This document shows, piece after piece, positions 1 to 64,000 of a stretch of DNA of 64,000 bases (its first letter is position 1; each line of letters starts with the position of its first letter). Origin of the DNA: a bacterium (GTDB taxonomy: Bacteria > Hydrothermota > Tepidihabitantia > SM23-42 > JAOAFX01); contig DASVHD010000021.1 in the NCBI GenBank assembly GCA_036382775.1, forward strand, positions 1 through 64,000, given 5' to 3'. Under the pieces are notes generated by a model that ran no database searches, was not told the origin of the DNA, and worked only from the letters and a program-made list of their open reading frames with translations. Position numbers and translations under genes: made by a program.

Positions 1-307
1 TGAACCGTTCGCCGAAAACGTGGCCGACCCGATGCGTTTCGCGGTTGAAATACTGCGCGTAGTCACCATGCAGGTTCTGCATGAAGACTGACAGGGTATT
101 TTTCTGGTCATACAGGAAAAGATGCACGTGCCATTCCATCAAGGCATAGGCCAGAATATCAACCGGGAATTGACGAGAGGATTTTTTCAGTAACTCGAGA
201 TATTTCCGGTAATGATAATCTTCTTTGAAGACTGGATGGCGATCATTGCCCCAGGCATAAATATGATGGTACAAATCGTTACCGCAAAGACGTGGTTTCC
301 AGGTCAT
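1..307 (-). CDS. REP-associated tyrosine (HUH, Y1/IS200-like) transposase, C-terminus cut by window edge
   Basis: The minus strand is open from an ATG at 307 to the window edge (102 codons, no stop reached). The reading begins M-T-W-K-P-R-L and contains EWHVHLFLYD around residues 65-74, whose H-V-H is the HUH metal site of Y1 transposases. It is followed by a segment ending QYFNRETHRVGHVFGERF, typical of the RAYT/TnpA-REP branch (YFNRR..RRGHLF). RAYTs are single-copy domesticated relatives of IS200/IS605 transposases that process short palindromic REP sequences. The tandem motif at 470-528 lies just upstream and is a candidate cognate repeat (inference). The catalytic tyrosine region lies beyond the window, so integrity cannot be judged. 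Confidence 0.75.
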   Translation of the reverse strand, partial: MTWKPRLCGNDLYHHIYAWGNDRHPVFKEDYHYRKYLELLKKSSRQFPVDILAYALMEWHVHLFLYDQKNTLSVFMQNLHGDYAQYFNRETHRVGHVFGERF

Positions 308-469
308 AATTTGTTAAGTTATTATAGTGAAAAATACGGTAATGTCAATGATTTATATCATGATTTTTCATTATGTTTGAGACGCAAAAGTTTCGCGAAT
401 TTCAGCAATTATAATATAATTAATTACTAAAATGATGTAATTGCATGAGATAATGAGTCGAAAGTTTCA

Positions 470-528
470 AAAAATGACCTGTCCGCATATATCCGCATAT
501 ATCCAAAAATGACCTGTCCGCATATATC
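470..528. repeat. Short tandem repeat (GACCTGTCCGCATATATC) upstream of the RAYT gene
   Basis: A 24-bp unit containing GACCTGTCCGCATATATC occurs at 470-493 and again, identically, at 505-528. The 11 bp between them repeat CGCATATATCC, so CGCATATATC occurs three times. It lies about 165 bp upstream of the minus-strand RAYT start and may be its REP-type substrate; that link is inferred from proximity. Confidence 0.7.
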
Positions 529-573
529 TAACGTAAATTTCAATTTTATGTTAGAAATAAGAAAAACTAACTA

Positions 574-601
574 TTGTGAAGTATGATTTTGTCAATAAAA
601 T
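574..601 (+). promoter_or_regulatory. Putative promoter for the small secreted protein
   Basis: TTGTGA at 574-579 and TAAAAT at 596-601 are separated by 16 nt, the spacing seen at nearly all promoters in this window. The -35 box is weak. The leader ends in AAAGGAGGTGAT, a near-perfect anti-16S complement, at about 636-647. Confidence 0.45.
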
Positions 602-651
602 CTACAGCGTACGATAAAATTCACATGCAATTAGAAAGGAGGTGATAAAAA

Positions 652-990
652 ATGAAGAAAATGCTTCTAGCAAGCATTATTGCGAGTTGTTTTGTTACCA
701 TGGTTTTTGCCGGATCTATACACGCCACAATTTATTACGGTGACGGAGAACAGCGTGTTGCTAATGCGTTTGTGCAACTTCGCAATGACGACTGTGAAAT
801 AATCGATTGGGACTGGGCAGATGAGCAAGGGGAAGTTACGTTTACTGGGCTCACTTCAGGTACCTACTTCGTATTTGCTTATGCTCCCGATAAAAGCAAA
901 TTTTGGGGTTGGAACGGATGCGTGGTTGGCAGTGGTCAGACAGATGTAACTGTCAGAGTCTATTCCACGCCTCCTGCAAATCCCTGCTAG
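652..990 (+). CDS. Small secreted protein with an Ig-like/carboxypeptidase-regulatory-like fold
   Basis: The product is 112 aa. Residues 1-21 form a signal peptide (MKK, hydrophobic core ending TMVFAG). The rest reads as one beta-sandwich domain of the CarboxypepD_reg/SpaA-Cna-B kind: ANAFVQLRNDDCEI, then DEQGEVTFTGLTSGTYFVFA, then VTVRVYS. The G-x-x-x-F-x-x-L-x-x-G-x-Y pattern is the usual signature of these folds. It contains three cysteines (D-D-C-E, G-C-V and the C-terminal residue). The start is fixed by the strong Shine-Dalgarno about 4-5 nt upstream. Its function is unknown; an exported adhesive or structural module is plausible. No sorting domain is present. Confidence 0.7.
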   Translation: MKKMLLASIIASCFVTMVFAGSIHATIYYGDGEQRVANAFVQLRNDDCEIIDWDWADEQGEVTFTGLTSGTYFVFAYAPDKSKFWGWNGCVVGSGQTDVTVRVYSTPPANPC

Positions 991-1083
991 TAACTAAACT
1001 AACAATGTTGGGGGCGACTATATTTCAAGATAGCGCCCCCAATAAATATCAGTATTTTAGAAAAAGCGGGAAAATATGTTCAC

Positions 1084-1111
1084 TTGATTTTTTTCTTAAA
1101 TGAAATATAAT
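1084..1111 (+). promoter_or_regulatory. Promoter for the eight-repeat propeller protein
   Basis: TTGATT (1084-1089), a 16-nt spacer and TATAAT (1106-1111). The GAGGAG Shine-Dalgarno lies at about 1117-1122, before the ATG at 1128. Confidence 0.65.
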
Positions 1112-1127
1112 AATTTGAGGAGTAGCT

Positions 1128-2627
1128 ATGAGAAAGTACATTATTCTGAAAGTCGTTATATTTAAACTCATTCCCGTCATTCTTCTTGCTTATGGCGAGA
1201 ATTGGATATACCGATATAATGGACCTGGGAATGGTTCGGATGCCGCCAATTCTTTAATTTATGGACTGGACAGCAATATCTATATCGCCGGATACAGTTA
1301 TGATGGGAACACATATAATGATTTTACCATTATTAGTATTGCAGACACTGGTTATGCTAACTGGGCATATCGCTATAATTACCAGGGACACGGTTCGGAT
1401 GCCGCCAATTCCATAGTCTATGGCGCGGATGGCAATATCTATGCGGCAGGATATAGCGAAGATAGTATTACAGGTTATGATTTCACCGTGATCAGTCTTG
1501 CAGATACCGGAAGCGTTAATTGGATATATAGGTACAGCTGGCAAAGGTATGGTTCGGATGTCGCCAATTCCATAGTCTATGGTGCGGATGGCAATATCTA
1601 TGCGGCGGGATACAGCGAGGATAGCATAACAGGATATGATTTTATCGTGATCAGCCTTGCAAATATGGGGGATACAAACTGGGTTTACCGGTATAATGGA
1701 CCTGGAAATGGTTCGGATGCCGCCAATTCCCTGGTTTATGGACTGGACGGCAATATCTATGCAGCAGGATACAGCAAAGATAGTACTACAAATAATGCTC
1801 TTACCGTGATCAGTCTCTCGGCTGCCGGTAACACAAACTGGATATATAATCATCATCCAAATCAATTATTTGATTATACGGCTAATTCCATTGTCTTTGG
1901 TGCTGACAGTAATATATACGTCGCCGGAGCGGAAGGATCGGATATGGGTTTTATTGTAATAAGCTTAAACGCTTTCGGTGATTCTAGCTGGGCATATGCA
2001 GGCAATAATGGTTGCGCCAATGGGATTGTTTATGGAACGGACGGTAATATATATGCTGCGGGACGTTATAACCTGAATTTTACAATAAAAAGTTTCGGGA
2101 TCGGAGGCTACACAAATTGGACATATTATTATAATAATCCCGGCTACAATGACTATGCAACTTCAATAGCATATGGTATTGATGGTAATATTTATGCGGC
2201 AGGATTTGCGGATATCGGTAGTACCGGTCCTGATATAGCCGCAATCAGCTTGACGTCTTCTGGCGACACCAATTGGACATACCTGTATTGTGCTCCGTTC
2301 GATGATGGCGCAAATAGTATTGTTTATGGAGCAGATAGCAATGTATATGTTGCGGGATTTAGTGCAAATTCCAGCGCGCAGGGTGACATTATTGTGATAA
2401 GCCTACCATCTGAACCTAATAATACTATCGAAGACCAAAAGATCATTGATCTGAATTCCCATTTATGTTCTTCAATCTTTTTTGGCCCCCTGCGATTGCC
2501 AAAAGGTAAAAAATGCAAGGTCTTCGACATCACTGGACGAATAGTAATGCCCGGCCAACTTAAGCCAGGCGTCTATTTCATTCAGATCGATAATAAGATC
2601 GTGCAAAAGGTTATCAAGGTAAGATAG
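1128..2627 (+). CDS. Secreted eight-repeat beta-propeller protein with T9SS-like C-terminal sorting domain
   Basis: The product is 499 aa. A signal peptide (residues 1-22) is followed by eight repeats of about 45-52 aa with consensus N-W-x-Y-R-Y-N...G-S-D-A-A-N-S-I-V-Y-G-x-D-G-N-I-Y-A-A-G-Y-S...V-I-S-L. This resembles SBBP/bacterial propeller repeats. Repeats 1-4 are also nearly identical in DNA, indicating recent amplification. A linker leads to a C-terminal domain of about 65 residues (LPKGKKCKVFDITGRIV, GVYFIQID, VIKVR), the type A sorting domain of T9SS cargo. It is therefore probably carried through the outer membrane and anchored or released there. Its ligand is unknown. The same sorting domain ends the 818-aa protein downstream. 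Confidence 0.8.
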   Translation: MRKYIILKVVIFKLIPVILLAYGENWIYRYNGPGNGSDAANSLIYGLDSNIYIAGYSYDGNTYNDFTIISIADTGYANWAYRYNYQGHGSDAANSIVYGADGNIYAAGYSEDSITGYDFTVISLADTGSVNWIYRYSWQRYGSDVANSIVYGADGNIYAAGYSEDSITGYDFIVISLANMGDTNWVYRYNGPGNGSDAANSLVYGLDGNIYAAGYSKDSTTNNALTVISLSAAGNTNWIYNHHPNQLFDYTANSIVFGADSNIYVAGAEGSDMGFIVISLNAFGDSSWAYAGNNGCANGIVYGTDGNIYAAGRYNLNFTIKSFGIGGYTNWTYYYNNPGYNDYATSIAYGIDGNIYAAGFADIGSTGPDIAAISLTSSGDTNWTYLYCAPFDDGANSIVYGADSNVYVAGFSANSSAQGDIIVISLPSEPNNTIEDQKIIDLNSHLCSSIFFGPLRLPKGKKCKVFDITGRIVMPGQLKPGVYFIQIDNKIVQKVIKVR

Positions 2628-2643
2628 TCCTAACGTGCGGTCT

Positions 2644-2674
2644 GTCAAACCATAGTCGGATTTGGCATTTTTTT
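2644..2674 (+). terminator. Possible Rho-independent terminator after the propeller gene
   Basis: GTCAAACC (2644-2651) can pair imperfectly with GGATTTGGC (2658-2666), using one G-U pair and one mismatch, followed by a run of T at 2668-2674. The stem is short, so confidence is limited. Confidence 0.4.
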
Positions 2675-2828
2675 ATGCGAATCTCACTATCAATACAATT
2701 CGTGACTAACCCATATTATATCTAACGGATTTTAATGTCAATCCGCGCCGTCAAGATTTTATGGCAGGGCGGAATTCGGTCCGTGAAGTTTAAGTTTTGT
2801 TAAAAATTTTCTATAAATTATTCACCAC

Positions 2829-2856
2829 TTGCATTTTTGGCGGAATTGAATATACT
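2829..2856 (+). promoter_or_regulatory. Putative pckG promoter with a long leader
   Basis: TTGCAT (2829-2834), a 16-nt spacer and TATACT (2851-2856). It implies a leader of about 108 nt, which includes a weak AAACCC/GGGTTT stem (2909-2914 and 2931-2936) followed by T-rich sequence, then the AAAGGAGG Shine-Dalgarno at about 2958-2965. The rest of 2628-2828 shows no gene. It holds a short inverted copy (2763-2778) of the start of the 240-bp repeat found at 5079 and 8337. Confidence 0.5.
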
Positions 2857-2971
2857 TATACATTGAAAGCGGAAATTCTTTAATTTTTATACAGAATAAT
2901 CGCTTCATAAACCCAGTTGAATTAATAGTCGGGTTTTTTGGTAATATCAGGCGATCAAAGGAGGCAAAAAA

Positions 2972-4852
2972 ATGGCGCTAGACACAAAACAGATCTTAAA
3001 GACTAAGATCGGAGACGAAGGCTTTAACAAGCTGATGAAAATAAACAATGATGCGCTCTATAAGTTCGTTGCTGAATACATTGAGCACTGCAATCCGGCC
3101 CGCGTTTTTGTGTGCACCGATGAACAAAAGGATATCCAGTACCTGCGGGATACCGCGGTCAAAAACGGCGAAGAACAAAAACTGGCAATGGAAGGTCATA
3201 CGATCCACTATGACAATTACGGCGACCAGGGCCGGGACAAAAAGAACACTGGGATCCTGCTGCCAGCTGGCGTCAAATTCGACGATGCCATCGAGACCAA
3301 GGACCGGGAACCAGCGCTTAAAGACATCAGGCTCATCCTTAAGGATATCATGAAGGGCAAGGAAATGTTCGTTTGTTTCTTCTGCCTGGGACCGAAAAAT
3401 TCGGAATTCTCGATCCCGGCGGTCCAGATCACCGACTCCAGCTACGTAGCGCACAGCGAGACGATACTGTACCGGGCCGGGTATGAAGAATTCGTGAAGC
3501 AGGGACCAAAAGCTAGATTTTTCAAATTCGTTCATTCCCAGGGCGAACTCGATGAGCGCAAAACATGCAAGAACTTAAGCCAGCGGCGGATCTTCATCGA
3601 CCTGGCGGACGGCATCGTTTTCAGTGCCAATACCCAGTACGGCGGCAACACCATCGGATTAAAAAAATTGGCCATGCGCTTGGCGATCGACCGCGGCTCC
3701 AAAGAAGGCTGGCTGACCGAACATATGCTGGTCATGGGCGTGCACGGACCCAAGGGCAGGGTGACCTATTTCACCGGGGCATTCCCGTCGCTCTGCGGAA
3801 AAACTTCGACCGCCATGCTCGAAGGCGAAACGATCGTGGGCGATGACATCGCCTACCTGAGGAAGAAAGGCGGCGAGGTCAGGACCGTTAACGTCGAAAA
3901 AGGGATGTTCGGTATCATCATGGGCGTCAATTCCAAGGACGATGTGTACCAGTGGAAAGCCATTCACAGCAAGGGCGAGAAAATATTTTCGAACGTCCTG
4001 ATGACCCCCGGCGGCGGCGTGCACTGGATCGGCAAGGACGGCAGCGTGCCGGAAAAAGGCATGAACCATTCGGGCGAATGGACCAAGGGCAAGAAGGACG
4101 CCAACGGCAAGGAAATACAATGCAGCCATCCCAACGCCCGTTTCACGGTCGAACTGGCTGAGTTCGATAACCTGGATCCGACGCTGCACAAACCCGAGGG
4201 CGTGGTGGTCGGCGGGTTTGTCTATGGTGGCAGAGACTCGGATACCTGCGTGCCGGTGGAAGAATCCTTTGATTATGTGCACGGCATCATCACCAAAGGC
4301 GCTTCCCTGGAATCTGAGACCACCGCGGCGACGCTGGGCAAGGAAGGCGTGCGCGAGTTCAACCCCATGTCAAATCTTGATTTTCTTTCGATCCCGATCG
4401 CCAAGTACATTCAGATCAACGTCGATTTTGCGAAGGACCTGAAAAAACCACCCAAGATCTTCGGCGTGAACTACTTCCTGAAGGACAAGCAGGGACAATT
4501 CCTCAATGAAAAGACGGATAAGCGCGTGTGGTACAAATGGATGGAACTGCGCGTGCACGGCGAAGCGAAAGCGATCAAAACCCCGTCCGGCATGATCCCC
4601 ATTTACGAGGACCTCCAAAGGCTTTTCAAGGAAGTGTTAAAGAAAGAATACACCAAAGAAGCTTACACCGCACAATTCACCACCCGCATCCCCGAACACC
4701 TGGCGAAGATCGAGCGGGTCAAGACCATCTATAACACGAGAGTATTGAATCCGCCCAAGGTTCTGTTCGACGTCCTGGAAGAACAGCAAAAGAGACTGGT
4801 GGAATATCAGAAAAAATACGGCGACTACATCACGCCGGACCAGCTGAAATAG
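2972..4852 (+). CDS. pckG: Phosphoenolpyruvate carboxykinase (GTP)
   Basis: The product is 626 aa, the normal length of the GTP-dependent family. It catalyses oxaloacetate + GTP <-> PEP + CO2 + GDP, at the gluconeogenic/anaplerotic node in the cytosol. The kinase-1 P-loop reads FPSLCGKTSTAM around residues 270-281 and holds the family's reactive Cys beside GKT(S/N). GDDIAY follows as the kinase-2/metal segment, and HPNARF lies in the nucleotide region. The start is set by an AAAGGAGG Shine-Dalgarno 5-6 nt upstream. The gene stands alone between its own promoter and a strong terminator, so it is monocistronic. Its higher GC content and codon use match the housekeeping blocks and contrast with the AT-rich propeller genes on both sides. 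Confidence 0.97.
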   Translation: MALDTKQILKTKIGDEGFNKLMKINNDALYKFVAEYIEHCNPARVFVCTDEQKDIQYLRDTAVKNGEEQKLAMEGHTIHYDNYGDQGRDKKNTGILLPAGVKFDDAIETKDREPALKDIRLILKDIMKGKEMFVCFFCLGPKNSEFSIPAVQITDSSYVAHSETILYRAGYEEFVKQGPKARFFKFVHSQGELDERKTCKNLSQRRIFIDLADGIVFSANTQYGGNTIGLKKLAMRLAIDRGSKEGWLTEHMLVMGVHGPKGRVTYFTGAFPSLCGKTSTAMLEGETIVGDDIAYLRKKGGEVRTVNVEKGMFGIIMGVNSKDDVYQWKAIHSKGEKIFSNVLMTPGGGVHWIGKDGSVPEKGMNHSGEWTKGKKDANGKEIQCSHPNARFTVELAEFDNLDPTLHKPEGVVVGGFVYGGRDSDTCVPVEESFDYVHGIITKGASLESETTAATLGKEGVREFNPMSNLDFLSIPIAKYIQINVDFAKDLKKPPKIFGVNYFLKDKQGQFLNEKTDKRVWYKWMELRVHGEAKAIKTPSGMIPIYEDLQRLFKEVLKKEYTKEAYTAQFTTRIPEHLAKIERVKTIYNTRVLNPPKVLFDVLEEQQKRLVEYQKKYGDYITPDQLK

Positions 4853-4867
4853 GACGTTGCGACATTA

Positions 4868-4906
4868 AGCATAAGGGGCACGTCAAGCGTGCCCCTTATG
4901 CTTTAT
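4868..4906 (+). terminator. Strong Rho-independent terminator of pckG
   Basis: A perfect 15-bp stem, AGCATAAGGGGCACG (4868-4882) with its complement (4888-4902), has a 5-nt loop and is followed by T-rich sequence. The stem core GGGGCACG/CGTGCCCC recurs at the 10918 terminator. Confidence 0.9.
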
Positions 4907-5078
4907 TCATTGTAACTTTCGATATTTCAAGACTGGTAACAGATAAGAGAAATTCTTTGAAATTTGTTATGATTTTATAACTTGGCCAGTTAATTGGTTA
5001 GGTTAATCTGTTAAGGACATAGCGGATTGTCAAACCGATATTTTTTTAGACATCCCGACCCAATAAAATCTCGGCACG

Positions 5079-5318
5079 AATTCCGCCTTGCCCCGCTATG
5101 CATCATGCGGGATTAAACGAAAACCATAAAAAGTTGAATTATAGCCCTTAAAACCACCATAATCTCAACAGATATTCTGACATTGTGATATTTTACGAAA
5201 TAGCGTTAAATTTTGACCATTGACAGTACCCGGCCTGCGGTCTATACACCCGGCGGCCGTGTAATTTGTCTGTCATCAATCAATTAAATAGAAATATTCC
5301 GGCAGTCGCTGAATGAAT
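5079..5318. repeat. Dispersed 240-bp repeat, copy A
   Basis: This stretch matches 8337-8577 over its whole length at roughly 95% by eye. It runs from AATTCCGCC through CCCGC..GCGGG and ACCCGGCCTGCGG to GGCAGTCGCTGAATGAAT. Its last ~93 bp also match 10202-10294. No ORF is conserved between the copies. It lies directly upstream of the 818-aa propeller gene. The remaining 4907-5078 shows nothing recognisable. Confidence 0.85.
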
Positions 5319-7769
5319 TCAATGTTGCAGATCTCGAATTTATCACACTTTCAGGGCAAAAACCACAACAATCTGTTGACAATAAATTTATTTAGTGTAT
5401 TATTTATTGGCGGATTTATTAATAGAACAAAATTTTATGCAAGTATACTGTTTCTATTTATCGGCGCAATCAATGCCCAATGGCTTGAGACGACTATCTA
5501 TGTTCCTGATTCGCTTAGTGGTGTTATTATGCCACAAGCTTTTACATATAACGAAACTAACGATAAAATTTATGTTGGTGGATGGCTTGGTAAATCTGTA
5601 ATTGTTGTTGATGGTGTAACAGATACTAAAATTGCCCGAATTCCTGTTGGCCCGATTATTCATGCACTTTGCTGGAATTCAACAAACAATAAGATCTATT
5701 GCGCTAATGCTGCTAATAATACCGTGACCGTGATTGACGGCGCAACTAATGTTGTAATAACAACGATCACGGTGGGCATTTATCCATGGGCTTTGGTTTA
5801 CAATTTAATCAATAACAAGATATATTGCGCAAATGGTCAGGGTGGCACCGTGACTATAATTGATGGTGCTGGTGATTCGATAATAACAAGTATCTCGACA
5901 GGAAACGGTCCCCATCGGCTGGTCTGGAATGCTACTAACAATAAAGTCTATTGCACAAATTTTTATAGTGGTAGCGTGAGCGTAATCGACGGTGCAACAA
6001 ATACCCTTATAACAACTATTCCGGTTGGAAATTGGCCGACCGCGATAGCATGGAATTCAATAAACAATAAGATCTATTGTAGTAACAGAAATAGTAATAC
6101 CGTAACCGTAATTAATGGCATGACTGACTCGGTGATAACGACAGTTGCGGTGGGTACTAACCCCGATGCCCTGGTTTGGAACTCAGCCGGCAATAAAATC
6201 TATTGCGCCAATAGAAATAATCGTACTGTGACCGTGATCGACGGTGCAACAAATTCCGTGATCACGACCATCCCGGTTGGATCCAATCCTGGTGCTTTGG
6301 TATGGAATTCAATCCGTAACAAAATCTATTGCGCTAATGAGAATAGTGACAATGTTACGATAATTGATGGCCAATCTAATTCAATCATTACAACGATTAC
6401 GGTGGGAAATGGACCGCTGGCATTAGTATTTAATCCGAATGATAATAAAGTTTATTGCGCAAATGGCGTACATGATGTTGCAGTGGACAGCTATGATAGC
6501 AACGATGTGTCCGTGATCGATGGAGTTAGCAATTCAATAATCACGAATATCATTGTGGGAAGTGAACCCTTTGCTTTTGTTTGGAATTCAACCAATAACA
6601 AAATCTATTGTGCAAACTGCTATAGTAAAATATTAACAGTGATTGACGGCCTAACAAATACGGTGATCACAAACATTAAAGCGGAAGGCGGGGTCTTTGT
6701 ATCCTGGATACCCTTTGCTCTGATCTGGAATTCTAGTGATAACAAAGTTTATTTTGTCGATTACAATAGTAATGCAGTGACTGTGATTGACGGCGCAGTG
6801 GACTCAATAATAACCAATGTTGCTGTGGGTAGCCATCCCCTGGCGTTGGCTTGGGATTCTATTAATGATAAAATTTTCTGTGCTAATTCTGACGGCAACA
6901 CTGTGACTGTGATTGATGGTTCTGCGGATACGGTGATTACAACTATTGATGTGGGAAATTACCCTACTGCTTTGTTGTGGACCTCAACTAACGATAAAAT
7001 CTATTGTGCTAATACGGGAAGTAGCACCATAACAGTGATTGATGCGATAGGAGATAGCGTAATCACAACCATAAGCGTTCGACCTGAGCCTATTTCTCTG
7101 GGTTGGAACTCCTCTAACAACAAAGTCTATTGTAATAGTTATAGCATGAATAGCTTGACCGTGATCGATGGTTCAGCGGATACGGTGATAACAAACATCG
7201 CAGTCGGCTATCAACCTAATCTCCTTATTTGGAATTCCATTAATAATAAAGTCTATTGCGGCAATGAAGGAAATGGCAGGGTATCCGTGATCGACGGTTT
7301 ACGGGATTCTGTAATTGCGACTATTATATTAGGTAATAATAATATGGTTATACCTATTGTCTGGGATTCGATAAATAACAAAATCTATTGCGGCAACGGC
7401 GACAGTTGTGTTGTTCTGGTCATTGACGGTACAACAGATGCTGTGGTAACGACTATTGTGGTTGGACAATGGCCCTGGGGTTTAGTATGGAATTCGCTTC
7501 AGAATCGAATCTATACGGCGAACACCATGAGTTCGAATATTTCAGTAATTAAAGATGTTGTAGGAATAAAAGAAAATAATTCTACTGCTATAGTCAGCAA
7601 TAAAATCGGTGCCACGATCCTGAGTGGATCTCTGCAGTTACCAAAGGATAAAAAGTGCAAGGTTTATGACATCACGGGCCGAATTGTCATACCGGAAAAC
7701 ATAAAACTAGGGATTTATTTCATTGAAATTGATGGGGTAATAACACAAAAGGTGGTTAAAGTTAGGTAA
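5313..7769 (+). CDS. Secreted YVTN-type beta-propeller protein with T9SS-like sorting domain
   Basis: The longest ATG-started frame gives 818 aa. From about residue 57 it carries about 16 repeats of ~42 aa with consensus I-T-T-I-x-V-G-x-x-P-x-A-L-V-W-N-S-x-N-N-K-I-Y-C-A-N...V-T-V-I-D-G, the YVTN family (surface propellers). The C-terminus (LPKDKKCKVYDITGRIV, GIYFIEID, VVKVR) is a T9SS-type sorting domain almost identical to that of the 499-aa protein upstream. The annotated ATG is doubtful. A good promoter lies inside the frame (5376-5403), and a signal peptide (N-R-T-K-F-Y-A-S-I-L-F-L-F-I-G-A-I-N-A-Q) begins right after an in-frame ATT at 5418. The mature protein probably starts at the Q-W that follows. 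Its ligand is unknown. Confidence 0.8.
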   Translation: MNSMLQISNLSHFQGKNHNNLLTINLFSVLFIGGFINRTKFYASILFLFIGAINAQWLETTIYVPDSLSGVIMPQAFTYNETNDKIYVGGWLGKSVIVVDGVTDTKIARIPVGPIIHALCWNSTNNKIYCANAANNTVTVIDGATNVVITTITVGIYPWALVYNLINNKIYCANGQGGTVTIIDGAGDSIITSISTGNGPHRLVWNATNNKVYCTNFYSGSVSVIDGATNTLITTIPVGNWPTAIAWNSINNKIYCSNRNSNTVTVINGMTDSVITTVAVGTNPDALVWNSAGNKIYCANRNNRTVTVIDGATNSVITTIPVGSNPGALVWNSIRNKIYCANENSDNVTIIDGQSNSIITTITVGNGPLALVFNPNDNKVYCANGVHDVAVDSYDSNDVSVIDGVSNSIITNIIVGSEPFAFVWNSTNNKIYCANCYSKILTVIDGLTNTVITNIKAEGGVFVSWIPFALIWNSSDNKVYFVDYNSNAVTVIDGAVDSIITNVAVGSHPLALAWDSINDKIFCANSDGNTVTVIDGSADTVITTIDVGNYPTALLWTSTNDKIYCANTGSSTITVIDAIGDSVITTISVRPEPISLGWNSSNNKVYCNSYSMNSLTVIDGSADTVITNIAVGYQPNLLIWNSINNKVYCGNEGNGRVSVIDGLRDSVIATIILGNNNMVIPIVWDSINNKIYCGNGDSCVVLVIDGTTDAVVTTIVVGQWPWGLVWNSLQNRIYTANTMSSNISVIKDVVGIKENNSTAIVSNKIGATILSGSLQLPKDKKCKVYDITGRIVIPENIKLGIYFIEIDGVITQKVVKVR
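5376..5403 (+). promoter_or_regulatory. Promoter inside the 5' end of the YVTN reading frame
   Basis: TTGACA (5376-5381), a 16-nt spacer and TATTAT (5398-5403). It sits downstream of the first in-frame ATG, implying that translation begins after about 5410. Confidence 0.6.
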
Positions 7770-7790
7770 AATCAAATTTAATTAAAAAAT

Positions 7791-7826
7791 AAGGGAAGTG
7801 ATTTTTGGTCACTCCCCTTGTTTTTT
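7791..7826 (+). terminator. Rho-independent terminator of the YVTN gene
   Basis: AAGGGAAGTGA (7791-7801) pairs with TCACTCCCCTT (7809-7819) with a single mismatch, followed by G and six T. Confidence 0.85.
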
Positions 7827-8021
7827 CATGTCACGGATTTGTCACACTTTTTGACCGAAACAGGCCGAAACGGTCAGAAAGGCGCAAAAGCAGTGCAGCA
7901 TGATCGCACCTCAGTCATTCAATAAAATAATGGTCAATATTTTGTCATAATCAAGGTTTATATTGCTCAGAAGTTGTTTTTATTTTGTTTTTTATAAGGT
8001 GATGAAATGCATATTTACATC

Positions 8022-8049
8022 TTGACATAACACCTGATATCCATATAAT
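8022..8049 (+). promoter_or_regulatory. Promoter of the solitary hicB-like gene
   Basis: TTGACA (8022-8027), a 16-nt spacer and TATAAT (8044-8049). The start codon is 17 nt downstream, and AGAGATAG is a weak ribosome-binding candidate. The 250 bp before it (7827-8021) show nothing else recognisable. Confidence 0.75.
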
Positions 8050-8066
8050 GCATTTAGAGATAGATC

Positions 8067-8303
8067 ATGAAAACATATAAGTTTACCAGCGTTATTTGGA
8101 AAGAAAAAGAAGGTTATGTTTCCAAATGCCCGGAATTGGGCGTAGCGAGTTGCGGTTCAAGCGTCGACGAGGCGCTTAAGAATCTGCGCGAAGCAGTAGA
8201 ACTATATCTGGAGAACGCCAAGGCATTGGGGATGATGAACGAGCTTGAGGCGGAGTTCAAATATAAAGAGCGATTCACCTCGGTACTTGAGGTGGTTGTA
8301 TAA
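8067..8303 (+). CDS. HicB-family antitoxin-like protein, solitary
   Basis: The product is 78 aa with the HicB N-terminal fold: YKFTSVIWKEKEGYVSKCPELGVASCG, then the helix SSVDEALKNLREAVELYLENA. This is the usual partially degraded RNase-H-like antitoxin domain that binds HicA mRNA interferases. No DNA-binding tail is evident at this length. No hicA follows; the next sequence is copy B of the dispersed repeat, 33 bp downstream. It is therefore either an orphan antitoxin or a regulatory HicB that lost its partner. The family call is firm; activity is unknown. Confidence 0.85.
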   Translation: MKTYKFTSVIWKEKEGYVSKCPELGVASCGSSVDEALKNLREAVELYLENAKALGMMNELEAEFKYKERFTSVLEVVV

Positions 8304-8336
8304 ACAAACTCCCGATTTTATCTTCGACTGGGAACA

Positions 8337-8577
8337 AATTCCGCCCTGCCCCGCTATGCGTCATGCGGGATTAAACGAAAACCATAAAAAGTTGAATTAC
8401 ACCCCTTAAAACCACCATAATCTCAGCAGATATTCTGACCTTGTGATATTTTACGAAATAGCGTTAAATTTTGACCATTGACAGTACCCGGCCTGCGGAC
8501 TACACCCCCGGCGGCCGTGTAACTTGTCTGTCATCAATCAATTAAATAGAAATATTCCGGCAGTCGCTGAATGAATA
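8337..8577. repeat. Dispersed 240-bp repeat, copy B
   Basis: This is the near-identical counterpart of 5079-5318, differing at only about a dozen positions by eye. It lies between the solitary hicB-like gene and the 3' end of the minus-strand HEPN-like gene. The rest of 8304-8719 has no recognisable gene. Confidence 0.85.
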
Positions 8578-8719
8578 CAAAGTTTTTCAAAGTCTTTGAT
8601 TTTTATACATCTCGTAATATTGTATAATTTTAACCATTTTATTTTAACAAACTGCCACTGCTTTTAGTTAAAACCAAGCCGAATATAATACAAAAGAGCG
8701 GATTTTGTATAACACAGAA

Positions 8720-9799
8720 TTATGGCGTTTTATAATCTATCCATCCCAATACTTTAAATGCTGATTCAAGCATGGAAATCGTTGTATGAAATAATTTTGT
8801 TCCTGACACACCTGTATTCTTATGTTCTAAGGACGGCATAAAAGATAATATGTACTTTATCAGGACTAGATTAGCAATCCATAATTGATTTTTCCCATTA
8901 TAAGAAAATCGTCTGGGTTCAATGTCATCGCCATGTATCATATCATTTCTTAAACTATAGAAATCATAGCCCCACCATGCAAATTTTGAAATATTGGCAG
9001 TTAAATTAGCGGTTCCGAATTTATTTTTTTCTAAAGCCTTTTTTTCAGGTGGTGTTATAGGTCTTTCTTCTTTTACAAAAAACCGATCTACTATATGTTC
9101 TAATTTAGATAAAACCTCAATCTTGATATGACTTTTGCTCGAGATATTTAAGAGCACTTCTATGCATATGGTTAATAATAATATAGATGATAAAGAAGCT
9201 ATATTTGTAAGCACCATGTTGGCATAATAGCAAAAGTCAACAACTCTTAATATGCGATTTCTTAATTCATTATTAAAAGAAGCTGAAAACAATTCTGCGG
9301 AAAATTCTTGAATAAAATCAATGTCAATATTCAATGGTTCTTGAATATAAGTATCAAGTGGTTGGTGAAACATATTGTCACCCCAAAATCGGTTTGTACC
9401 CTCAACTCTTGTAACAATTCTTTTCGGATCTAATGGATAACGATGTAGTATGAAAGGATTTGAGCAAATCATTCCATGGTTACTGTTATCATGTGCAATT
9501 CGTGTGGCAAAAGCATCAATAACTTGTAACCATGCCAACATGGTTATGGCAGAAACAACAGTATCACCATTGGATTCATCAATGATACATGAATTATTCA
9601 TTTTACATAAAACAAAGTTATTGAGTAATTTACAATTATCATCTCGGTAAGACGCTAATATATTTCTTATTCGTTGTTGAGTTTCCCTTTCTTCCACACT
9701 GATTAAATCAAGCGTTTCCGGTATAAATATAACTCCATTTATCGATAATTCTTTCTTGATTTTTAACCAAGGCAATATGTTTATATGTTGTAAGTTCAT
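8720..9799 (-). CDS. Hypothetical protein with a putative HEPN motif
   Basis: The product is about 359 aa and AT-rich. I used the ATG at 9799 rather than the adjacent TTG at 9802. I do not recognise the full-length family. Near residues 290-305 it has W-G-Y-D-F-Y-S-L-R-N-D-M-I-H-G-D: R-N-x-x-x-H is the Rx4-6H signature of HEPN ribonuclease domains, and the flanking aromatic helix fits the Apea-like HEPN group. The N-terminal two thirds (several helical segments, W-L-Q-V-I-D-A-F-A-T-R-I) match nothing I know. HEPN proteins are frequent toxins and defence effectors, and the location among hicB genes and repeats fits an accessory region. The HEPN assignment is inferred from one motif. Confidence 0.6.
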   Translation of the reverse strand: MNLQHINILPWLKIKKELSINGVIFIPETLDLISVEERETQQRIRNILASYRDDNCKLLNNFVLCKMNNSCIIDESNGDTVVSAITMLAWLQVIDAFATRIAHDNSNHGMICSNPFILHRYPLDPKRIVTRVEGTNRFWGDNMFHQPLDTYIQEPLNIDIDFIQEFSAELFSASFNNELRNRILRVVDFCYYANMVLTNIASLSSILLLTICIEVLLNISSKSHIKIEVLSKLEHIVDRFFVKEERPITPPEKKALEKNKFGTANLTANISKFAWWGYDFYSLRNDMIHGDDIEPRRFSYNGKNQLWIANLVLIKYILSFMPSLEHKNTGVSGTKLFHTTISMLESAFKVLGWIDYKTP

Positions 9800-9862
9800 C
9801 AAGTGGACTATTGTTCCCCCATACCTTTTTATATTATACGGTTAACATCTCGTTAGTCAATA

Positions 9863-10030
9863 TTATTCCACAATCGTATTTTCAACTTTGTTAAGGTCCT
9901 CAAGTTTTCGCATTATGCCGATCACCGTCTGTTTCATCTGACAGTCAGTAATGTCATCATTTGCTTGGATGTTTTCCAGCATACTGGTTAGTTCCTCTTT
10001 TTTTTTGGAATCTTGGAATAACTGTAAAAC
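9863..10030 (-). pseudogene. Open fragment of a helical protein without a start codon
   Basis: The minus strand is open for 55 codons before a TAA at 9863-9865, reading KKKEELTSMLENIQAND then MKQTVIGIMRKLEDLNKVE. An in-frame TAG lies directly upstream, and the only ATG is internal. The charged helical composition is protein-like, so this is probably the 3' remnant of a lost gene. I do not recognise the family. The rest of 9800-10201 shows nothing else. Confidence 0.3.
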
Positions 10031-10201
10031 CTATCATCAAGGCACAAATGCCGGACAGGTTGGTTGTGTTGCATTTCGCGCCATTATCTCCCGTAATTTC
10101 GTGCACTTTTTACATACAAATATTCTGAGAGTATTTTATCGGAATTTTTCGTTGCATTTTGTGCCTCAAACTCAATGAAATATCGGAGGTTTTCGAAAGG
10201 A

Positions 10202-10294
10202 TACCCGGCCTGCGGTCTATACATCCAATGATCGTGTATTAGCGTCTGTGGTTAATCAATTTAAAGCAAATATTCCGGCAGTCGCTGATTGAAT
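10202..10294. repeat. Dispersed repeat, partial and diverged copy C
   Basis: It matches the last ~93 bp of copies A and B (TACCCGGCCTGCGGTCTATAC through ATTCCGGCAGTCGCTGA) with more differences. It lies just upstream of the hicBA promoter. Confidence 0.7.
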
Positions 10295-10329
10295 GTGCAG
10301 GGATCTGCTCGATCGGTATTCCTTGCATC

Positions 10330-10357
10330 TTGATTTACAGATGAAGCTGCATATAAT
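10330..10357 (+). promoter_or_regulatory. Leaderless-type promoter of hicB
   Basis: TTGATT (10330-10335), a 16-nt spacer and TATAAT (10352-10357). Only 6 nt separate the -10 box from the ATG at 10364, so transcription should begin at or next to the start codon. Confidence 0.75.
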
Positions 10358-10363
10358 ACACGC

Positions 10364-10588
10364 ATGAAGAAGAGGAAAATTGACAAGGAAATAATTTTCA
10401 TGGTTGAAGAATCGCTTGACGGCGGATACGAGGCGCACGCACCGGGTTATTCTATTTTTACGGAAGCCGAAACCTTAGATGAACTGCGTATATCGATAAA
10501 AGATGCCGTGACGTATCATTTTGCGGACGGCGAAGCACCGGCTATTATTCGGATGCATATCGTGAGAGATGAGTTGATCCCCGTATGA
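10364..10588 (+). CDS. hicB: HicB-family antitoxin
   Basis: The product is 74 aa: a lysine-rich start, then a HicB core (EIIFMVEESLDGGYEAHAPG, then the helix ETLDELRISIKDAVTYHF) and a short strand ending D-E-L-I-P-V. HicB neutralises the HicA mRNA interferase and often represses its own operon. Its stop overlaps the start of the downstream hicA remnant (ATGA), the usual coupling, although many hicBA operons carry the toxin first. The -10 box is 6 nt from the ATG, predicting a leaderless message. Because the toxin frame is broken, this antitoxin may now have no target in cis. Confidence 0.88.
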   Translation: MKKRKIDKEIIFMVEESLDGGYEAHAPGYSIFTEAETLDELRISIKDAVTYHFADGEAPAIIRMHIVRDELIPV

Positions 10589-10833
10589 AACTGCCCCGGG
10601 ACCTGGGCGGCGAAGAACTTGCTAAGATCCTGGGTAAATATGGATATCAAATCACCCGTCAGACAGGCAGTCATATCAGGCTGACGACAGTATTCAAAGG
10701 GCAACACCATATGACTATTCCATAACATAAAACTCTGAAAGTCGGAACGCTGAATAATATTCTGAATGATATTGCACAATATTTGAAAAAAGATAAACAG
10801 ATTTTGATAGAAGAATTATTCACTAAGTATTGA
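10585..10833 (+). pseudogene. hicA: HicA mRNA interferase broken by an in-frame stop
   Basis: The frame starts with an ATG overlapping the hicB stop and reads through a typical HicA of 82 codons: LGGEELAKILGKYGYQITRQ, then TGSHIRL with the catalytic His, then HHMTIP, a TAA at 10723-10725, and H-K-T-L-K-V-G-T-L-N-N-I-L-N-D-I to a natural stop at 10831-10833. The family normally has P-(N/K)-H-K-T-L-K-V-G-T-L, so one substitution (for example AAA to TAA) explains the stop. The remainder is undamaged, implying recent inactivation. The 46-residue product keeps the catalytic His but lacks the C-terminal helix. Readthrough cannot be excluded but nothing suggests it. Confidence 0.85.
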
Positions 10834-10917
10834 TTATGGCATTTGCTGCCAGTCGCATCGTGCAAAGTTGGGAGCATAGCCGGAAAAATATCGACTTATA
10901 GCTGCGTTGATGTTGAT

Positions 10918-10946
10918 AAAAGGGGCACGCTTTGCGTGCCCCTTTT
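10918..10946. terminator. Bidirectional terminator between hicBA and rny
   Basis: AAAAGGGGCACGC (10918-10930) and its exact complement (10934-10946) flank a TTT loop: a 13-bp stem with A and T runs on the two sides, serving both converging transcripts. Confidence 0.9.
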
Positions 10947-10972
10947 CTTTTTGCTAAAATCCGTACAACGAG

Positions 10973-12529
10973 TTACTTCGCCAGCTCGATCGCCCGTTTT
11001 TCCCGGATGACGGTTATCTTTATCTGCCCCGGGTACTGCGTTTCCTTCTCGATGCGGCGGGCGATATTGCGCGCCAGGTCTTCGGCCTCGTAATCCGAGA
11101 TCTTTTCGGGCTGGACCATTACCCTGATCTCGCGGCCCGCCTGGATCGCAAATACCCGCTCCACGCCATTGAAAGATGCGGCGATCTCTTCCAGGGTCTT
11201 GAGACGCTTGATATAAGCTTCGATCGTTTCCCGGCGCGCCCCTGGACGCGAACCCGAGATCGAGTCAGCGATCTCCACGACAAACGCATACGGCGTCGTC
11301 GGTTTGATCTCTTCGTGGTGCGCCCCGATGGTGTTCACGATCGTCTCGTTCTCGCCGAATTTCATGGCCAGTTCGGCGCCGATCTGCGCGTGGGGACCTT
11401 CGATATTAAGGTCAGCGACCTTTCCCAGGTCGTGCAACAAGCCGGCCCGCCGCGCCGTTACCGAATCCAACCCCAATTCCTGGGCAAGCAGTGCCGAAAG
11501 GTACGAGACTTCCTTGGAATGTTGCAGCAGGTTCTGGCCGTAGCTGGTCCGGAACCTCATCTTCCCCAGGTACTTGATGATCTCCGGCGACAGGCCGATG
11601 ATACCCAATTCCAGCGTGATCTCCTCGCCGGCGTTCTTGATCGCCAGGTCAAGTTCTTTCTGGGCGTTCTTCACGACCTCTTCGATGCGCGCTGGATGGA
11701 TCCGGCCGTCAGATACCAGCTTCGACATGGCCATGCGCGCGATCTCGCGGCGGAGGGGGTCAAAGCACGACAGCGAGATGGTCTCGGGAGTGTCGTCAAT
11801 GATGACCTCAACGCCGGTCAGGTTCTCGAACGCCCGGATATTTCGTCCTTCACGGCCGATGATCCTTCCCTTCATGTCTTCGGACGGGATTACGACGACG
11901 GAGATCGTGGTCTCCGCGGTATGGGCGGTAGCGCAGCGCTGGATCGACTGCAGGACGATCTCCCGGGCCGTCTCTTCGGCCTGCGCCCTGGCTTCTTCTT
12001 TTATCTTGCTGAGCAGCCCGGACGCCTCGTGGCGCGCTTCGGCTTCAAGGTTTTTCATGAGCGCGTTCTTGGCTTCATCCTTGGAGAGATTGGCGATCTG
12101 CTGAAGAGCGTCTGTTTCCTGTTTGATAAGCTGGTCTAAGCGTTCTGATTTGGCCTGGATGATCCGTTCCCGGTTTTGGATATTGTGTTCCTTCGTCAGT
12201 ACTTCTTTTTCTTTTTCAATGATGATCTGTTCGCGGCGGTCCAGTGCCAGCTCTTTTTCCAGCAGACGTTTTTCCGCTTTTTCCGTTTCTTTTCTTTTAT
12301 TCTGGGTTTCCCGTTCGAAATTGAGTTTTTCCTGGTACCATTCTTCTTTGGCGGCGATGACCGCCGATTTGCGGTAGTTCTCTGCTTCTTTTTTCGCCTC
12401 ATCGATGATCTTCTCGGCTTCCTTTGAGGCGTTGATGATTTTGGTCCGACCGAATTTAGAGTAGATAAATATCGCAAAACTCGCGGCGATCACTATCGCC
12501 GCAATGCTTAACAGTATCTGGAATGTCAT
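10973..12529 (-). CDS. rny: Ribonuclease Y
   Basis: The product is 518 aa. RNase Y is a membrane-anchored endoribonuclease that initiates mRNA decay. An N-terminal transmembrane helix (ILLSIAAIVIAASFAIFIY) is followed by a long charged coiled coil (residues ~30-200). A KH domain has GRIIGREGRNIRAFE near residue 220, and an HD domain has LLHDLGKVADL near 363 with a later H-H-E-E. I chose the ATG at 12529 over the upstream one at 12580 because GAGGAG lies 5-6 nt before it and the 6S RNA occupies the DNA upstream. It is the last gene of the run from thrS and is closed by the 10918 terminator. Confidence 0.96.
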   Translation of the reverse strand: MTFQILLSIAAIVIAASFAIFIYSKFGRTKIINASKEAEKIIDEAKKEAENYRKSAVIAAKEEWYQEKLNFERETQNKRKETEKAEKRLLEKELALDRREQIIIEKEKEVLTKEHNIQNRERIIQAKSERLDQLIKQETDALQQIANLSKDEAKNALMKNLEAEARHEASGLLSKIKEEARAQAEETAREIVLQSIQRCATAHTAETTISVVVIPSEDMKGRIIGREGRNIRAFENLTGVEVIIDDTPETISLSCFDPLRREIARMAMSKLVSDGRIHPARIEEVVKNAQKELDLAIKNAGEEITLELGIIGLSPEIIKYLGKMRFRTSYGQNLLQHSKEVSYLSALLAQELGLDSVTARRAGLLHDLGKVADLNIEGPHAQIGAELAMKFGENETIVNTIGAHHEEIKPTTPYAFVVEIADSISGSRPGARRETIEAYIKRLKTLEEIAASFNGVERVFAIQAGREIRVMVQPEKISDYEAEDLARNIARRIEKETQYPGQIKITVIREKRAIELAK

Positions 12530-12569
12530 GACAACTCCTCGCCCCGCGAAATGGGGACAATTTTTTAAA

Positions 12570-12722
12570 GTTCCCCGCATGTGCCGTGTGGGAAAAAGTC
12601 TTTGAACCCAGGTTTAAGGTGGGCGCCTGTCGGCTGTCAGACAATTCCAACAGTCAAACGTGGCTCCCAAACGATGGGTGTTGGCTCAAGACTTAATGCC
12701 CATCACGGACACTGCAGGGAAC
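12570..12722 (-). ncRNA. ssrS: 6S RNA (RNA polymerase regulator)
   Basis: Read on the minus strand, the closing stem GTTCCCTGCAGTGTCCGTG pairs with CACACGGCACATGCGGGGAAC, with small bulges. Between them are the conserved blocks CTTGAGCC near the 5' side and CACCTTAAACC..GGGTTCAAAG near the 3' side, flanking a large internal region as in E. coli and other 6S RNAs. At about 153 nt it is slightly short. It begins 3 nt after the zapA stop; zapA-ssrS linkage is known across many bacteria. 6S RNA mimics an open promoter and sequesters housekeeping RNA polymerase in stationary phase. No separate promoter was identified, so it is probably processed from the operon transcript or has a promoter inside zapA. 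Confidence 0.82.
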
Positions 12723-12725
12723 GAA

Positions 12726-13013
12726 TTAAGAAATCGCTTCATCTATCTTAAGGATTAGGTTGCTGATCCTTTGTTCGATATCGCCGATCTTCTTATTAAG
12801 CTGAGTATCGCTTTGCAGGTACTCGTCAACCAAATTAAGACATGCCAGTACGGCGATTTTGGTGGTTGACGGGAGTGGAAATTCGCGATGGATCTCGCGC
12901 ATTTTCTTATCTACGATCTCAGCGATTTTCTTGATCCGTTCTGCGTCCACATCTTCGGCGATCACCCGATATTCATTGCCAAAGATGTTCACGACAACTT
13001 CATTTTTTTTCAT
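12726..13013 (-). CDS. zapA: Cell division protein ZapA
   Basis: The product is 95 aa: an N-terminal beta-hairpin (VVNIFGNEYRVIAEDVDAER), then two helices (KIAEIVDKKMREI, TTKIAVLACLNLVDEYLQ) and a C-terminal coiled coil (LNKKIGDIEQRISNLILKID). This is the ZapA architecture; the protein tetramerises, binds FtsZ and bundles protofilaments at midcell. It follows a small coiled-coil gene by 18 nt and precedes the 6S RNA by 3 nt. Confidence 0.9.
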   Translation of the reverse strand: MKKNEVVVNIFGNEYRVIAEDVDAERIKKIAEIVDKKMREIHREFPLPSTTKIAVLACLNLVDEYLQSDTQLNKKIGDIEQRISNLILKIDEAIS

Positions 13014-13031
13014 CGTATCACCATGAACTTC

Positions 13032-13208
13032 CTATATGAGCAGATTATCGACCTTCTCAATGAGACCATCGACCCGTTTTTTAGCTTCTGCTTCGCGGAT
13101 CTTCGAACGTTCAGAGTCCTGCTCAAGCTCTTGAACTCTTTGTTTAAGCGCACTGATCGTGCCAATCATTTTGGTGATTCTCTCTTCCAGTTTTATTAGT
13201 TCCTCCAA
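13032..13208 (-). CDS. Small coiled-coil protein (ZapB-like), TTG start
   Basis: The product is 58 aa, starting with TTG at 13208 inside the end of pheT (overlap 13 nt). It reads LEELIKLEERITKMIGTI then SALKQRVQELEQD and EAKKRVDGLIEKVDNLLI, a continuous heptad-repeat coiled coil. AAAGGAG lies 5 nt before the TTG, which makes this start convincing; an internal ATG (residue 14) has no such site. Its size, coiled coil and place immediately upstream of zapA fit the ZapB-like partners that stimulate Z-ring assembly, but homology cannot be shown from so short a coil. Confidence 0.72.
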   Translation of the reverse strand: MEELIKLEERITKMIGTISALKQRVQELEQDSERSKIREAEAKKRVDGLIEKVDNLLI

Positions 13209-15526
13209 TGTGTCTCCTTTGTTCTTAAACTAGCCTGGAACTGCCCGGTTATTTCAAGGACGATCTTGGAGATGAATTTTTCAACTTCCGCATCGGTGAG
13301 TGTGCGGTCCGGTGCCCTGAAATACAGGCGGAATCCAAAGCTTTTTTTACCCTCCGCCAAGTTTTTCCCTTTGTAATAATCGAAGAGAATCGTTTTTTCC
13401 AGAACCGGTCCGCCGACCCGGCGCATCAGCGCCATCATATCGGACGCTTCGGTGGCGTTGTCGACCAGGAATGAAAGATCGCGGATGTTCGCCGGGAACT
13501 TTGCCGGTGGCTGGTAGAACGATTCGCTGACCAGGGGCCATAATTTATCCAGGTTCAGTTCAAAGTACATGTAATCGCCCTCGCAGAGATCACGATCGAT
13601 CACGCCCAGGTACCCGATCTCCATGTTGGCGTGGGACAAGAGCGTAGCTTGGCTGAAACCCGTCCTTTGCACATGGCTGAACTGGATGTTCTGGATATGC
13701 AGTGCCGCGAAGAGCGCCTCAGTCGTGCCTTTGGCGTCAAAATAATCGATGGCGCGGTCCGGTTCATGCCAGAACCCAGGCCGAGCTTCACCGCCCATGG
13801 CGACGCCCAGATGTTTTTCCTGGAATGGTTCCTCCGGGATGAGAATATTACCGATCTCGAACAGCTGCAGGTTATAATTGCCTTTCGACCGGTTATGCAA
13901 TACGCAATCGATCATGCCTGAGAACAGCGACGGCCTCAGGCTGTCGAACCTTTCGTTAAGCGGATTTTTGATCGATACATACCGCGTATATCCAAGTTCG
14001 GTTAAACGCTTGCTCGCGGCCAGGGAGAGATTGTAGGTTTCGTTGAACCCCCGGCCCACCATGAAATCCTTGACCGTCTCCTCATACTCGCGACTTTTCG
14101 GTTTGACCGCGAGCGGCACCCATTTCAAGGACGGCACCTCGGGGATCTTCATGTAGCCATAGAGCCGGGCGACTTCTTCGAAGATGTCTTCTTCGATACG
14201 CAGATCGCCCCGGTAGTGGGGGATGCTCGCGGCCAGGGTCGTGCTGCCCGTGGTATGGATATGCGCCCGGGCCAGCATCTTCTTGACCGTTTCGTTCGGG
14301 AGGTCTAAAGACAGGATCTTGTTCAATCGCGCGGCCGAAAAACGCACTTTCCGGGTGCGCATTTTCTTGCCGCAGCCCGTAAATTCTGTTTCCCGGGCAG
14401 CAGCGTATTTTTTGAACAGCGCGGCCGTCTGCAGGGATGTTTCGTCAACCATCGCATAGTCGGCACCGCGTTCGAACCGCATTGACGCTTCGGTCTGAAT
14501 ACCCAGACGGCGCGCGGTCGCGGCAATGCGCGCAGGGTCAAAATACGCGCTTTCCAGCAGTACCCGGTTGGTGGATGCGGAGATCTCTGCCCGTTTCGAA
14601 CCGATGACACCGGCCAGGGCGATCGGACCGTTCTTGTCGGCGATGACCAGGTCCTCACGGGTCAGCTTGAATACCGTTCCTTCGAGCGTGATGAATTCTT
14701 CGCCGGCCCTTGCCCGCCTGATGATGATGCTTCCTTTCAAGAGGTCAAGATCGAACGGATGCAGGGGCTGTCCGTACATGAGCATCATGATGTTGGTGAT
14801 GTCAACGACATTGCTGATACCCTTCATGCCCATGCAGTGCAGACGCCACTTCATCCAGAAGGGGGATTCCTGGACCGCGATATCCTCAAAGATCCTCGCG
14901 GTGTACCGCGGGCACCCGGACAGGTCCTTGATCAGGATCTTGAAAGCGCCCTCGTGGTTGGCCTGGGGAGCAAGATTTTCTTCCGGGCTGTAAGAAATGC
15001 CGAGCGCGATGGCGACTTCGCGGGCAAGACCGATCATGGACAGCCAGTCGAAGCGGTTGGGGAATGTTTTGATCTCGATCACGACATCGTCCAGACAGTC
15101 CTTGAATTCCCGGCCCGGTTCGATCTGGTCGAGAACAATGACACCGGTCGACTTTTCCGCCAGCCCCAGTTCCTCTTCACTGACCAGCGTCCCGTCGGAC
15201 CTGACACCGTCAAAATCCTTGGGTACGATGGTCTCATTTTGGAAAGTTACGCCGACCGGACCGACCAGCACGATGTCCTGGGGTTTGATATTTTTGGCTG
15301 CGGTCACGATCTGAACCTTCTTGGTAGTCTTGATATCGAGTATTGACAGGTTATGCAGCTTCGGATGGGGATCGATGCCTTTAATTAGCCCGGTAACGAT
15401 GCCGGGCGGGGCAAGGCTTGACTGGCCTTCGGTTTCGATCCCGAGGTCAAGGAGCGACCGGGTCAATTGCTCGACATTGATCTTGGCACCCAGCAAGTCC
15501 TCGAGCCATTTGACAGAAAATAGCAT
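13196..15526 (-). CDS. pheT: Phenylalanine--tRNA ligase beta subunit
   Basis: The product is 776 aa, the length of the long bacterial form. In order it has an N-terminal segment (MLFSVKWLEDLLG), an EMAP-type tRNA-binding domain (~40-150, HPKLHNLSILDI), the B3/4 editing domain (~210-370), the B5 domain (~390-470, with RIEEDIFEEVARLYGY), a catalytic-like core, and a C-terminal FDX-ACB anticodon-binding domain (PPAKFPANIRDLSFLVD onward). It forms the alpha2-beta2 synthetase with PheS, which lies 33 nt upstream. The start follows an AGGA-type ribosome site. Confidence 0.97.
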   Translation of the reverse strand: MLFSVKWLEDLLGAKINVEQLTRSLLDLGIETEGQSSLAPPGIVTGLIKGIDPHPKLHNLSILDIKTTKKVQIVTAAKNIKPQDIVLVGPVGVTFQNETIVPKDFDGVRSDGTLVSEEELGLAEKSTGVIVLDQIEPGREFKDCLDDVVIEIKTFPNRFDWLSMIGLAREVAIALGISYSPEENLAPQANHEGAFKILIKDLSGCPRYTARIFEDIAVQESPFWMKWRLHCMGMKGISNVVDITNIMMLMYGQPLHPFDLDLLKGSIIIRRARAGEEFITLEGTVFKLTREDLVIADKNGPIALAGVIGSKRAEISASTNRVLLESAYFDPARIAATARRLGIQTEASMRFERGADYAMVDETSLQTAALFKKYAAARETEFTGCGKKMRTRKVRFSAARLNKILSLDLPNETVKKMLARAHIHTTGSTTLAASIPHYRGDLRIEEDIFEEVARLYGYMKIPEVPSLKWVPLAVKPKSREYEETVKDFMVGRGFNETYNLSLAASKRLTELGYTRYVSIKNPLNERFDSLRPSLFSGMIDCVLHNRSKGNYNLQLFEIGNILIPEEPFQEKHLGVAMGGEARPGFWHEPDRAIDYFDAKGTTEALFAALHIQNIQFSHVQRTGFSQATLLSHANMEIGYLGVIDRDLCEGDYMYFELNLDKLWPLVSESFYQPPAKFPANIRDLSFLVDNATEASDMMALMRRVGGPVLEKTILFDYYKGKNLAEGKKSFGFRLYFRAPDRTLTDAEVEKFISKIVLEITGQFQASLRTKETHWRN

Positions 15527-15559
15527 GTTAATGTTCCTCGGCTTTCATAAGATTGATCA

Positions 15560-16567
15560 TTAAAATTGCTCCAGAAACCTAATGTCATTGTTGAAAAAAA
15601 CCCTGATGTCATCGATGGCATATTTGATGATCGCCACCCGTTCCACGCCCATACCCAGGGCATAGCCGGAATATTTACGGGGTGAGATATTAACGTTCTT
15701 CAGCACCTGCGGATGGACCATGCCGCAGCCCAGGACCTCCACCCAGCCGCTGTTTCCGCACACGGCGCAGCCCTCGCCGCCGCACACCGTGCAGCTGATC
15801 GCCAGTTCGCCGGACGGCTCGGTGAATGGAAAATAAGACGGCCGCAGTTCATAGCGCGTTTTTGGTCCGTAGATATGACGCACGAATTCTCCGAGCAGCC
15901 ATTTGAGTTCGCCAAAAGAGACGTTTTCGTCGACGTAAAAGGCTTCGATCTGGTGGAAAACCGGGGAATGGCTGGCGTCGAAAGGATCATATCGATAACA
16001 GCGCCCCGGGCAGATGATCTTGACCGGCGGCTGTTTCTTCTCCATGACTCGGATCTGGATCGGCGAGGTGTGGCTGCGCAGGATCAGGTCGTCCTTGATC
16101 GCGGTATACAGGCACGACTGCATGTCCCGCGCCGGGTGGTTCTTGGGCATGTTGAGGGCTTCAAAATTGTACCAGTCGTATTCGATCTCCGGTCCGGTGG
16201 CGACAGAGAATCCGTAATACTGGAAGAACTCAATGATTTCCGTGAATACTTTTGACAGCAGGTGATAGTGGCCGATGTAACCGATCTTCCCGGGCAAAAG
16301 GGTCTCGATCTTCATCTGGTCATCAGCAGCCATGGCAGCCAGACGCGTTTGAAGCTCGTTGGTCAGGAAATTCTTGATACTGTTTATCTGATTGCCGAAT
16401 TCCTTCTTCTCCTCGACCGCCATTTGCGCCAGGTCCTTGAACAGCTCGTTGAGCGCGCCTTTGCGTCCAAGATACTTGACCCGGAGCGCTTCCAGGGCGT
16501 CCTTGCCACGGGCCTGCGCCAGGGCGTCGGTGATCTCCTGCTTGAGCTTTTCCAGCTGTTCTGTCAT
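15560..16567 (-). CDS. pheS: Phenylalanine--tRNA ligase alpha subunit
   Basis: The product is 335 aa. An N-terminal coiled coil (residues 1-85) binds tRNA, followed by the class II catalytic core. Motif 2 lies at GRCYRYDPFDASHSPVFHQ and motif 3 at GMGVERVAIIKYAIDDIR near the C-terminus. It also has a CxxC-x-G-x-G-C-x-x-C cluster (C-T-V-C-G-G-E-G-C-A-V-C) before GWVEVLGCGMVHP, a putative zinc knuckle present in some bacterial PheS lineages. It is seven nucleotides downstream of rplT in the classical order. Confidence 0.97.
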   Translation of the reverse strand: MTEQLEKLKQEITDALAQARGKDALEALRVKYLGRKGALNELFKDLAQMAVEEKKEFGNQINSIKNFLTNELQTRLAAMAADDQMKIETLLPGKIGYIGHYHLLSKVFTEIIEFFQYYGFSVATGPEIEYDWYNFEALNMPKNHPARDMQSCLYTAIKDDLILRSHTSPIQIRVMEKKQPPVKIICPGRCYRYDPFDASHSPVFHQIEAFYVDENVSFGELKWLLGEFVRHIYGPKTRYELRPSYFPFTEPSGELAISCTVCGGEGCAVCGNSGWVEVLGCGMVHPQVLKNVNISPRKYSGYALGMGVERVAIIKYAIDDIRVFFNNDIRFLEQF

Positions 16568-16574
16568 GATCGGG

Positions 16575-16928
16575 CTAACTTGCCTCTTTGCACAATTTCA
16601 TGAGCGTACTGAACTGCTCGGGATATTCATAAGCCAGCGCCGCCAGTGTCTTGCGGTCCAGCGTGATATTGTTCTGTTTTAAACGGTGGATGAACTGAGA
16701 ATACTTCATTCCTTCTTTACGCAGCGCGGCGTTGATCCGCGTTATCCACAACGCACGGAACACTCTCTTTTTCCGTTTACGCTCGCGGTACGCCGAGATC
16801 CAGGCTTTCATGACGGCGACCCGGGCGCTTCTATAGAGCTTATGCTTACCGCCCCAATAACCCCGGGCTGCCTTAAGCCATTTCTTCCTTCGTTTCTTCG
16901 TGTAGGGAACACTTTTAGTTCTGGGCAT
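16575..16928 (-). CDS. rplT: 50S ribosomal protein L20
   Basis: The product is 117 aa and full length: a basic N-terminal extension (MPRTKSVPYTKKRRKKWLK, GYWGGKHKLYRSA) and a helical C-terminal domain (LWITRINAALR, YSQFIHRLKQ). It binds 23S rRNA early in large-subunit assembly. In enterobacteria and firmicutes L20 represses its own operon by binding the mRNA leader. No L20-binding mimic was identified in the 21-nt rpmI-rplT gap. Confidence 0.98.
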   Translation of the reverse strand: MPRTKSVPYTKKRRKKWLKAARGYWGGKHKLYRSARVAVMKAWISAYRERKRKKRVFRALWITRINAALRKEGMKYSQFIHRLKQNNITLDRKTLAALAYEYPEQFSTLMKLCKEAS

Positions 16929-16949
16929 GGATTTGTCTCCTTGGTTTAC

Positions 16950-17135
16950 CTAAAAACCTTTGATCCGGCGCAGGTCAGACGCGCTGATAGGCGCTGGCTT
17001 TGTCAGACGCCGTTTTCTTCGCTTTGATTTGGATACCAGATGGTGCCTCATGCCGGTTTTACGCCTCGTCGGGGTGCCGCTTTTTCTGATCTTCATCCGC
17101 TTGCACCAGCCTTTTTTCGATTTGAGCTTTGCCAT
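16950..17135 (-). CDS. rpmI: 50S ribosomal protein L35
   Basis: The product is 61 aa, slightly shorter than usual, with the family pattern MAKLKSKKGWCKRMKI, then SGTPTRRKTGMRHHLVSKS and K-R-R-K-R-R-L. It starts directly after the infC stop, with an AAAGGAG ribosome site inside the infC 3' end. Confidence 0.96.
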   Translation of the reverse strand: MAKLKSKKGWCKRMKIRKSGTPTRRKTGMRHHLVSKSKRRKRRLTKPAPISASDLRRIKGF

Positions 17136-17654
17136 TTATTTACTCCTTTTCTGCGGTATGAGCGTAACGTAGATCGTTTGTTCTTCCTGTTTCGCAGGGC
17201 TTTCCGGTTTCCCGATCTCGGCGAGGTTCGTGATCACCTTTTCGACGACTTTCATACCCAGATCGGCATGCAGCAGCTCACGGCCCCGAAGGCGCAGTTT
17301 TATTTTTACCCGGTCGCCATCGGTCAGGAATTCCTTGACCTTAGTTTGTTTCACCTGGAAGTCGTGTTCACTGATCTTAAGCGAAAGATGGATCTCCCTG
17401 ATCTTTGCCTGATGCTGGTGCTTGCGCGATTCCCGCTCCTGCCGTTTCTTTTCATACACGTAACGGCCAAAATTCATTAAGCGGCAGATGGGCGGGGTTG
17501 AATCCGGTCCGACTTCCACCAGGTCAAACCCCCGCTCGCGGGCGATCCGGAGCGCGGTGTGGGTATCAAATTCACCCAGGACCTGGCGGTTTTCATCGAT
17601 CAGTTTTACGCGTGGAGCCCTTATCTTAAAATTCACAAATGGTAAGTTCTTAAT
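17136..17654 (-). CDS. infC: Translation initiation factor IF-3 with non-canonical ATT start
   Basis: From the ATT at 17654 the product is 172 aa: an N-domain (IRAPRVKLIDENRQVLGEF), FDLVEVGPDSTPPICRLMNFG, a lysine-rich linker, then the C-domain (REIHLSLKISEHDFQVK to the end). IF-3 dissociates 70S ribosomes and rejects non-AUG starts. An upstream TTG (17672) would also keep the frame, but a full AAGGAGGTG lies 3 nt before ATT AAG, after that TTG. The ATT overlaps the thrS stop (A-ATT-AA). AUU is the known conserved infC start in many bacteria and lets IF-3 repress its own synthesis. Confidence 0.93.
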   Translation of the reverse strand: MKNLPFVNFKIRAPRVKLIDENRQVLGEFDTHTALRIARERGFDLVEVGPDSTPPICRLMNFGRYVYEKKRQERESRKHQHQAKIREIHLSLKISEHDFQVKQTKVKEFLTDGDRVKIKLRLRGRELLHADLGMKVVEKVITNLAEIGKPESPAKQEEQTIYVTLIPQKRSK

Positions 17655-19548
17655 TTTCACCTCCTTGTTCAAGGTCTAGTAGATTTAAGAAATCCTTCAG
17701 TTTCATTTCTCCCATATTCCCCCGGCCGCGTTTCCTTACCGAGACGGTCTTGGACTGTGTTTCGCGCGCGCCGACCACCAGGACATACGGTATCTTGGCG
17801 ATCTCGGCTTCGCGGATCCGGTGGTTGATCTTTTCGGACCTGTCGCTGAGTTCGACGCGCAACCCATGTTTCTTGCATTTATTGAAGACCTCTTTAGCAT
17901 ATTTTGCTTCCCGGTCCGTGATGGGTATGACCACCGTCTGGACTGGCGCCAGCCATGAGGGGAAAGCGCCGCCATAGTGTTCGATCAGGGTGCCGATGAA
18001 ACGCTCGATCGATCCGTAAATGGCGCGATGGATGACGACCACCTCTTTATGAACGCCGTCACGGTCCATGTAGGTGATATCGAAGCGCCTGGGGAGGTTG
18101 AAATCGAACTGGACAGTCGTTGCCTGCCAGGGGCGACCGATCGCGTCTGTGATATTGATGTCGATCTTGGGACCGTAGAAAACCGCTTCACCCTCTTGCG
18201 TCTGGTAAGGAAGCTCGACTTTTTTCAGGGCGGAGATCAGTCCGGATTCAGCCCGTTCCCATTCGGCATCCGTGCCCAGATACTTCGCTTTTTGTTTCGG
18301 ATCGCGGACCGACAGATATACCTTGTAATCATTGAAACCGAATTTTTTGAAGATCATTATGGTCAGTTGCAGGATCTTCACGATCTCATCCCCGATCTGA
18401 TCCGGTGTGCAGAAAACATGGGCGTCATCCTGAGTAAAGCCGCGTACACGCAGGAGTCCATGGAGCGTTCCCGACAGTTCATTGCGGTATACGGTGCCCA
18501 GTTCAGCATATTTGATCGGCAGTTCCCGGTAACTGCGCACCCTGGATTTGTAGATCAAGATATGACCCGGGCAGTTCATGGGTTTCAGAACATACTCTTC
18601 ATTATCGACCGCCAGCGTGTACATCTTATCGCTGTAAAAATCACAGTGACCAGACTGGTGCCAGAGCTGGTTCCGGGCGATGTGCGGTGTGGAAACGATC
18701 TCGTAACCTGCGGCGATATGCTCCTTGATCCAGTATTCTTCGATGATCCTTTTGATAATCGTACCTTTGGGGTGCCACAGTACCAAGCCCGCCCCCGATT
18801 CCTGGAAGATGGAGTAAAGCTCCAGCTCAGCACCCAGTCGCCGATGGTCACGGCGGGCTGCTTCCTCAAGCTTTTTCAAATATTCCTTGAGTTCGCTTTC
18901 CGAAGGGAAGGATATCCCGTAGATCCTCGACAGCATGGGCAATCGCGAATCTCCGTGCCAGTAAGCGCCGGCTACGCTGAGGAGCTTAAAAGCGCCGATC
19001 ATCCCGGTATGAGGTATATGCGGTCCCAGGCAAAGGTCGACGAAATCGTCGTTCCGATACAGGCTAACCTCATTGTCCGGCAGGTCCTTTACGAGCTCCA
19101 CTTTGTACGATTCATTGCGTCGGCTAAAGAATTCGCCGACCGCTTCCTTTTTCATGACCGTTCTCTCAAAAGGTACCTTCTTTTCTATGATCTGCCTCAT
19201 TTTTTCCTCGATCTTTGCGAGATCATCGGTCGTGAACGGTTTCTTGGTATCAAAATCGTAGTAAAAACCCTCATCGATCGCCGGTCCGATCCCAAGTTTT
19301 GCTTCAGGGAATAGCATCTTTACAGCCATAGCCATGATATGCGAGGTTGAATGCCAGTATATCTTCTTCCCCTTTTCACTTGAAAAATCAACGACTTTTA
19401 TCTCGCTATTCTCGGTAATCGGCGAGGACAGGTCCTTAGCTTGTTCATTAATGAACACGGCAAGGGTTTTTTTGTCACGGATGATATCCGCGGCCCTGGT
19501 GCCTTTTTCCACTTCAATGGACTTGCCATCAAGTTTAACTTTAACCAT
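17650..19548 (-). CDS. thrS: Threonine--tRNA ligase
   Basis: The product is 632 aa: an N-terminal TGS domain (residues 1-60), the SAD editing domain (H-S-T-S-H-I near 68, G-P-H-I-P-H-T-G near 174), and a class II core with the zinc/threonine site in MNCPGHILIY and motif 2 in YRNELSGTLHGLLRVRGFTQDD. A C-terminal anticodon-binding domain (PVQTVVIPITDREAKYA) follows. It is the first gene of the operon and has a consensus promoter whose -10 box ends 6 nt before the ATG. No ribosome-binding sequence exists, so it should be translated from a leaderless message. No T-box or operator-type leader is therefore possible. Confidence 0.97.
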   Translation of the reverse strand: MVKVKLDGKSIEVEKGTRAADIIRDKKTLAVFINEQAKDLSSPITENSEIKVVDFSSEKGKKIYWHSTSHIMAMAVKMLFPEAKLGIGPAIDEGFYYDFDTKKPFTTDDLAKIEEKMRQIIEKKVPFERTVMKKEAVGEFFSRRNESYKVELVKDLPDNEVSLYRNDDFVDLCLGPHIPHTGMIGAFKLLSVAGAYWHGDSRLPMLSRIYGISFPSESELKEYLKKLEEAARRDHRRLGAELELYSIFQESGAGLVLWHPKGTIIKRIIEEYWIKEHIAAGYEIVSTPHIARNQLWHQSGHCDFYSDKMYTLAVDNEEYVLKPMNCPGHILIYKSRVRSYRELPIKYAELGTVYRNELSGTLHGLLRVRGFTQDDAHVFCTPDQIGDEIVKILQLTIMIFKKFGFNDYKVYLSVRDPKQKAKYLGTDAEWERAESGLISALKKVELPYQTQEGEAVFYGPKIDINITDAIGRPWQATTVQFDFNLPRRFDITYMDRDGVHKEVVVIHRAIYGSIERFIGTLIEHYGGAFPSWLAPVQTVVIPITDREAKYAKEVFNKCKKHGLRVELSDRSEKINHRIREAEIAKIPYVLVVGARETQSKTVSVRKRGRGNMGEMKLKDFLNLLDLEQGGEN

Positions 19549-19554
19549 TCGGTA

Positions 19555-19582
19555 ATTATAAAGGATTTTTTGATGTTGTCAA
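19555..19582 (-). promoter_or_regulatory. Leaderless-type consensus promoter of the thrS operon
   Basis: On the minus strand, TTGACA (19582-19577), a 16-nt spacer and TATAAT (19560-19555) leave 6 nt to the ATG at 19548. Both boxes match the sigma-70 consensus exactly. Confidence 0.88.
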
Positions 19583-19613
19583 TATATAATTGGTATTGCC
19601 GATTCAAGGCTTA

Positions 19614-19641
19614 TTGACTTTCCATCCATTGTTATTATAAT
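19614..19641 (+). promoter_or_regulatory. Divergent leaderless-type promoter of the EamA-like gene
   Basis: TTGACT (19614-19619), a 16-nt spacer and TATAAT (19636-19641), then 6 nt to the ATG at 19648. It mirrors the thrS promoter across a 99-bp intergenic region. Confidence 0.85.
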
Positions 19642-19647
19642 AACCTC

Positions 19648-20049
19648 ATGTCAGCGCTGAAATACTCGTATATTGCCATGATCGGTTGGGGATTCTGGGC
19701 GATTGGCAGTAAATTACTAAGCAAACACCTAAACGCCGAAAGCCTGTCATTTTGGATATCGGTTTGGTCTTTTTTCGCGCTGGCCATCTTTATTTTCTTT
19801 AAAAAATCGCTGATTGTCAGCCATTACTCTCTATTGGCATTGCCGGTCGGGCTTTTTTCATTGGTCGCGATCCTGGCATTCTACAAGGCTCTGCAGATCG
19901 GACCCACATCGGTCGTGGTCTGTCTTACCAACCTGTACCTTCTTTTCCCGGTCGTTTTTGGGTTTGTTTACTTGAAGGAACCGATCACCCTCACCCGCGT
20001 TTTGGGCATTGGTCTGGCGATCGCCGCCAGCATCTTGCTGTCATTATAG
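19648..20049 (+). CDS. EamA/DMT-superfamily half-size transporter
   Basis: The product is 133 aa with four predicted membrane helices (roughly 7-25, 37-51, 62-83, 92-132), about one EamA repeat. Motifs include MIGWGFWAIGSKLLSK at the start and F-Y-K-A-L-Q-I-G-P-T-S...Y-L-L-F-P-V...L-K-E-P-I-T in the second half, typical of EamA C-terminal helices. Full EamA proteins have two repeats, so this one should dimerise, as small multidrug-type DMT proteins do. The substrate is unknown. The mRNA is predicted to be leaderless. Confidence 0.8.
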   Translation: MSALKYSYIAMIGWGFWAIGSKLLSKHLNAESLSFWISVWSFFALAIFIFFKKSLIVSHYSLLALPVGLFSLVAILAFYKALQIGPTSVVVCLTNLYLLFPVVFGFVYLKEPITLTRVLGIGLAIAASILLSL

Positions 20050-20085
20050 AAGGCGGCAGGCCATATAAAGAAAGCATGGCATGAA

Positions 20086-21258
20086 ATGAAAGTAGCGATC
20101 TACGAAGATAATGCCGATGTTTTTTATCCGCTCACTAATTTTTTCCCCCAGTGTTACCTGCGTTTTGGACTGGGAACGATAATCGATGATTTCCAGCACT
20201 GTTTCCCTAAATTCCGATTCGATTTCATCGCCCGCGATCTTTTCAAATTCAAGATCACGGCCGATCATGGACCGGTCATGTATCTGTCAAGCCGGTGTCT
20301 ATTAAAAGAGAAGCTGCCGCTGCCCAAGGAAGAAGTGAAATTCACGGTGAATTCCGAGGTGGTGGGATTTTTAAAAGTATCCAACCCGTACCCCCACGAT
20401 ATTAGCGAGATCGCGCACGCGATCAAGAACATCAGAAAAAGCAAGGAGATCAACGGTCTGGTCCTCGACAACTTGTGCGACCTGGTAAAGCATTCTGCGG
20501 CAAAACTAACCGATGATTTCAAGGTCCATCACGCGCGTTTGAACCATGTCGGTACTGGCCCGGCAAGGAACCGGGTGGTGAAGCGTATTGAGGTGATCGG
20601 CCGGAAACAGGACTTCTATGTGCACAAGGACGCGGTTGTTCACGACCTGGTGGCCGTCGATGTCAGCGGCGGTCCGGTTTTTATCGACCGCGGAGCCATT
20701 ATCCGTCCATTCAGCATGATCAACGGACCGGCCTACATTGGCGAAGGATCGGTGGTCGACCGGGCAAAGGTCACCGCCTCGGTCATTGGTCCATACTGCC
20801 GCATCGGCGGCGAAGTGGAGGCTTGCATTTTCCAGGGGTACTCTAACAAGTGCCATGAAGGATTTCTCGGACATTCGTTCGTCGGTGAATGGGTTAACCT
20901 CGGTGCGTTGACGACCAATTCCGATCTGAAGAACAACTACAGCAGCATCCGGGTCAAGACCGGAGAAAAGGTCATTGATTCCGGCATGATCAAGCTCGGG
21001 TGTTTCATCGGTGATCACAGCAAGCTCGGTATCGGGACGCTTATTCCTACCGGCGCAGTGATCGGGAGTTTTGTTAATTTCTTTGGCGGCGGAATGATGC
21101 CGCGTTATTTGCCGTCGTTCAAATGGCTCGGCCCCGGGGTTGAAGAAAAATATGCGCTTGACAAAGCGGTGGAAACAGCGCGGATGGTCATGAACCGCCG
21201 GGGCGTGAAACTGACCAGGGAATACGAGAACCTCATCAGGGCGAACTATAAGCACTGA
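20086..21258 (+). CDS. Putative sugar nucleotidyltransferase with left-handed beta-helix (GlmU-like)
   Basis: The product is 390 aa. The N-terminal ~170 residues (MKVAIYEDNADVFYPLTNFF, LRFGLGTIIDDF, YLSSRCLLKEKLP) match the divergent nucleotidyltransferase-like NTP_transf_4 family rather than classical GlmU. From about residue 195 there are hexapeptide repeats (VFIDRGAIIRPFSMINGPAY, EGSVVDRAKVTASVIGPYCR, IGDHSKLGIGTLIPTGAVIG) forming a GlmU-type beta-helix with acyl/acetyltransferase potential. Proteins of this layout are thought to make nucleotide-sugars for envelope glycans; the substrate cannot be predicted. A ROK kinase follows after a palindromic spacer. Confidence 0.85.
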   Translation: MKVAIYEDNADVFYPLTNFFPQCYLRFGLGTIIDDFQHCFPKFRFDFIARDLFKFKITADHGPVMYLSSRCLLKEKLPLPKEEVKFTVNSEVVGFLKVSNPYPHDISEIAHAIKNIRKSKEINGLVLDNLCDLVKHSAAKLTDDFKVHHARLNHVGTGPARNRVVKRIEVIGRKQDFYVHKDAVVHDLVAVDVSGGPVFIDRGAIIRPFSMINGPAYIGEGSVVDRAKVTASVIGPYCRIGGEVEACIFQGYSNKCHEGFLGHSFVGEWVNLGALTTNSDLKNNYSSIRVKTGEKVIDSGMIKLGCFIGDHSKLGIGTLIPTGAVIGSFVNFFGGGMMPRYLPSFKWLGPGVEEKYALDKAVETARMVMNRRGVKLTREYENLIRANYKH

Positions 21259-21263
21259 AATCA

Positions 21264-21361
21264 TTGAAGTTAGGAAGATAGGAAGTTATGATAAGAAATA
21301 ACAAAACAGAAATCTTGAAGGATGATCATAACTTCATATCCTCATAACCTCTTAACTTCAA
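21264..21361. repeat. Imperfect long inverted repeat (GAAGTTA/TAACTTC type)
   Basis: The outer arms TTGAAGTTA (21264-21272) and TAACTTCAA (21353-21361) are complementary, as are the inner arms AAGTTATGAT (21283-21292) and ATCATAACTT (21325-21334). The whole gap between the nucleotidyltransferase and ROK genes is this element. A related one lies at 24359-24455. Confidence 0.7.
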
Positions 21362-21368
21362 TCTGGTA

Positions 21369-22289
21369 ATGATCCTCGGTCTTGATATCGGCGGAACAAA
21401 TATAAAAGCCGGGGTGGTGAATGCCGGAAAGATCGTCCGGCGATACCGGTTCCCAACCCGGGCGCACCAGCGCCAAGCAGCAGTCGAACAGATAAAACGT
21501 GTCGTGGATCGCTTCGCCGGCCGGATATCCGCGGTCGGGATCGGATGCGCCGGGATCATTGATTCTGAAAAAGGCATCGTCCGTTATTCGCCAAATTTCG
21601 CCGGCTGGGAAAATGTTGAGCTGGGCCCGATACTGGCGCGTGATTTCAATAAGCCCGTGCGGGTCATCAATGATGTCAACGCGATCATGCTTGGCGAATG
21701 GAAATACGGCGCGGCCCGCGGGTATGACAATGCTTTTTTATTCACGCTGGGCACCGGCGTTGGCGGTGCGGCCGTGGTCGAGGGGAAATTACTCTTTGGC
21801 GCCTGCGGTTTTGCCGGTGAATTCGGGCACACAACCATCGATTTTAAGGGACCGCGGTGCGCATGCGGGAACCGCGGGTGCTTGGAGCGCTACGTTGGTT
21901 CGCGGCATATTGTCGATCTGGCGCGGCGCCTGATCCGGAATGAACGCAGCGCGCTGCGCGCCTACGGCGCGCTTAGTCCCAGGATAATCGCCCGAGAAGC
22001 GCGTCGGGGTGACCGGGTAGCGCGGGCCGTGTTCGATAGGATCGGTACCTACATCGGCATCGGCGTCAGTTCCATTGTCAACCTGCTGGACCCCGAGATC
22101 GTGATCGTTTCCGGCGGGATCGCTCGGGCGGGCGCGATCTTGTTCGATCCGGTGAGAAGGACCGTGGATCAACTGATCCTGGGGGCTACTTTTCGAGACC
22201 TTAAGATAATTCCGGCAAAGCTCGGCGATGACGCCGGCGTGCTGGGGGCAGCCGCGTGGGCAGCTGAAAAAAGCGTCCGTAAAAGATGA
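21369..22289 (+). CDS. ROK-family sugar kinase (glucokinase-like)
   Basis: The product is 306 aa. The ATP-binding start is LGLDIGGTNIKAGVV. The catalytic region has DVNAIMLGEWKYGA (Asp as base) and LGTGVGGAAVVEGKLLFG. The ROK zinc cluster reads C-A-C-G-N-R-G-C-L-E-R-Y, preceded by GEFGHTTI. These are the marks of ROK glucokinase/fructokinase enzymes, which phosphorylate a hexose with ATP in the cytosol. Glucose is the most likely substrate (E-x-G-H signature) but N-acetyl sugars are possible. ROK repressors are excluded by the absence of an N-terminal HTH. Confidence 0.9.
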   Translation: MILGLDIGGTNIKAGVVNAGKIVRRYRFPTRAHQRQAAVEQIKRVVDRFAGRISAVGIGCAGIIDSEKGIVRYSPNFAGWENVELGPILARDFNKPVRVINDVNAIMLGEWKYGAARGYDNAFLFTLGTGVGGAAVVEGKLLFGACGFAGEFGHTTIDFKGPRCACGNRGCLERYVGSRHIVDLARRLIRNERSALRAYGALSPRIIAREARRGDRVARAVFDRIGTYIGIGVSSIVNLLDPEIVIVSGGIARAGAILFDPVRRTVDQLILGATFRDLKIIPAKLGDDAGVLGAAAWAAEKSVRKR

Positions 22290-22295
22290 ATGAAC

Positions 22296-22323
22296 TTGAT
22301 TTTTGCCGCAAATAGGGTATAAT
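22296..22323 (+). promoter_or_regulatory. Promoter of the GGGPS-purD unit
   Basis: TTGATT (22296-22301), a 16-nt spacer and TATAAT (22318-22323). The predicted transcription start is near 22330, with AAAGGAG at about 22337-22343 just before the ATG. Confidence 0.75.
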
Positions 22324-22345
22324 ATGGACAAATTTGAAAGGAGCT

Positions 22346-23074
22346 ATGACGCGTTCGTCAGTTAACCAGATCCTGCTGCGATCAAAACCGGGGATCATCG
22401 CACTGTTCGATCCGGACCGGATGTCGCTGGCGCAGGCAAAAAAAATGACCACAGTCGTCGGCGACAGCGGTGTTTCGGCCATTCTGATCGGCTCGTCGCT
22501 TTTGATCTCGCCCCATTTTGATGAATTCGTCAGGTGCGTGAAAAAGAACTCGTCCTGTCCAGTCATACTATTCCCCGGTGGTTCTCATCAGGTCTCTAAA
22601 GATGCGGATGCGATCTTTTTTCTTTCATTGCTGAGCGGCCGGAACCCCGAATTCCTGATCGGTGAACAGGTCAAAGCGGTTTTTCTGATAAGATCGCACA
22701 AACTTGAGGTTATCCCCGTCGGGTACCTCCTGATCGAATCGGGCGCCTGCACGGCGGTGGAATACATATCCAACACCAAACCGATCCCGCGGAATAAACC
22801 GGAGATCTGCATTGCGCATGCCCTGGCCGGCGAGTTCCTGGGAAGCAAATATATCTATCTCGAGGCGGGCAGCGGCGCTTTGCGGCCGGTCCCGGTCGAA
22901 ATGATCCGGGAAACCAAAAAATCGATCTCGATACCACTGATCGTCGGCGGCGGCATACGGAAAACCCGGGATGCGCGCCAAGCACTGGACGCGGGAGCCG
23001 ATTTCATCGTCCTGGGCAGCGTCATCGAAAGATCGCCAGCCACGTTCAGAGAGATCATGAGGAGTGTTCAATGA
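22346..23074 (+). CDS. Geranylgeranylglyceryl-phosphate synthase family protein (PcrB/GGGPS)
   Basis: The product is 242 aa from the ATG at 22346. An in-frame TTG at 22334 is possible, because AAGGAG sits only 2 nt before the ATG. The TIM-barrel reads SKPGIIALFDPDRM (substrate Asp), SAILIGSSLL, CPVILFPGG, YIYLEAGSGA and the phosphate site IPLIVGGGIRKTRDA, then ADFIVLGSVIE. This family joins a polyprenyl diphosphate to sn-glycerol-1-phosphate, the first step of archaeal ether lipids. Bacterial members occur in Bacillota (heptaprenyl) and the Bacteroidota/FCB group, where the end product is unclear. It overlaps purD by 4 nt. A partner G1P dehydrogenase is not in the window. Confidence 0.88.
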   Translation: MTRSSVNQILLRSKPGIIALFDPDRMSLAQAKKMTTVVGDSGVSAILIGSSLLISPHFDEFVRCVKKNSSCPVILFPGGSHQVSKDADAIFFLSLLSGRNPEFLIGEQVKAVFLIRSHKLEVIPVGYLLIESGACTAVEYISNTKPIPRNKPEICIAHALAGEFLGSKYIYLEAGSGALRPVPVEMIRETKKSISIPLIVGGGIRKTRDARQALDAGADFIVLGSVIERSPATFREIMRSVQ

Positions 23075-24357
23075 ATTTACTGGTTGTCGGCAACGGCGGT
23101 CGTGAACACGCGATCGCCTGGAAGTTGAGCAAGTCTAAGAAAGTCAAAAAGATCTTTGCCGCGCCCGGGAACCCGGGGATCGCCCAGGTTGCCACCTGTA
23201 TAAATATCCTTTCGACCGATATCAACGGTCTGGTCAGGTTCGCGCGCGAAAAGACCATCGACCTCACCATCGTTGGCCCCGAGCTGCCGCTCGCTCTCGG
23301 TATCGTTGATGAGTTTAACAAGAACGGTCTTAAGATCTTTGGGCCGACGCGTAACGGCAGCCGGATCGAAGCTGACAAAGCCTTTGCCCGCGAATTCATG
23401 CATCACTACGGGATCCCGTCCCCGAAATTCCAGGTCTATGACAGCGCGGTCCATGCATTGAAATACACAAAGACCACCAATGACTATCCGGTGGTTATAA
23501 AGGCGATCGGACTTGCCAGCGGCAAGGGCGTCTTGCTCGCCAACAACAAGAACGAGTACGAAAAATATGTTGATGAGATCCTCGTACAGCACAAATTCGG
23601 CGAAGCCGGCAAGAAGATCGTGGTCGAAGAGTTCATCCACGGGCAGGAAGCCTCGGTCTTCGTCCTGACCGATGGACTGAAGATCGTTTATCTGCCTTCG
23701 GCCCAGGACCACAAAAAACTCTATGACCGTAACCGCGGTCCCAATACTGGCGGCATGGGGGCATATGCTCCGTATCCGACGAACCGGCGGGTTTCCAATA
23801 TTATCGAACAGGTCATTATCCAGCCAACGATCCTGGCACTACGCGACGAGGGAGTTCAATATAAAGGCGTGCTGTTCGCCGGGCTCATGCTCACTTCGTC
23901 CGGGCCCAAGGTCCTTGAATTCAATTGCCGGTTCGGCGACCCGGAAACCCAGGCGATACTGCCTTTGATCGACAATGATTTTGTTGACCTGCTGATGGCC
24001 GTGGTCGACAACAGTATGACGGACCTGCAGGTGAAGGTCAAGAACTTGTGGTCGGTGTGCGTGGTCCTGGCATCCGCCGGTTATCCCAACAATTACCGGG
24101 TAGGCGAGGAGATCAAGTTCAAGGAAAGGATAAGTTCGGATACGCATGTTTTTCATGCCGGCACAAAGATCGAGGATACGACACTCGTAACGAACGGCGG
24201 ACGGGTCCTTAATGTCGTGACCGCGTCCGAGAACCTTAAAGTCGCCAAGCAGAAAGTGTACGAGGAGATCAAAAAGATCCAATTCAACGGCATGTACTAT
24301 CGAAAGGATATTGGCAGTTCCGGCATGAAAAAGATGAAAAGGAAGAGGAAGAAATAA
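23071..24357 (+). CDS. purD: Phosphoribosylamine--glycine ligase
   Basis: The product is 428 aa. It ligates glycine to phosphoribosylamine with ATP, step two of purine synthesis. The N-domain begins MNLLVVGNGGREHAIAWKL with GPELPLALGIVDEF. The ATP-grasp region has VIKAIGLASGKGV, EEFIHGQEASVF and QDHKKLYDRNRGPNTGGMGA. The metal/catalytic part is LEFNCRFGDPETQAILPL. It is full length, but the C-terminus carries an extra K-K-M-K-R-K-R-K-K tail. It is translationally coupled to the GGGPS gene by a 4-nt overlap and followed by purE after a palindromic spacer. Confidence 0.97.
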   Translation: MNLLVVGNGGREHAIAWKLSKSKKVKKIFAAPGNPGIAQVATCINILSTDINGLVRFAREKTIDLTIVGPELPLALGIVDEFNKNGLKIFGPTRNGSRIEADKAFAREFMHHYGIPSPKFQVYDSAVHALKYTKTTNDYPVVIKAIGLASGKGVLLANNKNEYEKYVDEILVQHKFGEAGKKIVVEEFIHGQEASVFVLTDGLKIVYLPSAQDHKKLYDRNRGPNTGGMGAYAPYPTNRRVSNIIEQVIIQPTILALRDEGVQYKGVLFAGLMLTSSGPKVLEFNCRFGDPETQAILPLIDNDFVDLLMAVVDNSMTDLQVKVKNLWSVCVVLASAGYPNNYRVGEEIKFKERISSDTHVFHAGTKIEDTTLVTNGGRVLNVVTASENLKVAKQKVYEEIKKIQFNGMYYRKDIGSSGMKKMKRKRKK

Positions 24358-24358
24358 T

Positions 24359-24455
24359 GAGGTTGAGAGGATATGAACCTGCGAAGTTATGACACAGAAA
24401 AAATGAAAATCCTTTATAGATCATAGCTTCGTAACTTCTTAACCTCTGATCTTCA
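24359..24455. repeat. Second imperfect inverted repeat of the GAAGTTA/TAACTTC type
   Basis: GAGGTTGAGAGG and GCGAAGTTATGA on the left face TCATAGCTTCGTAACTTC and TTAACCTC on the right. It has the same word composition and layout as 21264-21361 and likewise fills the gap between two genes. Confidence 0.6.
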
Positions 24456-24478
24456 TCCCTCTGAAGGAGGCGCGGGAA

Positions 24479-24895
24479 ATGGGCAAAAGGAAAATCTGGA
24501 TATTCATGGGCAGTAGATCCGACGAAAAGTATATGGCGGCCGCCGGGGATGTCCTGAAAAAAGAGTCGGTGCCGTTCGAAACTTATATCCATTCCGCCCA
24601 CCGGGAGCAAGACAAGATCCGGAAGCTGATCGCCCGGGCAAAAAAAGATGGGGTCGTGGCGATCATCGCCGGCGCTGGTCTAGCCGCGCATCTGCCCGGG
24701 TTCATAGCATCGGTGACCGATATCCCGGTCCTGGCCGTTCCCCTGCCGGTCTCCACGCTTGGCGGGCTGGACTCACTGCTCTCGATCGTGCAGATGCCCG
24801 GTGGCGTGCCCGTCGCGACCTTTGGTATCGGCCGGCCGGGCGCTAAGAACGCAGCGCTTTTTGCCAGTCGATTGTATCACACGATGACGACTTAG
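24479..24895 (+). CDS. purE: PurE family 5-(carboxyamino)imidazole ribonucleotide mutase / AIR carboxylase
   Basis: The product is 138 aa, slightly shorter than most PurE. The phosphate-binding start is IFMGSRSDEKYMAAAGDVLK, the catalytic His lies in SAHREQDKI, and IIAGAGLAAHLPGFIAS, VLAVPLPVSTLGGLDSLLS and QMPGGVPVATFGIG complete the active site. It makes CAIR. No PurK is in the window. AIR-using class II enzymes tend to carry S-A-H-R with a different loop, so whether it uses N5-CAIR (class I) or AIR plus CO2 (class II) is left open. AAGGAGG lies 9 nt before the ATG. Confidence 0.94.
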   Translation: MGKRKIWIFMGSRSDEKYMAAAGDVLKKESVPFETYIHSAHREQDKIRKLIARAKKDGVVAIIAGAGLAAHLPGFIASVTDIPVLAVPLPVSTLGGLDSLLSIVQMPGGVPVATFGIGRPGAKNAALFASRLYHTMTT

Positions 24896-25120
24896 TGCCT
24901 CGGTATCGTTCGTCTTCCGGGAATTTTGCCAAATATTATGAGTCTATATGAAACCATAAGAACAAGATGTATTAACTAGCGTAAAGCAAATTCGTACCGT
25001 AAGAAGCGGGCAGTGGAAAATAAAACATGAAGATTCGAAAGAGTTTATTGAGAGTAGGAGAAATCTTTGATTAATGAATAGTATGTTTAACCTGTCATTT
25101 ACTATGAGGCTGTTGAGGGT

Positions 25121-25915
25121 ATGACTTTTTCAAAAGAAGGCATTAGCTTGGCTTGCGAGGACACTTCATGTTCTGTTGTGATGCAATGCTGGAAATTTGA
25201 CACAGAAGAAGTCTTTAAGAAATATATGGGAAGCAGGGTTAAGAACCGTTTGCTTGATGCTGAAGGCACGGCGGAGTTCGTATCTCATTATGATTCTATT
25301 GCTACAACAGGTTTCGCTGAAAATGGGCTAAAAGATGTTTTTATCCGTGATTTACCTAAACAGGACTGGAGAATTGGTGAAGCTTTGGCTGAGTGCCTAT
25401 TAGAAGATACTGGTGATATTCGATTTCCTTGGAACGGGTGCAGAGATCAAAAGGTTGAAGACGCTAGTCTTCCTGGTGCTGATTTGGTTGGTTTTAAGGG
25501 TAAGGATAGGAATGTGAGGTTTCTTTTCGGAGAAGTTAAGACTTCAGTTGATGCAAATAAGCCTCCTAATGTTATGTACGGGCGTTCAGGTATGACAAAA
25601 CAACTGGAAAAATTGAAAACTTCTGAGTCTTCAAGAAAACTTCTTGTTCAGTGGTTGGGTTATAGAGCTAAAGATAAAGCATGGGATAACGACTACAAGA
25701 CGGCAGTCTTGGCCTATGTGTCATGTGTGGATAAAGTTTATCTTCAGGGAGTTCTAATCAGGGATTGTTCTCCTGTTATCAAAGATTTAGAATCGAGAGG
25801 ACATTCTTTGGATAGTGGCAAGCCTTCTGATATGGGGATAGGTCTCTGTGGTATTTATTGTTTGTGCAGTATCTCTGATTTCCCTGCTTTATTGGGAGGG
25901 GTGTCTTTATCATGA
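25121..25915 (+). CDS. Hachiman-like HamA: PD-(D/E)XK nuclease of a two-gene defence system
   Basis: The product is 264 aa. The core lies at residues ~88-145: RIGEALAECLLED (helix with Glu), then SLPGADLVGF (Asp), then FLFGEVKTS (E-x-K), matching the D...ExK order of PD-(D/E)XK nucleases and the layout of DUF1837/HamA proteins. The gene overlaps the following Ski2-like helicase gene by 4 nt, exactly the Hachiman (hamA-hamB) arrangement. In that system HamB holds the HamA nuclease inactive on intact DNA and releases it on damaged or foreign DNA. The AT-rich codon use differs from purE just upstream. The 225-nt gap before it shows no clear promoter. AbpAB is a close alternative. Confidence 0.68.
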   Translation: MTFSKEGISLACEDTSCSVVMQCWKFDTEEVFKKYMGSRVKNRLLDAEGTAEFVSHYDSIATTGFAENGLKDVFIRDLPKQDWRIGEALAECLLEDTGDIRFPWNGCRDQKVEDASLPGADLVGFKGKDRNVRFLFGEVKTSVDANKPPNVMYGRSGMTKQLEKLKTSESSRKLLVQWLGYRAKDKAWDNDYKTAVLAYVSCVDKVYLQGVLIRDCSPVIKDLESRGHSLDSGKPSDMGIGLCGIYCLCSISDFPALLGGVSLS

Positions 25916-28900
25916 AGCAACATTGGATTTTTGATGCTTTAGGTGAAGAAAAGCTGAAACAGGCTAGGCAGATAGCTGACCAATATCTTGTTTCTTGCGC
26001 AATGAAGAATGTTTGTGGTTCTCAGACAGTGATTTCTGAAGATAAGCTGAAGACTATCGAAAAAGCTTTAGAAGCTCTTGAGTTGGCAGGCATTGATTTA
26101 CAGGGCGTTGCTTTTGATCCTAAGAAGGATAAGCGTGACGACAGAGAATGTTTCCATTGGGTTTGTAGAGAAGCATTCTTTTTGATGCGAGCATTACCTC
26201 TTCCTAAAGATGAGATAGAAAGAGCAAAGCATGTGCTCAGGCTTATTTCTTTTGCATATCTGGGACAGCGGTGGGCTGATGTTAAGAGATGGCTTGATGA
26301 AACTCCTGCTGTTTGGGAAGTTAAATTAAAAGAGTCTACAGAATGGGACAAACGCCTATTCGGGGTTATCTATGATAGTTGGCTTTATCTTATAAGAAAA
26401 AAAGGATGGAGCGATTTAAACAAAGTTACAGAAAATATTGTCCGCTTAAGAGAAGAACAGAAACAATATGAGAAACAATATTTGAATGAGGATAAAAATG
26501 TTTCTGTAAAAGGTGCCGCTTGGGAAGTCGTTTCTTTATATCATTTGGCCAAAGCAACAGAACTTTTAGGCCAATACATGCTTCAAGGTACACCAAAGGA
26601 AATTCAGGAGCAACTTGATTTCCATTTTGAAAAAGGAATCTTTGGGAGCCAGAATGCCTTTTTAATGGAAATGGAAGTATTAATGAGATGGCTTCACTTG
26701 ACTTCAAAACAGATGGCATTTAATTCACTTTGGATGGTCGTTGCCAGAGTCAATTCCAGAGTTAAGACTTACGTGGAGATTATTACTAAATCAAGCAAAC
26801 CAATGTTTGAACTACTCCCTCCTCAGAGAGCTGCTATTCTTGAGCAGGGGTTACTTGAACCTGCGCATCGAGCTGTAGTTGTAGACATGCCTACTTCCAG
26901 TGGTAAAACTGCCCTTGCGGAATTTAGAATGCTCCAGGCTCTTAACCAATATCAAGACCAGCAAGGTTGGATTGCTTATGTTGTTCCAACCAGAACTCTC
27001 GTTAATCAAATCTGTGCGAGATTACGAAGAAATTTAGGGCATCCAAATTTGAATATTAAAATAGTCAAAATGAGTGGAGCTGTTGAGATTGATGGCTTTG
27101 AAGATGCGATTCTTGCAAAAGATTCTAAATTTGATGTTTTAGTTACGACTCCAGAAAAGCTTGATCTAATAATTCGTGATGACGTAGAGAAAAAAATGAA
27201 TCGTCCTCTTGCATTAGTTGTGTTGGATGAAGCGCATAATATTGGAGACAAGGAGAGAGGGCTTAAAATAGAGCTTTTATTGTCTATTATAAGACGAGAG
27301 TGTAAAGATGCAAAATTTCTTTTGCTCACGCCATACATAAAGAACAGTGAGGAAGTGGCAGGTTGGTTAGACCCTGAAAGTCCCGGCACAATAAGTTTTG
27401 AACTTTTATGGCAGCCTAACGACAGAGTTGTGGGATATGTTTTCCCTGTCAAAGGCTCTCAGCCTAGAGAATGGAAACTTTCATATAAGACATTAATGAC
27501 TTCTCATGCAACTATTGATTTGCCAGATCAGATTGCGCTAGGAGAATCAGAAACACCTTTAGATATCACTTGGTCAGATGTCAAGGGAAGTAAAACTTAT
27601 ATTACTGCGGCAGTATCAAATATATTCAAGAAACGAGGCGCGGTTATTGCAGTAGCCAGAATCATTAGGGATGCTTGGTCTTTAGCAAGGATGCTTTATG
27701 AGAATTCTTCTGATAAGCCAGTTTTAGATGAAAAAGTAAAACTTGTGCAACGATTTATCGCTGTTGAAATGGGAAATGATTTTGAACTCATAAAGATGCT
27801 AAATAGGGGCATTGGTGTTCATCACTCAGGACTATCCGATGAGATTAGGTTTTTAATGGAGTGGTTAACTGAAGAAGGTTTGATTGATGTTCTTGTTGCA
27901 ACTACGACAATTGCTCAAGGGATCAATTTCCCAGTTTCTTCCATATTTTTGGCTTCTCTTTCTTATCCATGGACAAAAAGTATGCCCACGCGTGATTTCT
28001 GGAACTTAGCGGGCAGAGCTGGAAGATTTGATCAAGAGACCCTTGGAATTATAGGGATTACTGCTGAATCAAACGAAGAAGATATAAATAAAATTAAACA
28101 ATTTGTCGGTCAAGCAGGAGAAAACCTGGTCTCTACGTTAGTAGGTCTTTACAAAGAAGCAACTAAAACTGGAGAGGTGCTCAATTTAGAACAATTAGTC
28201 TATATGCCTCAATGGTCGGCATTTGTTCAATACCTTGCGCACATCTACAGACAGAGTAAAGGGCTTACTGATTTTACTTCTAATGCTGAATTGATTATGC
28301 GACACACATATGGATATCAATGTATAAAGAAACAAGATCCGCAAGCAGCAAATGTAATAGTTCAAGCGGTAAAAACATATGCTAGAAAATTAAGCGATAA
28401 TCCGGGATTGGTTACATTGGCAGATCAGACGGGATTTTCGCCAGAAGCGGTGGGTAGCGCTATTGTTCAATTGAAGGGATTAAACTTAAATCAGGAAATG
28501 TGGAATGCTAGCAATCTTTTTGGAGGAGATAAAAGCCCGCTCAAGAACCTCGTGGGAGTAATGCTTACCATCCCCGAAGTCAAAAATAGACTAGAAGAAG
28601 TTTCAGGCGCTCATGGACTCAAAAAAGAAATGATTGCATCAATTACTCGAGATTGGGTAAATGGCGCTACAATGGAACAACTCGCAAAAAAATACTTTAT
28701 GCTTGAAGCTAATAAGAATTTTACCATTGCTTTGAGCGAATGTTGCAGCGCCATTTACGGAAAACTGACTAACTCTGCAACATGGGGTATGGCAGCGCTA
28801 CAAAAACTTCCCAATTCAGGAATAGATTTTGAAAAACTTACAACTGAACAAAAAAGAATAATAAATAATCTTCCAGCTATGATTTATTATGGGGTCAGTT

Positions 28901-29133
28901 CAGAAGAAGCACTTGTAATGCGAATGAACTCTGTTCCGAGAAGCATCGCTGATAACACAGGTAAGAAATTTAAGACTGAAATCGGCTCTATTGATAATGA
29001 GAGTCCTGCTAAAGCTGCTGACTGGTTAAATAAATTGTCTGAAGAAGCTTGGCAGACAATTATCCCTGCAGGAGTTAAAGCCACAGGTAAAGATTATCAA
29101 ATAATCTGGAAAAAATTTAACGGAATTGAATAA
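25912..29133 (+). CDS. Hachiman-like HamB: Ski2-type superfamily 2 helicase
   Basis: The product is 1073 aa. The ~290-residue N-terminal helical region is not recognised. The helicase core follows: motif I DMPTSSGKTALAEFR (~325), motif Ia VVPTRTLVNQI, motif II VLDEAHN (~439), motif III L-L-L-T-P, a second RecA domain with GVHHSGLSDEIRFLMEWL, VATTTIAQGINFP and motif VI NLAGRAGRFDQ (~700), then a helical C-terminal region of ~350 residues. This is the Ski2-like SF2 layout of HamB. The start codon overlaps the nuclease stop (ATGA), implying equal expression and a complex. hsdM starts 2 nt after its stop. Confidence 0.75.
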   Translation: MKQHWIFDALGEEKLKQARQIADQYLVSCAMKNVCGSQTVISEDKLKTIEKALEALELAGIDLQGVAFDPKKDKRDDRECFHWVCREAFFLMRALPLPKDEIERAKHVLRLISFAYLGQRWADVKRWLDETPAVWEVKLKESTEWDKRLFGVIYDSWLYLIRKKGWSDLNKVTENIVRLREEQKQYEKQYLNEDKNVSVKGAAWEVVSLYHLAKATELLGQYMLQGTPKEIQEQLDFHFEKGIFGSQNAFLMEMEVLMRWLHLTSKQMAFNSLWMVVARVNSRVKTYVEIITKSSKPMFELLPPQRAAILEQGLLEPAHRAVVVDMPTSSGKTALAEFRMLQALNQYQDQQGWIAYVVPTRTLVNQICARLRRNLGHPNLNIKIVKMSGAVEIDGFEDAILAKDSKFDVLVTTPEKLDLIIRDDVEKKMNRPLALVVLDEAHNIGDKERGLKIELLLSIIRRECKDAKFLLLTPYIKNSEEVAGWLDPESPGTISFELLWQPNDRVVGYVFPVKGSQPREWKLSYKTLMTSHATIDLPDQIALGESETPLDITWSDVKGSKTYITAAVSNIFKKRGAVIAVARIIRDAWSLARMLYENSSDKPVLDEKVKLVQRFIAVEMGNDFELIKMLNRGIGVHHSGLSDEIRFLMEWLTEEGLIDVLVATTTIAQGINFPVSSIFLASLSYPWTKSMPTRDFWNLAGRAGRFDQETLGIIGITAESNEEDINKIKQFVGQAGENLVSTLVGLYKEATKTGEVLNLEQLVYMPQWSAFVQYLAHIYRQSKGLTDFTSNAELIMRHTYGYQCIKKQDPQAANVIVQAVKTYARKLSDNPGLVTLADQTGFSPEAVGSAIVQLKGLNLNQEMWNASNLFGGDKSPLKNLVGVMLTIPEVKNRLEEVSGAHGLKKEMIASITRDWVNGATMEQLAKKYFMLEANKNFTIALSECCSAIYGKLTNSATWGMAALQKLPNSGIDFEKLTTEQKRIINNLPAMIYYGVSSEEALVMRMNSVPRSIADNTGKKFKTEIGSIDNESPAKAADWLNKLSEEAWQTIIPAGVKATGKDYQIIWKKFNGIE

Positions 29134-29135
29134 AA

Positions 29136-30662
29136 ATGCTCGACATAAAAACACTTGAGTCATGGTTGTGGGATGGGGCGTGTAGTATTCGCGGGGCGGT
29201 GGATGCGCCGAAATTCAAGGACTACATTTTGCCGCTTATTTTTGTAAAGCGCATCTCAGATGTATTCGAGGATGAGCTTAAACGCTTGAGCGATGAGTTC
29301 GGTGATGAAAAGATCGCTCATGATTTAGCGCAGAAGGATCACAAGCTTGTCCGCTTTTTTATTCCCCGGTCTTCAACATGGCCTGAGATACGCAAAAAAA
29401 CAAAGAATATCGGAGAAGAATTAACCGACGCTATCCGCGCAATTGCCAAAGAAAACCCAAAATTGCAGGGCGTAATTGATATTGTTGATTTTAACGCCAA
29501 GGTTAGCGGGCAGAGGATTATTGATGATGGGAAGCTGAGTCAGTTCATTGAAGTTATTAGCCGTCACAGAGTCGGATTAAAGGATGCTGAACCGGACATT
29601 CTTGGAAGAGCTTACGAATATCTTTTACGTAAATTCGCTGAAGGGCAAGGCCAGAGTGCGGGCGAGTTTTATACTCCCAAAGAAGTGGGCTGGGTGATGG
29701 CGTATTGTCTTGACCCGAAGCAGGGGCAGGAGGTGTATGACCCGACATGCGGTTCGGGCGGGCTTCTTGTTAAATGTCAGCTTGCTTTAAAAGAAAAAGA
29801 AAAGAAAATTTCAAAGCCGCTTCATCTTTACGGGCAGGAACAGAACTATGTTACCTATGCCATGGCCAAGATGAATATGTTTATCCATGATATGGAAGGT
29901 GATATTGCTATCGGTGATACTCTAATAAGCCCGAAGTTTCTTGATGGAAGCGCGCTTAAAAAATTCGACCTTGTGGTTGCCAATCCTATGTGGAATCAGG
30001 ATGGTTATGACACGCAGTTTTATGAAGGGGATACATTTAGCCGTTTTGACTCAGGCTATCCTCCGGCAGGATCAGCTGATTGGGGTTGGGTCCAGCATAT
30101 GTTCACATCCCTTAATGATAACGGACGCGTAGCTGTAGTTCTTGATACAGGAGCGGTTTCCCGCGGTTCAGGCAATCAAGGCTCAAACCGTGAAAAAGAT
30201 ATTCGTAAAAAGTTTGTGGACAACGACTGGATTGAAGCAGTGCTTTTACTTCCCGAAAACCTTTTTTATAACACCACTGCACCGGGTATTGTGCTTTTCC
30301 TGAATAAAAATAAGCCAAAAGAAAAGAAAAACAAAATCATGCTCATCAATGCCTCGCTTGAATTTAAAAAAGGCAGACCAAAGAATTTTATCCCTGACGA
30401 CAAGATTAAGAAAATTGCCAAGGTGTTTCACGACTGGAAAGATATAGAAAAGTTCGTCAAAATCATCGCCAAAGATGAGGCAGCTAAGAATGACTATAAC
30501 CTGAGTCCATCTCGTTATGTTGGTAACGGACAGGACGAAGAATACCGGGATGCGGAGGAGATTCTCATTGAACTTGCTGAGCTCGAACAAGATCGTGCCA
30601 AGACGGACAAAGAACTGAACAGCATATTAAAGAAGATTGGATATAAGGGATTTTTGAAATGA
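29136..30662 (+). CDS. hsdM: Type I restriction-modification DNA methyltransferase subunit M
   Basis: The product is 508 aa. The N-terminal helical HsdM_N domain (residues ~5-140) precedes the N6-adenine methyltransferase core. The SAM-binding motif is DPTCGSGGLLVK (~202), and catalytic motif IV is N-P-M-W (~283) in place of the commoner N-P-P-F/Y. FYTPKEVGWVMAYCLDPK lies before motif I, as usual for HsdM. With HsdS it methylates a bipartite target and with HsdR restricts unmodified DNA. Translation is coupled to hsdS by an ATGA overlap. It begins 2 nt after the helicase, so both systems probably share a transcript. Confidence 0.96.
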   Translation: MLDIKTLESWLWDGACSIRGAVDAPKFKDYILPLIFVKRISDVFEDELKRLSDEFGDEKIAHDLAQKDHKLVRFFIPRSSTWPEIRKKTKNIGEELTDAIRAIAKENPKLQGVIDIVDFNAKVSGQRIIDDGKLSQFIEVISRHRVGLKDAEPDILGRAYEYLLRKFAEGQGQSAGEFYTPKEVGWVMAYCLDPKQGQEVYDPTCGSGGLLVKCQLALKEKEKKISKPLHLYGQEQNYVTYAMAKMNMFIHDMEGDIAIGDTLISPKFLDGSALKKFDLVVANPMWNQDGYDTQFYEGDTFSRFDSGYPPAGSADWGWVQHMFTSLNDNGRVAVVLDTGAVSRGSGNQGSNREKDIRKKFVDNDWIEAVLLLPENLFYNTTAPGIVLFLNKNKPKEKKNKIMLINASLEFKKGRPKNFIPDDKIKKIAKVFHDWKDIEKFVKIIAKDEAAKNDYNLSPSRYVGNGQDEEYRDAEEILIELAELEQDRAKTDKELNSILKKIGYKGFLK

Positions 30663-31960
30663 TGGATTCCTCAGTTCAGATAGAAAATACGTTGTTGGAA
30701 CAATGCGATCATACTACTCTTGCAAACGAAGAGCTATTCGAATATTTGAATGGATTATGGAGAGGTAAAAAGCCACCATATGTAAATGTCAAAGTATTGC
30801 GGAATACAAATTTTAATAATGATGGGACGCTTTCTTTGGAAGATGTGGCTGAATTGCCTGTCGAAGAGAAACAGTTTAGAATAAGAAAATTAGTAGCTGG
30901 AGATATTATTTTAGAACGTTCGGGCGGCGGCCCTAAACAGCCTGTTGGCAGGGTTGTATTTTTTGATTTGCCTCAAGAAGATTATTCGTTCAGCAATTTT
31001 ACTACCTGCATCAGAGTTAAAGATTGGGAAGTCCTCAATCCAGAATTTCTTTTGTACTATCTTCTTAGTTTTTATAATCAAGGTAATACCAATGAATTAC
31101 AGCAAAGAACCACGGGTATACGTAATCTAAATTTTTCAGATTATAAGAAGATAGCGATCCCTTTGCCTATGATTAAAGAGCAAACCTCAATTATTTTTGT
31201 GCTAAGAAAACTCCAACAAGCCATTGCTCAACAGGAACAAATCATCACCAAAACCAAAGAGCTAAAACGGTCGCTGATGCACCGGCTTTTTACCTATGGT
31301 TTACGGGGCGAGGAGTTGAAAGAGACGGAGATAGGGTTGATGCCGAAAAGCTGGGTAGTGAAAAGAATAGAAAATATTGTTGAAAAAACTAGTCAAAAAG
31401 ATATGAGAAAAAAACCAGATGTTCAGTTTAAGTATATTGATGTTTCCAGCATATCAAATGACAGTTTTAAAATAACTGGAAGCACAACTTATAAAGGTTC
31501 CGAAGCTCCAAGTCGGGCAAGAAAGATTGTCAGGGTTAATGATGTTCTATTTGCTACTGTTCGGCCGACGTTGAAAAGAATTGCTTATGTGGGAAATGAA
31601 TTTGATGGTGAGATATGCTCAACGGCTTTTTGTATACTTCGAAGCGTTTCGACATTATCCAGTAGATATTTGTATTATTGTGTACAACGCGATAGTTTCA
31701 TTGAAAGTCTCGGCAAGTTGCAGAGAGGCGCAAGTTACCCAGCCATCACCGACGGGAATATAAAAGATCAGCTTATACCATTTCCGACGAGTGAAGAACA
31801 AAAGGACATTGCTGATATTCTAAGGGATATCGATAATAAAATTGATCATGAGACAGCAAAAAAAGATATGTTGCAGGAATTATTTAAGTCTATGCTTCAA
31901 CTTCTCATGACCGGTCAAGTCCGGGTCAAGGATATTGATTTTGGAGAAGCCTGTGAATAA
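30659..31960 (+). CDS. hsdS: Type I restriction-modification specificity subunit S
   Basis: The product is 433 aa with the two-fold HsdS layout. TRD1 covers residues ~1-180 (unusually direct start). The central conserved helix is at ~185-225 (LRKLQQAIAQQEQIITKT, K-E-L-K-R-S-L-M-H-R-L-F-T-Y-G). TRD2 covers ~240-385 (beginning MPKSWVVKRIENIV), and the distal helix is ILRDIDNKIDHETAKKD then LLMTGQVRV. The helices space the two half-sites. The target sequence cannot be read from the protein. TRD regions are the most AT-rich, usual for recombining specificity genes. Confidence 0.94.
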   Translation: MMDSSVQIENTLLEQCDHTTLANEELFEYLNGLWRGKKPPYVNVKVLRNTNFNNDGTLSLEDVAELPVEEKQFRIRKLVAGDIILERSGGGPKQPVGRVVFFDLPQEDYSFSNFTTCIRVKDWEVLNPEFLLYYLLSFYNQGNTNELQQRTTGIRNLNFSDYKKIAIPLPMIKEQTSIIFVLRKLQQAIAQQEQIITKTKELKRSLMHRLFTYGLRGEELKETEIGLMPKSWVVKRIENIVEKTSQKDMRKKPDVQFKYIDVSSISNDSFKITGSTTYKGSEAPSRARKIVRVNDVLFATVRPTLKRIAYVGNEFDGEICSTAFCILRSVSTLSSRYLYYCVQRDSFIESLGKLQRGASYPAITDGNIKDQLIPFPTSEEQKDIADILRDIDNKIDHETAKKDMLQELFKSMLQLLMTGQVRVKDIDFGEACE

Positions 31961-32001
31961 GATTCTCGACGCACTGCGGAGAGAATTTCAGGAGAAAAGA
32001 A

Positions 32002-33138
32002 ATGAGTAAAAAACCAACGATTAAAAATAACAAATGCTACTTAAAAATTAAATCCATTCTGGAAGAAGCCCGACACAGCGTCTATAGACATGTCAATTTC
32101 GTTATGGTTCAAGCGTATTGGAATATCGGCAGGGTTATTGTTAAGGAAGAGTTAAAAGGTAAAAGCAAAGCTGAATATGGAGAGTATCTTTTAAAGGAAC
32201 TTTCAATACGTCTAACCAAAGATTTTGGAAAAGGTTTTACTGAAACGAATTTGCGGTATATGCGATTGTTTTACCTATCATTCGAGATTGTGAACGCAGC
32301 GCGTTCACAATCTTTGCCTGACAAAATTCATCACGCACTGCGTGATGAATCTGTATCTACTCAAAAAGATGACGCAGTGCGTCGAGAATTACCAGTGGTT
32401 CGTCCGGAGCTATCATGGACACATTACCGTCTGCTCCTTAAAGTAGATCGACCTGATGTTCGTAAATTCTATCTGGATGAGTGCATAGACTCAAACTGGA
32501 GCACACGGCAATTGGAGAGGCAAATCAACTCTTTTTATTATGAGCGTCTTCTGGTAAGCAAAAATAAGAAACCTGTTAAGCGTGAGGCTGACATGCGGGC
32601 AAAAGAACTGTCTGTATCTCCTGAAGAACAGATTAAAGATCCGTATGTTCTAGAATTTTTAGGATTAAAAGAAATCTCCTATCTTAAGGAAAGACGGCTT
32701 GAACAAGCGCTGATAGATCATCTACAAAAATTTCTTTTGGAACTGGGACGCGGTTTTTCTTTTGTCGCCAGACAGATGCGCATATCCACCGAAACACAGC
32801 ATTTTTATATTGACCTCATTTTTTATAATTATCTTCTCAAGTGTTTTGTCATCATTGATCTTAAAACCAGTAAATTGACGCATCAAGATATTGGCCAGAT
32901 GGATATGTATGTCCGTATTTTTGAGGATAAAATGAAGCAGCCCGGAGATAATCCCACCATTGGTATAATTCTTTGTACGGAAAAAGACGCAACCGTCGTT
33001 AAATATTCTGTGCTTAAAGACAGCAGGAAAATATTCGCTTCAAAGTATAAGCTCTATTTGCCAAGCGAAAAAGAGTTGAGGGATGAAATTGAGCGGGAAA
33101 AACAGATATTAAGGTTATCTTTTGAGAAAAATAAATGA
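32002..33138 (+). CDS. YhcG/DUF1016-type PD-(D/E)XK nuclease-like protein inside the type I cluster
   Basis: The product is 378 aa. The DUF1016 N-terminal helical domain (to ~residue 180) includes AYWNIGRVIVKEE, LRYMRLFYLSFEI and the hallmark PELSWTHYRLLLKVD. The C-terminal nuclease domain has Q-H-F-Y-I-D-L-I-F-Y then C-F-V-I-I-D-L-K-T-S-K; the second acid is D (D-L-K) where most relatives have E-L-K. Members are often found between hsdS and hsdR, and role proposals range from recombination to defence. AGGAG lies ~7 nt before the ATG, and the gene overlaps hsdR by 4 nt. Three palindromes are embedded at residues ~95-128 without breaking the frame. Confidence 0.9.
   Translation: MSKKPTIKNNKCYLKIKSILEEARHSVYRHVNFVMVQAYWNIGRVIVKEELKGKSKAEYGEYLLKELSIRLTKDFGKGFTETNLRYMRLFYLSFEIVNAARSQSLPDKIHHALRDESVSTQKDDAVRRELPVVRPELSWTHYRLLLKVDRPDVRKFYLDECIDSNWSTRQLERQINSFYYERLLVSKNKKPVKREADMRAKELSVSPEEQIKDPYVLEFLGLKEISYLKERRLEQALIDHLQKFLLELGRGFSFVARQMRISTETQHFYIDLIFYNYLLKCFVIIDLKTSKLTHQDIGQMDMYVRIFEDKMKQPGDNPTIGIILCTEKDATVVKYSVLKDSRKIFASKYKLYLPSEKELRDEIEREKQILRLSFEKNK
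32286..32383. repeat. Three consecutive palindromes inside the YhcG-type gene
   Basis: Perfect hairpins lie at 32286-32312 (arms GATTGTGAACGC, loop AGC), 32326-32350 (arms ATTCATCACGC, loop ACT) and 32371-32383 (arms GACGC, loop AGT). All share the core (A/G)CGCA-N-(C/T)GCG(T). They lie in a poorly conserved linker of the DUF1016 domain. Confidence 0.85.
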
Positions 33139-36026
33139 GCGAACAAAGCGCTGTGCAAAATCCATTAATAAAATACGTCTCTGAAAAGGAGATTGGTTGG
33201 GAATATGTAAACCGTGATCAAGCGGTAGAGCTTCGCCGCGGTGAAACAGGTCTTTTATTCTACGATATGCTTAAGGAACAGCTTGTAAAACTTAATCCCG
33301 GCATTGTGGATGAAGCAAAGGCGGAGGGTATCATCAAGGAATTGGAGAACGTCCGTTCAAGCATTGAGGGTAACAGCGACGTTTTACGATACTTGAAAGG
33401 TGAGAAAAGCGTTTATCATGAGCGTGAGAAGCGCGAGGTCAATATCAAGCTGATTGATTTTAATTTTAAGAATATCGCGAATAACAGATTCCACGTTACC
33501 GATGAGTGGCAGTATACCAATGGCACTTACAGAAACCGGAGTGATGTAATCCTGCTTATTAACGGAATTCCGGTGATTATCGTAGAGACAAAAGGCGCAC
33601 ATAAAAAAGAAGGTATTGCCGAAGGAGTTGACCAAATTCGCCGGTATCACCGCGAAACGCCTGAGTTTATGACGCACAATCAGATTTTTGACGTTACACA
33701 TATGCTTGATTTTTACTATGGGGTGACGTGGAATTTAGATCGAAAAGGGCTTTTTAACTGGAAGGATGTTGAAAAGGGCAATTTTGAGAAGAAGGTTAAA
33801 ACGTTTTTTAACCGGGATAGAATTTTAAAATTTATCAAGGATTACATTATCTTTTTCCGTAAGGATGACGTTCTTTTTAAGATTATCTTGCGCCAGCACC
33901 AGACCCGGGCGGTAGAGAAGGTTATTGAACGAGCGAAGGATAAGGTAAAACGAACCGGTCTTATCTGGCACACCCAAGGTTCGGGAAAAACCTTTACCAT
34001 GATTGTGGCGGGTGAGAAGATTTTGAAAGAGCCGCTTTTTGAAAAGCCTACCGTTATTATGCTGGTTGATCGCAACGAGCTTGAGAGCCAGCTTTTCCGC
34101 AACCTTGATGCCTATGGGTTTAAAGATGGCGAAGGCATGGAGATTGCTGATTCCAAGAAGGATTTGGAAAAACTTCTTGCCTCAAATTATCGCGGGCTTA
34201 TTGTTTCCATGATTCATAAGTTTGAGCACATGAAAAAAGACATTAATAAGCGCGACAATATTTTCGTTCTAATTGACGAAGCCCACAGAACAACAAGCAG
34301 CGATTTGGGAAATTACTTAGTGGCCGCGCTTCCTAATGCGACCTATTTCGGATTTACCGGTACTCCCATTGACAAAATTCTTTACGGCAGGGGAACGTTC
34401 AAGGTATTTGGCAAAGACGATGAGAAGGGATATCTTGATAAATACACGATCGCTGAATCCATAGAAGACGGCACGACCGTGCCTTTGCATTATGCGCTTG
34501 CCCCAAGCGAGATTCGCGTGCCTCAGGATATGCTGGAGAAAGAATTTTACGCGCTTATGGAACAAGAAGGCGTAACTGACATTGATGAACTCAATAAACT
34601 GCTTGAGCGCTCGGTGAACTTACGAAATTTTCTCAAGTCCGATGAACGAGTGCAAAAAGTAGCTGAATTTGTTGCCAAGCATTATCGTGAAAATGTCGAG
34701 CCTATGGGTTATAAGGCTTTTCTTGTGGCTGTGGATCGCGAGGCGTGCGCGCTATACAAGAAAGAGCTTGATAAACATTTGCCTTCGGAATATTCCACCG
34801 TTGTTTATTCAAAAGGCCATAACGATACAGACATGCTTACGCAACATTATTTAACCGAAGATGAAGAAAAACGGCTTAAGGGTAAGATCTTCCCGAAGAA
34901 AGAAACACTTCCCAAAATTCTTATTGTGACGGATAAGCTTTTGACTGGCTACGACGCGCCCATTCTTTATTGTATGTACCTTGATAAGCCGATGAAGGAT
35001 CACACACTATTGCAGGCAATCGCCCGGGTTAACAGGCCGTATGAGGATGATGAAGGATTGAAAAAGCCGTCCGGGTTTGTTCTCGATTTTGTGGGGATAT
35101 TCGAAAAGCTTGAGAAGGCATTGGCGTTTGATTCGGATGTGATCGGAAGCGTCATTCAGAATATCGGCGTGTTAAAGGAAGCTTTTATTTCAATTATTAT
35201 CAATAACGCCAAAGAATACGAGCGGTTTATTCAAGGCAGGATGGATGACAAAGTGATTGAGCAAGCGGTTGAGTATTTTACGGATAAAGACAAGCGTGAG
35301 GTCTTTTATAAGTTCTACAAACAGCTTGAGATGTTATATGAGATCATTTCGCCTGATAAAGACCTCAGGGATTATATGGATAAGTATCTGAAGCTATCAT
35401 CCTTATATACGATTATCCGTAATGCTTTTTCCAAGAGGGTTGTGGTGGATAAGGAGCTCATGCGAAAAACTCAGATGCTTGTTCGTAAAGCGGTTGAGAA
35501 TTATGACATACCTAAGCCGTATAAGATTTATGAGATTAAGGAAGACACATTGCAGGCATTAAAAAAGGACGATGATTCGGATAACACAAAAGTTATTAAC
35601 TTACGAAAGAGTATTGAGAAGTTTGTGTTGGATAACGAGGATTCGCTTCCTTATCTGATTTCCATCGGTGAGCGGGCTGAGGTGGTTGTCGAGTTGTATG
35701 ACGACCGTCAAATCTCGACGCAGGAAGCTTTATCTCGGCTTGAGAAGGTTATCGAAGAGATTAACCAAGCTAAAAAAGAACAGGCTGAGAAAAATTTTGA
35801 CGCTCAGAAATTCACCGTATATTGGATCCTTAAAAAAGATGAGATAGAAAATGCTGATGGGTTAGCGGTGCAAATTGATGGCGCGTTTAGCCAAAACCCT
35901 CACTGGCGGGAGAACGCGAAAGAGGCGCGGGAATTGACTGCGAGTTTATATAAGATTCTTCTCAAGACGATAGATAAAGATAAGGCAGTCGGGCTTGTGG
36001 ATAAGATATTGAAAATCGGGAGATAG
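33135..36026 (+). CDS. hsdR: Type I restriction endonuclease subunit R
   Basis: The product is 963 aa. The N-terminal PD-(D/E)XK nuclease domain has RSDVILLINGIPVIIVETKG (D...E-x-K near residues 133-154). The SF2 translocase core carries Walker A WHTQGSGKTFTMI (~278-290), Walker B/DEAH VLIDEAHR (~380), FGFTGTPI (motif III), then VTDKLLTGYDAP and LLQAIARVNRPY (motif VI). A C-terminal helical domain that docks on M2S runs from about residue 650. It is full length and intact, so the restriction complex should be functional. The protein translocates DNA and cuts at a distance from the recognition site. Confidence 0.96.
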   Translation: MSEQSAVQNPLIKYVSEKEIGWEYVNRDQAVELRRGETGLLFYDMLKEQLVKLNPGIVDEAKAEGIIKELENVRSSIEGNSDVLRYLKGEKSVYHEREKREVNIKLIDFNFKNIANNRFHVTDEWQYTNGTYRNRSDVILLINGIPVIIVETKGAHKKEGIAEGVDQIRRYHRETPEFMTHNQIFDVTHMLDFYYGVTWNLDRKGLFNWKDVEKGNFEKKVKTFFNRDRILKFIKDYIIFFRKDDVLFKIILRQHQTRAVEKVIERAKDKVKRTGLIWHTQGSGKTFTMIVAGEKILKEPLFEKPTVIMLVDRNELESQLFRNLDAYGFKDGEGMEIADSKKDLEKLLASNYRGLIVSMIHKFEHMKKDINKRDNIFVLIDEAHRTTSSDLGNYLVAALPNATYFGFTGTPIDKILYGRGTFKVFGKDDEKGYLDKYTIAESIEDGTTVPLHYALAPSEIRVPQDMLEKEFYALMEQEGVTDIDELNKLLERSVNLRNFLKSDERVQKVAEFVAKHYRENVEPMGYKAFLVAVDREACALYKKELDKHLPSEYSTVVYSKGHNDTDMLTQHYLTEDEEKRLKGKIFPKKETLPKILIVTDKLLTGYDAPILYCMYLDKPMKDHTLLQAIARVNRPYEDDEGLKKPSGFVLDFVGIFEKLEKALAFDSDVIGSVIQNIGVLKEAFISIIINNAKEYERFIQGRMDDKVIEQAVEYFTDKDKREVFYKFYKQLEMLYEIISPDKDLRDYMDKYLKLSSLYTIIRNAFSKRVVVDKELMRKTQMLVRKAVENYDIPKPYKIYEIKEDTLQALKKDDDSDNTKVINLRKSIEKFVLDNEDSLPYLISIGERAEVVVELYDDRQISTQEALSRLEKVIEEINQAKKEQAEKNFDAQKFTVYWILKKDEIENADGLAVQIDGAFSQNPHWRENAKEARELTASLYKILLKTIDKDKAVGLVDKILKIGR

Positions 36027-36044
36027 CCGATGTCCGGTGTTTTG

Positions 36045-36148
36045 ACCCCGTTAGAGAAATTTATAAATAACAAAGGTCAACATGATGTTAAATAAGAACG
36101 CTAATTATACCAAAAACCCAGTTAATCGAGATTGTTCTCTAACGGGGT
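36045..36148. repeat. Inverted repeat flanking the start of the YgjP-like gene
   Basis: ACCCCGTTAGAGAA (36045-36058) and its exact complement (36135-36148) enclose 76 bp that include the annotated start of the next gene. It could be the two ends of a degraded palindromic element or an attenuating hairpin in the mRNA. Confidence 0.75.
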
Positions 36149-36462
36149 TGATGAATAATAGCAAGATTGAGGCAAAGGAGCTTAAATCCATTGTGTGGGA
36201 TTGGGCGATTAAGCTTAAGGTTACACCCAAAGAAATACATTTAAGGCCGATGAAGACAAAATGGGCATCCCTTTCGGGAAGCGGCCGTCTTACATTTAAT
36301 TCTGAGCTTCTTGAGAAGCGCAGGAATTTGATAGATTACGTTGTGTTACATGAACTTCTTCATATAAAAGTGCCGAATCATGGCAAGTTGTTTAAGAGTC
36401 TTATGTTCGCGTTTTTGCCTGATTGGGAGAAGTGTAGTAATCAGTTAAAAGAGCCATTATGA
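36082..36462 (+). CDS. YgjP-like (M48/DUF45) zinc metallopeptidase
   Basis: The product is 126 aa. The zinc site is YVVLHELLHIKVPNHGKLF: HExxH at about residues 93-97, with the third ligand His in N-H-G-K-L-F, as in YgjP/DUF45 proteins. W-A-S-L-S-G-S-G-R-L-T-F-N upstream is the family's second signature. These small peptidase-like proteins frequently follow hsdR, and their role there is unknown. AAAGG lies 5 nt before the ATG at 36082, but the first 23 residues are encoded within an inverted repeat; an ATG at 36151 gives a more family-like start. It overlaps radC by 4 nt. Confidence 0.85.
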   Translation: MMLNKNANYTKNPVNRDCSLTGLMNNSKIEAKELKSIVWDWAIKLKVTPKEIHLRPMKTKWASLSGSGRLTFNSELLEKRRNLIDYVVLHELLHIKVPNHGKLFKSLMFAFLPDWEKCSNQLKEPL

Positions 36463-37148
36463 TTGAAACGAAAAAGCCAAGTTATATTGGGCATCGCCAA
36501 AGAATAAAGGAAAAATACGAAAAATCGGGGATAGATGGCTGGCTGGATTATGAAGTGCTGGAATTAGCTTTGTCTTACGCAATTCCCCGTAAGGATACAA
36601 AATCTATCGCCAAAGAATTGTTATCACGTTTTAAGACTATTAATGGCGTGCTGAACGCTGATCAAAAAAACCTTACGCCTATTTCAGGTATTTCAACACA
36701 CACCGCATTGTTTCTAAGTTTTCTGAAGGATGTCGCGATCCTTTACGCGAAGAACGGATTACATAACAGAGATTTACTTGCATCGCCGCAGGTCGTCTAC
36801 GATTATTTGAAAGTGTCTTTAAAAGGTGCGGTGAATGAGGAGTTCAAAATACTTTTTTTAGACAACATGAATCAGTTAATTATTGTCGAGACATTCAAGA
36901 CTGGTACGGTTAATCGATCTGTGGTTTATCCGAGAAGGGTCGTTGAGAGAGCGCTCTACAACCATGCGGTAGGCGTAATTATCGCGCATAATCATCCATC
37001 GGGATCATTACAGCCTTCGCAGGATGATCGGAAGATAACCAAAGCCATAAAAGAAGCGCTTAAGACAGTGGATATTACTTTGCTGGATCATATTATCATT
37101 GGGAATAACGACTATTATAGTTTTAGAAATAATGATGTTGATGTTTAA
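36459..37148 (+). CDS. radC: RadC-family JAB/MPN-domain protein
   Basis: The product is 229 aa. An N-terminal helix-hairpin-helix region (GIDGWLDYEVLELALSYAIP, LTPISGIS) precedes the JAB domain: V-Y-D-Y-L-K, LFLDNMNQLI, and the JAMM metal site AHNHPSGSLQPSQDD near residues 176-190, then I-T-L-L-D-H-I-I-I-G. The name RadC is historical. The family's biochemical role is unsettled, and members are common in mobile and anti-restriction regions. Translational overlap with the YgjP-like gene makes it the last intact member of this operon. Confidence 0.92.
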   Translation: MIETKKPSYIGHRQRIKEKYEKSGIDGWLDYEVLELALSYAIPRKDTKSIAKELLSRFKTINGVLNADQKNLTPISGISTHTALFLSFLKDVAILYAKNGLHNRDLLASPQVVYDYLKVSLKGAVNEEFKILFLDNMNQLIIVETFKTGTVNRSVVYPRRVVERALYNHAVGVIIAHNHPSGSLQPSQDDRKITKAIKEALKTVDITLLDHIIIGNNDYYSFRNNDVDV

Positions 37149-37171
37149 TTACAAAGTACACGAGTTAAATT

Positions 37172-37399
37172 ATGAAAAGATATAAAATCTTTATCAGTAT
37201 GCTGTATGAAAGGACAGCTCTATCCAAGCTTCCGGAAGAAACCATTAAAATGCAGTTAAAGGAGTTGCGCGAGCAGGACAAAATGACGCCAGAAATGGTA
37301 TTTAAGGATCCGTATGTGCTGGATTTTTTTAGGAATCCAGATACCATTTTCACGGGAAATAATGGATTCCGTGTCAAGCACGGAATGACAGAAATATAA
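37172..37399 (+). pseudogene. Fragment of a second YhcG/DUF1016 gene
   Basis: The open stretch encodes 75 aa. Residues ~9-53 (MLYERTALSKLPEETIKMQL, MTPEMVFKDPYVLDF) align with the internal DUF1016 segment of the intact YhcG-type protein here (YYERLLVSKN..SPEEQIKDPYVLEFLGL), although the residues differ enough to be another subfamily. Both the N-terminal domain and the whole nuclease domain are missing. The last ~20 codons come from a palindromic repeat (ATTCCGTG..CACGGAAT at 37366-37386), so the gene appears truncated by that element. Confidence 0.75.
37366..37386. repeat. ATTCCGTG-TCAAG-CACGGAAT palindromic repeat
   Basis: Eight-bp arms flank TCAAG, followed by GACA. A sister element with the same loop (ATTCCGGA-TCAAG-TCCGGAAT) lies at 61439-61459. 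This type is widespread in environmental bacterial genomes. Confidence 0.75.
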
Positions 37400-37412
37400 T
37401 AGGAATGACAAG

Positions 37413-38486
37413 ATGATAATGAAAATCGAAGATAGTGAAGAATTTTATAAAAAGATTATCGAAACCTTAAACAACGGTCGGATCATCGCCATTCCCACGG
37501 ATACGGTCTATGGGCTCGCGGTCAGCGCCAGTGACGCCGCTGCCGTATCGAAACTGCAGGACCTGAAAAAAAGGGAATCCAAACCGTTCACCATTTTTGT
37601 TTCCAAAAGCATTATCAATACGTACGCGGTCGTGGTCAAAAAGAAGATCATTGACTACTTTCTGCCGGGACCGGTCACGGTGATTTTACGGAAAAGTGAG
37701 GAGCTGGCGCTGCCGGGGATAGGGGAAAAGATCGGCATACGGATACCGCAGACCGAATTTGTGCTGAGACTGCTCAATGTATTTCAAAAGCCCCTGGCCG
37801 TGACCAGCGCTAATGTAGCCGGAGATGAGCCGCTGCGGACCGCGTCCGAGATCGTAGCACGTTTCCCAGACCTGGGCATTGTGGTCGACGCCGGGGAAAT
37901 CGGTACAACGGCTTCGACCGTGCTCGATCTAACGACCACGCCCCTGACCGTGTTGAGAAAAGGCAAGATTCCGATCCTGGAAGTTGAAAAGATCTATGGC
38001 CGGCGTGTACGCATGGGACCGGGACTGAAGGTCAACGTGCTGTTCGTCTGCACCGGTAATTCATGCCGGAGCCCGATGGCGGAAGCGTTATTAAGGACCA
38101 TGATCGATCCCCGGCATGCGGAAGTCAGATCTGCGGGTACGAACACCGTTGCTGGCCAGCCGGCGTCGGCATTCGCGCAGCAGATCGCGGCCGAGTTCAA
38201 GGGCTCCCTGGGCCCGCATCAGAGCCGGGAATTAAGTCCGGATCTGATCCAGTGGGCTGACCTGATCCTGGTCATGCAGTATAAACATTACCAGGCGGTC
38301 ACCGAATTCGCGCCTGATGCCGTGGCCAAGACTTTCCTGCTTAAGGAATACAAACATCGTTCCAGGAATAACGAAGTCAGCGATCCGATCGGGAAGGACA
38401 TCGATGCGTACCGCGACACGGCGCTGGACATGTATCCATCCCTGAAGATCCTGGCAAGGGATATCGAGAAGAGGTACTTGAAATGA
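37413..38486 (+). CDS. Fusion of TsaC/Sua5-YrdC and low-molecular-weight (YwlE-like) phosphatase domains
   Basis: The product is 357 aa. Residues ~1-195 are a YrdC domain (GRIIAIPTDTVYGLAVSA, KKRESKPFTIFV, FLPGPVTVIL, IGIRIP, PLAVTSANVAG), which makes threonylcarbamoyl-AMP for tRNA t6A37. Residues ~207-357 are a low-molecular-weight phosphatase: VLFVCTGNSCRSPMAEALL (C-x5-R loop), VRSAGT, and the general-acid Asp in V-S-D-P-I-G. L-L-K-E-Y and DPIGKDIDAY resemble YwlE protein-arginine phosphatase, which is encoded near the TsaC gene ywlC in Bacillus. No frameshift or stop separates the halves. An ATG at 37419 is an alternative start. Confidence 0.92.
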   Translation: MIMKIEDSEEFYKKIIETLNNGRIIAIPTDTVYGLAVSASDAAAVSKLQDLKKRESKPFTIFVSKSIINTYAVVVKKKIIDYFLPGPVTVILRKSEELALPGIGEKIGIRIPQTEFVLRLLNVFQKPLAVTSANVAGDEPLRTASEIVARFPDLGIVVDAGEIGTTASTVLDLTTTPLTVLRKGKIPILEVEKIYGRRVRMGPGLKVNVLFVCTGNSCRSPMAEALLRTMIDPRHAEVRSAGTNTVAGQPASAFAQQIAAEFKGSLGPHQSRELSPDLIQWADLILVMQYKHYQAVTEFAPDAVAKTFLLKEYKHRSRNNEVSDPIGKDIDAYRDTALDMYPSLKILARDIEKRYLK

Positions 38487-38487
38487 T

Positions 38488-38602
38488 AAATTCTAAATAC
38501 GAAGCACTAAACTCTAAACAAATCCAAAATCTTAAATCCAAATGTTCCAAACCAAGTTTCGGATTTTGGTCATTGGGATTTAGGGTTTGCATATAACGGA
38601 GT
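38488..38602. repeat. Degenerate AAATCC/GGATTT palindromic spacer
   Basis: The left side repeats CTAAAC, AAATCC and AAATC words; the right side carries their complements (CGGATTTTGG, TGGGATTTAGGGTTT). It fills the gap between the TsaC fusion and thyX, and belongs to a class of imperfect intergenic palindromes seen in many uncultured bacteria. Confidence 0.6.
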
Positions 38603-38611
38603 TTATATACC

Positions 38612-40132
38612 ATGAAGGTCATTCTCGCCGGTTATAATCTTGACGCCCAGACAATAAAAGAGTTGAGCCGGGGTAAGAAAAAGTTACCCCTGACGCCGGA
38701 GACGATCTCCGCGGCATACGCGCGGATAAGCCGGAGCCCGAAGTCCGTACCGGATCTGCGCGATGAGGCGCGGCATGAAGTCGCACGGGCGCGTCGGTCT
38801 AACCGGCGGATAATTTTTGAAATGTCCCATCATTCGGTCGCCGAACACGCGGTGTTCAACTTTGATATCATCGGCATATCGCGGTACGCGGTCGAGGAAC
38901 TGGAAAAATTCCGTTTGTGCTCTTACACGGAGAAATCACAGCGGTACGTGACCCTTAAAGGCGACTATGTGATCCCCGCAGAACTGACCGACCCGCAGGT
39001 GGTCAGTGTTTACAAAAGGATGATCAAGTCACAGAACGATTGCTATCAGGAACTCTATCAAAAGCTTAAGCTATGGAACTTCGTCAAGCACGCATCTATG
39101 GCGCGGCGCCAGGAATGCCATCGCACACTCGAGAACTGGGCAAAGGAAGACGCGCGGTATGTCCTGTCGCTCGCCACCCAGGCTCAGCTGGGCACGACCA
39201 TCAATGCCCGCAACCTGGAGCTGATGATCCGGCGGTTCGCATCGCACCGGCTGGCCGAACTGCGCGGGCTCGGCGAAAAGTTGTTCAAACCCGCAAAAGC
39301 CATCGCGCCTTCGATCATATTGTTCTACCAGGCCAACGACTACGACCGCAAGACCTATCAGGAGCTTGCCGAATATGCAGACAAAATTTGGGGATATGGG
39401 GATAATAAAGAACGGGGATTGGTGGATGGGGGGATAAGGGGATATAAAGATAAAGAAGTGAAACTGGTGAGCTGCACGCCACAGGGTGATGAGAAAATAC
39501 TGGCCGCTCTGCTCTTCAGGGTGAACAGGCGCAGCTATGCAGACTGCCTGGTGAAAGTGAAGAAAATGAGCACTGAGAGAAAATTTGAAGTGCTAAAGCA
39601 GGCATGCCGATACATGGAGCTCTATGATACGACGCCGCGGGAATTTGAATTCGCCGGCCTGACATACGAGCTAATAGTTTCGGCCGGCTGCTTTGGCCAG
39701 CTGAAGCGCCACCGGCTGGCTTCTATGGTAACCCTGGATTACGATCCTGATCTCGGGGTGACCGTGCCTGTATCGGTCGTTGAGATCAAAGCGCAGCGGA
39801 GATTTATGGAAATTATCGACCAGACCGAATCCGTGTACGGCAAGATCGAAAAAAAATACCCGGGCATCGGCCCCTATATTCTGACCAACGCGCACCGCAA
39901 GCGCGTCCTGGTGACGATGAACCTGCGGGAACTATATCACATGTCGCGCCTGCGACAAGACCCGACCGCCCAATGGGATATCAGGAATATCACGCGGCAG
40001 ATGGTCATGCTGGCGCAGCGCCGTATGCCTGTGACCGGATCCTTGCTCTGCGGGAAGACCGACTACCCGTCGGTCTACAAGGGGATCTTTGGGAAATATC
40101 CGAAAATAAAAGAAGTGCCGCCGGTCCAGTAA
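38612..40132 (+). CDS. thyX: Double-domain flavin-dependent thymidylate synthase
   Basis: The product is 506 aa, about twice the usual ThyX. The N-terminal half has H-H-S-V-A-E-H-A-V-F-N-F and KFRLCSYTEKSQRYV, a variant of the ThyX signature R-H-R-x(7)-S-x-R-Y. The C-terminal half has FGQLKRHRLASMVTLDY and LYHMSRLRQDPTAQWDIR, a second ThyX-like domain. It would make dTMP from dUMP with FAD and methylene-folate in the cytosol; the tandem form may act as a pseudo-tetramer. A glycine-rich stretch near residues 260-281 comes from a G-rich repetitive insert in the DNA (39388-39450). The GGAG ribosome site is ~10 nt before the ATG. Confidence 0.88.
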   Translation: MKVILAGYNLDAQTIKELSRGKKKLPLTPETISAAYARISRSPKSVPDLRDEARHEVARARRSNRRIIFEMSHHSVAEHAVFNFDIIGISRYAVEELEKFRLCSYTEKSQRYVTLKGDYVIPAELTDPQVVSVYKRMIKSQNDCYQELYQKLKLWNFVKHASMARRQECHRTLENWAKEDARYVLSLATQAQLGTTINARNLELMIRRFASHRLAELRGLGEKLFKPAKAIAPSIILFYQANDYDRKTYQELAEYADKIWGYGDNKERGLVDGGIRGYKDKEVKLVSCTPQGDEKILAALLFRVNRRSYADCLVKVKKMSTERKFEVLKQACRYMELYDTTPREFEFAGLTYELIVSAGCFGQLKRHRLASMVTLDYDPDLGVTVPVSVVEIKAQRRFMEIIDQTESVYGKIEKKYPGIGPYILTNAHRKRVLVTMNLRELYHMSRLRQDPTAQWDIRNITRQMVMLAQRRMPVTGSLLCGKTDYPSVYKGIFGKYPKIKEVPPVQ

Positions 40133-40476
40133 GAACATCTGCACCCATGGATTCATGGAAATTTCTTTACAAACAAAATACTGAAATTTCATACGAAGAA
40201 ACCAAGAACATACCCCATGGGTTGTCTTTTGTAGTAAACTGACATTGGGACAAATGCAATTTATTAATGAAAGAGTTACTATTGAATGTTGCGACAAATT
40301 TAAATAATGCGACATTTTGACGCATATTATAGTCAATCTATTTTAGTTATTCCTTGAAATATCAGTATGTTAATCTGGTACGAATTTTGCTTAATAAATT
40401 CTTATAAAAAATTAATGATGAGTAGACAAATGGGATCACCCATTTGCGGCAAGTACAAAGTGAGAGAAGTAGATCC
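40133..40476. other. Gene-free stretch after thyX
   Basis: No convincing ORF is present. The only structure is an 8-bp hairpin, CAAATGGG-ATCA-CCCATTTG (40427-40446), just upstream of the next promoter. It could be an operator or a weak terminator; there is no T-run. Confidence 0.5.
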
Positions 40477-40505
40477 TTGACTTATGGATAATTGTACAAT
40501 ATAAT
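40477..40505 (+). promoter_or_regulatory. Promoter of the secreted metalloprotease-like gene
   Basis: TTGACT (40477-40482), a 17-nt spacer and TATAAT (40500-40505). The leader contains AAGGAGG about 6 nt before the ATG at 40560. It is the only clear promoter here with a 17-nt spacer. Confidence 0.75.
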
Positions 40506-40559
40506 GAAGTGGTATTTACATTGTAAACGGGATAATCCCGAAAAAAACAAGGAGGAAAA

Positions 40560-43310
40560 ATGAAAGTTGCAGGAACAAGTAAAGTACTGGGTTTAATCCT
40601 AGTCGTAATAGGCATGACATGGGCACAAGGATATTCAGTGAGTCGACCTGAGTTTCATGGCGGAAGTCCACCTGCGAAAATTGTGACTAGCTTGGGCGCA
40701 CAACTTTCAATTCCGTTCATGCCTAAAACAGGAGAAGTATTTGAAGTTACTCTAACGGTCCAGTGCAATAATGATTTTGAGAATATTCATTTTGGTCCGG
40801 ACTACACTGTAAAATTTTTTGGAAGCGAGGGAGTTGAAATAATAAGTGGAAAAGAACACAAATTCTTTGGCTGTATGCATAAAGGAGATGTTAAAGAATT
40901 TAAGGCAAAAATGATAATTAAGAAATCCGATCCAAGAATAAATATATATGGCGGTATTTCAGATCAAATATGGGGACCTCAGGGCATAGGTTTCGATTTA
41001 TTTCTTATCGATAACAAAACTGCACAGTACGGTACGAAAATCGAACAAGAGAGTAAATTACCAGTTGAGTATCGATATGATCCAATCGTCGGTTCATTTA
41101 CTTGCACGCCAAGCCAGAATCCCGCGCCGGTTGAAGAAAACAGAAGGATAATCAACACGATGAAGCAATTAGAGCCTGCACTAAGTGATTCTGAAGCATT
41201 GCTTCTTCATTCGGAGATGTATAAGGTTGGAATCCCCAAAGGTGCAGCGATATGGGATTCTCTGAACCAACACTGGATTGACAAAGGGATATTTGAATAC
41301 TATCTGAAAGACGGGTGGTACAATGCGTTACAGCAAGGGACGCTCGAACAATGGCGGGAGGATGAAAAAAGAAAGATTGAAAACGAAGGGAAGGGGGGCA
41401 GTATCAACTTTTTTCGTGGTGATAGTGATAATCGCGGGCGTTTTGATGATCCTCCTGCTGATAGTGTTGCTAAAACATTTGATGGGAAGTGGCGATTCAA
41501 AGATCAAAAATACGACAAAACCAATGGATTGTTAGCCGATGCTGACAAAAAAGCGATTAATGGCGCCCGGGCAAGAGTCTTGGCTTGTTATACATGTCAT
41601 GGCGCTCACTCTATACTTTCACGCCAATGCACTACTGATACCACGGGATACTTCAGTGTGACAATGAATATAGCTGATGCCTGTACTTTAGGCAAGGCTT
41701 ATGCCATAGTATATCCCTGTGGTGGAGGAACCGATACTGCATATCCGATGATCAAAGTTTCAGATCCCACTCCAACATCATGGCATTACAACAAAGACCC
41801 GCTGGATACGACATTATATGTGATAAAAAACATGTATTACGAAGAATTTTATTCCACTTCAACACCTATACATTTCGATTCCGTTTATGCTGATACATAT
41901 CCTGAAGTTGCGCAACCCCAAAGTGGTTGCATCAACATATACGAAACCTATCTCCATGCACGGACATTTATGGATCCGGCACCAACAAGATCTTTAAGGT
42001 GTCTGTGGGAACCCGGTTATTCTGCTTGGACTGGTATGGATAGTTTAGTCTTAGATACAGTTTGGATAAATGGGAACAACAATATTGAAGGAGGTTCCGA
42101 TGAATGGGACGATGATGTTCTTTTGCATGAATTTGGACACTATGTAATGGATTTTTACACGCAAAAGCCAGATTCTTCTATCGGTGAACACGTATGGCCG
42201 TGGTCATATTCCGATAAACCGGGAATTGGCTATAGTGAGGGATGGGCGCATCTTTTTTCATGTCGTGCAAGAGTAGGCTCAAATACTGATACTTTAATAA
42301 TTAATACCGCACAAGGTATCGGTGGTGATTCTGTTTATATGTGGAATAATATTGAAAGTCCCTTGATCGCTAGTGATTTTCAGCCTGATACGTTTATAGG
42401 CGGTCCCTGGTGTGAAGGTGCGGTTGCAGGCGCTTTGTGGGATGTATATGATTCTCATAATGAAATTCCCTATGATTCTTACCCGGATTCTCTATATGGT
42501 ATTTGGTTTCCAGACACAGCATTGGCCGATTCTCTATCGATGGGTTTTGATGAGATTTGGAATGTATTTGACAATTATGATCCCGTTGGTCTAGCGGATA
42601 CAAATTGTCAGACCGTCTTCCATTTTCGATCCGGCTGGAACTATTATAACTACGACCATGCATTTGCTTTGAACCAGATTTATTTACACCATAGAATCCG
42701 CGACAGCATACCGGCCAAGCCCACAGGTCTATCCGCTGCCCGGGAAGGCTATGCGGTACGTTTGTACTGGCATAAAAATGCGGAAACCGATTTGAAAGGA
42801 TACCGGTTGCACAGGCGAAGCAAATACACAATAGGTTTCCCACCGCCGCCTTGGAGTACATGGGCTATGATCGCGGAAAAGAGCGCACCCAATGATACGA
42901 CTCATCTTGACCAGACAGTACAGAATCTATACCGGTATCAGTATAAGGTTGCGGCATATGATTCGCTGGGCAATGAATCGCCGTTTTCCGATAGTGTTGA
43001 AATCCTGGACAATTGGGGTAACAATCCAGATGGTATGGAGACTTTTTGTTTCGTGCCCACGGTCGTAACGGAGAAGAATGATATGGTCATAACCATATCA
43101 AAAGATTTTAACAATTGTGTGCTATCTGTTTATGATTGTTATGGTCGGTTAATCAATAAACGGCAGCTGAAGACAGCACAATCGGGTAACGTGAAATACA
43201 ACCTGGTTGATACACAGGGCCGGACTCTATCCGGCGGTGTGTATTTTCTGTCAATAACCAGCAGCGATATGGCAAAATCAGTAGTGAAAAAATTCGTAAT
43301 TTTGCGGTGA
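40560..43310 (+). CDS. Secreted zinc-metalloprotease-like protein with FN3 and T9SS-like sorting domains
   Basis: The product is 916 aa. A signal peptide (residues 1-21, ending T-W-A-Q) is followed by an uncharacterised beta-rich region. A carboxypeptidase-regulatory-like domain lies near residues 330-400 (ARVLACYTCHGAHS). A gluzincin-like site has LLHEFGHYVMDF (HExxH near 523-527) and SEGWAHLF about 30 residues later, offering the Glu ligand. An FN3 module (~720-815, PTGLSAAREGYAVRLYWHK) and a C-terminal sorting domain (CVLSVYDCYGRL, GGVYFLSI, KKFVILR) complete it. It is probably an exported peptidase acting at the cell surface. The substrate and peptidase clan are uncertain. Confidence 0.8.
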   Translation: MKVAGTSKVLGLILVVIGMTWAQGYSVSRPEFHGGSPPAKIVTSLGAQLSIPFMPKTGEVFEVTLTVQCNNDFENIHFGPDYTVKFFGSEGVEIISGKEHKFFGCMHKGDVKEFKAKMIIKKSDPRINIYGGISDQIWGPQGIGFDLFLIDNKTAQYGTKIEQESKLPVEYRYDPIVGSFTCTPSQNPAPVEENRRIINTMKQLEPALSDSEALLLHSEMYKVGIPKGAAIWDSLNQHWIDKGIFEYYLKDGWYNALQQGTLEQWREDEKRKIENEGKGGSINFFRGDSDNRGRFDDPPADSVAKTFDGKWRFKDQKYDKTNGLLADADKKAINGARARVLACYTCHGAHSILSRQCTTDTTGYFSVTMNIADACTLGKAYAIVYPCGGGTDTAYPMIKVSDPTPTSWHYNKDPLDTTLYVIKNMYYEEFYSTSTPIHFDSVYADTYPEVAQPQSGCINIYETYLHARTFMDPAPTRSLRCLWEPGYSAWTGMDSLVLDTVWINGNNNIEGGSDEWDDDVLLHEFGHYVMDFYTQKPDSSIGEHVWPWSYSDKPGIGYSEGWAHLFSCRARVGSNTDTLIINTAQGIGGDSVYMWNNIESPLIASDFQPDTFIGGPWCEGAVAGALWDVYDSHNEIPYDSYPDSLYGIWFPDTALADSLSMGFDEIWNVFDNYDPVGLADTNCQTVFHFRSGWNYYNYDHAFALNQIYLHHRIRDSIPAKPTGLSAAREGYAVRLYWHKNAETDLKGYRLHRRSKYTIGFPPPPWSTWAMIAEKSAPNDTTHLDQTVQNLYRYQYKVAAYDSLGNESPFSDSVEILDNWGNNPDGMETFCFVPTVVTEKNDMVITISKDFNNCVLSVYDCYGRLINKRQLKTAQSGNVKYNLVDTQGRTLSGGVYFLSITSSDMAKSVVKKFVILR

Positions 43311-43442
43311 ACCTGCCGGATTACTCATTGAATAATCGTAGTTGAATAAGTTAAATACTTCTATTCTATAATTTGTTTAGTTTCTTTATCGCTGTCGTCG
43401 AAGAGACTCTATTTCTCAAGGTTTCTGCAAGAACTACCACAA

Positions 43443-45359
43443 TTATTTTATGATAATTATTTTCGTTGTGTAATCATCCATGCCCGCCGCCGCTTTAACA
43501 AAGTAAATTCCGCAGGCTAGAGGCGGTAATTTAAAGACATGCGCGCCTGCACCGTAAGTACGGCGGATTGTTTCCAAACACTGGCCTGCAGGGTTGTAGA
43601 TCTTTACTATTACCTCAGATGCCTGGTTGAGTCTGAGATGCATAACCGGATTCCGCGAGAGTGTCGGCATCACATTGAAAAAAGCGTTGGCGGGTTGAAT
43701 CACCAGTCGGCTGCTGCTTTCTTTCACCATGTATTCAAGAGGATAGACCGGCATCCTGATGCGGGACGGCAGGTCGCTGGAACAATAGACGGTCTGGCGG
43801 GCGGTCAGGGTGTTTGGATCATCGCGGCGGAAAGGCGCTCCGGTATTGGGATTTTTTTCAAAGCGCGGATAGTTCGATGATGAAACGATCACCCGTATCC
43901 GATGACCGGCATTGAAGACCTGCGCGGTCGACCACAGGTCGATCGAGAACGTGTCGGGCTGACCGGGAACGAGCGAGTCCTGGATATCGAGCCCGTGCCG
44001 GTGCCGCGCCATCATTATATTATCGGTCACTAGGTAGGATTGTCCGTCAGGATAAACGTCCGTGATCCTCACCGTCCAATCCGTATCAAAGCGGTTCGAG
44101 GCGGCATACAAGACCGCCTGCAGTTTGCCGATCACGGCCACGGGCGCGGTCAGGACCGGTGTCGTATACACCAGCACGTCGGGCCGGCCTTCAATGGGGT
44201 TCTGGTTGATCGGTCCGTAACCGGTGGAAAGACCAATGTATTCCCGGCCGCCATAGGTCGGGCACGGGTCCTGCGGGTCGTACGCGAAAGTATCATGAAC
44301 ACCGGCCTGGTTCGGCGGAAAGGTATCGCACAGGTTGCCGCTATGGAGATAGAGGTTTTTGTACAGCACTGCGGGCAGGGGCCACGTATCTGCCTGCACC
44401 CACCGATTCCAGTTGGTGGTGTCCTGGGTCTCGCAGTCGCCCATGAGGTAGAACAGGACCTGTGGTTCCAGGGCGGGCGTGCTGTCCTTGAGCCAGTAGT
44501 TGTACCAGTCGAACATCATGAGGTAGAACTCGGTCTGGTTCATGTTAGCGTTGGCCGGGTACACGAGATCGCCCTGATATTGCGAACCCCAGGAGCTGTG
44601 TCCCCATGGTCCAATAAAAAGCCGTTGGTTATGGAACCGCGCCTGCAATTGCGGAAAAGCGTCAAGCTGTCCATCCAGAAAAATGTCATACCATCCGGTA
44701 ATGTGAAAGATCGGGCACGAAGCCGAATCCCAACGCGCGGTCAGGTCCACGTACGACCACATAGTATCGTAGTCGGGGTGATTGCATATCGAGTCGATGA
44801 GCCAAGGAGTGCCCATGCTGTTAAGCCAGGTTTCGGTCAGGGCTTTTCTGAACTCACCGCCGTTGAAAGCCGTATAATGGTACATGCTGGGTGAGGCCAC
44901 CATCGGAACACAGCAGGTAAGGTGAGCCGGTCGAGCTCCGGCCGCCAGGTACTGGGTAATACCGTGAGCCGATCCGCCGAACATGCCGGTCCTGCCATTG
45001 GACCATGACTGCTGGCTTATCCATTCGATGCAGTCGTAACCGTCCTGGAGCGGACCCCAGCCATCGGTCAGAAAGAACATTGGTTCCCCTTCGGAATCGC
45101 CTGTGCCCCGCAGGTTCTGGACGATAAAAACATAACCGAGGTAATCCGTTATGTAGGAAATGGTACCCGTATCCCAGTACCGGCTATACGGCGTCCGCTG
45201 CAGGACCGAAGGCCAGGGCGGCGTCGAGGTCTGCGGATAATAGAGGTCGGTGCCCAGCCTAACGCTGTCGCGCATCACCACGCCGGCGCTGTCCTGAATG
45301 TAGCCTGAAAGCATGGTCATAGTCAGGTATAAGATCATGGATACACGCATGAAGATCAT
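43443..45359 (-). CDS. Secreted CocE/NonD-type X-Pro dipeptidyl-peptidase family hydrolase
   Basis: The product is 638 aa with a short signal peptide. The alpha/beta-hydrolase domain has M-R-D-S-V-R-L-G-T-D-L-Y-Y-P, NLRGTGDSEG, and the nucleophile elbow RTGMFGGSAHGITQYLAA (G-x-S-x-x-G near residue 127), then FIGPWGHSSWG with the catalytic His near 250. A jelly-roll C-terminal domain (~400-560) follows, as in CocE/PepX. The last ~80 residues (VIVKIYNPAGQCL, CGIYFVKA, TKIIIIK) are a T9SS-type sorting signal. It should hydrolyse peptides or esters outside the cell. The start overlaps the rnc stop by 1 nt (TAATG), with AGGAGG inside rnc. Confidence 0.9.
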   Translation of the reverse strand: MIFMRVSMILYLTMTMLSGYIQDSAGVVMRDSVRLGTDLYYPQTSTPPWPSVLQRTPYSRYWDTGTISYITDYLGYVFIVQNLRGTGDSEGEPMFFLTDGWGPLQDGYDCIEWISQQSWSNGRTGMFGGSAHGITQYLAAGARPAHLTCCVPMVASPSMYHYTAFNGGEFRKALTETWLNSMGTPWLIDSICNHPDYDTMWSYVDLTARWDSASCPIFHITGWYDIFLDGQLDAFPQLQARFHNQRLFIGPWGHSSWGSQYQGDLVYPANANMNQTEFYLMMFDWYNYWLKDSTPALEPQVLFYLMGDCETQDTTNWNRWVQADTWPLPAVLYKNLYLHSGNLCDTFPPNQAGVHDTFAYDPQDPCPTYGGREYIGLSTGYGPINQNPIEGRPDVLVYTTPVLTAPVAVIGKLQAVLYAASNRFDTDWTVRITDVYPDGQSYLVTDNIMMARHRHGLDIQDSLVPGQPDTFSIDLWSTAQVFNAGHRIRVIVSSSNYPRFEKNPNTGAPFRRDDPNTLTARQTVYCSSDLPSRIRMPVYPLEYMVKESSSRLVIQPANAFFNVMPTLSRNPVMHLRLNQASEVIVKIYNPAGQCLETIRRTYGAGAHVFKLPPLACGIYFVKAAAGMDDYTTKIIIIK

Positions 45360-46030
45360 TACTTCCTCCTCGCCTTGGGGGGGATAGTCCGAAAATACTT
45401 TCCGGCCGCCATCTGTTCGGCTTTTTTCTTGGATTTTCCAAGACCGACCGCTTTTTTCCTGCGGTTAATGACCAGCGCGATGTGGAATATCCGCCGATGA
45501 GCCGGCCCTTCTTCGTCGATCACTTTGTAGCTTATGGTTTTCCGGTGACGCATCGCCCAGTTGTTCAGGAGCGATTTGAAATCCTTGACCCCGGTCATTT
45601 TTCGGCAAAGGATCCTGGTCCGGACAAACCGGCGCGCATTTTCCAGACCCTGATCAAGGTATATTGCGCCGATGAGCGCTTCCAGCACGCCTGTAATGTT
45701 CGATCTTTTGGTCCGTCCGCCCGTGGCTTCCTCGCCCGGGTCCATGATCAGCAATTTGCCGATTCCGAGTTTTTTGCCGATGATATGGAGCGCGTCTTCG
45801 CTGGTATAGCTTTTTTTCATCTCGCTAAGCTGGCCCTCATTGCAGTGAGGGAGTTTTTTGTAAAGATGCTCGCGGACCAGCAGTTCGAGCACCGCATCGC
45901 CGAGGAATTCGAGGGTTTCGTTCGACTTGTGGGTTTTCCGGCACTGGGGGCAGGATGAATGCCGGAGCGCGCGCCTGAGGATCCGGGGATCGTTGAATTT
46001 CAGTTTGAGGTCTTTTGGACCGTTAATCAA
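45359..46030 (-). CDS. rnc: Ribonuclease III
   Basis: The product is 223 aa from a TTG at 46030. The RNase III domain has ETLEFLGDAVLELLVREHL, the catalytic signature (family N-E-R-L-E-F-L-G-D-A-V-L; here T replaces R), and ITGVLEALIGAIYLDQG with the second catalytic Glu. A dsRNA-binding domain follows (FKSLLNNWAM, GLGKSKKKAEQMAAGKYF). It processes rRNA precursors and cleaves dsRNA. The reading frame is open upstream to 46135, but that part lies inside ridA in another frame and has no homology. TTG (46030) or ATT (46027), overlapping the ridA stop, give a family-like length. Confidence 0.93.
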   Translation of the reverse strand: MINGPKDLKLKFNDPRILRRALRHSSCPQCRKTHKSNETLEFLGDAVLELLVREHLYKKLPHCNEGQLSEMKKSYTSEDALHIIGKKLGIGKLLIMDPGEEATGGRTKRSNITGVLEALIGAIYLDQGLENARRFVRTRILCRKMTGVKDFKSLLNNWAMRHRKTISYKVIDEEGPAHRRIFHIALVINRRKKAVGLGKSKKKAEQMAAGKYFRTIPPKARRK

Positions 46031-46409
46031 GCGCCGTGACCGCGTCGATCTCAACGAGGGCTCCTTTGGGCAGGGAAACGACGAAAACCGTGGATCGGGC
46101 CGGAGGAGTGTCATTGGCGTTAAAATAAGTCGCATACACTTCGTTCATGGCAGTAAAATTTTCGGCGTTCGTCAGGTAAACTGTGGTTTTTACCGTCATT
46201 GACATAGAACTATTACCGGCCTCGATCACCGCTTTGACATTTTCAAGTACCTGCCTGGTCTGTTCTTTGATCCCGCCTTCGATGAACTTGCCCGTCGCCG
46301 GCACTATCGGTATCTGCCCCGCGGTGAAGAGAAAACCGTTAACGGCGATGGCTTGCGAATAAGGTCCGATCGCCTCGGGCGCGTTCTTTGTTTTTATCAA
46401 GGTCTTCAT
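46023..46409 (-). CDS. ridA: RidA family reactive enamine/imine deaminase
   Basis: The product is 128 aa from the ATG at 46409, chosen because GAAGGAG lies 6 nt before it; the upstream ATG (46424) has no site. It has the family pattern NAPEAIGPYSQAI, FLFTAGQIPI, QTRQVLENVKAVIEA, KTTVYLTNAENFTAMNEVY and the C-terminal PARSTVFVVSLPKGALVEID, with the conserved Arg (P-A-R-S-T) and Glu. RidA hydrolyses reactive 2-aminoacrylate-type intermediates from PLP enzymes. It is in an operon with rnc (stop/start overlap) and the SPOR protein gene. Confidence 0.94.
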   Translation of the reverse strand: MKTLIKTKNAPEAIGPYSQAIAVNGFLFTAGQIPIVPATGKFIEGGIKEQTRQVLENVKAVIEAGNSSMSMTVKTTVYLTNAENFTAMNEVYATYFNANDTPPARSTVFVVSLPKGALVEIDAVTALD

Positions 46410-46443
46410 TGTTCGCTCCTTCATGCTCGCGATAAGGAAATAT

Positions 46444-47760
46444 TTATCTGTCAGGCCCGGCTGGTGCCAGAGTTACAACGCCGTTCTTGCGCAGGTACCG
46501 GGAGGGACCGATGGAAAACCACGCGGAGTCGGCGCTGGGAACCTTTGCCTGGTATACGAGCCAGCCAGGCATCCCTGTGTTCTCCATGATCGCGCGGCCC
46601 AAGTCATTATCCATAAACCCGCCCAGTTTGATCCGGTAAAAGCCCGGTGCCATGGAATCAATAATGGCTGGTATATCCTGCTGTACAAGGCGTTCCAGTG
46701 CCGCGCTGGCGTTTTCCGGTTTTGAAAAAGCCGCGAATTGTATGTACCATAGCGAGTCATTCCCCGGTACCATGACAACCGGAGGCGGCAGTGGCAAAAC
46801 CCAGTTTTCGACCAGTGGCATCAGTAACGTTGTATCACTGCTCAGCAGGTATACTGATTGAGAGCGCGTGAAGCCGGCGCTGGAAAGATCATCGAGCGGC
46901 GTGGTTCTTTTAATACCGGCAATACCCGTGAGATCAGGGTCAGACCGCAGCCATTGAGGTCTGAGCGTCAGTGGATTTACGTACAGCAGCCCAAACCGCG
47001 TCAGGAAATGAAAATTGGAAAAACTCATATTGTCGTTGGCGAAGACGGGCTGGAAGTCATTCAGTGTTCCATCCTTGCCGATCCAGAAAATGCCATCGGT
47101 GTTATAGAATAGATATCCGGCGGCCTTTGGATAGGGCGAAAACGCCGCCGCATGGACCGGTACTTTTGTCTGATGCAGCCGTTTCAGGTTCAGGTTATAA
47201 GTGCTCAGGTTATCGGTTCGGTCCAGGCAGACAATGGTGCCGGCGTGCAGGTCATAATAAGAACTGATGACATTTGATACCTGTTTTGCTTTTACCAGCC
47301 GGCCCGAATTAAGGTCAAAGATCTTGAAGATCGTGTGTTCACCGTGGTCCATGGCAAGATAGATAAGATCGCTCTTGCCGGCCCCGGCAAGATCCACCGG
47401 AGCGACCAGAGGTCTGTAATCACCGGGTTCAATGCCGATACCGGATCTGAAAGAGAGATTTTTTTTGTCCACCAGTATTATTTCCTCGGTGGCGATCAGG
47501 ATGATCTCATCCGGGCCTGTGGTCAGGCAGTTAAACCTGATGGGCAGGGGCACGCGGCCGACTATCTGCAGGTCAGGCAGGCTGACCTTGAAGAGCCGGC
47601 GTTGCGTGAGCACGTACAGGAAATCGTCCACCGCGTAATCGATGATCTCTGCGTCGAGGCTGATCTTCATGACCTGCGGATGCGCGATATCTATGCAGTA
47701 GACTGTGGAATCATAGACCACGGGATGATAGGTGAAAAGCAGGCAGAGAAAGATGTGCAT
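46444..47760 (-). CDS. Secreted propeller-like protein with C-terminal SPOR domain
   Basis: The product is 438 aa from the ATG at 47760; the TTG at 47772 overlaps the -10 box and is unlikely. It has a signal peptide (MHIFLCLLFTYHPVV) and a region of short beta-strand repeats (residues ~20-320; VDDFLYVLTQRRLFKVSLP, DLAGAGKSDLIYLAMD) resembling a beta-propeller. The C-terminal SPOR domain (~345-415) reads LWYIQFAAFSKPENASAALERL then FYRIKLGGFMD. SPOR domains bind denuded peptidoglycan glycans at division sites, so it is probably periplasmic. It is the first gene of the operon with ridA, rnc and the CocE-type hydrolase. Confidence 0.75.
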   Translation of the reverse strand: MHIFLCLLFTYHPVVYDSTVYCIDIAHPQVMKISLDAEIIDYAVDDFLYVLTQRRLFKVSLPDLQIVGRVPLPIRFNCLTTGPDEIILIATEEIILVDKKNLSFRSGIGIEPGDYRPLVAPVDLAGAGKSDLIYLAMDHGEHTIFKIFDLNSGRLVKAKQVSNVISSYYDLHAGTIVCLDRTDNLSTYNLNLKRLHQTKVPVHAAAFSPYPKAAGYLFYNTDGIFWIGKDGTLNDFQPVFANDNMSFSNFHFLTRFGLLYVNPLTLRPQWLRSDPDLTGIAGIKRTTPLDDLSSAGFTRSQSVYLLSSDTTLLMPLVENWVLPLPPPVVMVPGNDSLWYIQFAAFSKPENASAALERLVQQDIPAIIDSMAPGFYRIKLGGFMDNDLGRAIMENTGMPGWLVYQAKVPSADSAWFSIGPSRYLRKNGVVTLAPAGPDR

Positions 47761-47771
47761 GTTTACGGACA

Positions 47772-47799
47772 ATAATAATTAATCTGCGCGCAAAATCAA
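47772..47799 (-). promoter_or_regulatory. Promoter of the SPOR-ridA-rnc operon
   Basis: On the minus strand, TTGATT (47799-47794), a 16-nt spacer and TATTAT (47777-47772). The ATG at 47760 is 11 nt from the -10 box, giving a leader of only about 4-5 nt. Confidence 0.6.
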
Positions 47800-47969
47800 G
47801 GGGAAGGAGAAAAATTTATTTAATGAAATCCCGTAAACTGCATACTGCAGCAGCAACGTGCGGCTTCATTATGAATTGAACAACAGAAATAATTGGTTGT
47901 CCCGTTAGGGAGATGCTCAATTCGGCAGCGCTTCGTGCCGGCACTCAGCGGCCAATGGTTTTTTAAGTA

Positions 47970-48003
47970 ATCCCGTTGTTTGCAAACTACACAAACACGG
48001 GAT
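47970..48003. other. Hairpin between tRNA-Pro and the SPOR gene
   Basis: ATCCCGTTGTTTG (47970-47982) pairs with CAAACACGGGAT (47992-48003) with one bulged base. It lies downstream of the tRNA on the minus strand but lacks a T-run, so its role is open. The rest of 47800-48051 shows no gene. Confidence 0.5.
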
Positions 48004-48051
48004 GTTCAACTTTGCAATCAAATCAAAAATAGAATTTGAGCAAAGTTGACA

Positions 48052-48125
48052 TCGGGGCGATGCGATTTGAACGCACGACCCCCAGCACCCCAAGCTGGTG
48101 CGCTAGCCATCTGCGCCACGCCCCG
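48052..48125 (-). tRNA. tRNA-Pro (anticodon GGG)
   Basis: The 74-nt cloverleaf reads, on the minus strand: acceptor CGGGGCG/CGCCCCG, D arm GCGC...GCGC, anticodon arm CCAGC-TTGGGGT-GCTGG with GGG at positions 34-36, T arm GTGCG-TTCAAAT-CGCAT and discriminator A. CCA is not encoded. Its promoter (48148-48175) lies 22 nt upstream. Confidence 0.95.
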
Positions 48126-48147
48126 AAACAGAAAATGTTAACTGCAG

Positions 48148-48175
48148 ATTATAAGTATATGGCTGCGAAAGTCAA
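48148..48175 (-). promoter_or_regulatory. tRNA-Pro promoter
   Basis: On the minus strand, TTGACT (48175-48170), a 16-nt spacer and TATAAT (48153-48148). Confidence 0.8.
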
Positions 48176-48190
48176 GTACAGCAGCGGGAT

Positions 48191-49441
48191 CTACAATTTC
48201 TTACGCACCTCAGGCGGGATCTGATTGAATACGACCAGCGACAGCACGGTTGCAGCGAGCAGGACAAAACCAACAAAGAAAAGGATCGTATAAGGCGCGA
48301 AGCGGCTCGACCCGATGCCGATGGCGACCGCGCACGTGGTAAAAGTTAGATTGATGACGAATTCCTTGGTGCCGAAGATCCGGCCCCTGATGCCTTTGAG
48401 CACATCTTCCTGGAGCATGGTATCCTGGGCAATGCCGATTAATGAAAAGACAACGCCCGCGATGAAAGCCATGATGTACAAAAAGATCGGGGTCACAAAA
48501 AATGGACCGAGGAGGAAGAAGATGGTCAAAGCCGCCATGCTTATGATGAGAATAACGCCGCGCGATACGAGTCTGCCGAACATCCCCATCGCCACGGCGC
48601 CGACCAGCATGCCGATGCCGACGACACCGCCGAAAAGGCCGACACCGGCTGTGCCGAGCCCGAACTGCTGCTGGACCATGAATATGAGGATCGTGTAGGC
48701 AGTGGACGCGACAAACGGAAGAACAAAGACCGAGATCATCACGAAAACCACGACCTTGTCCTTGATCAGCAGAATGCCCAGTTCCTTGAGGTCGTTGGCA
48801 AACAGCCTCAGAGATTTTTTCAGCTCGCGGCCGAGCGAAAAGTCGATCTTTCTCACCGGTTCGAACAGGATCTTGGCACCCATTCCCAGGGCCAGGCATC
48901 CTGCGATGCAGTGGGTCGAGGCGTCAATATAGAACCCGAGTTGCCAGCCGGTCCATTTTATCAGGTAACCGCCCCCGACCATGCCCAGGAACGTGGCGAC
49001 CCGTGTAAGGGTGACAATAATAGAGTTCGCCGGCACCAGGTCATCGAAAGAGACCAGGTCAGGGATCACAGTGTTCCGCGACGTGTTGTTGAATACGTCC
49101 AGCGAGAAAAACAGAATGACCAGTATCCATATTGGGACGACACTATGGGTCAGGCCGACGACGGTCGGCGTCAATACGATCAGGATGGTCTGGATGATAT
49201 GGCATCTGAACATGATGGTCTGTTTGTTCCAGTGGTCGACCAGGACGCCGACAAAAGGAGAGAGCAGCATGACCGGAAGCGAGAAGGCGACCGCGAATTC
49301 GCTGAATGCCGAGACCCGTCCCGGTGAAACGACACCGATCAAGGTCACGATGACCATGTGCGTGAGCCGGTCGCCCAGCTGGGATATGGTGTTGGATAAG
49401 CCCAGAAATAAAATTCCGCGGTTTTTCAGAAGCGAAAACAC
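48191..49441 (-). CDS. Major facilitator superfamily transporter
   Basis: The product is 416 aa with about 12 membrane helices. The N-half has GILFLGLSNTISQLGDRLTH and the loop 2-3 motif GVLVDHWNKQTIMFRC (G-x-x-x-D-x-x-x-(K/R)-x), and a central charged loop (KIDFSLGRELKKSLRLF) separates the halves. It resembles MFS_3/enterobactin-exporter-like or macrolide-efflux-like carriers; the substrate is unknown. The start is GTG, only 5 nt after a -10-like box, so it is predicted leaderless. Confidence 0.88.
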   Translation of the reverse strand: MFSLLKNRGILFLGLSNTISQLGDRLTHMVIVTLIGVVSPGRVSAFSEFAVAFSLPVMLLSPFVGVLVDHWNKQTIMFRCHIIQTILIVLTPTVVGLTHSVVPIWILVILFFSLDVFNNTSRNTVIPDLVSFDDLVPANSIIVTLTRVATFLGMVGGGYLIKWTGWQLGFYIDASTHCIAGCLALGMGAKILFEPVRKIDFSLGRELKKSLRLFANDLKELGILLIKDKVVVFVMISVFVLPFVASTAYTILIFMVQQQFGLGTAGVGLFGGVVGIGMLVGAVAMGMFGRLVSRGVILIISMAALTIFFLLGPFFVTPIFLYIMAFIAGVVFSLIGIAQDTMLQEDVLKGIRGRIFGTKEFVINLTFTTCAVAIGIGSSRFAPYTILFFVGFVLLAATVLSLVVFNQIPPEVRKKL

Positions 49442-49446
49442 GATGA

Positions 49447-49474
49447 AGTGTATGGATTATGGTGTTCAAGTCAA
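49447..49474 (-). promoter_or_regulatory. Leaderless-type promoter of the MFS gene
   Basis: On the minus strand, TTGACT (49474-49469), a 16-nt spacer and TACACT (49452-49447), then 5 nt to the GTG start at 49441. The -10 box is weaker than elsewhere. Confidence 0.55.
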
Positions 49475-49599
49475 TGGCGCAAAGATGATTGAAGGGTAAG
49501 GGTTTGAAAGTTGGCGTGAGGATTTTTGCCGTGATTTTTTTGTTTATCACTGTCATCGGGTACATGATCACTGACATCAATGCCTTCTGAAGGAAGGCA

Positions 49600-49627
49600 T
49601 TGACTTTGACATTAGTGTCAATATAAT
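49600..49627 (+). promoter_or_regulatory. lysC promoter with a palindromic spacer and overlapping hairpin
   Basis: TTGACT (49600-49605), a 16-nt spacer and TATAAT (49622-49627), then 5 nt to the ATG. The spacer is itself an inverted repeat, TTGACA-TTAG-TGTCAA. A 9-bp hairpin, AATGCCTTC-TGAAG-GAAGGCATT (49579-49601), abuts the -35 box. Both are plausible operators. Confidence 0.75.
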
Positions 49628-49632
49628 GCGAC

Positions 49633-50853
49633 ATGGCGATGATAGTCATGAAATTCGGAGGCACTTCCGTTGCCAATGCCGAGCTGATAAATCGGGCCGC
49701 TCAGCGAGTAGCGCGGGAGAAAAAGAAAGAGAACGACATCGTGGTCGTAGTCTCGGCCATGGGCCACACGACCGATGCGTTCGTCAAATTATCGCGGGAG
49801 ATCACCCCTCATCCGCCGGCGCGGGAAGTGGATATGCTTTTGACCGCAGGCGAACGGATCTCGGTCGCGCTGTTTTCCATGGCCCTGGAACGGCTCTCGT
49901 TGAAAGCCGTTTCGTTCACCGGCTCGCAGGTGGGGATAATCACCGACAACAAACACACCGACGCCAGGATTCTTGAGATCAGGGGCGACCGGCTCAGGAA
50001 AGCGTTGGCGGACGGTCAGATCCCGGTAGTGTGTGGTTTTCAAGGAGTGAGCATGGAAAAAGAGATCACCACGTTGGGCCGGGGTGGATCTGATACCACC
50101 GCGGTCGCGCTCAGCGCGGCGCTGAATGCGGACCGGTGCATGATCTTCACCGATGTCGATGGAGTCTATACCGAGGATCCCAAGCGTTTCCCCGGAGCTA
50201 AGAAAATAGAAAAGATATCCTATGAGGAAATGATGGAGCTGTCATCCCAGGGCGCGCAGGTTCTGCACCCCCGGGCATCAAGTATCGCGGCGCGCTATGG
50301 CGTGCCCGTTGAGATCCGCAGTAGTTTCAGCAGCAAGTCCGGGACGACCGTGACCCAGCTTGACGGCATGGAGAAACCCAGACCTAAGGCCATAACTCAC
50401 AGTGAAGACCTTTATCTCGTGACATTGGTCCAGGTGCCGAAAAACCCGGCTTGTCTTTCGCAGATCGTTAAGGACCTCACCGAGCATGGCATACACCTGA
50501 AGTTCTTCTTCCACGGTATATCCGATGCCCGCAACTTTGACCTGTCCTTTATCACGCCCCTCAATGAGAAGAACAGGGTCGAGGCGCGGCTTAAGCCGTT
50601 ACGGCGCAGGCTTCGGATATCATCGATCAGGGAAGTTCTTGACGTCTGTTCGATCAGCATCATCGGCACGGGCATTGGCAGTGACAACCGCGTGCTGGCT
50701 GGCATTTTCAGCACGCTGTCCAAGGTGCGTGCCCATATCGAAGCGGTCACGACATCCGAGCTTTCCATAAACATTTTTTTGCATAAAAAATTCCTGGATA
50801 CAGCGGTCAGAAGATTGATGGAACAGTTCGGTCTGGCGGCGAAGACTACCTGA
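49633..50853 (+). CDS. lysC: Aspartate kinase
   Basis: The product is 406 aa. The kinase domain begins MIVMKFGGTSVANAELI, with SAMGHTTDAFVKL, LTAGERISVALFSMAL, TLGRGGSDTTAVALSAAL and DVDGVYTEDPKRFPGAK. Two C-terminal ACT domains (~residues 265-400) provide feedback control by lysine and/or threonine. It phosphorylates aspartate, the entry to the lysine, threonine and methionine pathway. The ATG is 5 nt after the -10 box with no ribosome site, so the mRNA should be leaderless. It converges on the outer-membrane-protein gene, with the 3' ends overlapping by 8 nt. Confidence 0.96.
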   Translation: MAMIVMKFGGTSVANAELINRAAQRVAREKKKENDIVVVVSAMGHTTDAFVKLSREITPHPPAREVDMLLTAGERISVALFSMALERLSLKAVSFTGSQVGIITDNKHTDARILEIRGDRLRKALADGQIPVVCGFQGVSMEKEITTLGRGGSDTTAVALSAALNADRCMIFTDVDGVYTEDPKRFPGAKKIEKISYEEMMELSSQGAQVLHPRASSIAARYGVPVEIRSSFSSKSGTTVTQLDGMEKPRPKAITHSEDLYLVTLVQVPKNPACLSQIVKDLTEHGIHLKFFFHGISDARNFDLSFITPLNEKNRVEARLKPLRRRLRISSIREVLDVCSISIIGTGIGSDNRVLAGIFSTLSKVRAHIEAVTTSELSINIFLHKKFLDTAVRRLMEQFGLAAKTT

Positions 50854-51541
50854 TCATTGACGCGACGCCGATGCCGAACTGGTTGACCATGTAGTGAACA
50901 CCCTCATTATTACCCCAGCACCAGTTTGATTCGATCATTACCTTAAACGCATTGCCGAACGCGCAACCGACGCCGTAGCCATATTGAAATATCTCGCGTG
51001 CAGGACGGTCTGTATGCTCCTGGATATCGCGGGTGTGGATCGAGTAGATGATCTTCGGTGCCAGATAGACCGCCGTGTTTCTGAAAGTACGCGTGCTGAG
51101 CATAATGCTGGGATAAAGGTCATAAACATAGTCGGTGATCATACCCTCGCGCGTGCCCTTCATGTAACCGGCTCCGAGTTTAAGGCTCGCATCGCCGAAC
51201 CTGGGGTGGGTCAGGCTGAGATATTTAAGACTGATGAGGGCGGCCGTCGGGTATGAATACTTCACTTCCAGTTCGGCACGGTGGAACAACCCGAGCCGCG
51301 CCCATAGGTCAAAACGCCTTTCATCATAACTGGTGGAATCCGGATAATTATACAGACAGAAGTTGTCGACACCCAAACCCAGACCATACGAACCGGATGG
51401 ACAGGGAGACGCAATATCATAAGTACCGTAGCTCTGGGACCAGGCGATCGGTAAGTTCTGGGCAGAAACAACCGCGCTTGATGCGAATATCAGGAAGATA
51501 GAGTATGGAAACGCGATGTCAATTCTTCTACGGGTCGTCAT
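50846..51541 (-). CDS. Predicted outer-membrane beta-barrel protein
   Basis: The product is 231 aa with a signal peptide (R-R-R-I-D, hydrophobic core, A-V-V-S-A-Q at ~28). The remainder alternates aromatic and polar residues in strand-length segments (YGLGLGVDNFCLYNY, RRFDLWARLGLFHRAELEVKY, ASLKLGAGYM, YPSIMLSTRTF, TAVYLAPKIIYS, YGYGVGCAFGNAFKVMIESNW), typical of small outer-membrane barrels. I do not recognise a specific family. No clear ribosome site is seen. The AT-rich spacer before it (51542-51641) is a degenerate GTAATT/AATTAC repeat. Confidence 0.65.
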   Translation of the reverse strand: MTTRRRIDIAFPYSIFLIFASSAVVSAQNLPIAWSQSYGTYDIASPCPSGSYGLGLGVDNFCLYNYPDSTSYDERRFDLWARLGLFHRAELEVKYSYPTAALISLKYLSLTHPRFGDASLKLGAGYMKGTREGMITDYVYDLYPSIMLSTRTFRNTAVYLAPKIIYSIHTRDIQEHTDRPAREIFQYGYGVGCAFGNAFKVMIESNWCWGNNEGVHYMVNQFGIGVASMIR

Positions 51542-51641
51542 TTGCCGGTTATTATGTAATTATGTAATTACTAGATTTTGTAATTTTGAATTTGACATTC
51601 ATTTGTAATTTGAAATTTGGAATTGGGCAATTTTATGTTTA

Positions 51642-52949
51642 CTAATGTGCTCCTTCTTTAGTGAGCACGGTGAGGATCGTTTTGAGGAATATTTTGGAAT
51701 CGAGCCGGAGCGACAAGTTGTTGATATACTCCAGGTCATAGTCAAGTTTTTTCCGGACGTCGTCGACGGTCCGGTCGTATGAATGTTTTACCTGTGCCAG
51801 CCCCGTGATGCCGGGATGAACCGTGAGCCGCAGGCGGTAGAACGGTATCTCCTTTTCGAACCTCGACACAAAGTGCGGCCGTTCTGGTCGAGGGCCGACG
51901 AAACTCATAGTCCCGTTCAGCACATTGAAGAGCTGGGGAAGTTCATCGAGCCGCAAGGGCCTCATGATCTGGCCCATGCGGGTGATCCGCGTATCGTCTT
52001 TTTTTGCCCATACCGGGCCGGTGTGTTTCTCGGCATCGGTCACCATGGAACGGAATTTATAGAGCTGGTACTTTTTACCGCGGTATCCGACGCGGTTCTG
52101 TTTATAGAACGCCGGACCCGGCGTGTCGACCTTGATGAGGATCGTGATGACCGCGATCATTGGCGAAAGGGCGAGAAAAGCCAGTGACGAAAGAACGATA
52201 TCGGTCACCCTTTTCAGGAACCGGTCCCAGTTGGAGAGGGGGTGAAAAATGACACGCAGCAGCATCGAATCCGCGACTTTCTGGATCAGGAAATTGTTAT
52301 AGACCAGGGCGTATAATTTTGGTGAGATGTAGATTTCATACTCGGTTTCGGCGAACCTTGATATGATGCCCATGATATCATCGGAAGCATGGCCGTTGCT
52401 TTCGATCACAATGCCGTCAAAATTGTTCTTTTTGAATATTTCCTTTGTGGATTTGGGGCTGATCTCGCTGAACTTCATTTCTTTTACGACATCAAATCCA
52501 TGGTATTTCTCGGCCGGCTCACCGTTCTTAAAGATCACGACTTTCTTTGGTTTTGGTTTGATGTACTCGCCCACAATGCCGCGCCACAATAACCGCCAGA
52601 CCAAGAGGGAACCGATGGTGATCACGTAAGACGGCAAGAACCCCTTGGCTTTCACGAAGTTGATATTCGTGATGTACGCAAGCGCGATGATGATCACGAT
52701 CCCCAGGGCGAGGGAATTGAACATGCGGAAAGTTTCGTTCATGATCTGGATCCTCTGACGCGGTTCATAGAGATCGAAGGTCTGGAACACGAAGAACCAG
52801 AATATCAAAAGAGTGAAATTGGCGACGAGGGCGTGCCAGCTTGTCGCAGGGAAATTAATATATGAGGCTTTCCAGCTGATAAAAAATACCGCGGATAGGA
52901 TCGCTAGATCGCCCAGAATGGTGATGATCAGTTCGTTCTTACGGGACAT
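51642..52949 (-). CDS. Exopolysaccharide polyprenyl-phosphate sugar-1-phosphate transferase (WbaP/WcaJ-like)
   Basis: The product is 435 aa. About four N-terminal membrane helices (residues ~8-110) are followed by a CoA-binding-like domain (~130-225). A further membrane segment (VLSSLAFLALSPMIAVITILI) precedes the catalytic bacterial sugar transferase domain: PGPAFYKQNRVGYRGKKY, LYKFRSMVTDAE, MRPLRLDELPQLFNVL, MSFVGPRPERPHFV. It transfers a sugar-phosphate from a nucleotide sugar to undecaprenyl phosphate, the first step of an envelope polysaccharide. I used the ATG at 52949, one codon after a TTG. No other glycan genes adjoin it. Confidence 0.94.
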   Translation of the reverse strand: MSRKNELIITILGDLAILSAVFFISWKASYINFPATSWHALVANFTLLIFWFFVFQTFDLYEPRQRIQIMNETFRMFNSLALGIVIIIALAYITNINFVKAKGFLPSYVITIGSLLVWRLLWRGIVGEYIKPKPKKVVIFKNGEPAEKYHGFDVVKEMKFSEISPKSTKEIFKKNNFDGIVIESNGHASDDIMGIISRFAETEYEIYISPKLYALVYNNFLIQKVADSMLLRVIFHPLSNWDRFLKRVTDIVLSSLAFLALSPMIAVITILIKVDTPGPAFYKQNRVGYRGKKYQLYKFRSMVTDAEKHTGPVWAKKDDTRITRMGQIMRPLRLDELPQLFNVLNGTMSFVGPRPERPHFVSRFEKEIPFYRLRLTVHPGITGLAQVKHSYDRTVDDVRKKLDYDLEYINNLSLRLDSKIFLKTILTVLTKEGAH

Positions 52950-52991
52950 CAAACATATGAATGGTCGTTAAATGCCTCCTAAGCATTATTA

Positions 52992-53019
52992 ATTATACGC
53001 ATACGGCGGATAATGTCAA
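52992..53019 (-). promoter_or_regulatory. Promoter of the sugar transferase gene
   Basis: On the minus strand, TTGACA (53019-53014), a 16-nt spacer and TATAAT (52997-52992), both consensus. The ~35-nt leader contains an AGGAGG that is about 25 nt from the annotated start, too far to serve it. Confidence 0.85.
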
Positions 53020-53163
53020 GTAGTAAACACCCATGACCGTTAAGATCGTTTTGATGGTTATTGTCGTTTAGATCGTATGTAGGGCGAGGCTGAAGCCTTG
53101 CAATGTAAGTAAGCAGTATGTAGTATACAGTAGGTAGCAAGATGCTGCATAAAAGATTGTTAG

Positions 53164-53191
53164 TTGACTTTGGAGGAGTTTCTTTTATAAT
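53164..53191 (+). promoter_or_regulatory. Promoter of the S4-pdxA operon
   Basis: TTGACT (53164-53169), a 16-nt spacer and TATAAT (53186-53191). An ATG follows the -10 box directly (53192) and so lies at or before the transcription start. The usable start is the next in-frame ATG at 53216. Confidence 0.8.
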
Positions 53192-53215
53192 ATGAAGATA
53201 GAAGACAAGGAAAAC

Positions 53216-53479
53216 ATGAGGCTGGATCTTTTTTTAAAAAAAGTTCTCATTATCAAGCAGCGCGAGACCGCGAAACAGCTGTGCGACGGAGGTTACGTGA
53301 AGGTTAACGGCATGGCTGCCAAACCCGCGCGCGACGTCCGGATCAGCGATCTCATTGAGATCGAGACAGCGCAGGGCATGGAATCGTACCGGGTTTTAAT
53401 GGTCCCGAACGGGAATCTGCGCAAGGATGAGGTCGGCCAATACTGCGAACTCGTGAACAAGGTCGCTGACCATGAGTAA
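53216..53479 (+). CDS. S4-domain RNA-binding protein (RqcP/Hsp15-like)
   Basis: The product is 87 aa from the ATG at 53216: M-R-L-D-L-F-L-K-K-V-L-I, Q-R-E-T-A-K-Q-L-C-D-G-G-Y-V-K-V-N-G, then A-R-D-V-R-I-S-D-L-I-E-I-E, a complete S4 domain. Small S4 proteins of this kind (RqcP/YabO, Hsp15) act on stalled 50S subunits in ribosome rescue. The ATG at 53192 abuts the -10 box and would be absent from the transcript, whereas 53216 has AAGGA 5-6 nt before it and gives the family's usual M-R-L-D start. It overlaps pdxA by 8 nt. Confidence 0.88.
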   Translation: MRLDLFLKKVLIIKQRETAKQLCDGGYVKVNGMAAKPARDVRISDLIEIETAQGMESYRVLMVPNGNLRKDEVGQYCELVNKVADHE

Positions 53480-54455
53480 GAGAATGACCGTGAACGTCGG
53501 GATCACCATGGGTGACCCTGCAGGTATTGGACCTGAGATCATACTTAAAGCGGTCAGGCAGTTCCTAAGGGGTCCCAAGACCGGTGGTAATGTTAAATTA
53601 TCCATATTCGCTTCTCCGGCGGTTCTGCTGCAGACCGCCCGTGACCTGGATCTGATATCCGCATATCGCGTAATAAAAGACATGATCGTTGACTGCTCAT
53701 CCGGCGTCCGGTTTCGCTATGGAAAACCAACGCGCGAAACAGCGCGGGCCGCCATGGCTTCGATTGACCGTGCGCTGGAACCGGAATACAGTATCGATGT
53801 CCTGATCACGCCGCCGATCGTCAAAGAAGCCGTGAGAACCTTTCTCCCTGATTTTGTCGGTCACACCGAATACCTGGCAGCCCATTATGGCATGGACCGG
53901 CATCAACATGCGATGATGGGGTTATCCAGCGACCACAAAAGGATAATGCTAGTCACCACTCACCTGCCGATTAAGTGCGTTGCGGCTTTCATTACAGCCC
54001 GCAATGTTTTCAAGAAGATCATGCTGCTGGACTGGGGTTTGAGAAAATATTTCGGCATCGCCAGGCCGGAAATCGGCGTGGCGGCTTTTAATCCCCATGT
54101 TTTTGAATTCAGCCGCGGTGAAGATGAAAAGATCCTTAAAGCGGTGCTGGAAGCGAGGTCAAACCGTGTCCTGGCGCGGGGTCCGTTTTCGGCCGACTCG
54201 CTTTTCACGAGGGTCTATGACGGATTCCTGGCAATGTTCCATGACCAGGCGTTTGGGTTCCTGAAAGCACGAAAAGGCGGGTTGAACCTCACGCTTGGGT
54301 TACCCATTGTCCGGCTCTCGCCGCTGCATGGCACGGCGCTGGATATCGCTGGAAAAAACGTCGCGGATTACACGGGGATGACGGCCGCGCTGAGGGAAGG
54401 CGTGAAGATTTATAAGAATATGCAGAGAAGCAGAGATGCCGAGAAGAAAGGATGA
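53472..54455 (+). CDS. pdxA: 4-hydroxythreonine-4-phosphate dehydrogenase family protein
   Basis: The product is 327 aa. ITMGDPAGIGPEIILKA opens the protein. Metal-binding His residues lie in F-V-G-H-T-E-Y-L-A, M-F-H-D-Q-A-F-G and LSPLHGTALDIAGKN, the PdxA triad. It oxidises 4-phosphohydroxy-threonine in the DXP-independent B6 pathway. Some PdxA2 relatives act on 4-phospho-erythronate or -threonate, so B6 synthesis is likely but not proven without pdxJ, which is not in the window. The C-terminal N-M-Q-R-S-R-D-A-E-K-K-G is encoded by the first unit of a short direct repeat. Confidence 0.92.
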   Translation: MSKRMTVNVGITMGDPAGIGPEIILKAVRQFLRGPKTGGNVKLSIFASPAVLLQTARDLDLISAYRVIKDMIVDCSSGVRFRYGKPTRETARAAMASIDRALEPEYSIDVLITPPIVKEAVRTFLPDFVGHTEYLAAHYGMDRHQHAMMGLSSDHKRIMLVTTHLPIKCVAAFITARNVFKKIMLLDWGLRKYFGIARPEIGVAAFNPHVFEFSRGEDEKILKAVLEARSNRVLARGPFSADSLFTRVYDGFLAMFHDQAFGFLKARKGGLNLTLGLPIVRLSPLHGTALDIAGKNVADYTGMTAALREGVKIYKNMQRSRDAEKKG

Positions 54456-54530
54456 GAATAAGAAGCTGGGAAGCAGAGATGAGAAAAAGAAGCAGGGATG
54501 CTGGGAAGCAGAGATGAGAAAAAAAGATAT
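54429..54530. repeat. Purine-rich direct repeats at the pdxA 3' end
   Basis: AAGCAGAGATG followed by purine-rich sequence recurs at 54429, 54471 and 54507 (units of about 36-42 bp). The last two share GCTGGGAAGCAGAGATGAGA. The first unit codes for the end of PdxA. Confidence 0.7.
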
Positions 54531-54539
54531 GGAGGTTTT

Positions 54540-55718
54540 ATGGACAGAACCAGAATTGTGATTTTTATATCATCGGTTTTATTTCTTAACTTGATTTTCT
54601 GCTCACGGAAGAGTGATTTTCAAAAAGGTATCGAGGCATTGAGCGCCGGTGAATACGCTCAGGCGGTAAGATCTTTGAAAACCGCATCGGTAAAAGAACC
54701 GTCGAACCCGGAAGTGTATTACAGCCTGTGCGTTGCTTACGGAAACCTTGATTCCACGATCCCGGCTTATGAGAGTTATTTAAAACTGTCGGCATTGAGT
54801 TCTCCGCTCAAGGAAGATCTGGCCCTGAAAGCGATGCTGGCGAACTTCTTAGGCATGGATCCTTATCCAGCCAGCCCGATCCCGATGGCGAAGCTGAGGA
54901 ACCAGTTCAAAGGTTCGCCGGCGCCAGACCGGGAACTGATCGCGGTTGCCGCTGCCAGGCTCGATAACGGCGAGATCTTCCTGGTAAAATACGACGGATC
55001 GATCGTCAAAAAAATCAGTCAGGGCGGCATGAACACGGACCCGGATTTTTCGCGCCGGGGCGATAAGGTCGTTTACGTGTCAAACCAGGACGGCGATGAC
55101 GAGTTGTATGTCTATGATATAGCCACGCAGAAAACGGATAAAATAACCGATAACCGATGCCAGGATCTCTCTCCTTCCATTTCGCCGGACAGCAAGGATG
55201 TTGTTTATGCCTCGGACCTTGACGGCGCCTGGGATATCTACTCGGTGAACCTGGCGACTAAAAAGATCGCGCGGCTCACCAGCAACAAATCCTGGGATGG
55301 ATTGCCGCATTATGCCCCGGATGGCCAGTGGATCACGTTTTCATCGAAAAGGGACGGCAGCGATGATATTTACACGATGAGGTCGAACGGCACGGATTGC
55401 CGTTTGTTGTATGCGAGCAAGGGCGATGATGATGACGCCAGCCTGGTCGGTGACGATCTTTTTTTCCGGTCCTCACAGGACGGGGAATGGGAGATCTACC
55501 GGCTGACCATGAAGAGCGGTTTGCTGATCCGGCTCACCCATAATGAAGATCTGGACTGGAATCCGAGAGTGTCACCGGACGGAAAACGCCTGCTCCTGTC
55601 CAGGCAGATAAAAAACCGTTGGCGTCTTTATTTCATAAATCTAGAAAATTCGATCCCCTCGGATGTGATCATGCGGGCGATAGATGAGCATCTGCCGGCG
55701 GACACTACGAGCGAATAA
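54540..55718 (+). CDS. TolB-like PD40 beta-propeller protein with N-terminal TPR-like region
   Basis: The product is 392 aa from the ATG at 54540, chosen because GGAGG lies 4-5 nt upstream; the 54498 ATG lies in a repeat. The N-terminal hydrophobic segment ends N-L-I-F-C-S, a weak lipobox with Cys near residue 22. A TPR-like stretch (FQKGIEALSAGEYAQAV, PEVYYSLCVAYGNLD) follows, then about five PD40/WD40-like repeats (MNTDPDFSRRGDKVVYVSNQ, DDELYVYDIATQK, LSPSISPDSKDVVYASD). This matches TolB-propeller proteins of the periplasm. Function is unknown. It is probably cotranscribed with pdxA. Confidence 0.8.
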   Translation: MDRTRIVIFISSVLFLNLIFCSRKSDFQKGIEALSAGEYAQAVRSLKTASVKEPSNPEVYYSLCVAYGNLDSTIPAYESYLKLSALSSPLKEDLALKAMLANFLGMDPYPASPIPMAKLRNQFKGSPAPDRELIAVAAARLDNGEIFLVKYDGSIVKKISQGGMNTDPDFSRRGDKVVYVSNQDGDDELYVYDIATQKTDKITDNRCQDLSPSISPDSKDVVYASDLDGAWDIYSVNLATKKIARLTSNKSWDGLPHYAPDGQWITFSSKRDGSDDIYTMRSNGTDCRLLYASKGDDDDASLVGDDLFFRSSQDGEWEIYRLTMKSGLLIRLTHNEDLDWNPRVSPDGKRLLLSRQIKNRWRLYFINLENSIPSDVIMRAIDEHLPADTTSE

Positions 55719-55750
55719 AATTTACTATAATTGAGGACAAGGAGCAGATC

Positions 55751-57697
55751 ATGATCTTAATGACAGCAATCATATTTTTCAATCAATGGGAAATGCCTTC
55801 ACATGAAGGCAAGTATGTCTGTTCAATGCCTGGTCCCAGCCAGGTCTATGCTGAATCACTGCATACTTACGACGTTCTCAAATACGAACTGACCGCATCG
55901 TTACCCATGACTTCGCGTAGTATGTCGGGCGTGAACAAGATCAAATGCCGCAGCATGACCAACGGCCTTATTGCGTGTCCGTTCCACAGCCGCACGCTGG
56001 TGATCGATTCGGTGATGGTCGACGGCCTGACCGCGACCTATTCATCAGCCGGTGAGACCCTGCTGGTGGATCTTCCCCAGACCTATGACTACGGGGATTC
56101 TTTCAGCGTGGAGATCGGGTATCATGGTTCATGGAGCGTGACCGGCTACCAGACGGGTTTTGTATACTATCCGAAAAACTATGACTCGAACACCCTGCAC
56201 ACTCTGGCATATACGCTCGGCGAGCCCTGGGATGCCCGCGCTTGGATGCCCTGTTATGATGAGCCGTATGACAAGGCGGATCAGGGATGTGTCATTACCG
56301 TGACGGTCCCGGATACTTTCCTCGTATGCGCCAACGGCGATCTAGTTGATGTCGTTAATAATCCCGGCGGCACCAAGACCTTCACGTACCAGGAAAATTA
56401 TCCGGTCGCTACTTACCTGATGCACTTCGGCGCGTCGCGCTATGCCCAGTTGTCCCAGTGGTGCCAGGTCGCGCCGGGCGATTCGATCGAAATCAGGCAT
56501 TTTGTCTGGCCCGCGGATTCGGTCCAGGGAGTGATCGCCTTCCAGTACATGCCCATCGCCATGACCTTGTTCGATTCGATGTACGGCAGTTATCCGTTCG
56601 ACCGCTACGGCCAGGATGTTGTCTATCCATACGCGTGGGGCGGCATGGAACACCAGGAACAGACCACCATCCACCGCTGGTGGGTCCTGTACCAATCCGA
56701 GAATGGCATGGCGCACGAACTGTCGCACCAGTGGTGGGGCGACATGGTGACCTGTATTGATTTCCGCGACATCTGGCTTAATGAAGGCTTCGCGACCTAC
56801 AGCGATGCCAACTACAACTGGGCGAGGTTCGGCCATGCGGAATTCCTGAACACCATGCAGTCGCGAGCTAATGATTATTTCAATGATGATGCTAACTGGC
56901 GCCATCCATTATATGACCCGCCGGTGAGCGAACTGTTCAGCTGGGGATACTCATACTGCAAAGGATCCTGGGTCGTGCACATGCTGCGGTATCTGAGCCA
57001 ACCGAACTTCTTCACGGGCCTAGCCGCATACCGTGATTCTTTTGAGTATGGCGGAGCCAGCACTGAAGACCTCATGGGTATTTTCAATCAGGCTTACGGC
57101 ACGGACCTGACCTGGTTCTTTGACGAGTGGGTGTATGACCAGGGATACCCGCTATACGATGTCTACTGGTACTGCATACCGTCGGGCGGCAATTACATGA
57201 CGCAGATCAGGGTAAGGCAGACGCAGACTAACGCGCCGCCGGTTTTTCACATGCCGGTTCAGGTGCTCTTACACATGACAACGGGCGATACGCTGGTCAA
57301 TATCCCGATCACGTCAGCCGCTCAGTACGCGGAATTCGTGATTTCCGATTCGGTCACTGGTATAGAATTCGATCCGGATTTTTGGATATTAAAACAGTAT
57401 AACGTTTATTACGGCATCGAGGAGTACAACGCGGTGGGTGATGGCCGGTGCGTTGACAAATTGCTCTTTGCCAACCCCTCAAGCAGTATGAACCTTGAAT
57501 ATGTGGTCAGCAAAACCGGTCCAATAAGCATAACTGTCTATGACGTAGGCGGGAGAATACAGAACGTGATCTATCGAGGCGTTCAAAAAGCCGGCCGGTA
57601 TTCGGTCGCTATCCCGGGGATCCCTGCCGGTGTCTATTTCTGCCGGCTGGAAACGCCGCTTAACACGGTTACGAAAAAACTGGTGGTGACCAAGTAA
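55751..57697 (+). CDS. Secreted M1-family aminopeptidase with T9SS-like sorting domain
   Basis: The product is 648 aa. It has a short hydrophobic start, then the M1 N-terminal beta-domain (YDVLKYELTASLP, WDARAWMPCYDEPYDKAD). The gluzincin core has GMAHELSHQWWGD (HExxH ~321-325) and WLNEGFATYSDA (Glu ligand ~345). The exopeptidase loop usually read G-A-M-E-N is G-G-M-E-H here (~297), which could alter N-terminal recognition. The C-terminal ~80 residues (ISITVYDVGGRI, GVYFCRLE, TKKLVVTK) are a sorting domain, so it acts outside the cell on peptides. AAGGAG is 6-7 nt before the ATG. Confidence 0.92.
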   Translation: MILMTAIIFFNQWEMPSHEGKYVCSMPGPSQVYAESLHTYDVLKYELTASLPMTSRSMSGVNKIKCRSMTNGLIACPFHSRTLVIDSVMVDGLTATYSSAGETLLVDLPQTYDYGDSFSVEIGYHGSWSVTGYQTGFVYYPKNYDSNTLHTLAYTLGEPWDARAWMPCYDEPYDKADQGCVITVTVPDTFLVCANGDLVDVVNNPGGTKTFTYQENYPVATYLMHFGASRYAQLSQWCQVAPGDSIEIRHFVWPADSVQGVIAFQYMPIAMTLFDSMYGSYPFDRYGQDVVYPYAWGGMEHQEQTTIHRWWVLYQSENGMAHELSHQWWGDMVTCIDFRDIWLNEGFATYSDANYNWARFGHAEFLNTMQSRANDYFNDDANWRHPLYDPPVSELFSWGYSYCKGSWVVHMLRYLSQPNFFTGLAAYRDSFEYGGASTEDLMGIFNQAYGTDLTWFFDEWVYDQGYPLYDVYWYCIPSGGNYMTQIRVRQTQTNAPPVFHMPVQVLLHMTTGDTLVNIPITSAAQYAEFVISDSVTGIEFDPDFWILKQYNVYYGIEEYNAVGDGRCVDKLLFANPSSSMNLEYVVSKTGPISITVYDVGGRIQNVIYRGVQKAGRYSVAIPGIPAGVYFCRLETPLNTVTKKLVVTK

Positions 57698-57740
57698 TCT
57701 TCTAGATCTTCGTGCTTTTGCATAGTAGGGCAAGGTCATG

Positions 57741-57778
57741 ATCCCGCGCAGCGGGGCTTCAGCCTTGCGGGATTTTTG
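57741..57778 (+). terminator. Terminator after the aminopeptidase
   Basis: ATCCCGC (57741-57747) and GCGGGAT (57767-57773) enclose a 19-nt loop and are followed by TTTTT. The loop carries GGCTTCAGCCTTGC, whose complement-like GAGGCTGAAGCCTTGC lies at 53087-53102, so the terminator is also a dispersed repeat. Confidence 0.6.
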
Positions 57779-57943
57779 TCATCAACAAACAGCAGTTTAT
57801 CAACAGAAAGTTTCATTGTTTCACTTTTTTCACATGTTTCACCGAACGGTGAAAATAGGCAAAATAATGAAACTAATTGGTAATATATTGATTTCCCGTA
57901 TGGAAGGTGGTGAAATGTTCGATTGGATGGTTGTAGATAACTA

Positions 57944-57971
57944 TTGACAAATCATGGTTTTTATGTAAAAT
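57944..57971 (+). promoter_or_regulatory. Promoter of the first fic gene
   Basis: TTGACA (57944-57949), a 16-nt spacer and TAAAAT (57966-57971). The operator-like repeats at 57980-58023 begin right after the predicted transcription start. In 57779-57943 the only other feature is the hairpin TTTCACC-GAAC-GGTGAAA (57837-57854). Confidence 0.7.
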
Positions 57972-57979
57972 AAGGAAGG

Positions 57980-58023
57980 ATAAGTTTACTTATATGAATT
58001 AAAATCAATTTAAGTAAACTTAT
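57980..58023. promoter_or_regulatory. Paired palindromic operator candidate upstream of fic
   Basis: ATAAGTTTACTTA (57980-57992) and its exact complement (58011-58023) form a 13-bp inverted repeat. Each half contains AAGT-N2-ACTT, itself palindromic, and the two centres are 30 bp apart (about three helical turns), as expected for cooperative dimers. Confidence 0.65.
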
Positions 58024-58071
58024 GTTATCTTATGGCTAAGAACTATTATCTAAGAAAAGAAAGGTTAATTT

Positions 58072-59223
58072 ATGAATGACAGAGCGGGAACATACCTCAA
58101 TCAACCGTCAGGGTATAAGGTATTCATTCCGAAATCATTGCCACCAAACCCTGTTATAATATTTGACAATGAATTGATGATGCTATTGTCCAGAGCTGAT
58201 AGGGTATTAGCGCGGTTGGACGCTATCACAACTATCCTGCCTAACCCTGATCTCTTTATTGGCATGTATGTGAAAAAAGAAGCTCTCTTAAGTTCGCAGA
58301 TTGAAGGGACCGAGGCTTCAATGCAGGGTATATTAGAATTTGAGGCAAATCTGATTCCGAAAGAGGATATAAATGAGATCAAACAAGTAGTAAACCATAT
58401 AAAAGCAATGAATTATGGTCTAGAGAGAATCAAAGAATTTCCCATGTCGCTACGGTTAATAAAAGAAATCCATAAACTTTTATTAGAAGGAACACGCGGC
58501 AGCCATAGAACGCCCGGCGAGTTTAAAAAAACTCAGAACTGGATTGGACCACCAGGATCAACCATTGTTAATGCTACTTATATTCCACCTCCACCAGATA
58601 TGATGTTATCATTAATGGGTGACCTTGAGAAATACTTCTATGCCGAAGACAAAATACCGGATTTAGTTAGAATCGCGTTGATTCACGCCCAGTTTGAAAC
58701 CATCCATCCCTTTCTTGATGGTAACGGTAGAATAGGAAGACTACTCATTACCTTTTATCTGATCTGGAAGAAAATTTTAGTCAAACCAACTCTATATTTG
58801 AGTTTTTATCTCAAAAAAAATCGAAATGAATACTATGACCTGTTGACGAAAATTCGCACCGAAGGTGATTGGGAACGATGGATAAAATTCTTTCTGAAAG
58901 GTGTATACACAACCTGTGATGAGGCGACAAATACTGCCCAGGAAATTATTCAATTAAAGGAACGATTATTAAACAAGATTTATGAAAATAAGATAACCAG
59001 TATCTATGCTGTTCGGTTATTAGACTTGTTGTTTAAAATCCCGTTGGTCAATGTTAAAAATGCTAAGGATACATTGGAAATTTCGCTGGTTTCAATAAAT
59101 CAATTATTTAGAAAATTTGAACAGCTCGGAATTTTAAAAGAGATAACCGGCAAAAAAAGATACCGGAGATATATTTTTAAAGACTATGTCGACCTTATCG
59201 CCCGGGGGACGGAAAATGAATGA
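58072..59223 (+). CDS. Fic-family protein with Fic_N and C-terminal winged-helix region
   Basis: The product is 383 aa. The N-terminal domain carries the inhibitory helix motif LLSSQIEGTEAS ((S/T)-x-x-x-E-(G/N), residues ~77-88) characteristic of self-inhibited Fic proteins. The Fic core has ETIHPFLDGNGRIGRLLITF (H-P-F-x-x-G-N-G-R-x-x-R, ~216). The last ~90 residues look like a winged helix (VSINQLFRKFEQLGILKEIT). Fic enzymes transfer AMP to protein hydroxyls, and this layout is often autoregulated. The paired AAGTNNACTT sites at the transcription start are a plausible target for its own DNA-binding domain (inference). Confidence 0.92.
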   Translation: MNDRAGTYLNQPSGYKVFIPKSLPPNPVIIFDNELMMLLSRADRVLARLDAITTILPNPDLFIGMYVKKEALLSSQIEGTEASMQGILEFEANLIPKEDINEIKQVVNHIKAMNYGLERIKEFPMSLRLIKEIHKLLLEGTRGSHRTPGEFKKTQNWIGPPGSTIVNATYIPPPPDMMLSLMGDLEKYFYAEDKIPDLVRIALIHAQFETIHPFLDGNGRIGRLLITFYLIWKKILVKPTLYLSFYLKKNRNEYYDLLTKIRTEGDWERWIKFFLKGVYTTCDEATNTAQEIIQLKERLLNKIYENKITSIYAVRLLDLLFKIPLVNVKNAKDTLEISLVSINQLFRKFEQLGILKEITGKKRYRRYIFKDYVDLIARGTENE

Positions 59224-59299
59224 AAAAGATTATTTCCACTGGTTAAAAGAAGATTTGATCCATATCTGTCGTTGCGAAGCGACGAAGTCGCTGCGGTAA
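59216..59299 (+). pseudogene. 5' remnant of a lost gene following fic (E-K-D-Y-x-x-W...E-D-L-I start)
   Basis: ATG at 59216 overlaps the fic stop by 8 nt and reads M-N-E-K-D-Y-F-H-W-L-K-E-D-L-I-H before running into a palindromic repeat (TTGCGAAGCGACGAAGTCG) and stopping after 27 codons. The word is like the start of some adenine-specific DNA methyltransferases (recollection only). A second copy of the same start follows the other fic gene (60501-60552). Confidence 0.55.
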
Positions 59300-59405
59300 T
59301 CGCATAGATTAAATTTTTCTAATGACAAGCGTGACCTGCGTGCCGCACATTAATTCTGATTATTCTTCGAGCCAGTGCAGCGAGTCGAGAAGTACATGGC
59401 TTTTA

Positions 59406-59433
59406 TTGACAAATTTGTAAATCGTGTTATAAT
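59406..59433 (+). promoter_or_regulatory. Leaderless-type promoter of rhuM-fic
   Basis: TTGACA (59406-59411), a 16-nt spacer and TATAAT (59428-59433), both consensus. Six nt separate the -10 box from the ATG at 59440. Confidence 0.85.
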
Positions 59434-59439
59434 GATTTG

Positions 59440-60438
59440 ATGAAAAATAATGTAAAAGACAGCAGGGGCGAGATTGTTATCTATAAAACCTCTGATAAAC
59501 AGGTAAGACTTAATGTCAAATTGGAAAGAGAAACAGTCTGGCTTACCCAGAAACAGATTGCAGTACTTTTCGGCACAGAAAGACCTGCTATCACTAAACA
59601 TTTGAGAAATGTGTTCAAAAGCAAGGAATTAGACAAGAAATCAGTATGTTCCATTTTGGAACATACTGCCACAGACGGTAAGACTTACAAAACCAATTAC
59701 TATAATCTTGACGCGATAATTTCCGTTGGTTACCGGGTCAATTCACGCCGGGCAACCCAGTTTCGCATCTGGGCAACGAGAGTCCTCAAAGACTATCTTG
59801 TAAAAGGGTATGCCATTGACAAAAAACGACTATTGAAACAACAGGAAAAATTTATAGAACTTCAGCAAACAGTGGCTTTCTTAAAAGAAAAAAGTGCCAT
59901 ACCGGAGATTAAAACACAAATGCACGAGATTTTGTCAATTATCAATGATTATGCTAACTCAATGACCCTCTTATTTCAATATGACAAAGGCAAGGTGCCA
60001 GTATATAAAACCAGAAAGCCACGTTTTGTTTTAACCTATGAAACATCCTTAAGGCTGATCGATGAATTTAAGAAAGAATTAATTACAAAAGATGAAGCTT
60101 CTTATCTTTTTGGGAAAGAAGTCAACGAGAAATTAGCAGGAATATTGGGCGCAATATATCAGACATTTGAAAAAAGGGATCTTTATGGCTCGGTCGAAGA
60201 AAAAGCTGCGAATTTACTCTATCTGACCATCAAAGATCATCCTTTCGTTGATGGAAACAAGCGCATCGGTTCGCTATTGTTCATCCATTATTTGAATAAA
60301 AACAAATGTATGTTAAACAAAGCAGGCAAACCGAAAATAAGCGTAACCACAATAGTTGCTTTGGCATTGTTAATTGCCAATAGTGACCCCAAAGAGAAAG
60401 AAATAATGATAAATATCGTAACCAACCTGCTAAGATGA
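59440..60438 (+). CDS. RhuM-like DNA-binding domain fused to a Fic/Doc domain
   Basis: The product is 332 aa. The N-terminal ~140 residues match the RhuM/virulence-protein family ([21 protein letters not shown], then [11 protein letters not shown] and [41 protein letters not shown]), with a helix-turn-helix-like segment at the start. A linker helix leads to a Fic/Doc C-terminal domain with [20 protein letters not shown] (H-P-F-x-D-G-N-K-R, ~270), the Doc form, which in P1 Doc phosphorylates EF-Tu. Such fusions are common in environmental genomes and untested. The ATG at 59440 is preferred over a TTG one codon upstream, and the message should be leaderless. Confidence 0.88.
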
Positions 60439-60500
60439 TTGTTTCTTATCGTATTCTATTATTTTCATCAGACGGTGAAATTGGATGAAAAGTAGTGTTA

Positions 60501-60552
60501 ATGAAAAAAAGATTATTCTAACTGGTCAAATGAGGATTTAATCCAACTGTAA
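60501..60552 (+). pseudogene. Second fossil of the same lost gene, frameshifted
   Basis: After correcting one extra A in the run at 60504-60510, the sequence reads K-D-Y-S-N-W-S-N-E-D-L-I-Q-L then TAA. This matches the fragment at 59216 (E-K-D-Y-F-H-W-L-K-E-D-L-I) in the same position after a Fic gene. It is too short for independent family assignment. Confidence 0.45.
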
Positions 60553-60563
60553 TGTGTTATGTC

Positions 60564-60591
60564 TTGACACTTAGAATGTGATATATATAGT
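60564..60591 (+). promoter_or_regulatory. Promoter of the acetyltransferase gene
   Basis: TTGACA (60564-60569), a 16-nt spacer and TATAGT (60586-60591). The leader ends in TGGAGGAA about 9 nt before the ATG. Confidence 0.75.
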
Positions 60592-60648
60592 ATTCAGTGT
60601 AATTCGAAATTGAAGAGCGAATAATAACTATCTGGAGGAATTAAAAAT

Positions 60649-61110
60649 ATGGAAAAAAGCATTAACATTCGCAGTTTTGATGTCAACCACGATTTTGAGC
60701 AGGTGCAGCAATTGGATTCTTGTATTAATGGGAATCGTCAGAGGGACGTTGTTTACCAAGATATTAAAAATTATTCAGGGCAGATTTATATTGCCGATAT
60801 CGATGGAATAATTGTTGGATTTGTTTCACTTTCACGATCGTTTTGGAATGATATCGCAATGATTGATCATCTGGCGGTAATCGAAAACTGGCGCAAGAAA
60901 GGAGTGGGTAGACTACTCATTAATCATATTTTGAATGAAGGGCGAAAGCGGAATATTAGATTCATCTGTGTTCAAACAGCATTATGGAATTTTGGAGCGA
61001 TAGAGTTCTATAAGCGATTGGCATTTTCTCTAAGAGGGATTTTCCCTGAATATATAGGTGAAGGGAACGATATGGTATGGCTAGATATTGATTTAAGAAA
61101 ACGATTATGA
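60649..61110 (+). CDS. GNAT-family N-acetyltransferase
   Basis: The product is 153 aa with the GNAT fold. GQIYIADIDGIIVGFVSLS is the beta-2/beta-3 hairpin, MIDHLAVIENWRKKGVGRLLINHIL is motif A with the acetyl-CoA loop (R-K-K-G-V-G-R), and RFICVQTALWNFGAIEFYKRLAF is motif B, as in RimI-like enzymes. The acceptor is unknown. It has its own promoter and a strong ribosome site. Its AT content matches the Fic block rather than the flanking housekeeping genes. Confidence 0.9.
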   Translation: MEKSINIRSFDVNHDFEQVQQLDSCINGNRQRDVVYQDIKNYSGQIYIADIDGIIVGFVSLSRSFWNDIAMIDHLAVIENWRKKGVGRLLINHILNEGRKRNIRFICVQTALWNFGAIEFYKRLAFSLRGIFPEYIGEGNDMVWLDIDLRKRL

Positions 61111-61208
61111 CTACGGCTAACAGCGGATAAAAGGCAACAGGGACAGGCGCTAACTTTTAACTTTCTCTATTTCTCGAAAAAACGAGAAAAGAGGTTGATG
61201 GAAAGGCT

Positions 61209-61459
61209 GAGATTGCTTCGTCCCGTCGATAACGGGACTCGCAATGACAAACCCTCACCCCTTCCCCCGTATCGGGTATGGGGCAGGCTCTCTCCCTTAC
61301 TGAATGTCCCGAGTGAAACGAGTGGGAAGGGAGAGGATAAAGGTGAGGGTGGCATTCGTGATGATGAATTAAGAATTGACGGTGTGAGTAATGACTTCAG
61401 TTAGGCTTTCAGCCTGATAGGGCAAGCAAAATCGCTGGATTCCGGATCAAGTCCGGAAT
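61209..61459. repeat. Stack of three unrelated intergenic palindromes
   Basis: First, TTGC..GTCCCGT-CGATA-ACGGGAC..GCAA (about 61213-61243). Second, a long inverted repeat with outer arms CCCTCACC (61252-61259)/GGTGAGGG (61342-61349) and inner arms CTCTCCCTT (61290-61298)/AAGGGAGAG (61327-61335). Third, ATTCCGGA-TCAAG-TCCGGAAT (61439-61459). No gene lies in 61111-61529. Confidence 0.75.
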
Positions 61460-61529
61460 GACAGGCGACGGGATTCGCAATGACGGATTACAAAGGGAAT
61501 GGGGCTTGTATTGACAGGATGGAGCAGAT

Positions 61530-63473
61530 TTACAGCGCACCCTGTATCCGGCGCAGGATCCAGTCGGCCGCGAGCAGGACAAAGATAAGGATGTAGACCA
61601 CCGGGTGGTCCAGGTTCATGCTTCGCTTCACGATCTCGGGCCGGGCTGCCGGCGGCACGAAGCCCGCGAGACGGTCCAGCGCATAGAATTGTCCACCGGT
61701 GCTTTCAGCCAGGGATGACAGCAGGATGCGGTTGATGCTTTTTCTAATCTCCACATTATCACCCGAAATGACAAGGTTACGATCATGACTTTTAAGCGAA
61801 TCATTATCCAGCAAGCCATAAGCAGTGACCGTGATATTACCTTTATCATCCGGCATGAACGAAGCCTCGTAAAACCCTTGCGCCGTCTCGAAAAAGGGGA
61901 TCTTTCTATTGCCCGCGACCGCATAAAAATCACCGCCGCCTTTCCGATTGAAGTTCCGGTCATAGCTCTCAAGTTTGAGGGTGACGGGTTCACCGCGCGG
62001 GAATTTTTGAGCAAATGATTTTAAAACCAGCCTGTTCTCCCGGCCGACCGGCGAAAGGAAGCGGATGATATCATGCGTCAATTGCGGGAGCGTGGCCGCT
62101 TGCGGCCGCGCCTGCTGGGAAAAATCCCAGGTGCCGAGATCGAGAGCATTGATCTGGAACACATAACCGTTCGAGTGTTTGCGGTACGCGATGAGCGGGA
62201 CCTTGTTGGATTCCGCGATCACCGTAGCATCGGTCTTAACGCCAAGGACCTGGTTGATAACCTCGAAAGGTGGATACTCGTTCCCGGATTTAAGGTTCGA
62301 GAAATCGGAGACGATCTGGACCGGGAAGTCGCCCTTGACCTGATTGCCGGTGATAGCTATGGGCAGTACCGCGCGAAGCGCATCGTCAACCTGCTCGCAG
62401 GAACCCATGATCAGTAAGCCTTTAGCCCGGTCCAGAAGGTGCGCCAGATCGAATTGAGCACCGGCGCCGTACCGGGCGTTGTCAAGAACAATGATATCGA
62501 ACGACGCCGGATCTGGAAGTCGAGTGATATCCGTCTGCGCGATCAGGTCGCGGAAACTGCCGGGGATAAGCCGCGCGTATGCGGAAAGGGTAATGCCTTC
62601 AATGGTTTTCAGCCCGGCAAGCACGTGCCGGGTATTGAAAGAAAGATGGTCGGTAATGTACAGGACCGATACGGCCCGGTCATAGGTCCTTATCGCCAGC
62701 GTGACCTTATTATCATCATAACCCGATTCGCCAGGCTGCGGCGCGACATTGATGAAGACCGTGTTCGTACCGGCGATGATTTGCGGGATCTCAAACTCCA
62801 GGGAGGATCTAGCCTTGGTCATGCTGAGGGCGAAGGTTTCATGGGTTTGAAAGTTCTGCCCCTGGGTTTTGAGCGATAACCGACCCGTGCCTTGGTCAAA
62901 GCCCGCGCTGGTGAGTTCGACTTTGATCCGTACTGAATCACCGGCATAAGCTATTTGTGGATAGGTGATGTCGCTGATCGCGATATTTTTTTCCATTTCA
63001 GCACCAGCCGCGAATACGTTGACCGGGACCGGGATTCGGGCAGCTGCAGCAATGGGCGGTTCGCCGAAATTGTGATTTCCGTCGGTGATCAGAATTATCG
63101 AAGATGGATTCTGTTCCTGGACATCGGCAAGCGCCCTCGTGATGTCGGTAAAACTGCCGTATGGACCTGTCGTGTCCGGCATCTGGCTGACCAGGCTTTC
63201 GGCAAAGAAAAAAATCGAATGGGGAAAACCGATATTTTTAAGTTCCTGGATCGCGGCAGGTAAATGGGTTCTGAAGCTCTGCGACAGGTCAATGAGCACG
63301 ATGGCCTTTCCCGGATGCCGCGTTTGCATGATATTCCATTCCAACCGGGACAGTATCAAGAAGAGAAATAAGATAGGCAGAGCCCTCAAGACCAACCGCC
63401 GCGGGTTCCCGTAGTATAGGGCGACCGCGGCGGTTAACCCGGCACTGCTAATCAATAATGGTATCAATATCAC
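61530..63473 (-). CDS. Membrane-anchored VWA-like protein
   Basis: The product is 647 aa. Two N-terminal membrane helices (residues ~1-20 and 28-43) precede a von Willebrand-A-like domain (A-I-V-L-I-D-L-S-Q-S-F, partial MIDAS D-x-S-x-S, and I-I-L-I-T-D-G-N-H-N-F-G). A long beta-rich region follows, a glutamine-amidotransferase-like Rossmann segment (SVLYITDHLSFNTRHVLAGL, FDIIVLDNARYG, GLLIMGSCEQ) and a C-terminal membrane helix (VVYILIFVLLAADWILRRI). This resembles the BatA-type and VWA/GATase membrane proteins found with MoxR ATPases; none is visible here. It overlaps the upstream gene by 26 nt. Confidence 0.75.
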   Translation of the reverse strand: MILIPLLISSAGLTAAVALYYGNPRRLVLRALPILFLFLILSRLEWNIMQTRHPGKAIVLIDLSQSFRTHLPAAIQELKNIGFPHSIFFFAESLVSQMPDTTGPYGSFTDITRALADVQEQNPSSIILITDGNHNFGEPPIAAAARIPVPVNVFAAGAEMEKNIAISDITYPQIAYAGDSVRIKVELTSAGFDQGTGRLSLKTQGQNFQTHETFALSMTKARSSLEFEIPQIIAGTNTVFINVAPQPGESGYDDNKVTLAIRTYDRAVSVLYITDHLSFNTRHVLAGLKTIEGITLSAYARLIPGSFRDLIAQTDITRLPDPASFDIIVLDNARYGAGAQFDLAHLLDRAKGLLIMGSCEQVDDALRAVLPIAITGNQVKGDFPVQIVSDFSNLKSGNEYPPFEVINQVLGVKTDATVIAESNKVPLIAYRKHSNGYVFQINALDLGTWDFSQQARPQAATLPQLTHDIIRFLSPVGRENRLVLKSFAQKFPRGEPVTLKLESYDRNFNRKGGGDFYAVAGNRKIPFFETAQGFYEASFMPDDKGNITVTAYGLLDNDSLKSHDRNLVISGDNVEIRKSINRILLSSLAESTGGQFYALDRLAGFVPPAARPEIVKRSMNLDHPVVYILIFVLLAADWILRRIQGAL

Positions 63474-64000
63474 ATTGTTCCGGTCTCAAAGGCACAATAT
63501 TTTTCTCGCTCAGGGATACCGGCGCTTCGCCCATCATACCGGTGGCGATGATCAATATCGTGTATTCGCTTGAATCCCTGACTTCGAAAGAGAATTCGCC
63601 TTTGTTAAGCCGGGCGATGGCCACGGGCAAGGAGCGCTTCAGTATCGCCAGGCCATCCAGCAGCGCCGTTGAGTCATCAATGACCGCTTTGCCTTTGAGC
63701 ACGAAAGGCTTGTACAGCGAATCCGGCGTTATGCTGATGATGAACGGCAGTATGGTATTCCCGCTGAGATCGGATGCAGTCGTAAAATAGCAGTAATAGG
63801 TGGTGTCATACCGCAGTGAATCATCGGCAGATCGGGGGGTAAGGGCCAGATGCCGGTAATCAGACCACAGCGGGTCCAAACTTTTTTTGGGCAGGATCCG
63901 AAAACGCAATGACGATGACGTGGTATCCATGGCTTTCGCGAACTGCATGCGGAATACGGAATTTTTATATCCCCGCGTATAGCTTGCGAGCCATGGCCGT
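63448..64000 (-). CDS. Hypothetical envelope protein, N-terminus beyond the window
   Basis: The frame stays open from the TAG at 63448 to the window edge (about 183 codons). The ATG at 63948 is internal, because the sequence upstream (S-Y-T-R-G-Y-K-N-S-V-F-R) is protein-like. The visible part is beta-rich: FRILPKKSLDPLWSDYRHLAL, YDTTYYCYFTTASDLSGNT, EFSFEVRDSSEYTILIIAT, suggesting a wheel of Ig-like strands. Its 3' end overlaps the VWA-like gene by 26 nt, so the two are probably co-expressed; many such pairs encode DUF4159/BatA-type partners. No function can be assigned. Confidence 0.6.
   Translation of the reverse strand, partial: RPWLASYTRGYKNSVFRMQFAKAMDTTSSSLRFRILPKKSLDPLWSDYRHLALTPRSADDSLRYDTTYYCYFTTASDLSGNTILPFIISITPDSLYKPFVLKGKAVIDDSTALLDGLAILKRSLPVAIARLNKGEFSFEVRDSSEYTILIIATGMMGEAPVSLSEKNIVPLRPEQCDIDTIID

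Follow-up and report, generated by a model that had tools for sequence, protein, structure and literature searches.

The genes for threonyl-tRNA synthetase (thrS) and an EamA-like transporter are transcribed divergently, and each is preceded by a sigma-70-type promoter that ends six nucleotides before the ATG. Such promoters recur through the genome, and the mRNAs made from them are very probably leaderless, transcription starting at, or within about 3 nt of, the start codon. The position of the promoters, the lack of a Shine-Dalgarno (SD) sequence and the evolutionary conservation of the arrangement are direct observations, described below for a 64,000-nt stretch of DNA (the window), for the genome to which it belongs and for related genomes. 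thrS shares 66-67% identity with its counterparts in the WOR-3 genomes SM23_42 and 4484_100 and in DG_78 (labelled TA06), and on this sequence evidence the window's genome is assigned to candidate division WOR-3; an origin in the candidate phyla radiation, considered at first, was rejected on the same evidence.

The divergent thrS and EamA-like promoters

The geometry given for both genes in the initial annotation was borne out: a spacer of 16 nt, a TATAAT box and a gap of 6 nt to the ATG, with no SD sequence at either (Table 1). From a sigma-70-type promoter in this position, transcription would begin with the start codon itself or no more than about 3 nt from it, and ribosomes would initiate at the 5'-terminal AUG or GUG with no SD pairing. 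Strong SD sites are used by other genes of this genome. Transcription could also begin 1-3 nt before the start codon, which would leave a very short leader. Both the transcription start site and 70S-type initiation at these genes are what we infer from the promoter position. When the initial 40 nt of three predicted leaderless mRNAs were folded, they were indistinguishable from shuffled sequences.

Table 1. Positions of promoter elements and genes in the window.
Feature	Position	Strand	Remarks
hicB-like gene promoter, TTGATT-N16-TATAAT, gap 6	10330..10357	+	gene 10364-10588
pheS and pheT, remainder of the thrS-headed operon	13196..16567	-	
rplT (ribosomal protein L20)	16575..16928	-	
rpmI (ribosomal protein L35)	16950..17135	-	from translation and operon position
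infC (IF3), putative ATT start 17654-17652	17136..17654	-	overlaps thrS stop codon by one base (shared T)
infC SD, AAGGAGGTG	17658..17666	-	within thrS 3' end
thrS (threonyl-tRNA synthetase), ATG start, predicted leaderless	17650..19548	-	Pfam and conservation
thrS -10-to-start gap, 6 nt (TACCGA)	19549..19554	-	no SD
thrS -10 box, TATAAT	19555..19560	-	read directly; identical in 23/23 order members
thrS -35 box, TTGACA	19577..19582	-	read directly; identical in 23/23 order members
EamA-like gene -35 box, TTGACT	19614..19619	+	read directly
EamA-like gene -10 box, TATAAT	19636..19641	+	gap AACCTC, 19642-19647
EamA-like transporter gene, 133 aa, predicted leaderless	19648..20049	+	Pfam
MFS gene promoter, TTGACT-N16-TACACT, gap 5	49447..49474	-	GTG start at 49441
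lysC promoter, TTGACT-N16-TATAAT, gap 5	49600..49627	+	ATG at 49633; geometry conserved in 13/15 order members
rhuM-fic gene promoter, TTGACA-N16-TATAAT, gap 6	59406..59433	+	ATG at 59440

The same design had been claimed for the hicB-like, lysC, MFS and rhuM-fic genes. Gaps and spacers agree at all four; the exact hexamers differ at two, the -35 box of hicB being TTGATT and the -10 box of the MFS gene TACACT. The strict pattern TTGAC-N16-18-TATAAT-N4-8-ATG has five matches in the window, against 0.03 expected from dinucleotide shuffles. One of them (52984-53019, minus strand, gap 5) leads to an ATG in another reading frame than the downstream Bac_transf gene and does not represent a leaderless start for it. 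Two further observations concern these loci. The spacer of the lysC promoter contains a palindrome, TTGACATTAGTGTCAA (49606-49621), which was rejected as a lysC operator since it is absent from relatives. The short hicB-like ORF is followed by a 46-aa HicA-like ORF that covers part of the HicA profile (10364-10725 for the two, plus strand), and the pair is possibly a truncated toxin-antitoxin pair.

Promoter-to-start distances in the whole genome

The window's genome (3.06 Mb, 51 contigs) contains 134 matches to the strict pattern and one to the reversed-pattern control. A genome-wide peak in the distance from the -10 box to the start codon had been set beforehand as the test, and it was found: in 860 kb, ATGs behind TTGAC/TATAAT promoters numbered 18, 15, 4 and 10 at gaps of 5, 6, 7 and 8 nt, compared with about 2.4-3.4 at each position elsewhere. 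The predicted sharp excess near the start is thus present, but it is not confined to exactly 5-6 nt, as gaps 5-8 are enriched. The -35 box lies at sigma-70 spacing (16-17 bp) at the predicted leaderless starts.

A gene-centred test, in which start codons were picked from coding signal alone and independently of promoter or SD, gave 20, 10, 8 and 11 -10 boxes at gaps 5, 6, 7 and 8 before operon-first genes and no -10 peak near the start of operon-internal genes; SD motifs precede both classes. Genes and starts were called by a simple home-made script, by which small genes were missed. With a promoter model, 70-74 of 368 operon-first genes, depending on the threshold, were predicted to be leaderless, compared with 0.4-2.6 when the upstream sequence was shuffled; among 234 operon-internal genes there were 5. 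The model counted the genes on which it had been trained, with shuffles as the only control, so that the predicted leaderless share of about 19%, or about a fifth, of operon-first genes is approximate.

An SD match of at least 4 bases is missing at 72 of the 74 genes predicted to be leaderless, while 196 of the 291 other first genes have a match of 4-8 bases. Where a TTGAC/TATAAT promoter has a downstream gene (94 cases), an in-frame start follows at gap 3-9 in 38, and among the other 56 many are followed by a start that has an SD of 5-7 bases. The coexistence of predicted leaderless genes with strong-SD genes, noted in the window at the outset, therefore holds genome-wide. In two relatives the 16S anti-SD is intact, reading GGATCACCTCCTTTC. 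Among the predicted leaderless genes that were scanned are those for aminoacyl-tRNA synthetases (IleRS-type class I and class II (D/K/N)), an EF-G-like factor, phosphofructokinase, IMP dehydrogenase, undecaprenyl diphosphate synthase, phosphoglucomutase and an RmlD-type reductase; these are ordinary housekeeping genes.

Conservation of the thrS and lysC promoters

thrS was compared among the 23 order members with a complete thrS 5' end (L072-L094, one per genome). All 23 carry a perfect TTGACA-N16-TATAAT, with a gap of 6 in 21 and of 7 in two. The two hexamers each have a mean pairwise identity of 1.00; the corresponding value falls to 0.65 in the spacer, 0.53 in the gap and 0.32 in the 40 nt upstream. 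By this measure thrS is the strongest of the predicted leaderless cases. The lysC geometry is the same in 13 of 15 order members; the other two have no promoter at the start, and their sequence suggests that lysC is operon-internal there.

Most other families of the window's class keep the thrS arrangement, with weaker -10 boxes. The gap is 6 in all six f10 genomes, where thrS starts with GTG, 7-8 in all three f3 genomes, and 6 in f8 and, by inspection, in f7. Gaps of 9-13 in f5, f6 and f9 imply short leaders there, and the thrS of one f6 genome (L126) lacks such a promoter. Outside the class (f11, f12, f25, f30, f37), thrS mostly lies behind a tRNA gene or has no such promoter; one f15 genome (L123), also outside the class, has TTGACA-N16-TAAAAT at gap 7.

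Distribution across the phylum and spacer length

Among 147 genomes, strict matches numbered 70-157 per genome in all 27 of the window's order (controls 0-4) and 0-73 in the rest. The scan of related genomes that had been proposed as a check thus gave an excess in 27 of 27 order members by pattern counts, and gene-by-gene analysis of a second order member gave the same peak. The share of TTGAC/TATAAT promoters with an ATG at gap 4-8 was 34-58% in f1-f7 and f9, 26% in f8 and 15-22% in f10, f16, f25, f26 and f37; these family-level counts, like those for the spacer, were summed from hand-entered tallies. When the gene-centred analysis was rerun on four further genomes, the values per 100 first genes, against 12.0 in the window's genome, were 8.9 in G076 (f2), 5.3 in G110 (f10), 7.3 in G046 (f25) and 2.7 in G142 (f37). 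By the family shares and the gene-centred rates, the trait is strongest in the window's order and not confined to it. The idea that leaderless genes are strictly absent outside the class had been entertained but is weakened by G046, where some -10 boxes lie at gaps 6-10.

In the window's class the spacer between the -35 and -10 boxes is mostly 16 bp: it has this length at 371 sites of the window's genome and 17 bp at 51, and the 16-bp share is 88-89% in f1 and f2. In f37, of the same phylum, it is almost exclusively 17 bp (1285 sites, against 31 with 16 bp), and 17 bp is also the most abundant spacer in E. coli (PMC8695583). Judged from these counts, promoter geometry seems to have changed in a lineage-specific way.

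The thrS-infC operon

thrS heads an operon in the order thrS-infC-rpmI-rplT-pheS-pheT. The E. coli thrS-infC-rpmI-rplT-pheST operon has the same gene order and likewise an ATT start of infC; its thrS has a leader that holds an operator, whereas the thrS of the window would have no leader. In the window infC offers no suitable ATG, GTG or TTG start, and an ORF list restricted to these codons places the start at 17672. Reading from ATT puts GGAGG five nt upstream, so that a near-cognate codon stands behind a strong SD, and in all order members compared the start is ATT, or ATC in two. In several other WOR-3 families, too, infC apparently starts with ATT, ATA or ATC behind a GGAGG-type SD (seen in L121, L122, L124, L125, L127, L129, L132, L133, L134, L138, L139 and L141). 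Downstream of the operon, between zapA and the RNase Y gene, a 6S RNA is encoded at 12568-12723 (minus strand).

The earlier suggestion that thrS escapes leader-based control fits the data. Rfam searches at gathering scores detected no T-box or other RNA leader at thrS, the one match in the window being the 6S RNA, and a gap of only 6 nt gives no leader able to hold a T-box or an operator of the E. coli type; leader control would be excluded because there is no leader to hold it. The operon is not necessarily uncontrolled, since its first two genes have starts of IF3-sensitive types, leaderless in thrS and ATT in infC. According to a review, IF3 discriminates against non-canonical starts, and the translation of model leaderless mRNAs is inhibited when infC expression is raised (PMC9031893). 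A leaderless thrS followed by an infC with ATT or ATC would therefore present two starts of types disfavoured by IF3. High IF3 levels might then disfavour both, and IF3 might damp its own operon at both cistrons. That the leaderless thrS start has been kept as part of such a feedback device, replacing leader-based control, is a speculative reading that we regard as rather unlikely; the response of both cistrons to IF3 is a testable idea because such effects on leaderless mRNAs and non-canonical starts have been reported in that review.

Discussion

The leaderless interpretation put forward initially is supported by the distance peak, the missing SD sequences and the conservation, from which the transcription starts themselves are deduced. 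It has to be weighed against three other readings. A sigma-70 transcription start normally falls where gaps of 5 and 6 place the A of the ATG, and these are the commonest gaps. This argues against real promoters that yield mRNAs with very short leaders (about 1-7 nt), on which initiation would not be strictly 5'-terminal. The spread of -10-to-start gaps from 5 to 9 would suit such leaders, as would the gaps of 9-13 before thrS in certain families of the class outside the order; the constancy of the thrS gap in the order (6 in 21 of 23) speaks against them, and we consider them very unlikely. The ATG behind the -10 box might instead be a preferred transcription start sequence, an A followed by TG, with the true gene start further downstream. 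Consistent with that, 10 of the 45 promoter-adjacent ATGs at gaps 5-9 are out of frame, that at 52984-53019 among them. The other 35 share the frame of the gene that follows, where about one third would be expected by chance, a later start with an SD match is available in only 4 of the 38 genes with an in-frame start, and the protein homology of thrS and lysC begins at the promoter-adjacent ATG, all of which makes downstream starts highly improbable.

It is also conceivable that the mRNAs have leaders and that the start-adjacent TATAAT serves in ribosome binding and not as a promoter element, like the AT-rich, non-SD signals reported before the starts of FCB-group bacteria (PMC9581028). Against this, TATAAT is paired with TTGAC at a fixed spacing (in 860 kb, 109 sites at 16 bp and 20 at 17 bp, with about one at each other spacing), operon-internal genes lack the box, and both thrS hexamers are invariant in 23 species. 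A ribosome-binding signal of this type is thus scarcely credible here, and leaderless mRNAs remain by far the most probable product of these promoters.

Leaderless genes in bacteria are already well known, and WOR-3 is a new group for a known kind of expression. TA-led (leaderless) genes were found in 207 of 953 bacterial genomes in a 2011 survey (Zheng et al.; PMC3160421). As described there, a -10-like box about 10-12 nt before the start, without SD, occurs in a mixture with SD genes; in the window's genome this box is above chance and restricted to operon-first, not operon-internal, genes. WOR-3 is not among the groups named in the accessible parts of that survey, which covered bacterial genomes of 2010. 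By comparison with what those parts describe, the window's lineage adds a full -35 box at a mostly 16-bp spacer and the conservation of one gene's promoter across an order. PMC9581028 cites a GeneMarkS-2 prediction of leaderless transcription for 21.6% of bacterial species. In those genomes, according to the same article, leaderless and SD-led genes coexist in a similar way, and leaderless transcripts make up as much as 40%. Many leaderless mRNAs likewise occur beside SD genes in Mycobacterium tuberculosis (PMC3898074) and Deinococcus, but their 5' ends were mapped through RNA sequencing, whereas in WOR-3 they are predicted from promoter position. The Deinococcus deserti plasmids gave no strict-consensus matches in 1.03 Mb and were therefore unsuitable as a positive control. 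A partial literature search found no work linking WOR-3 to leaderless genes or to transcription start site or transcript data.

Leaderless expression would hereby be extended to an uncultured phylum. thrS provides an unusually clean evolutionary case, with a perfect promoter locked to the start codon in 23 species while the upstream DNA has been randomised. The calling of gene starts in WOR-3 is affected as well, in that SD-based callers can miss promoter-adjacent starts, and the start of infC is misplaced by callers limited to ATG, GTG and TTG. Finally, the thrS-headed operon offers a testable link between IF3 levels and leaderless initiation at a core translation operon.
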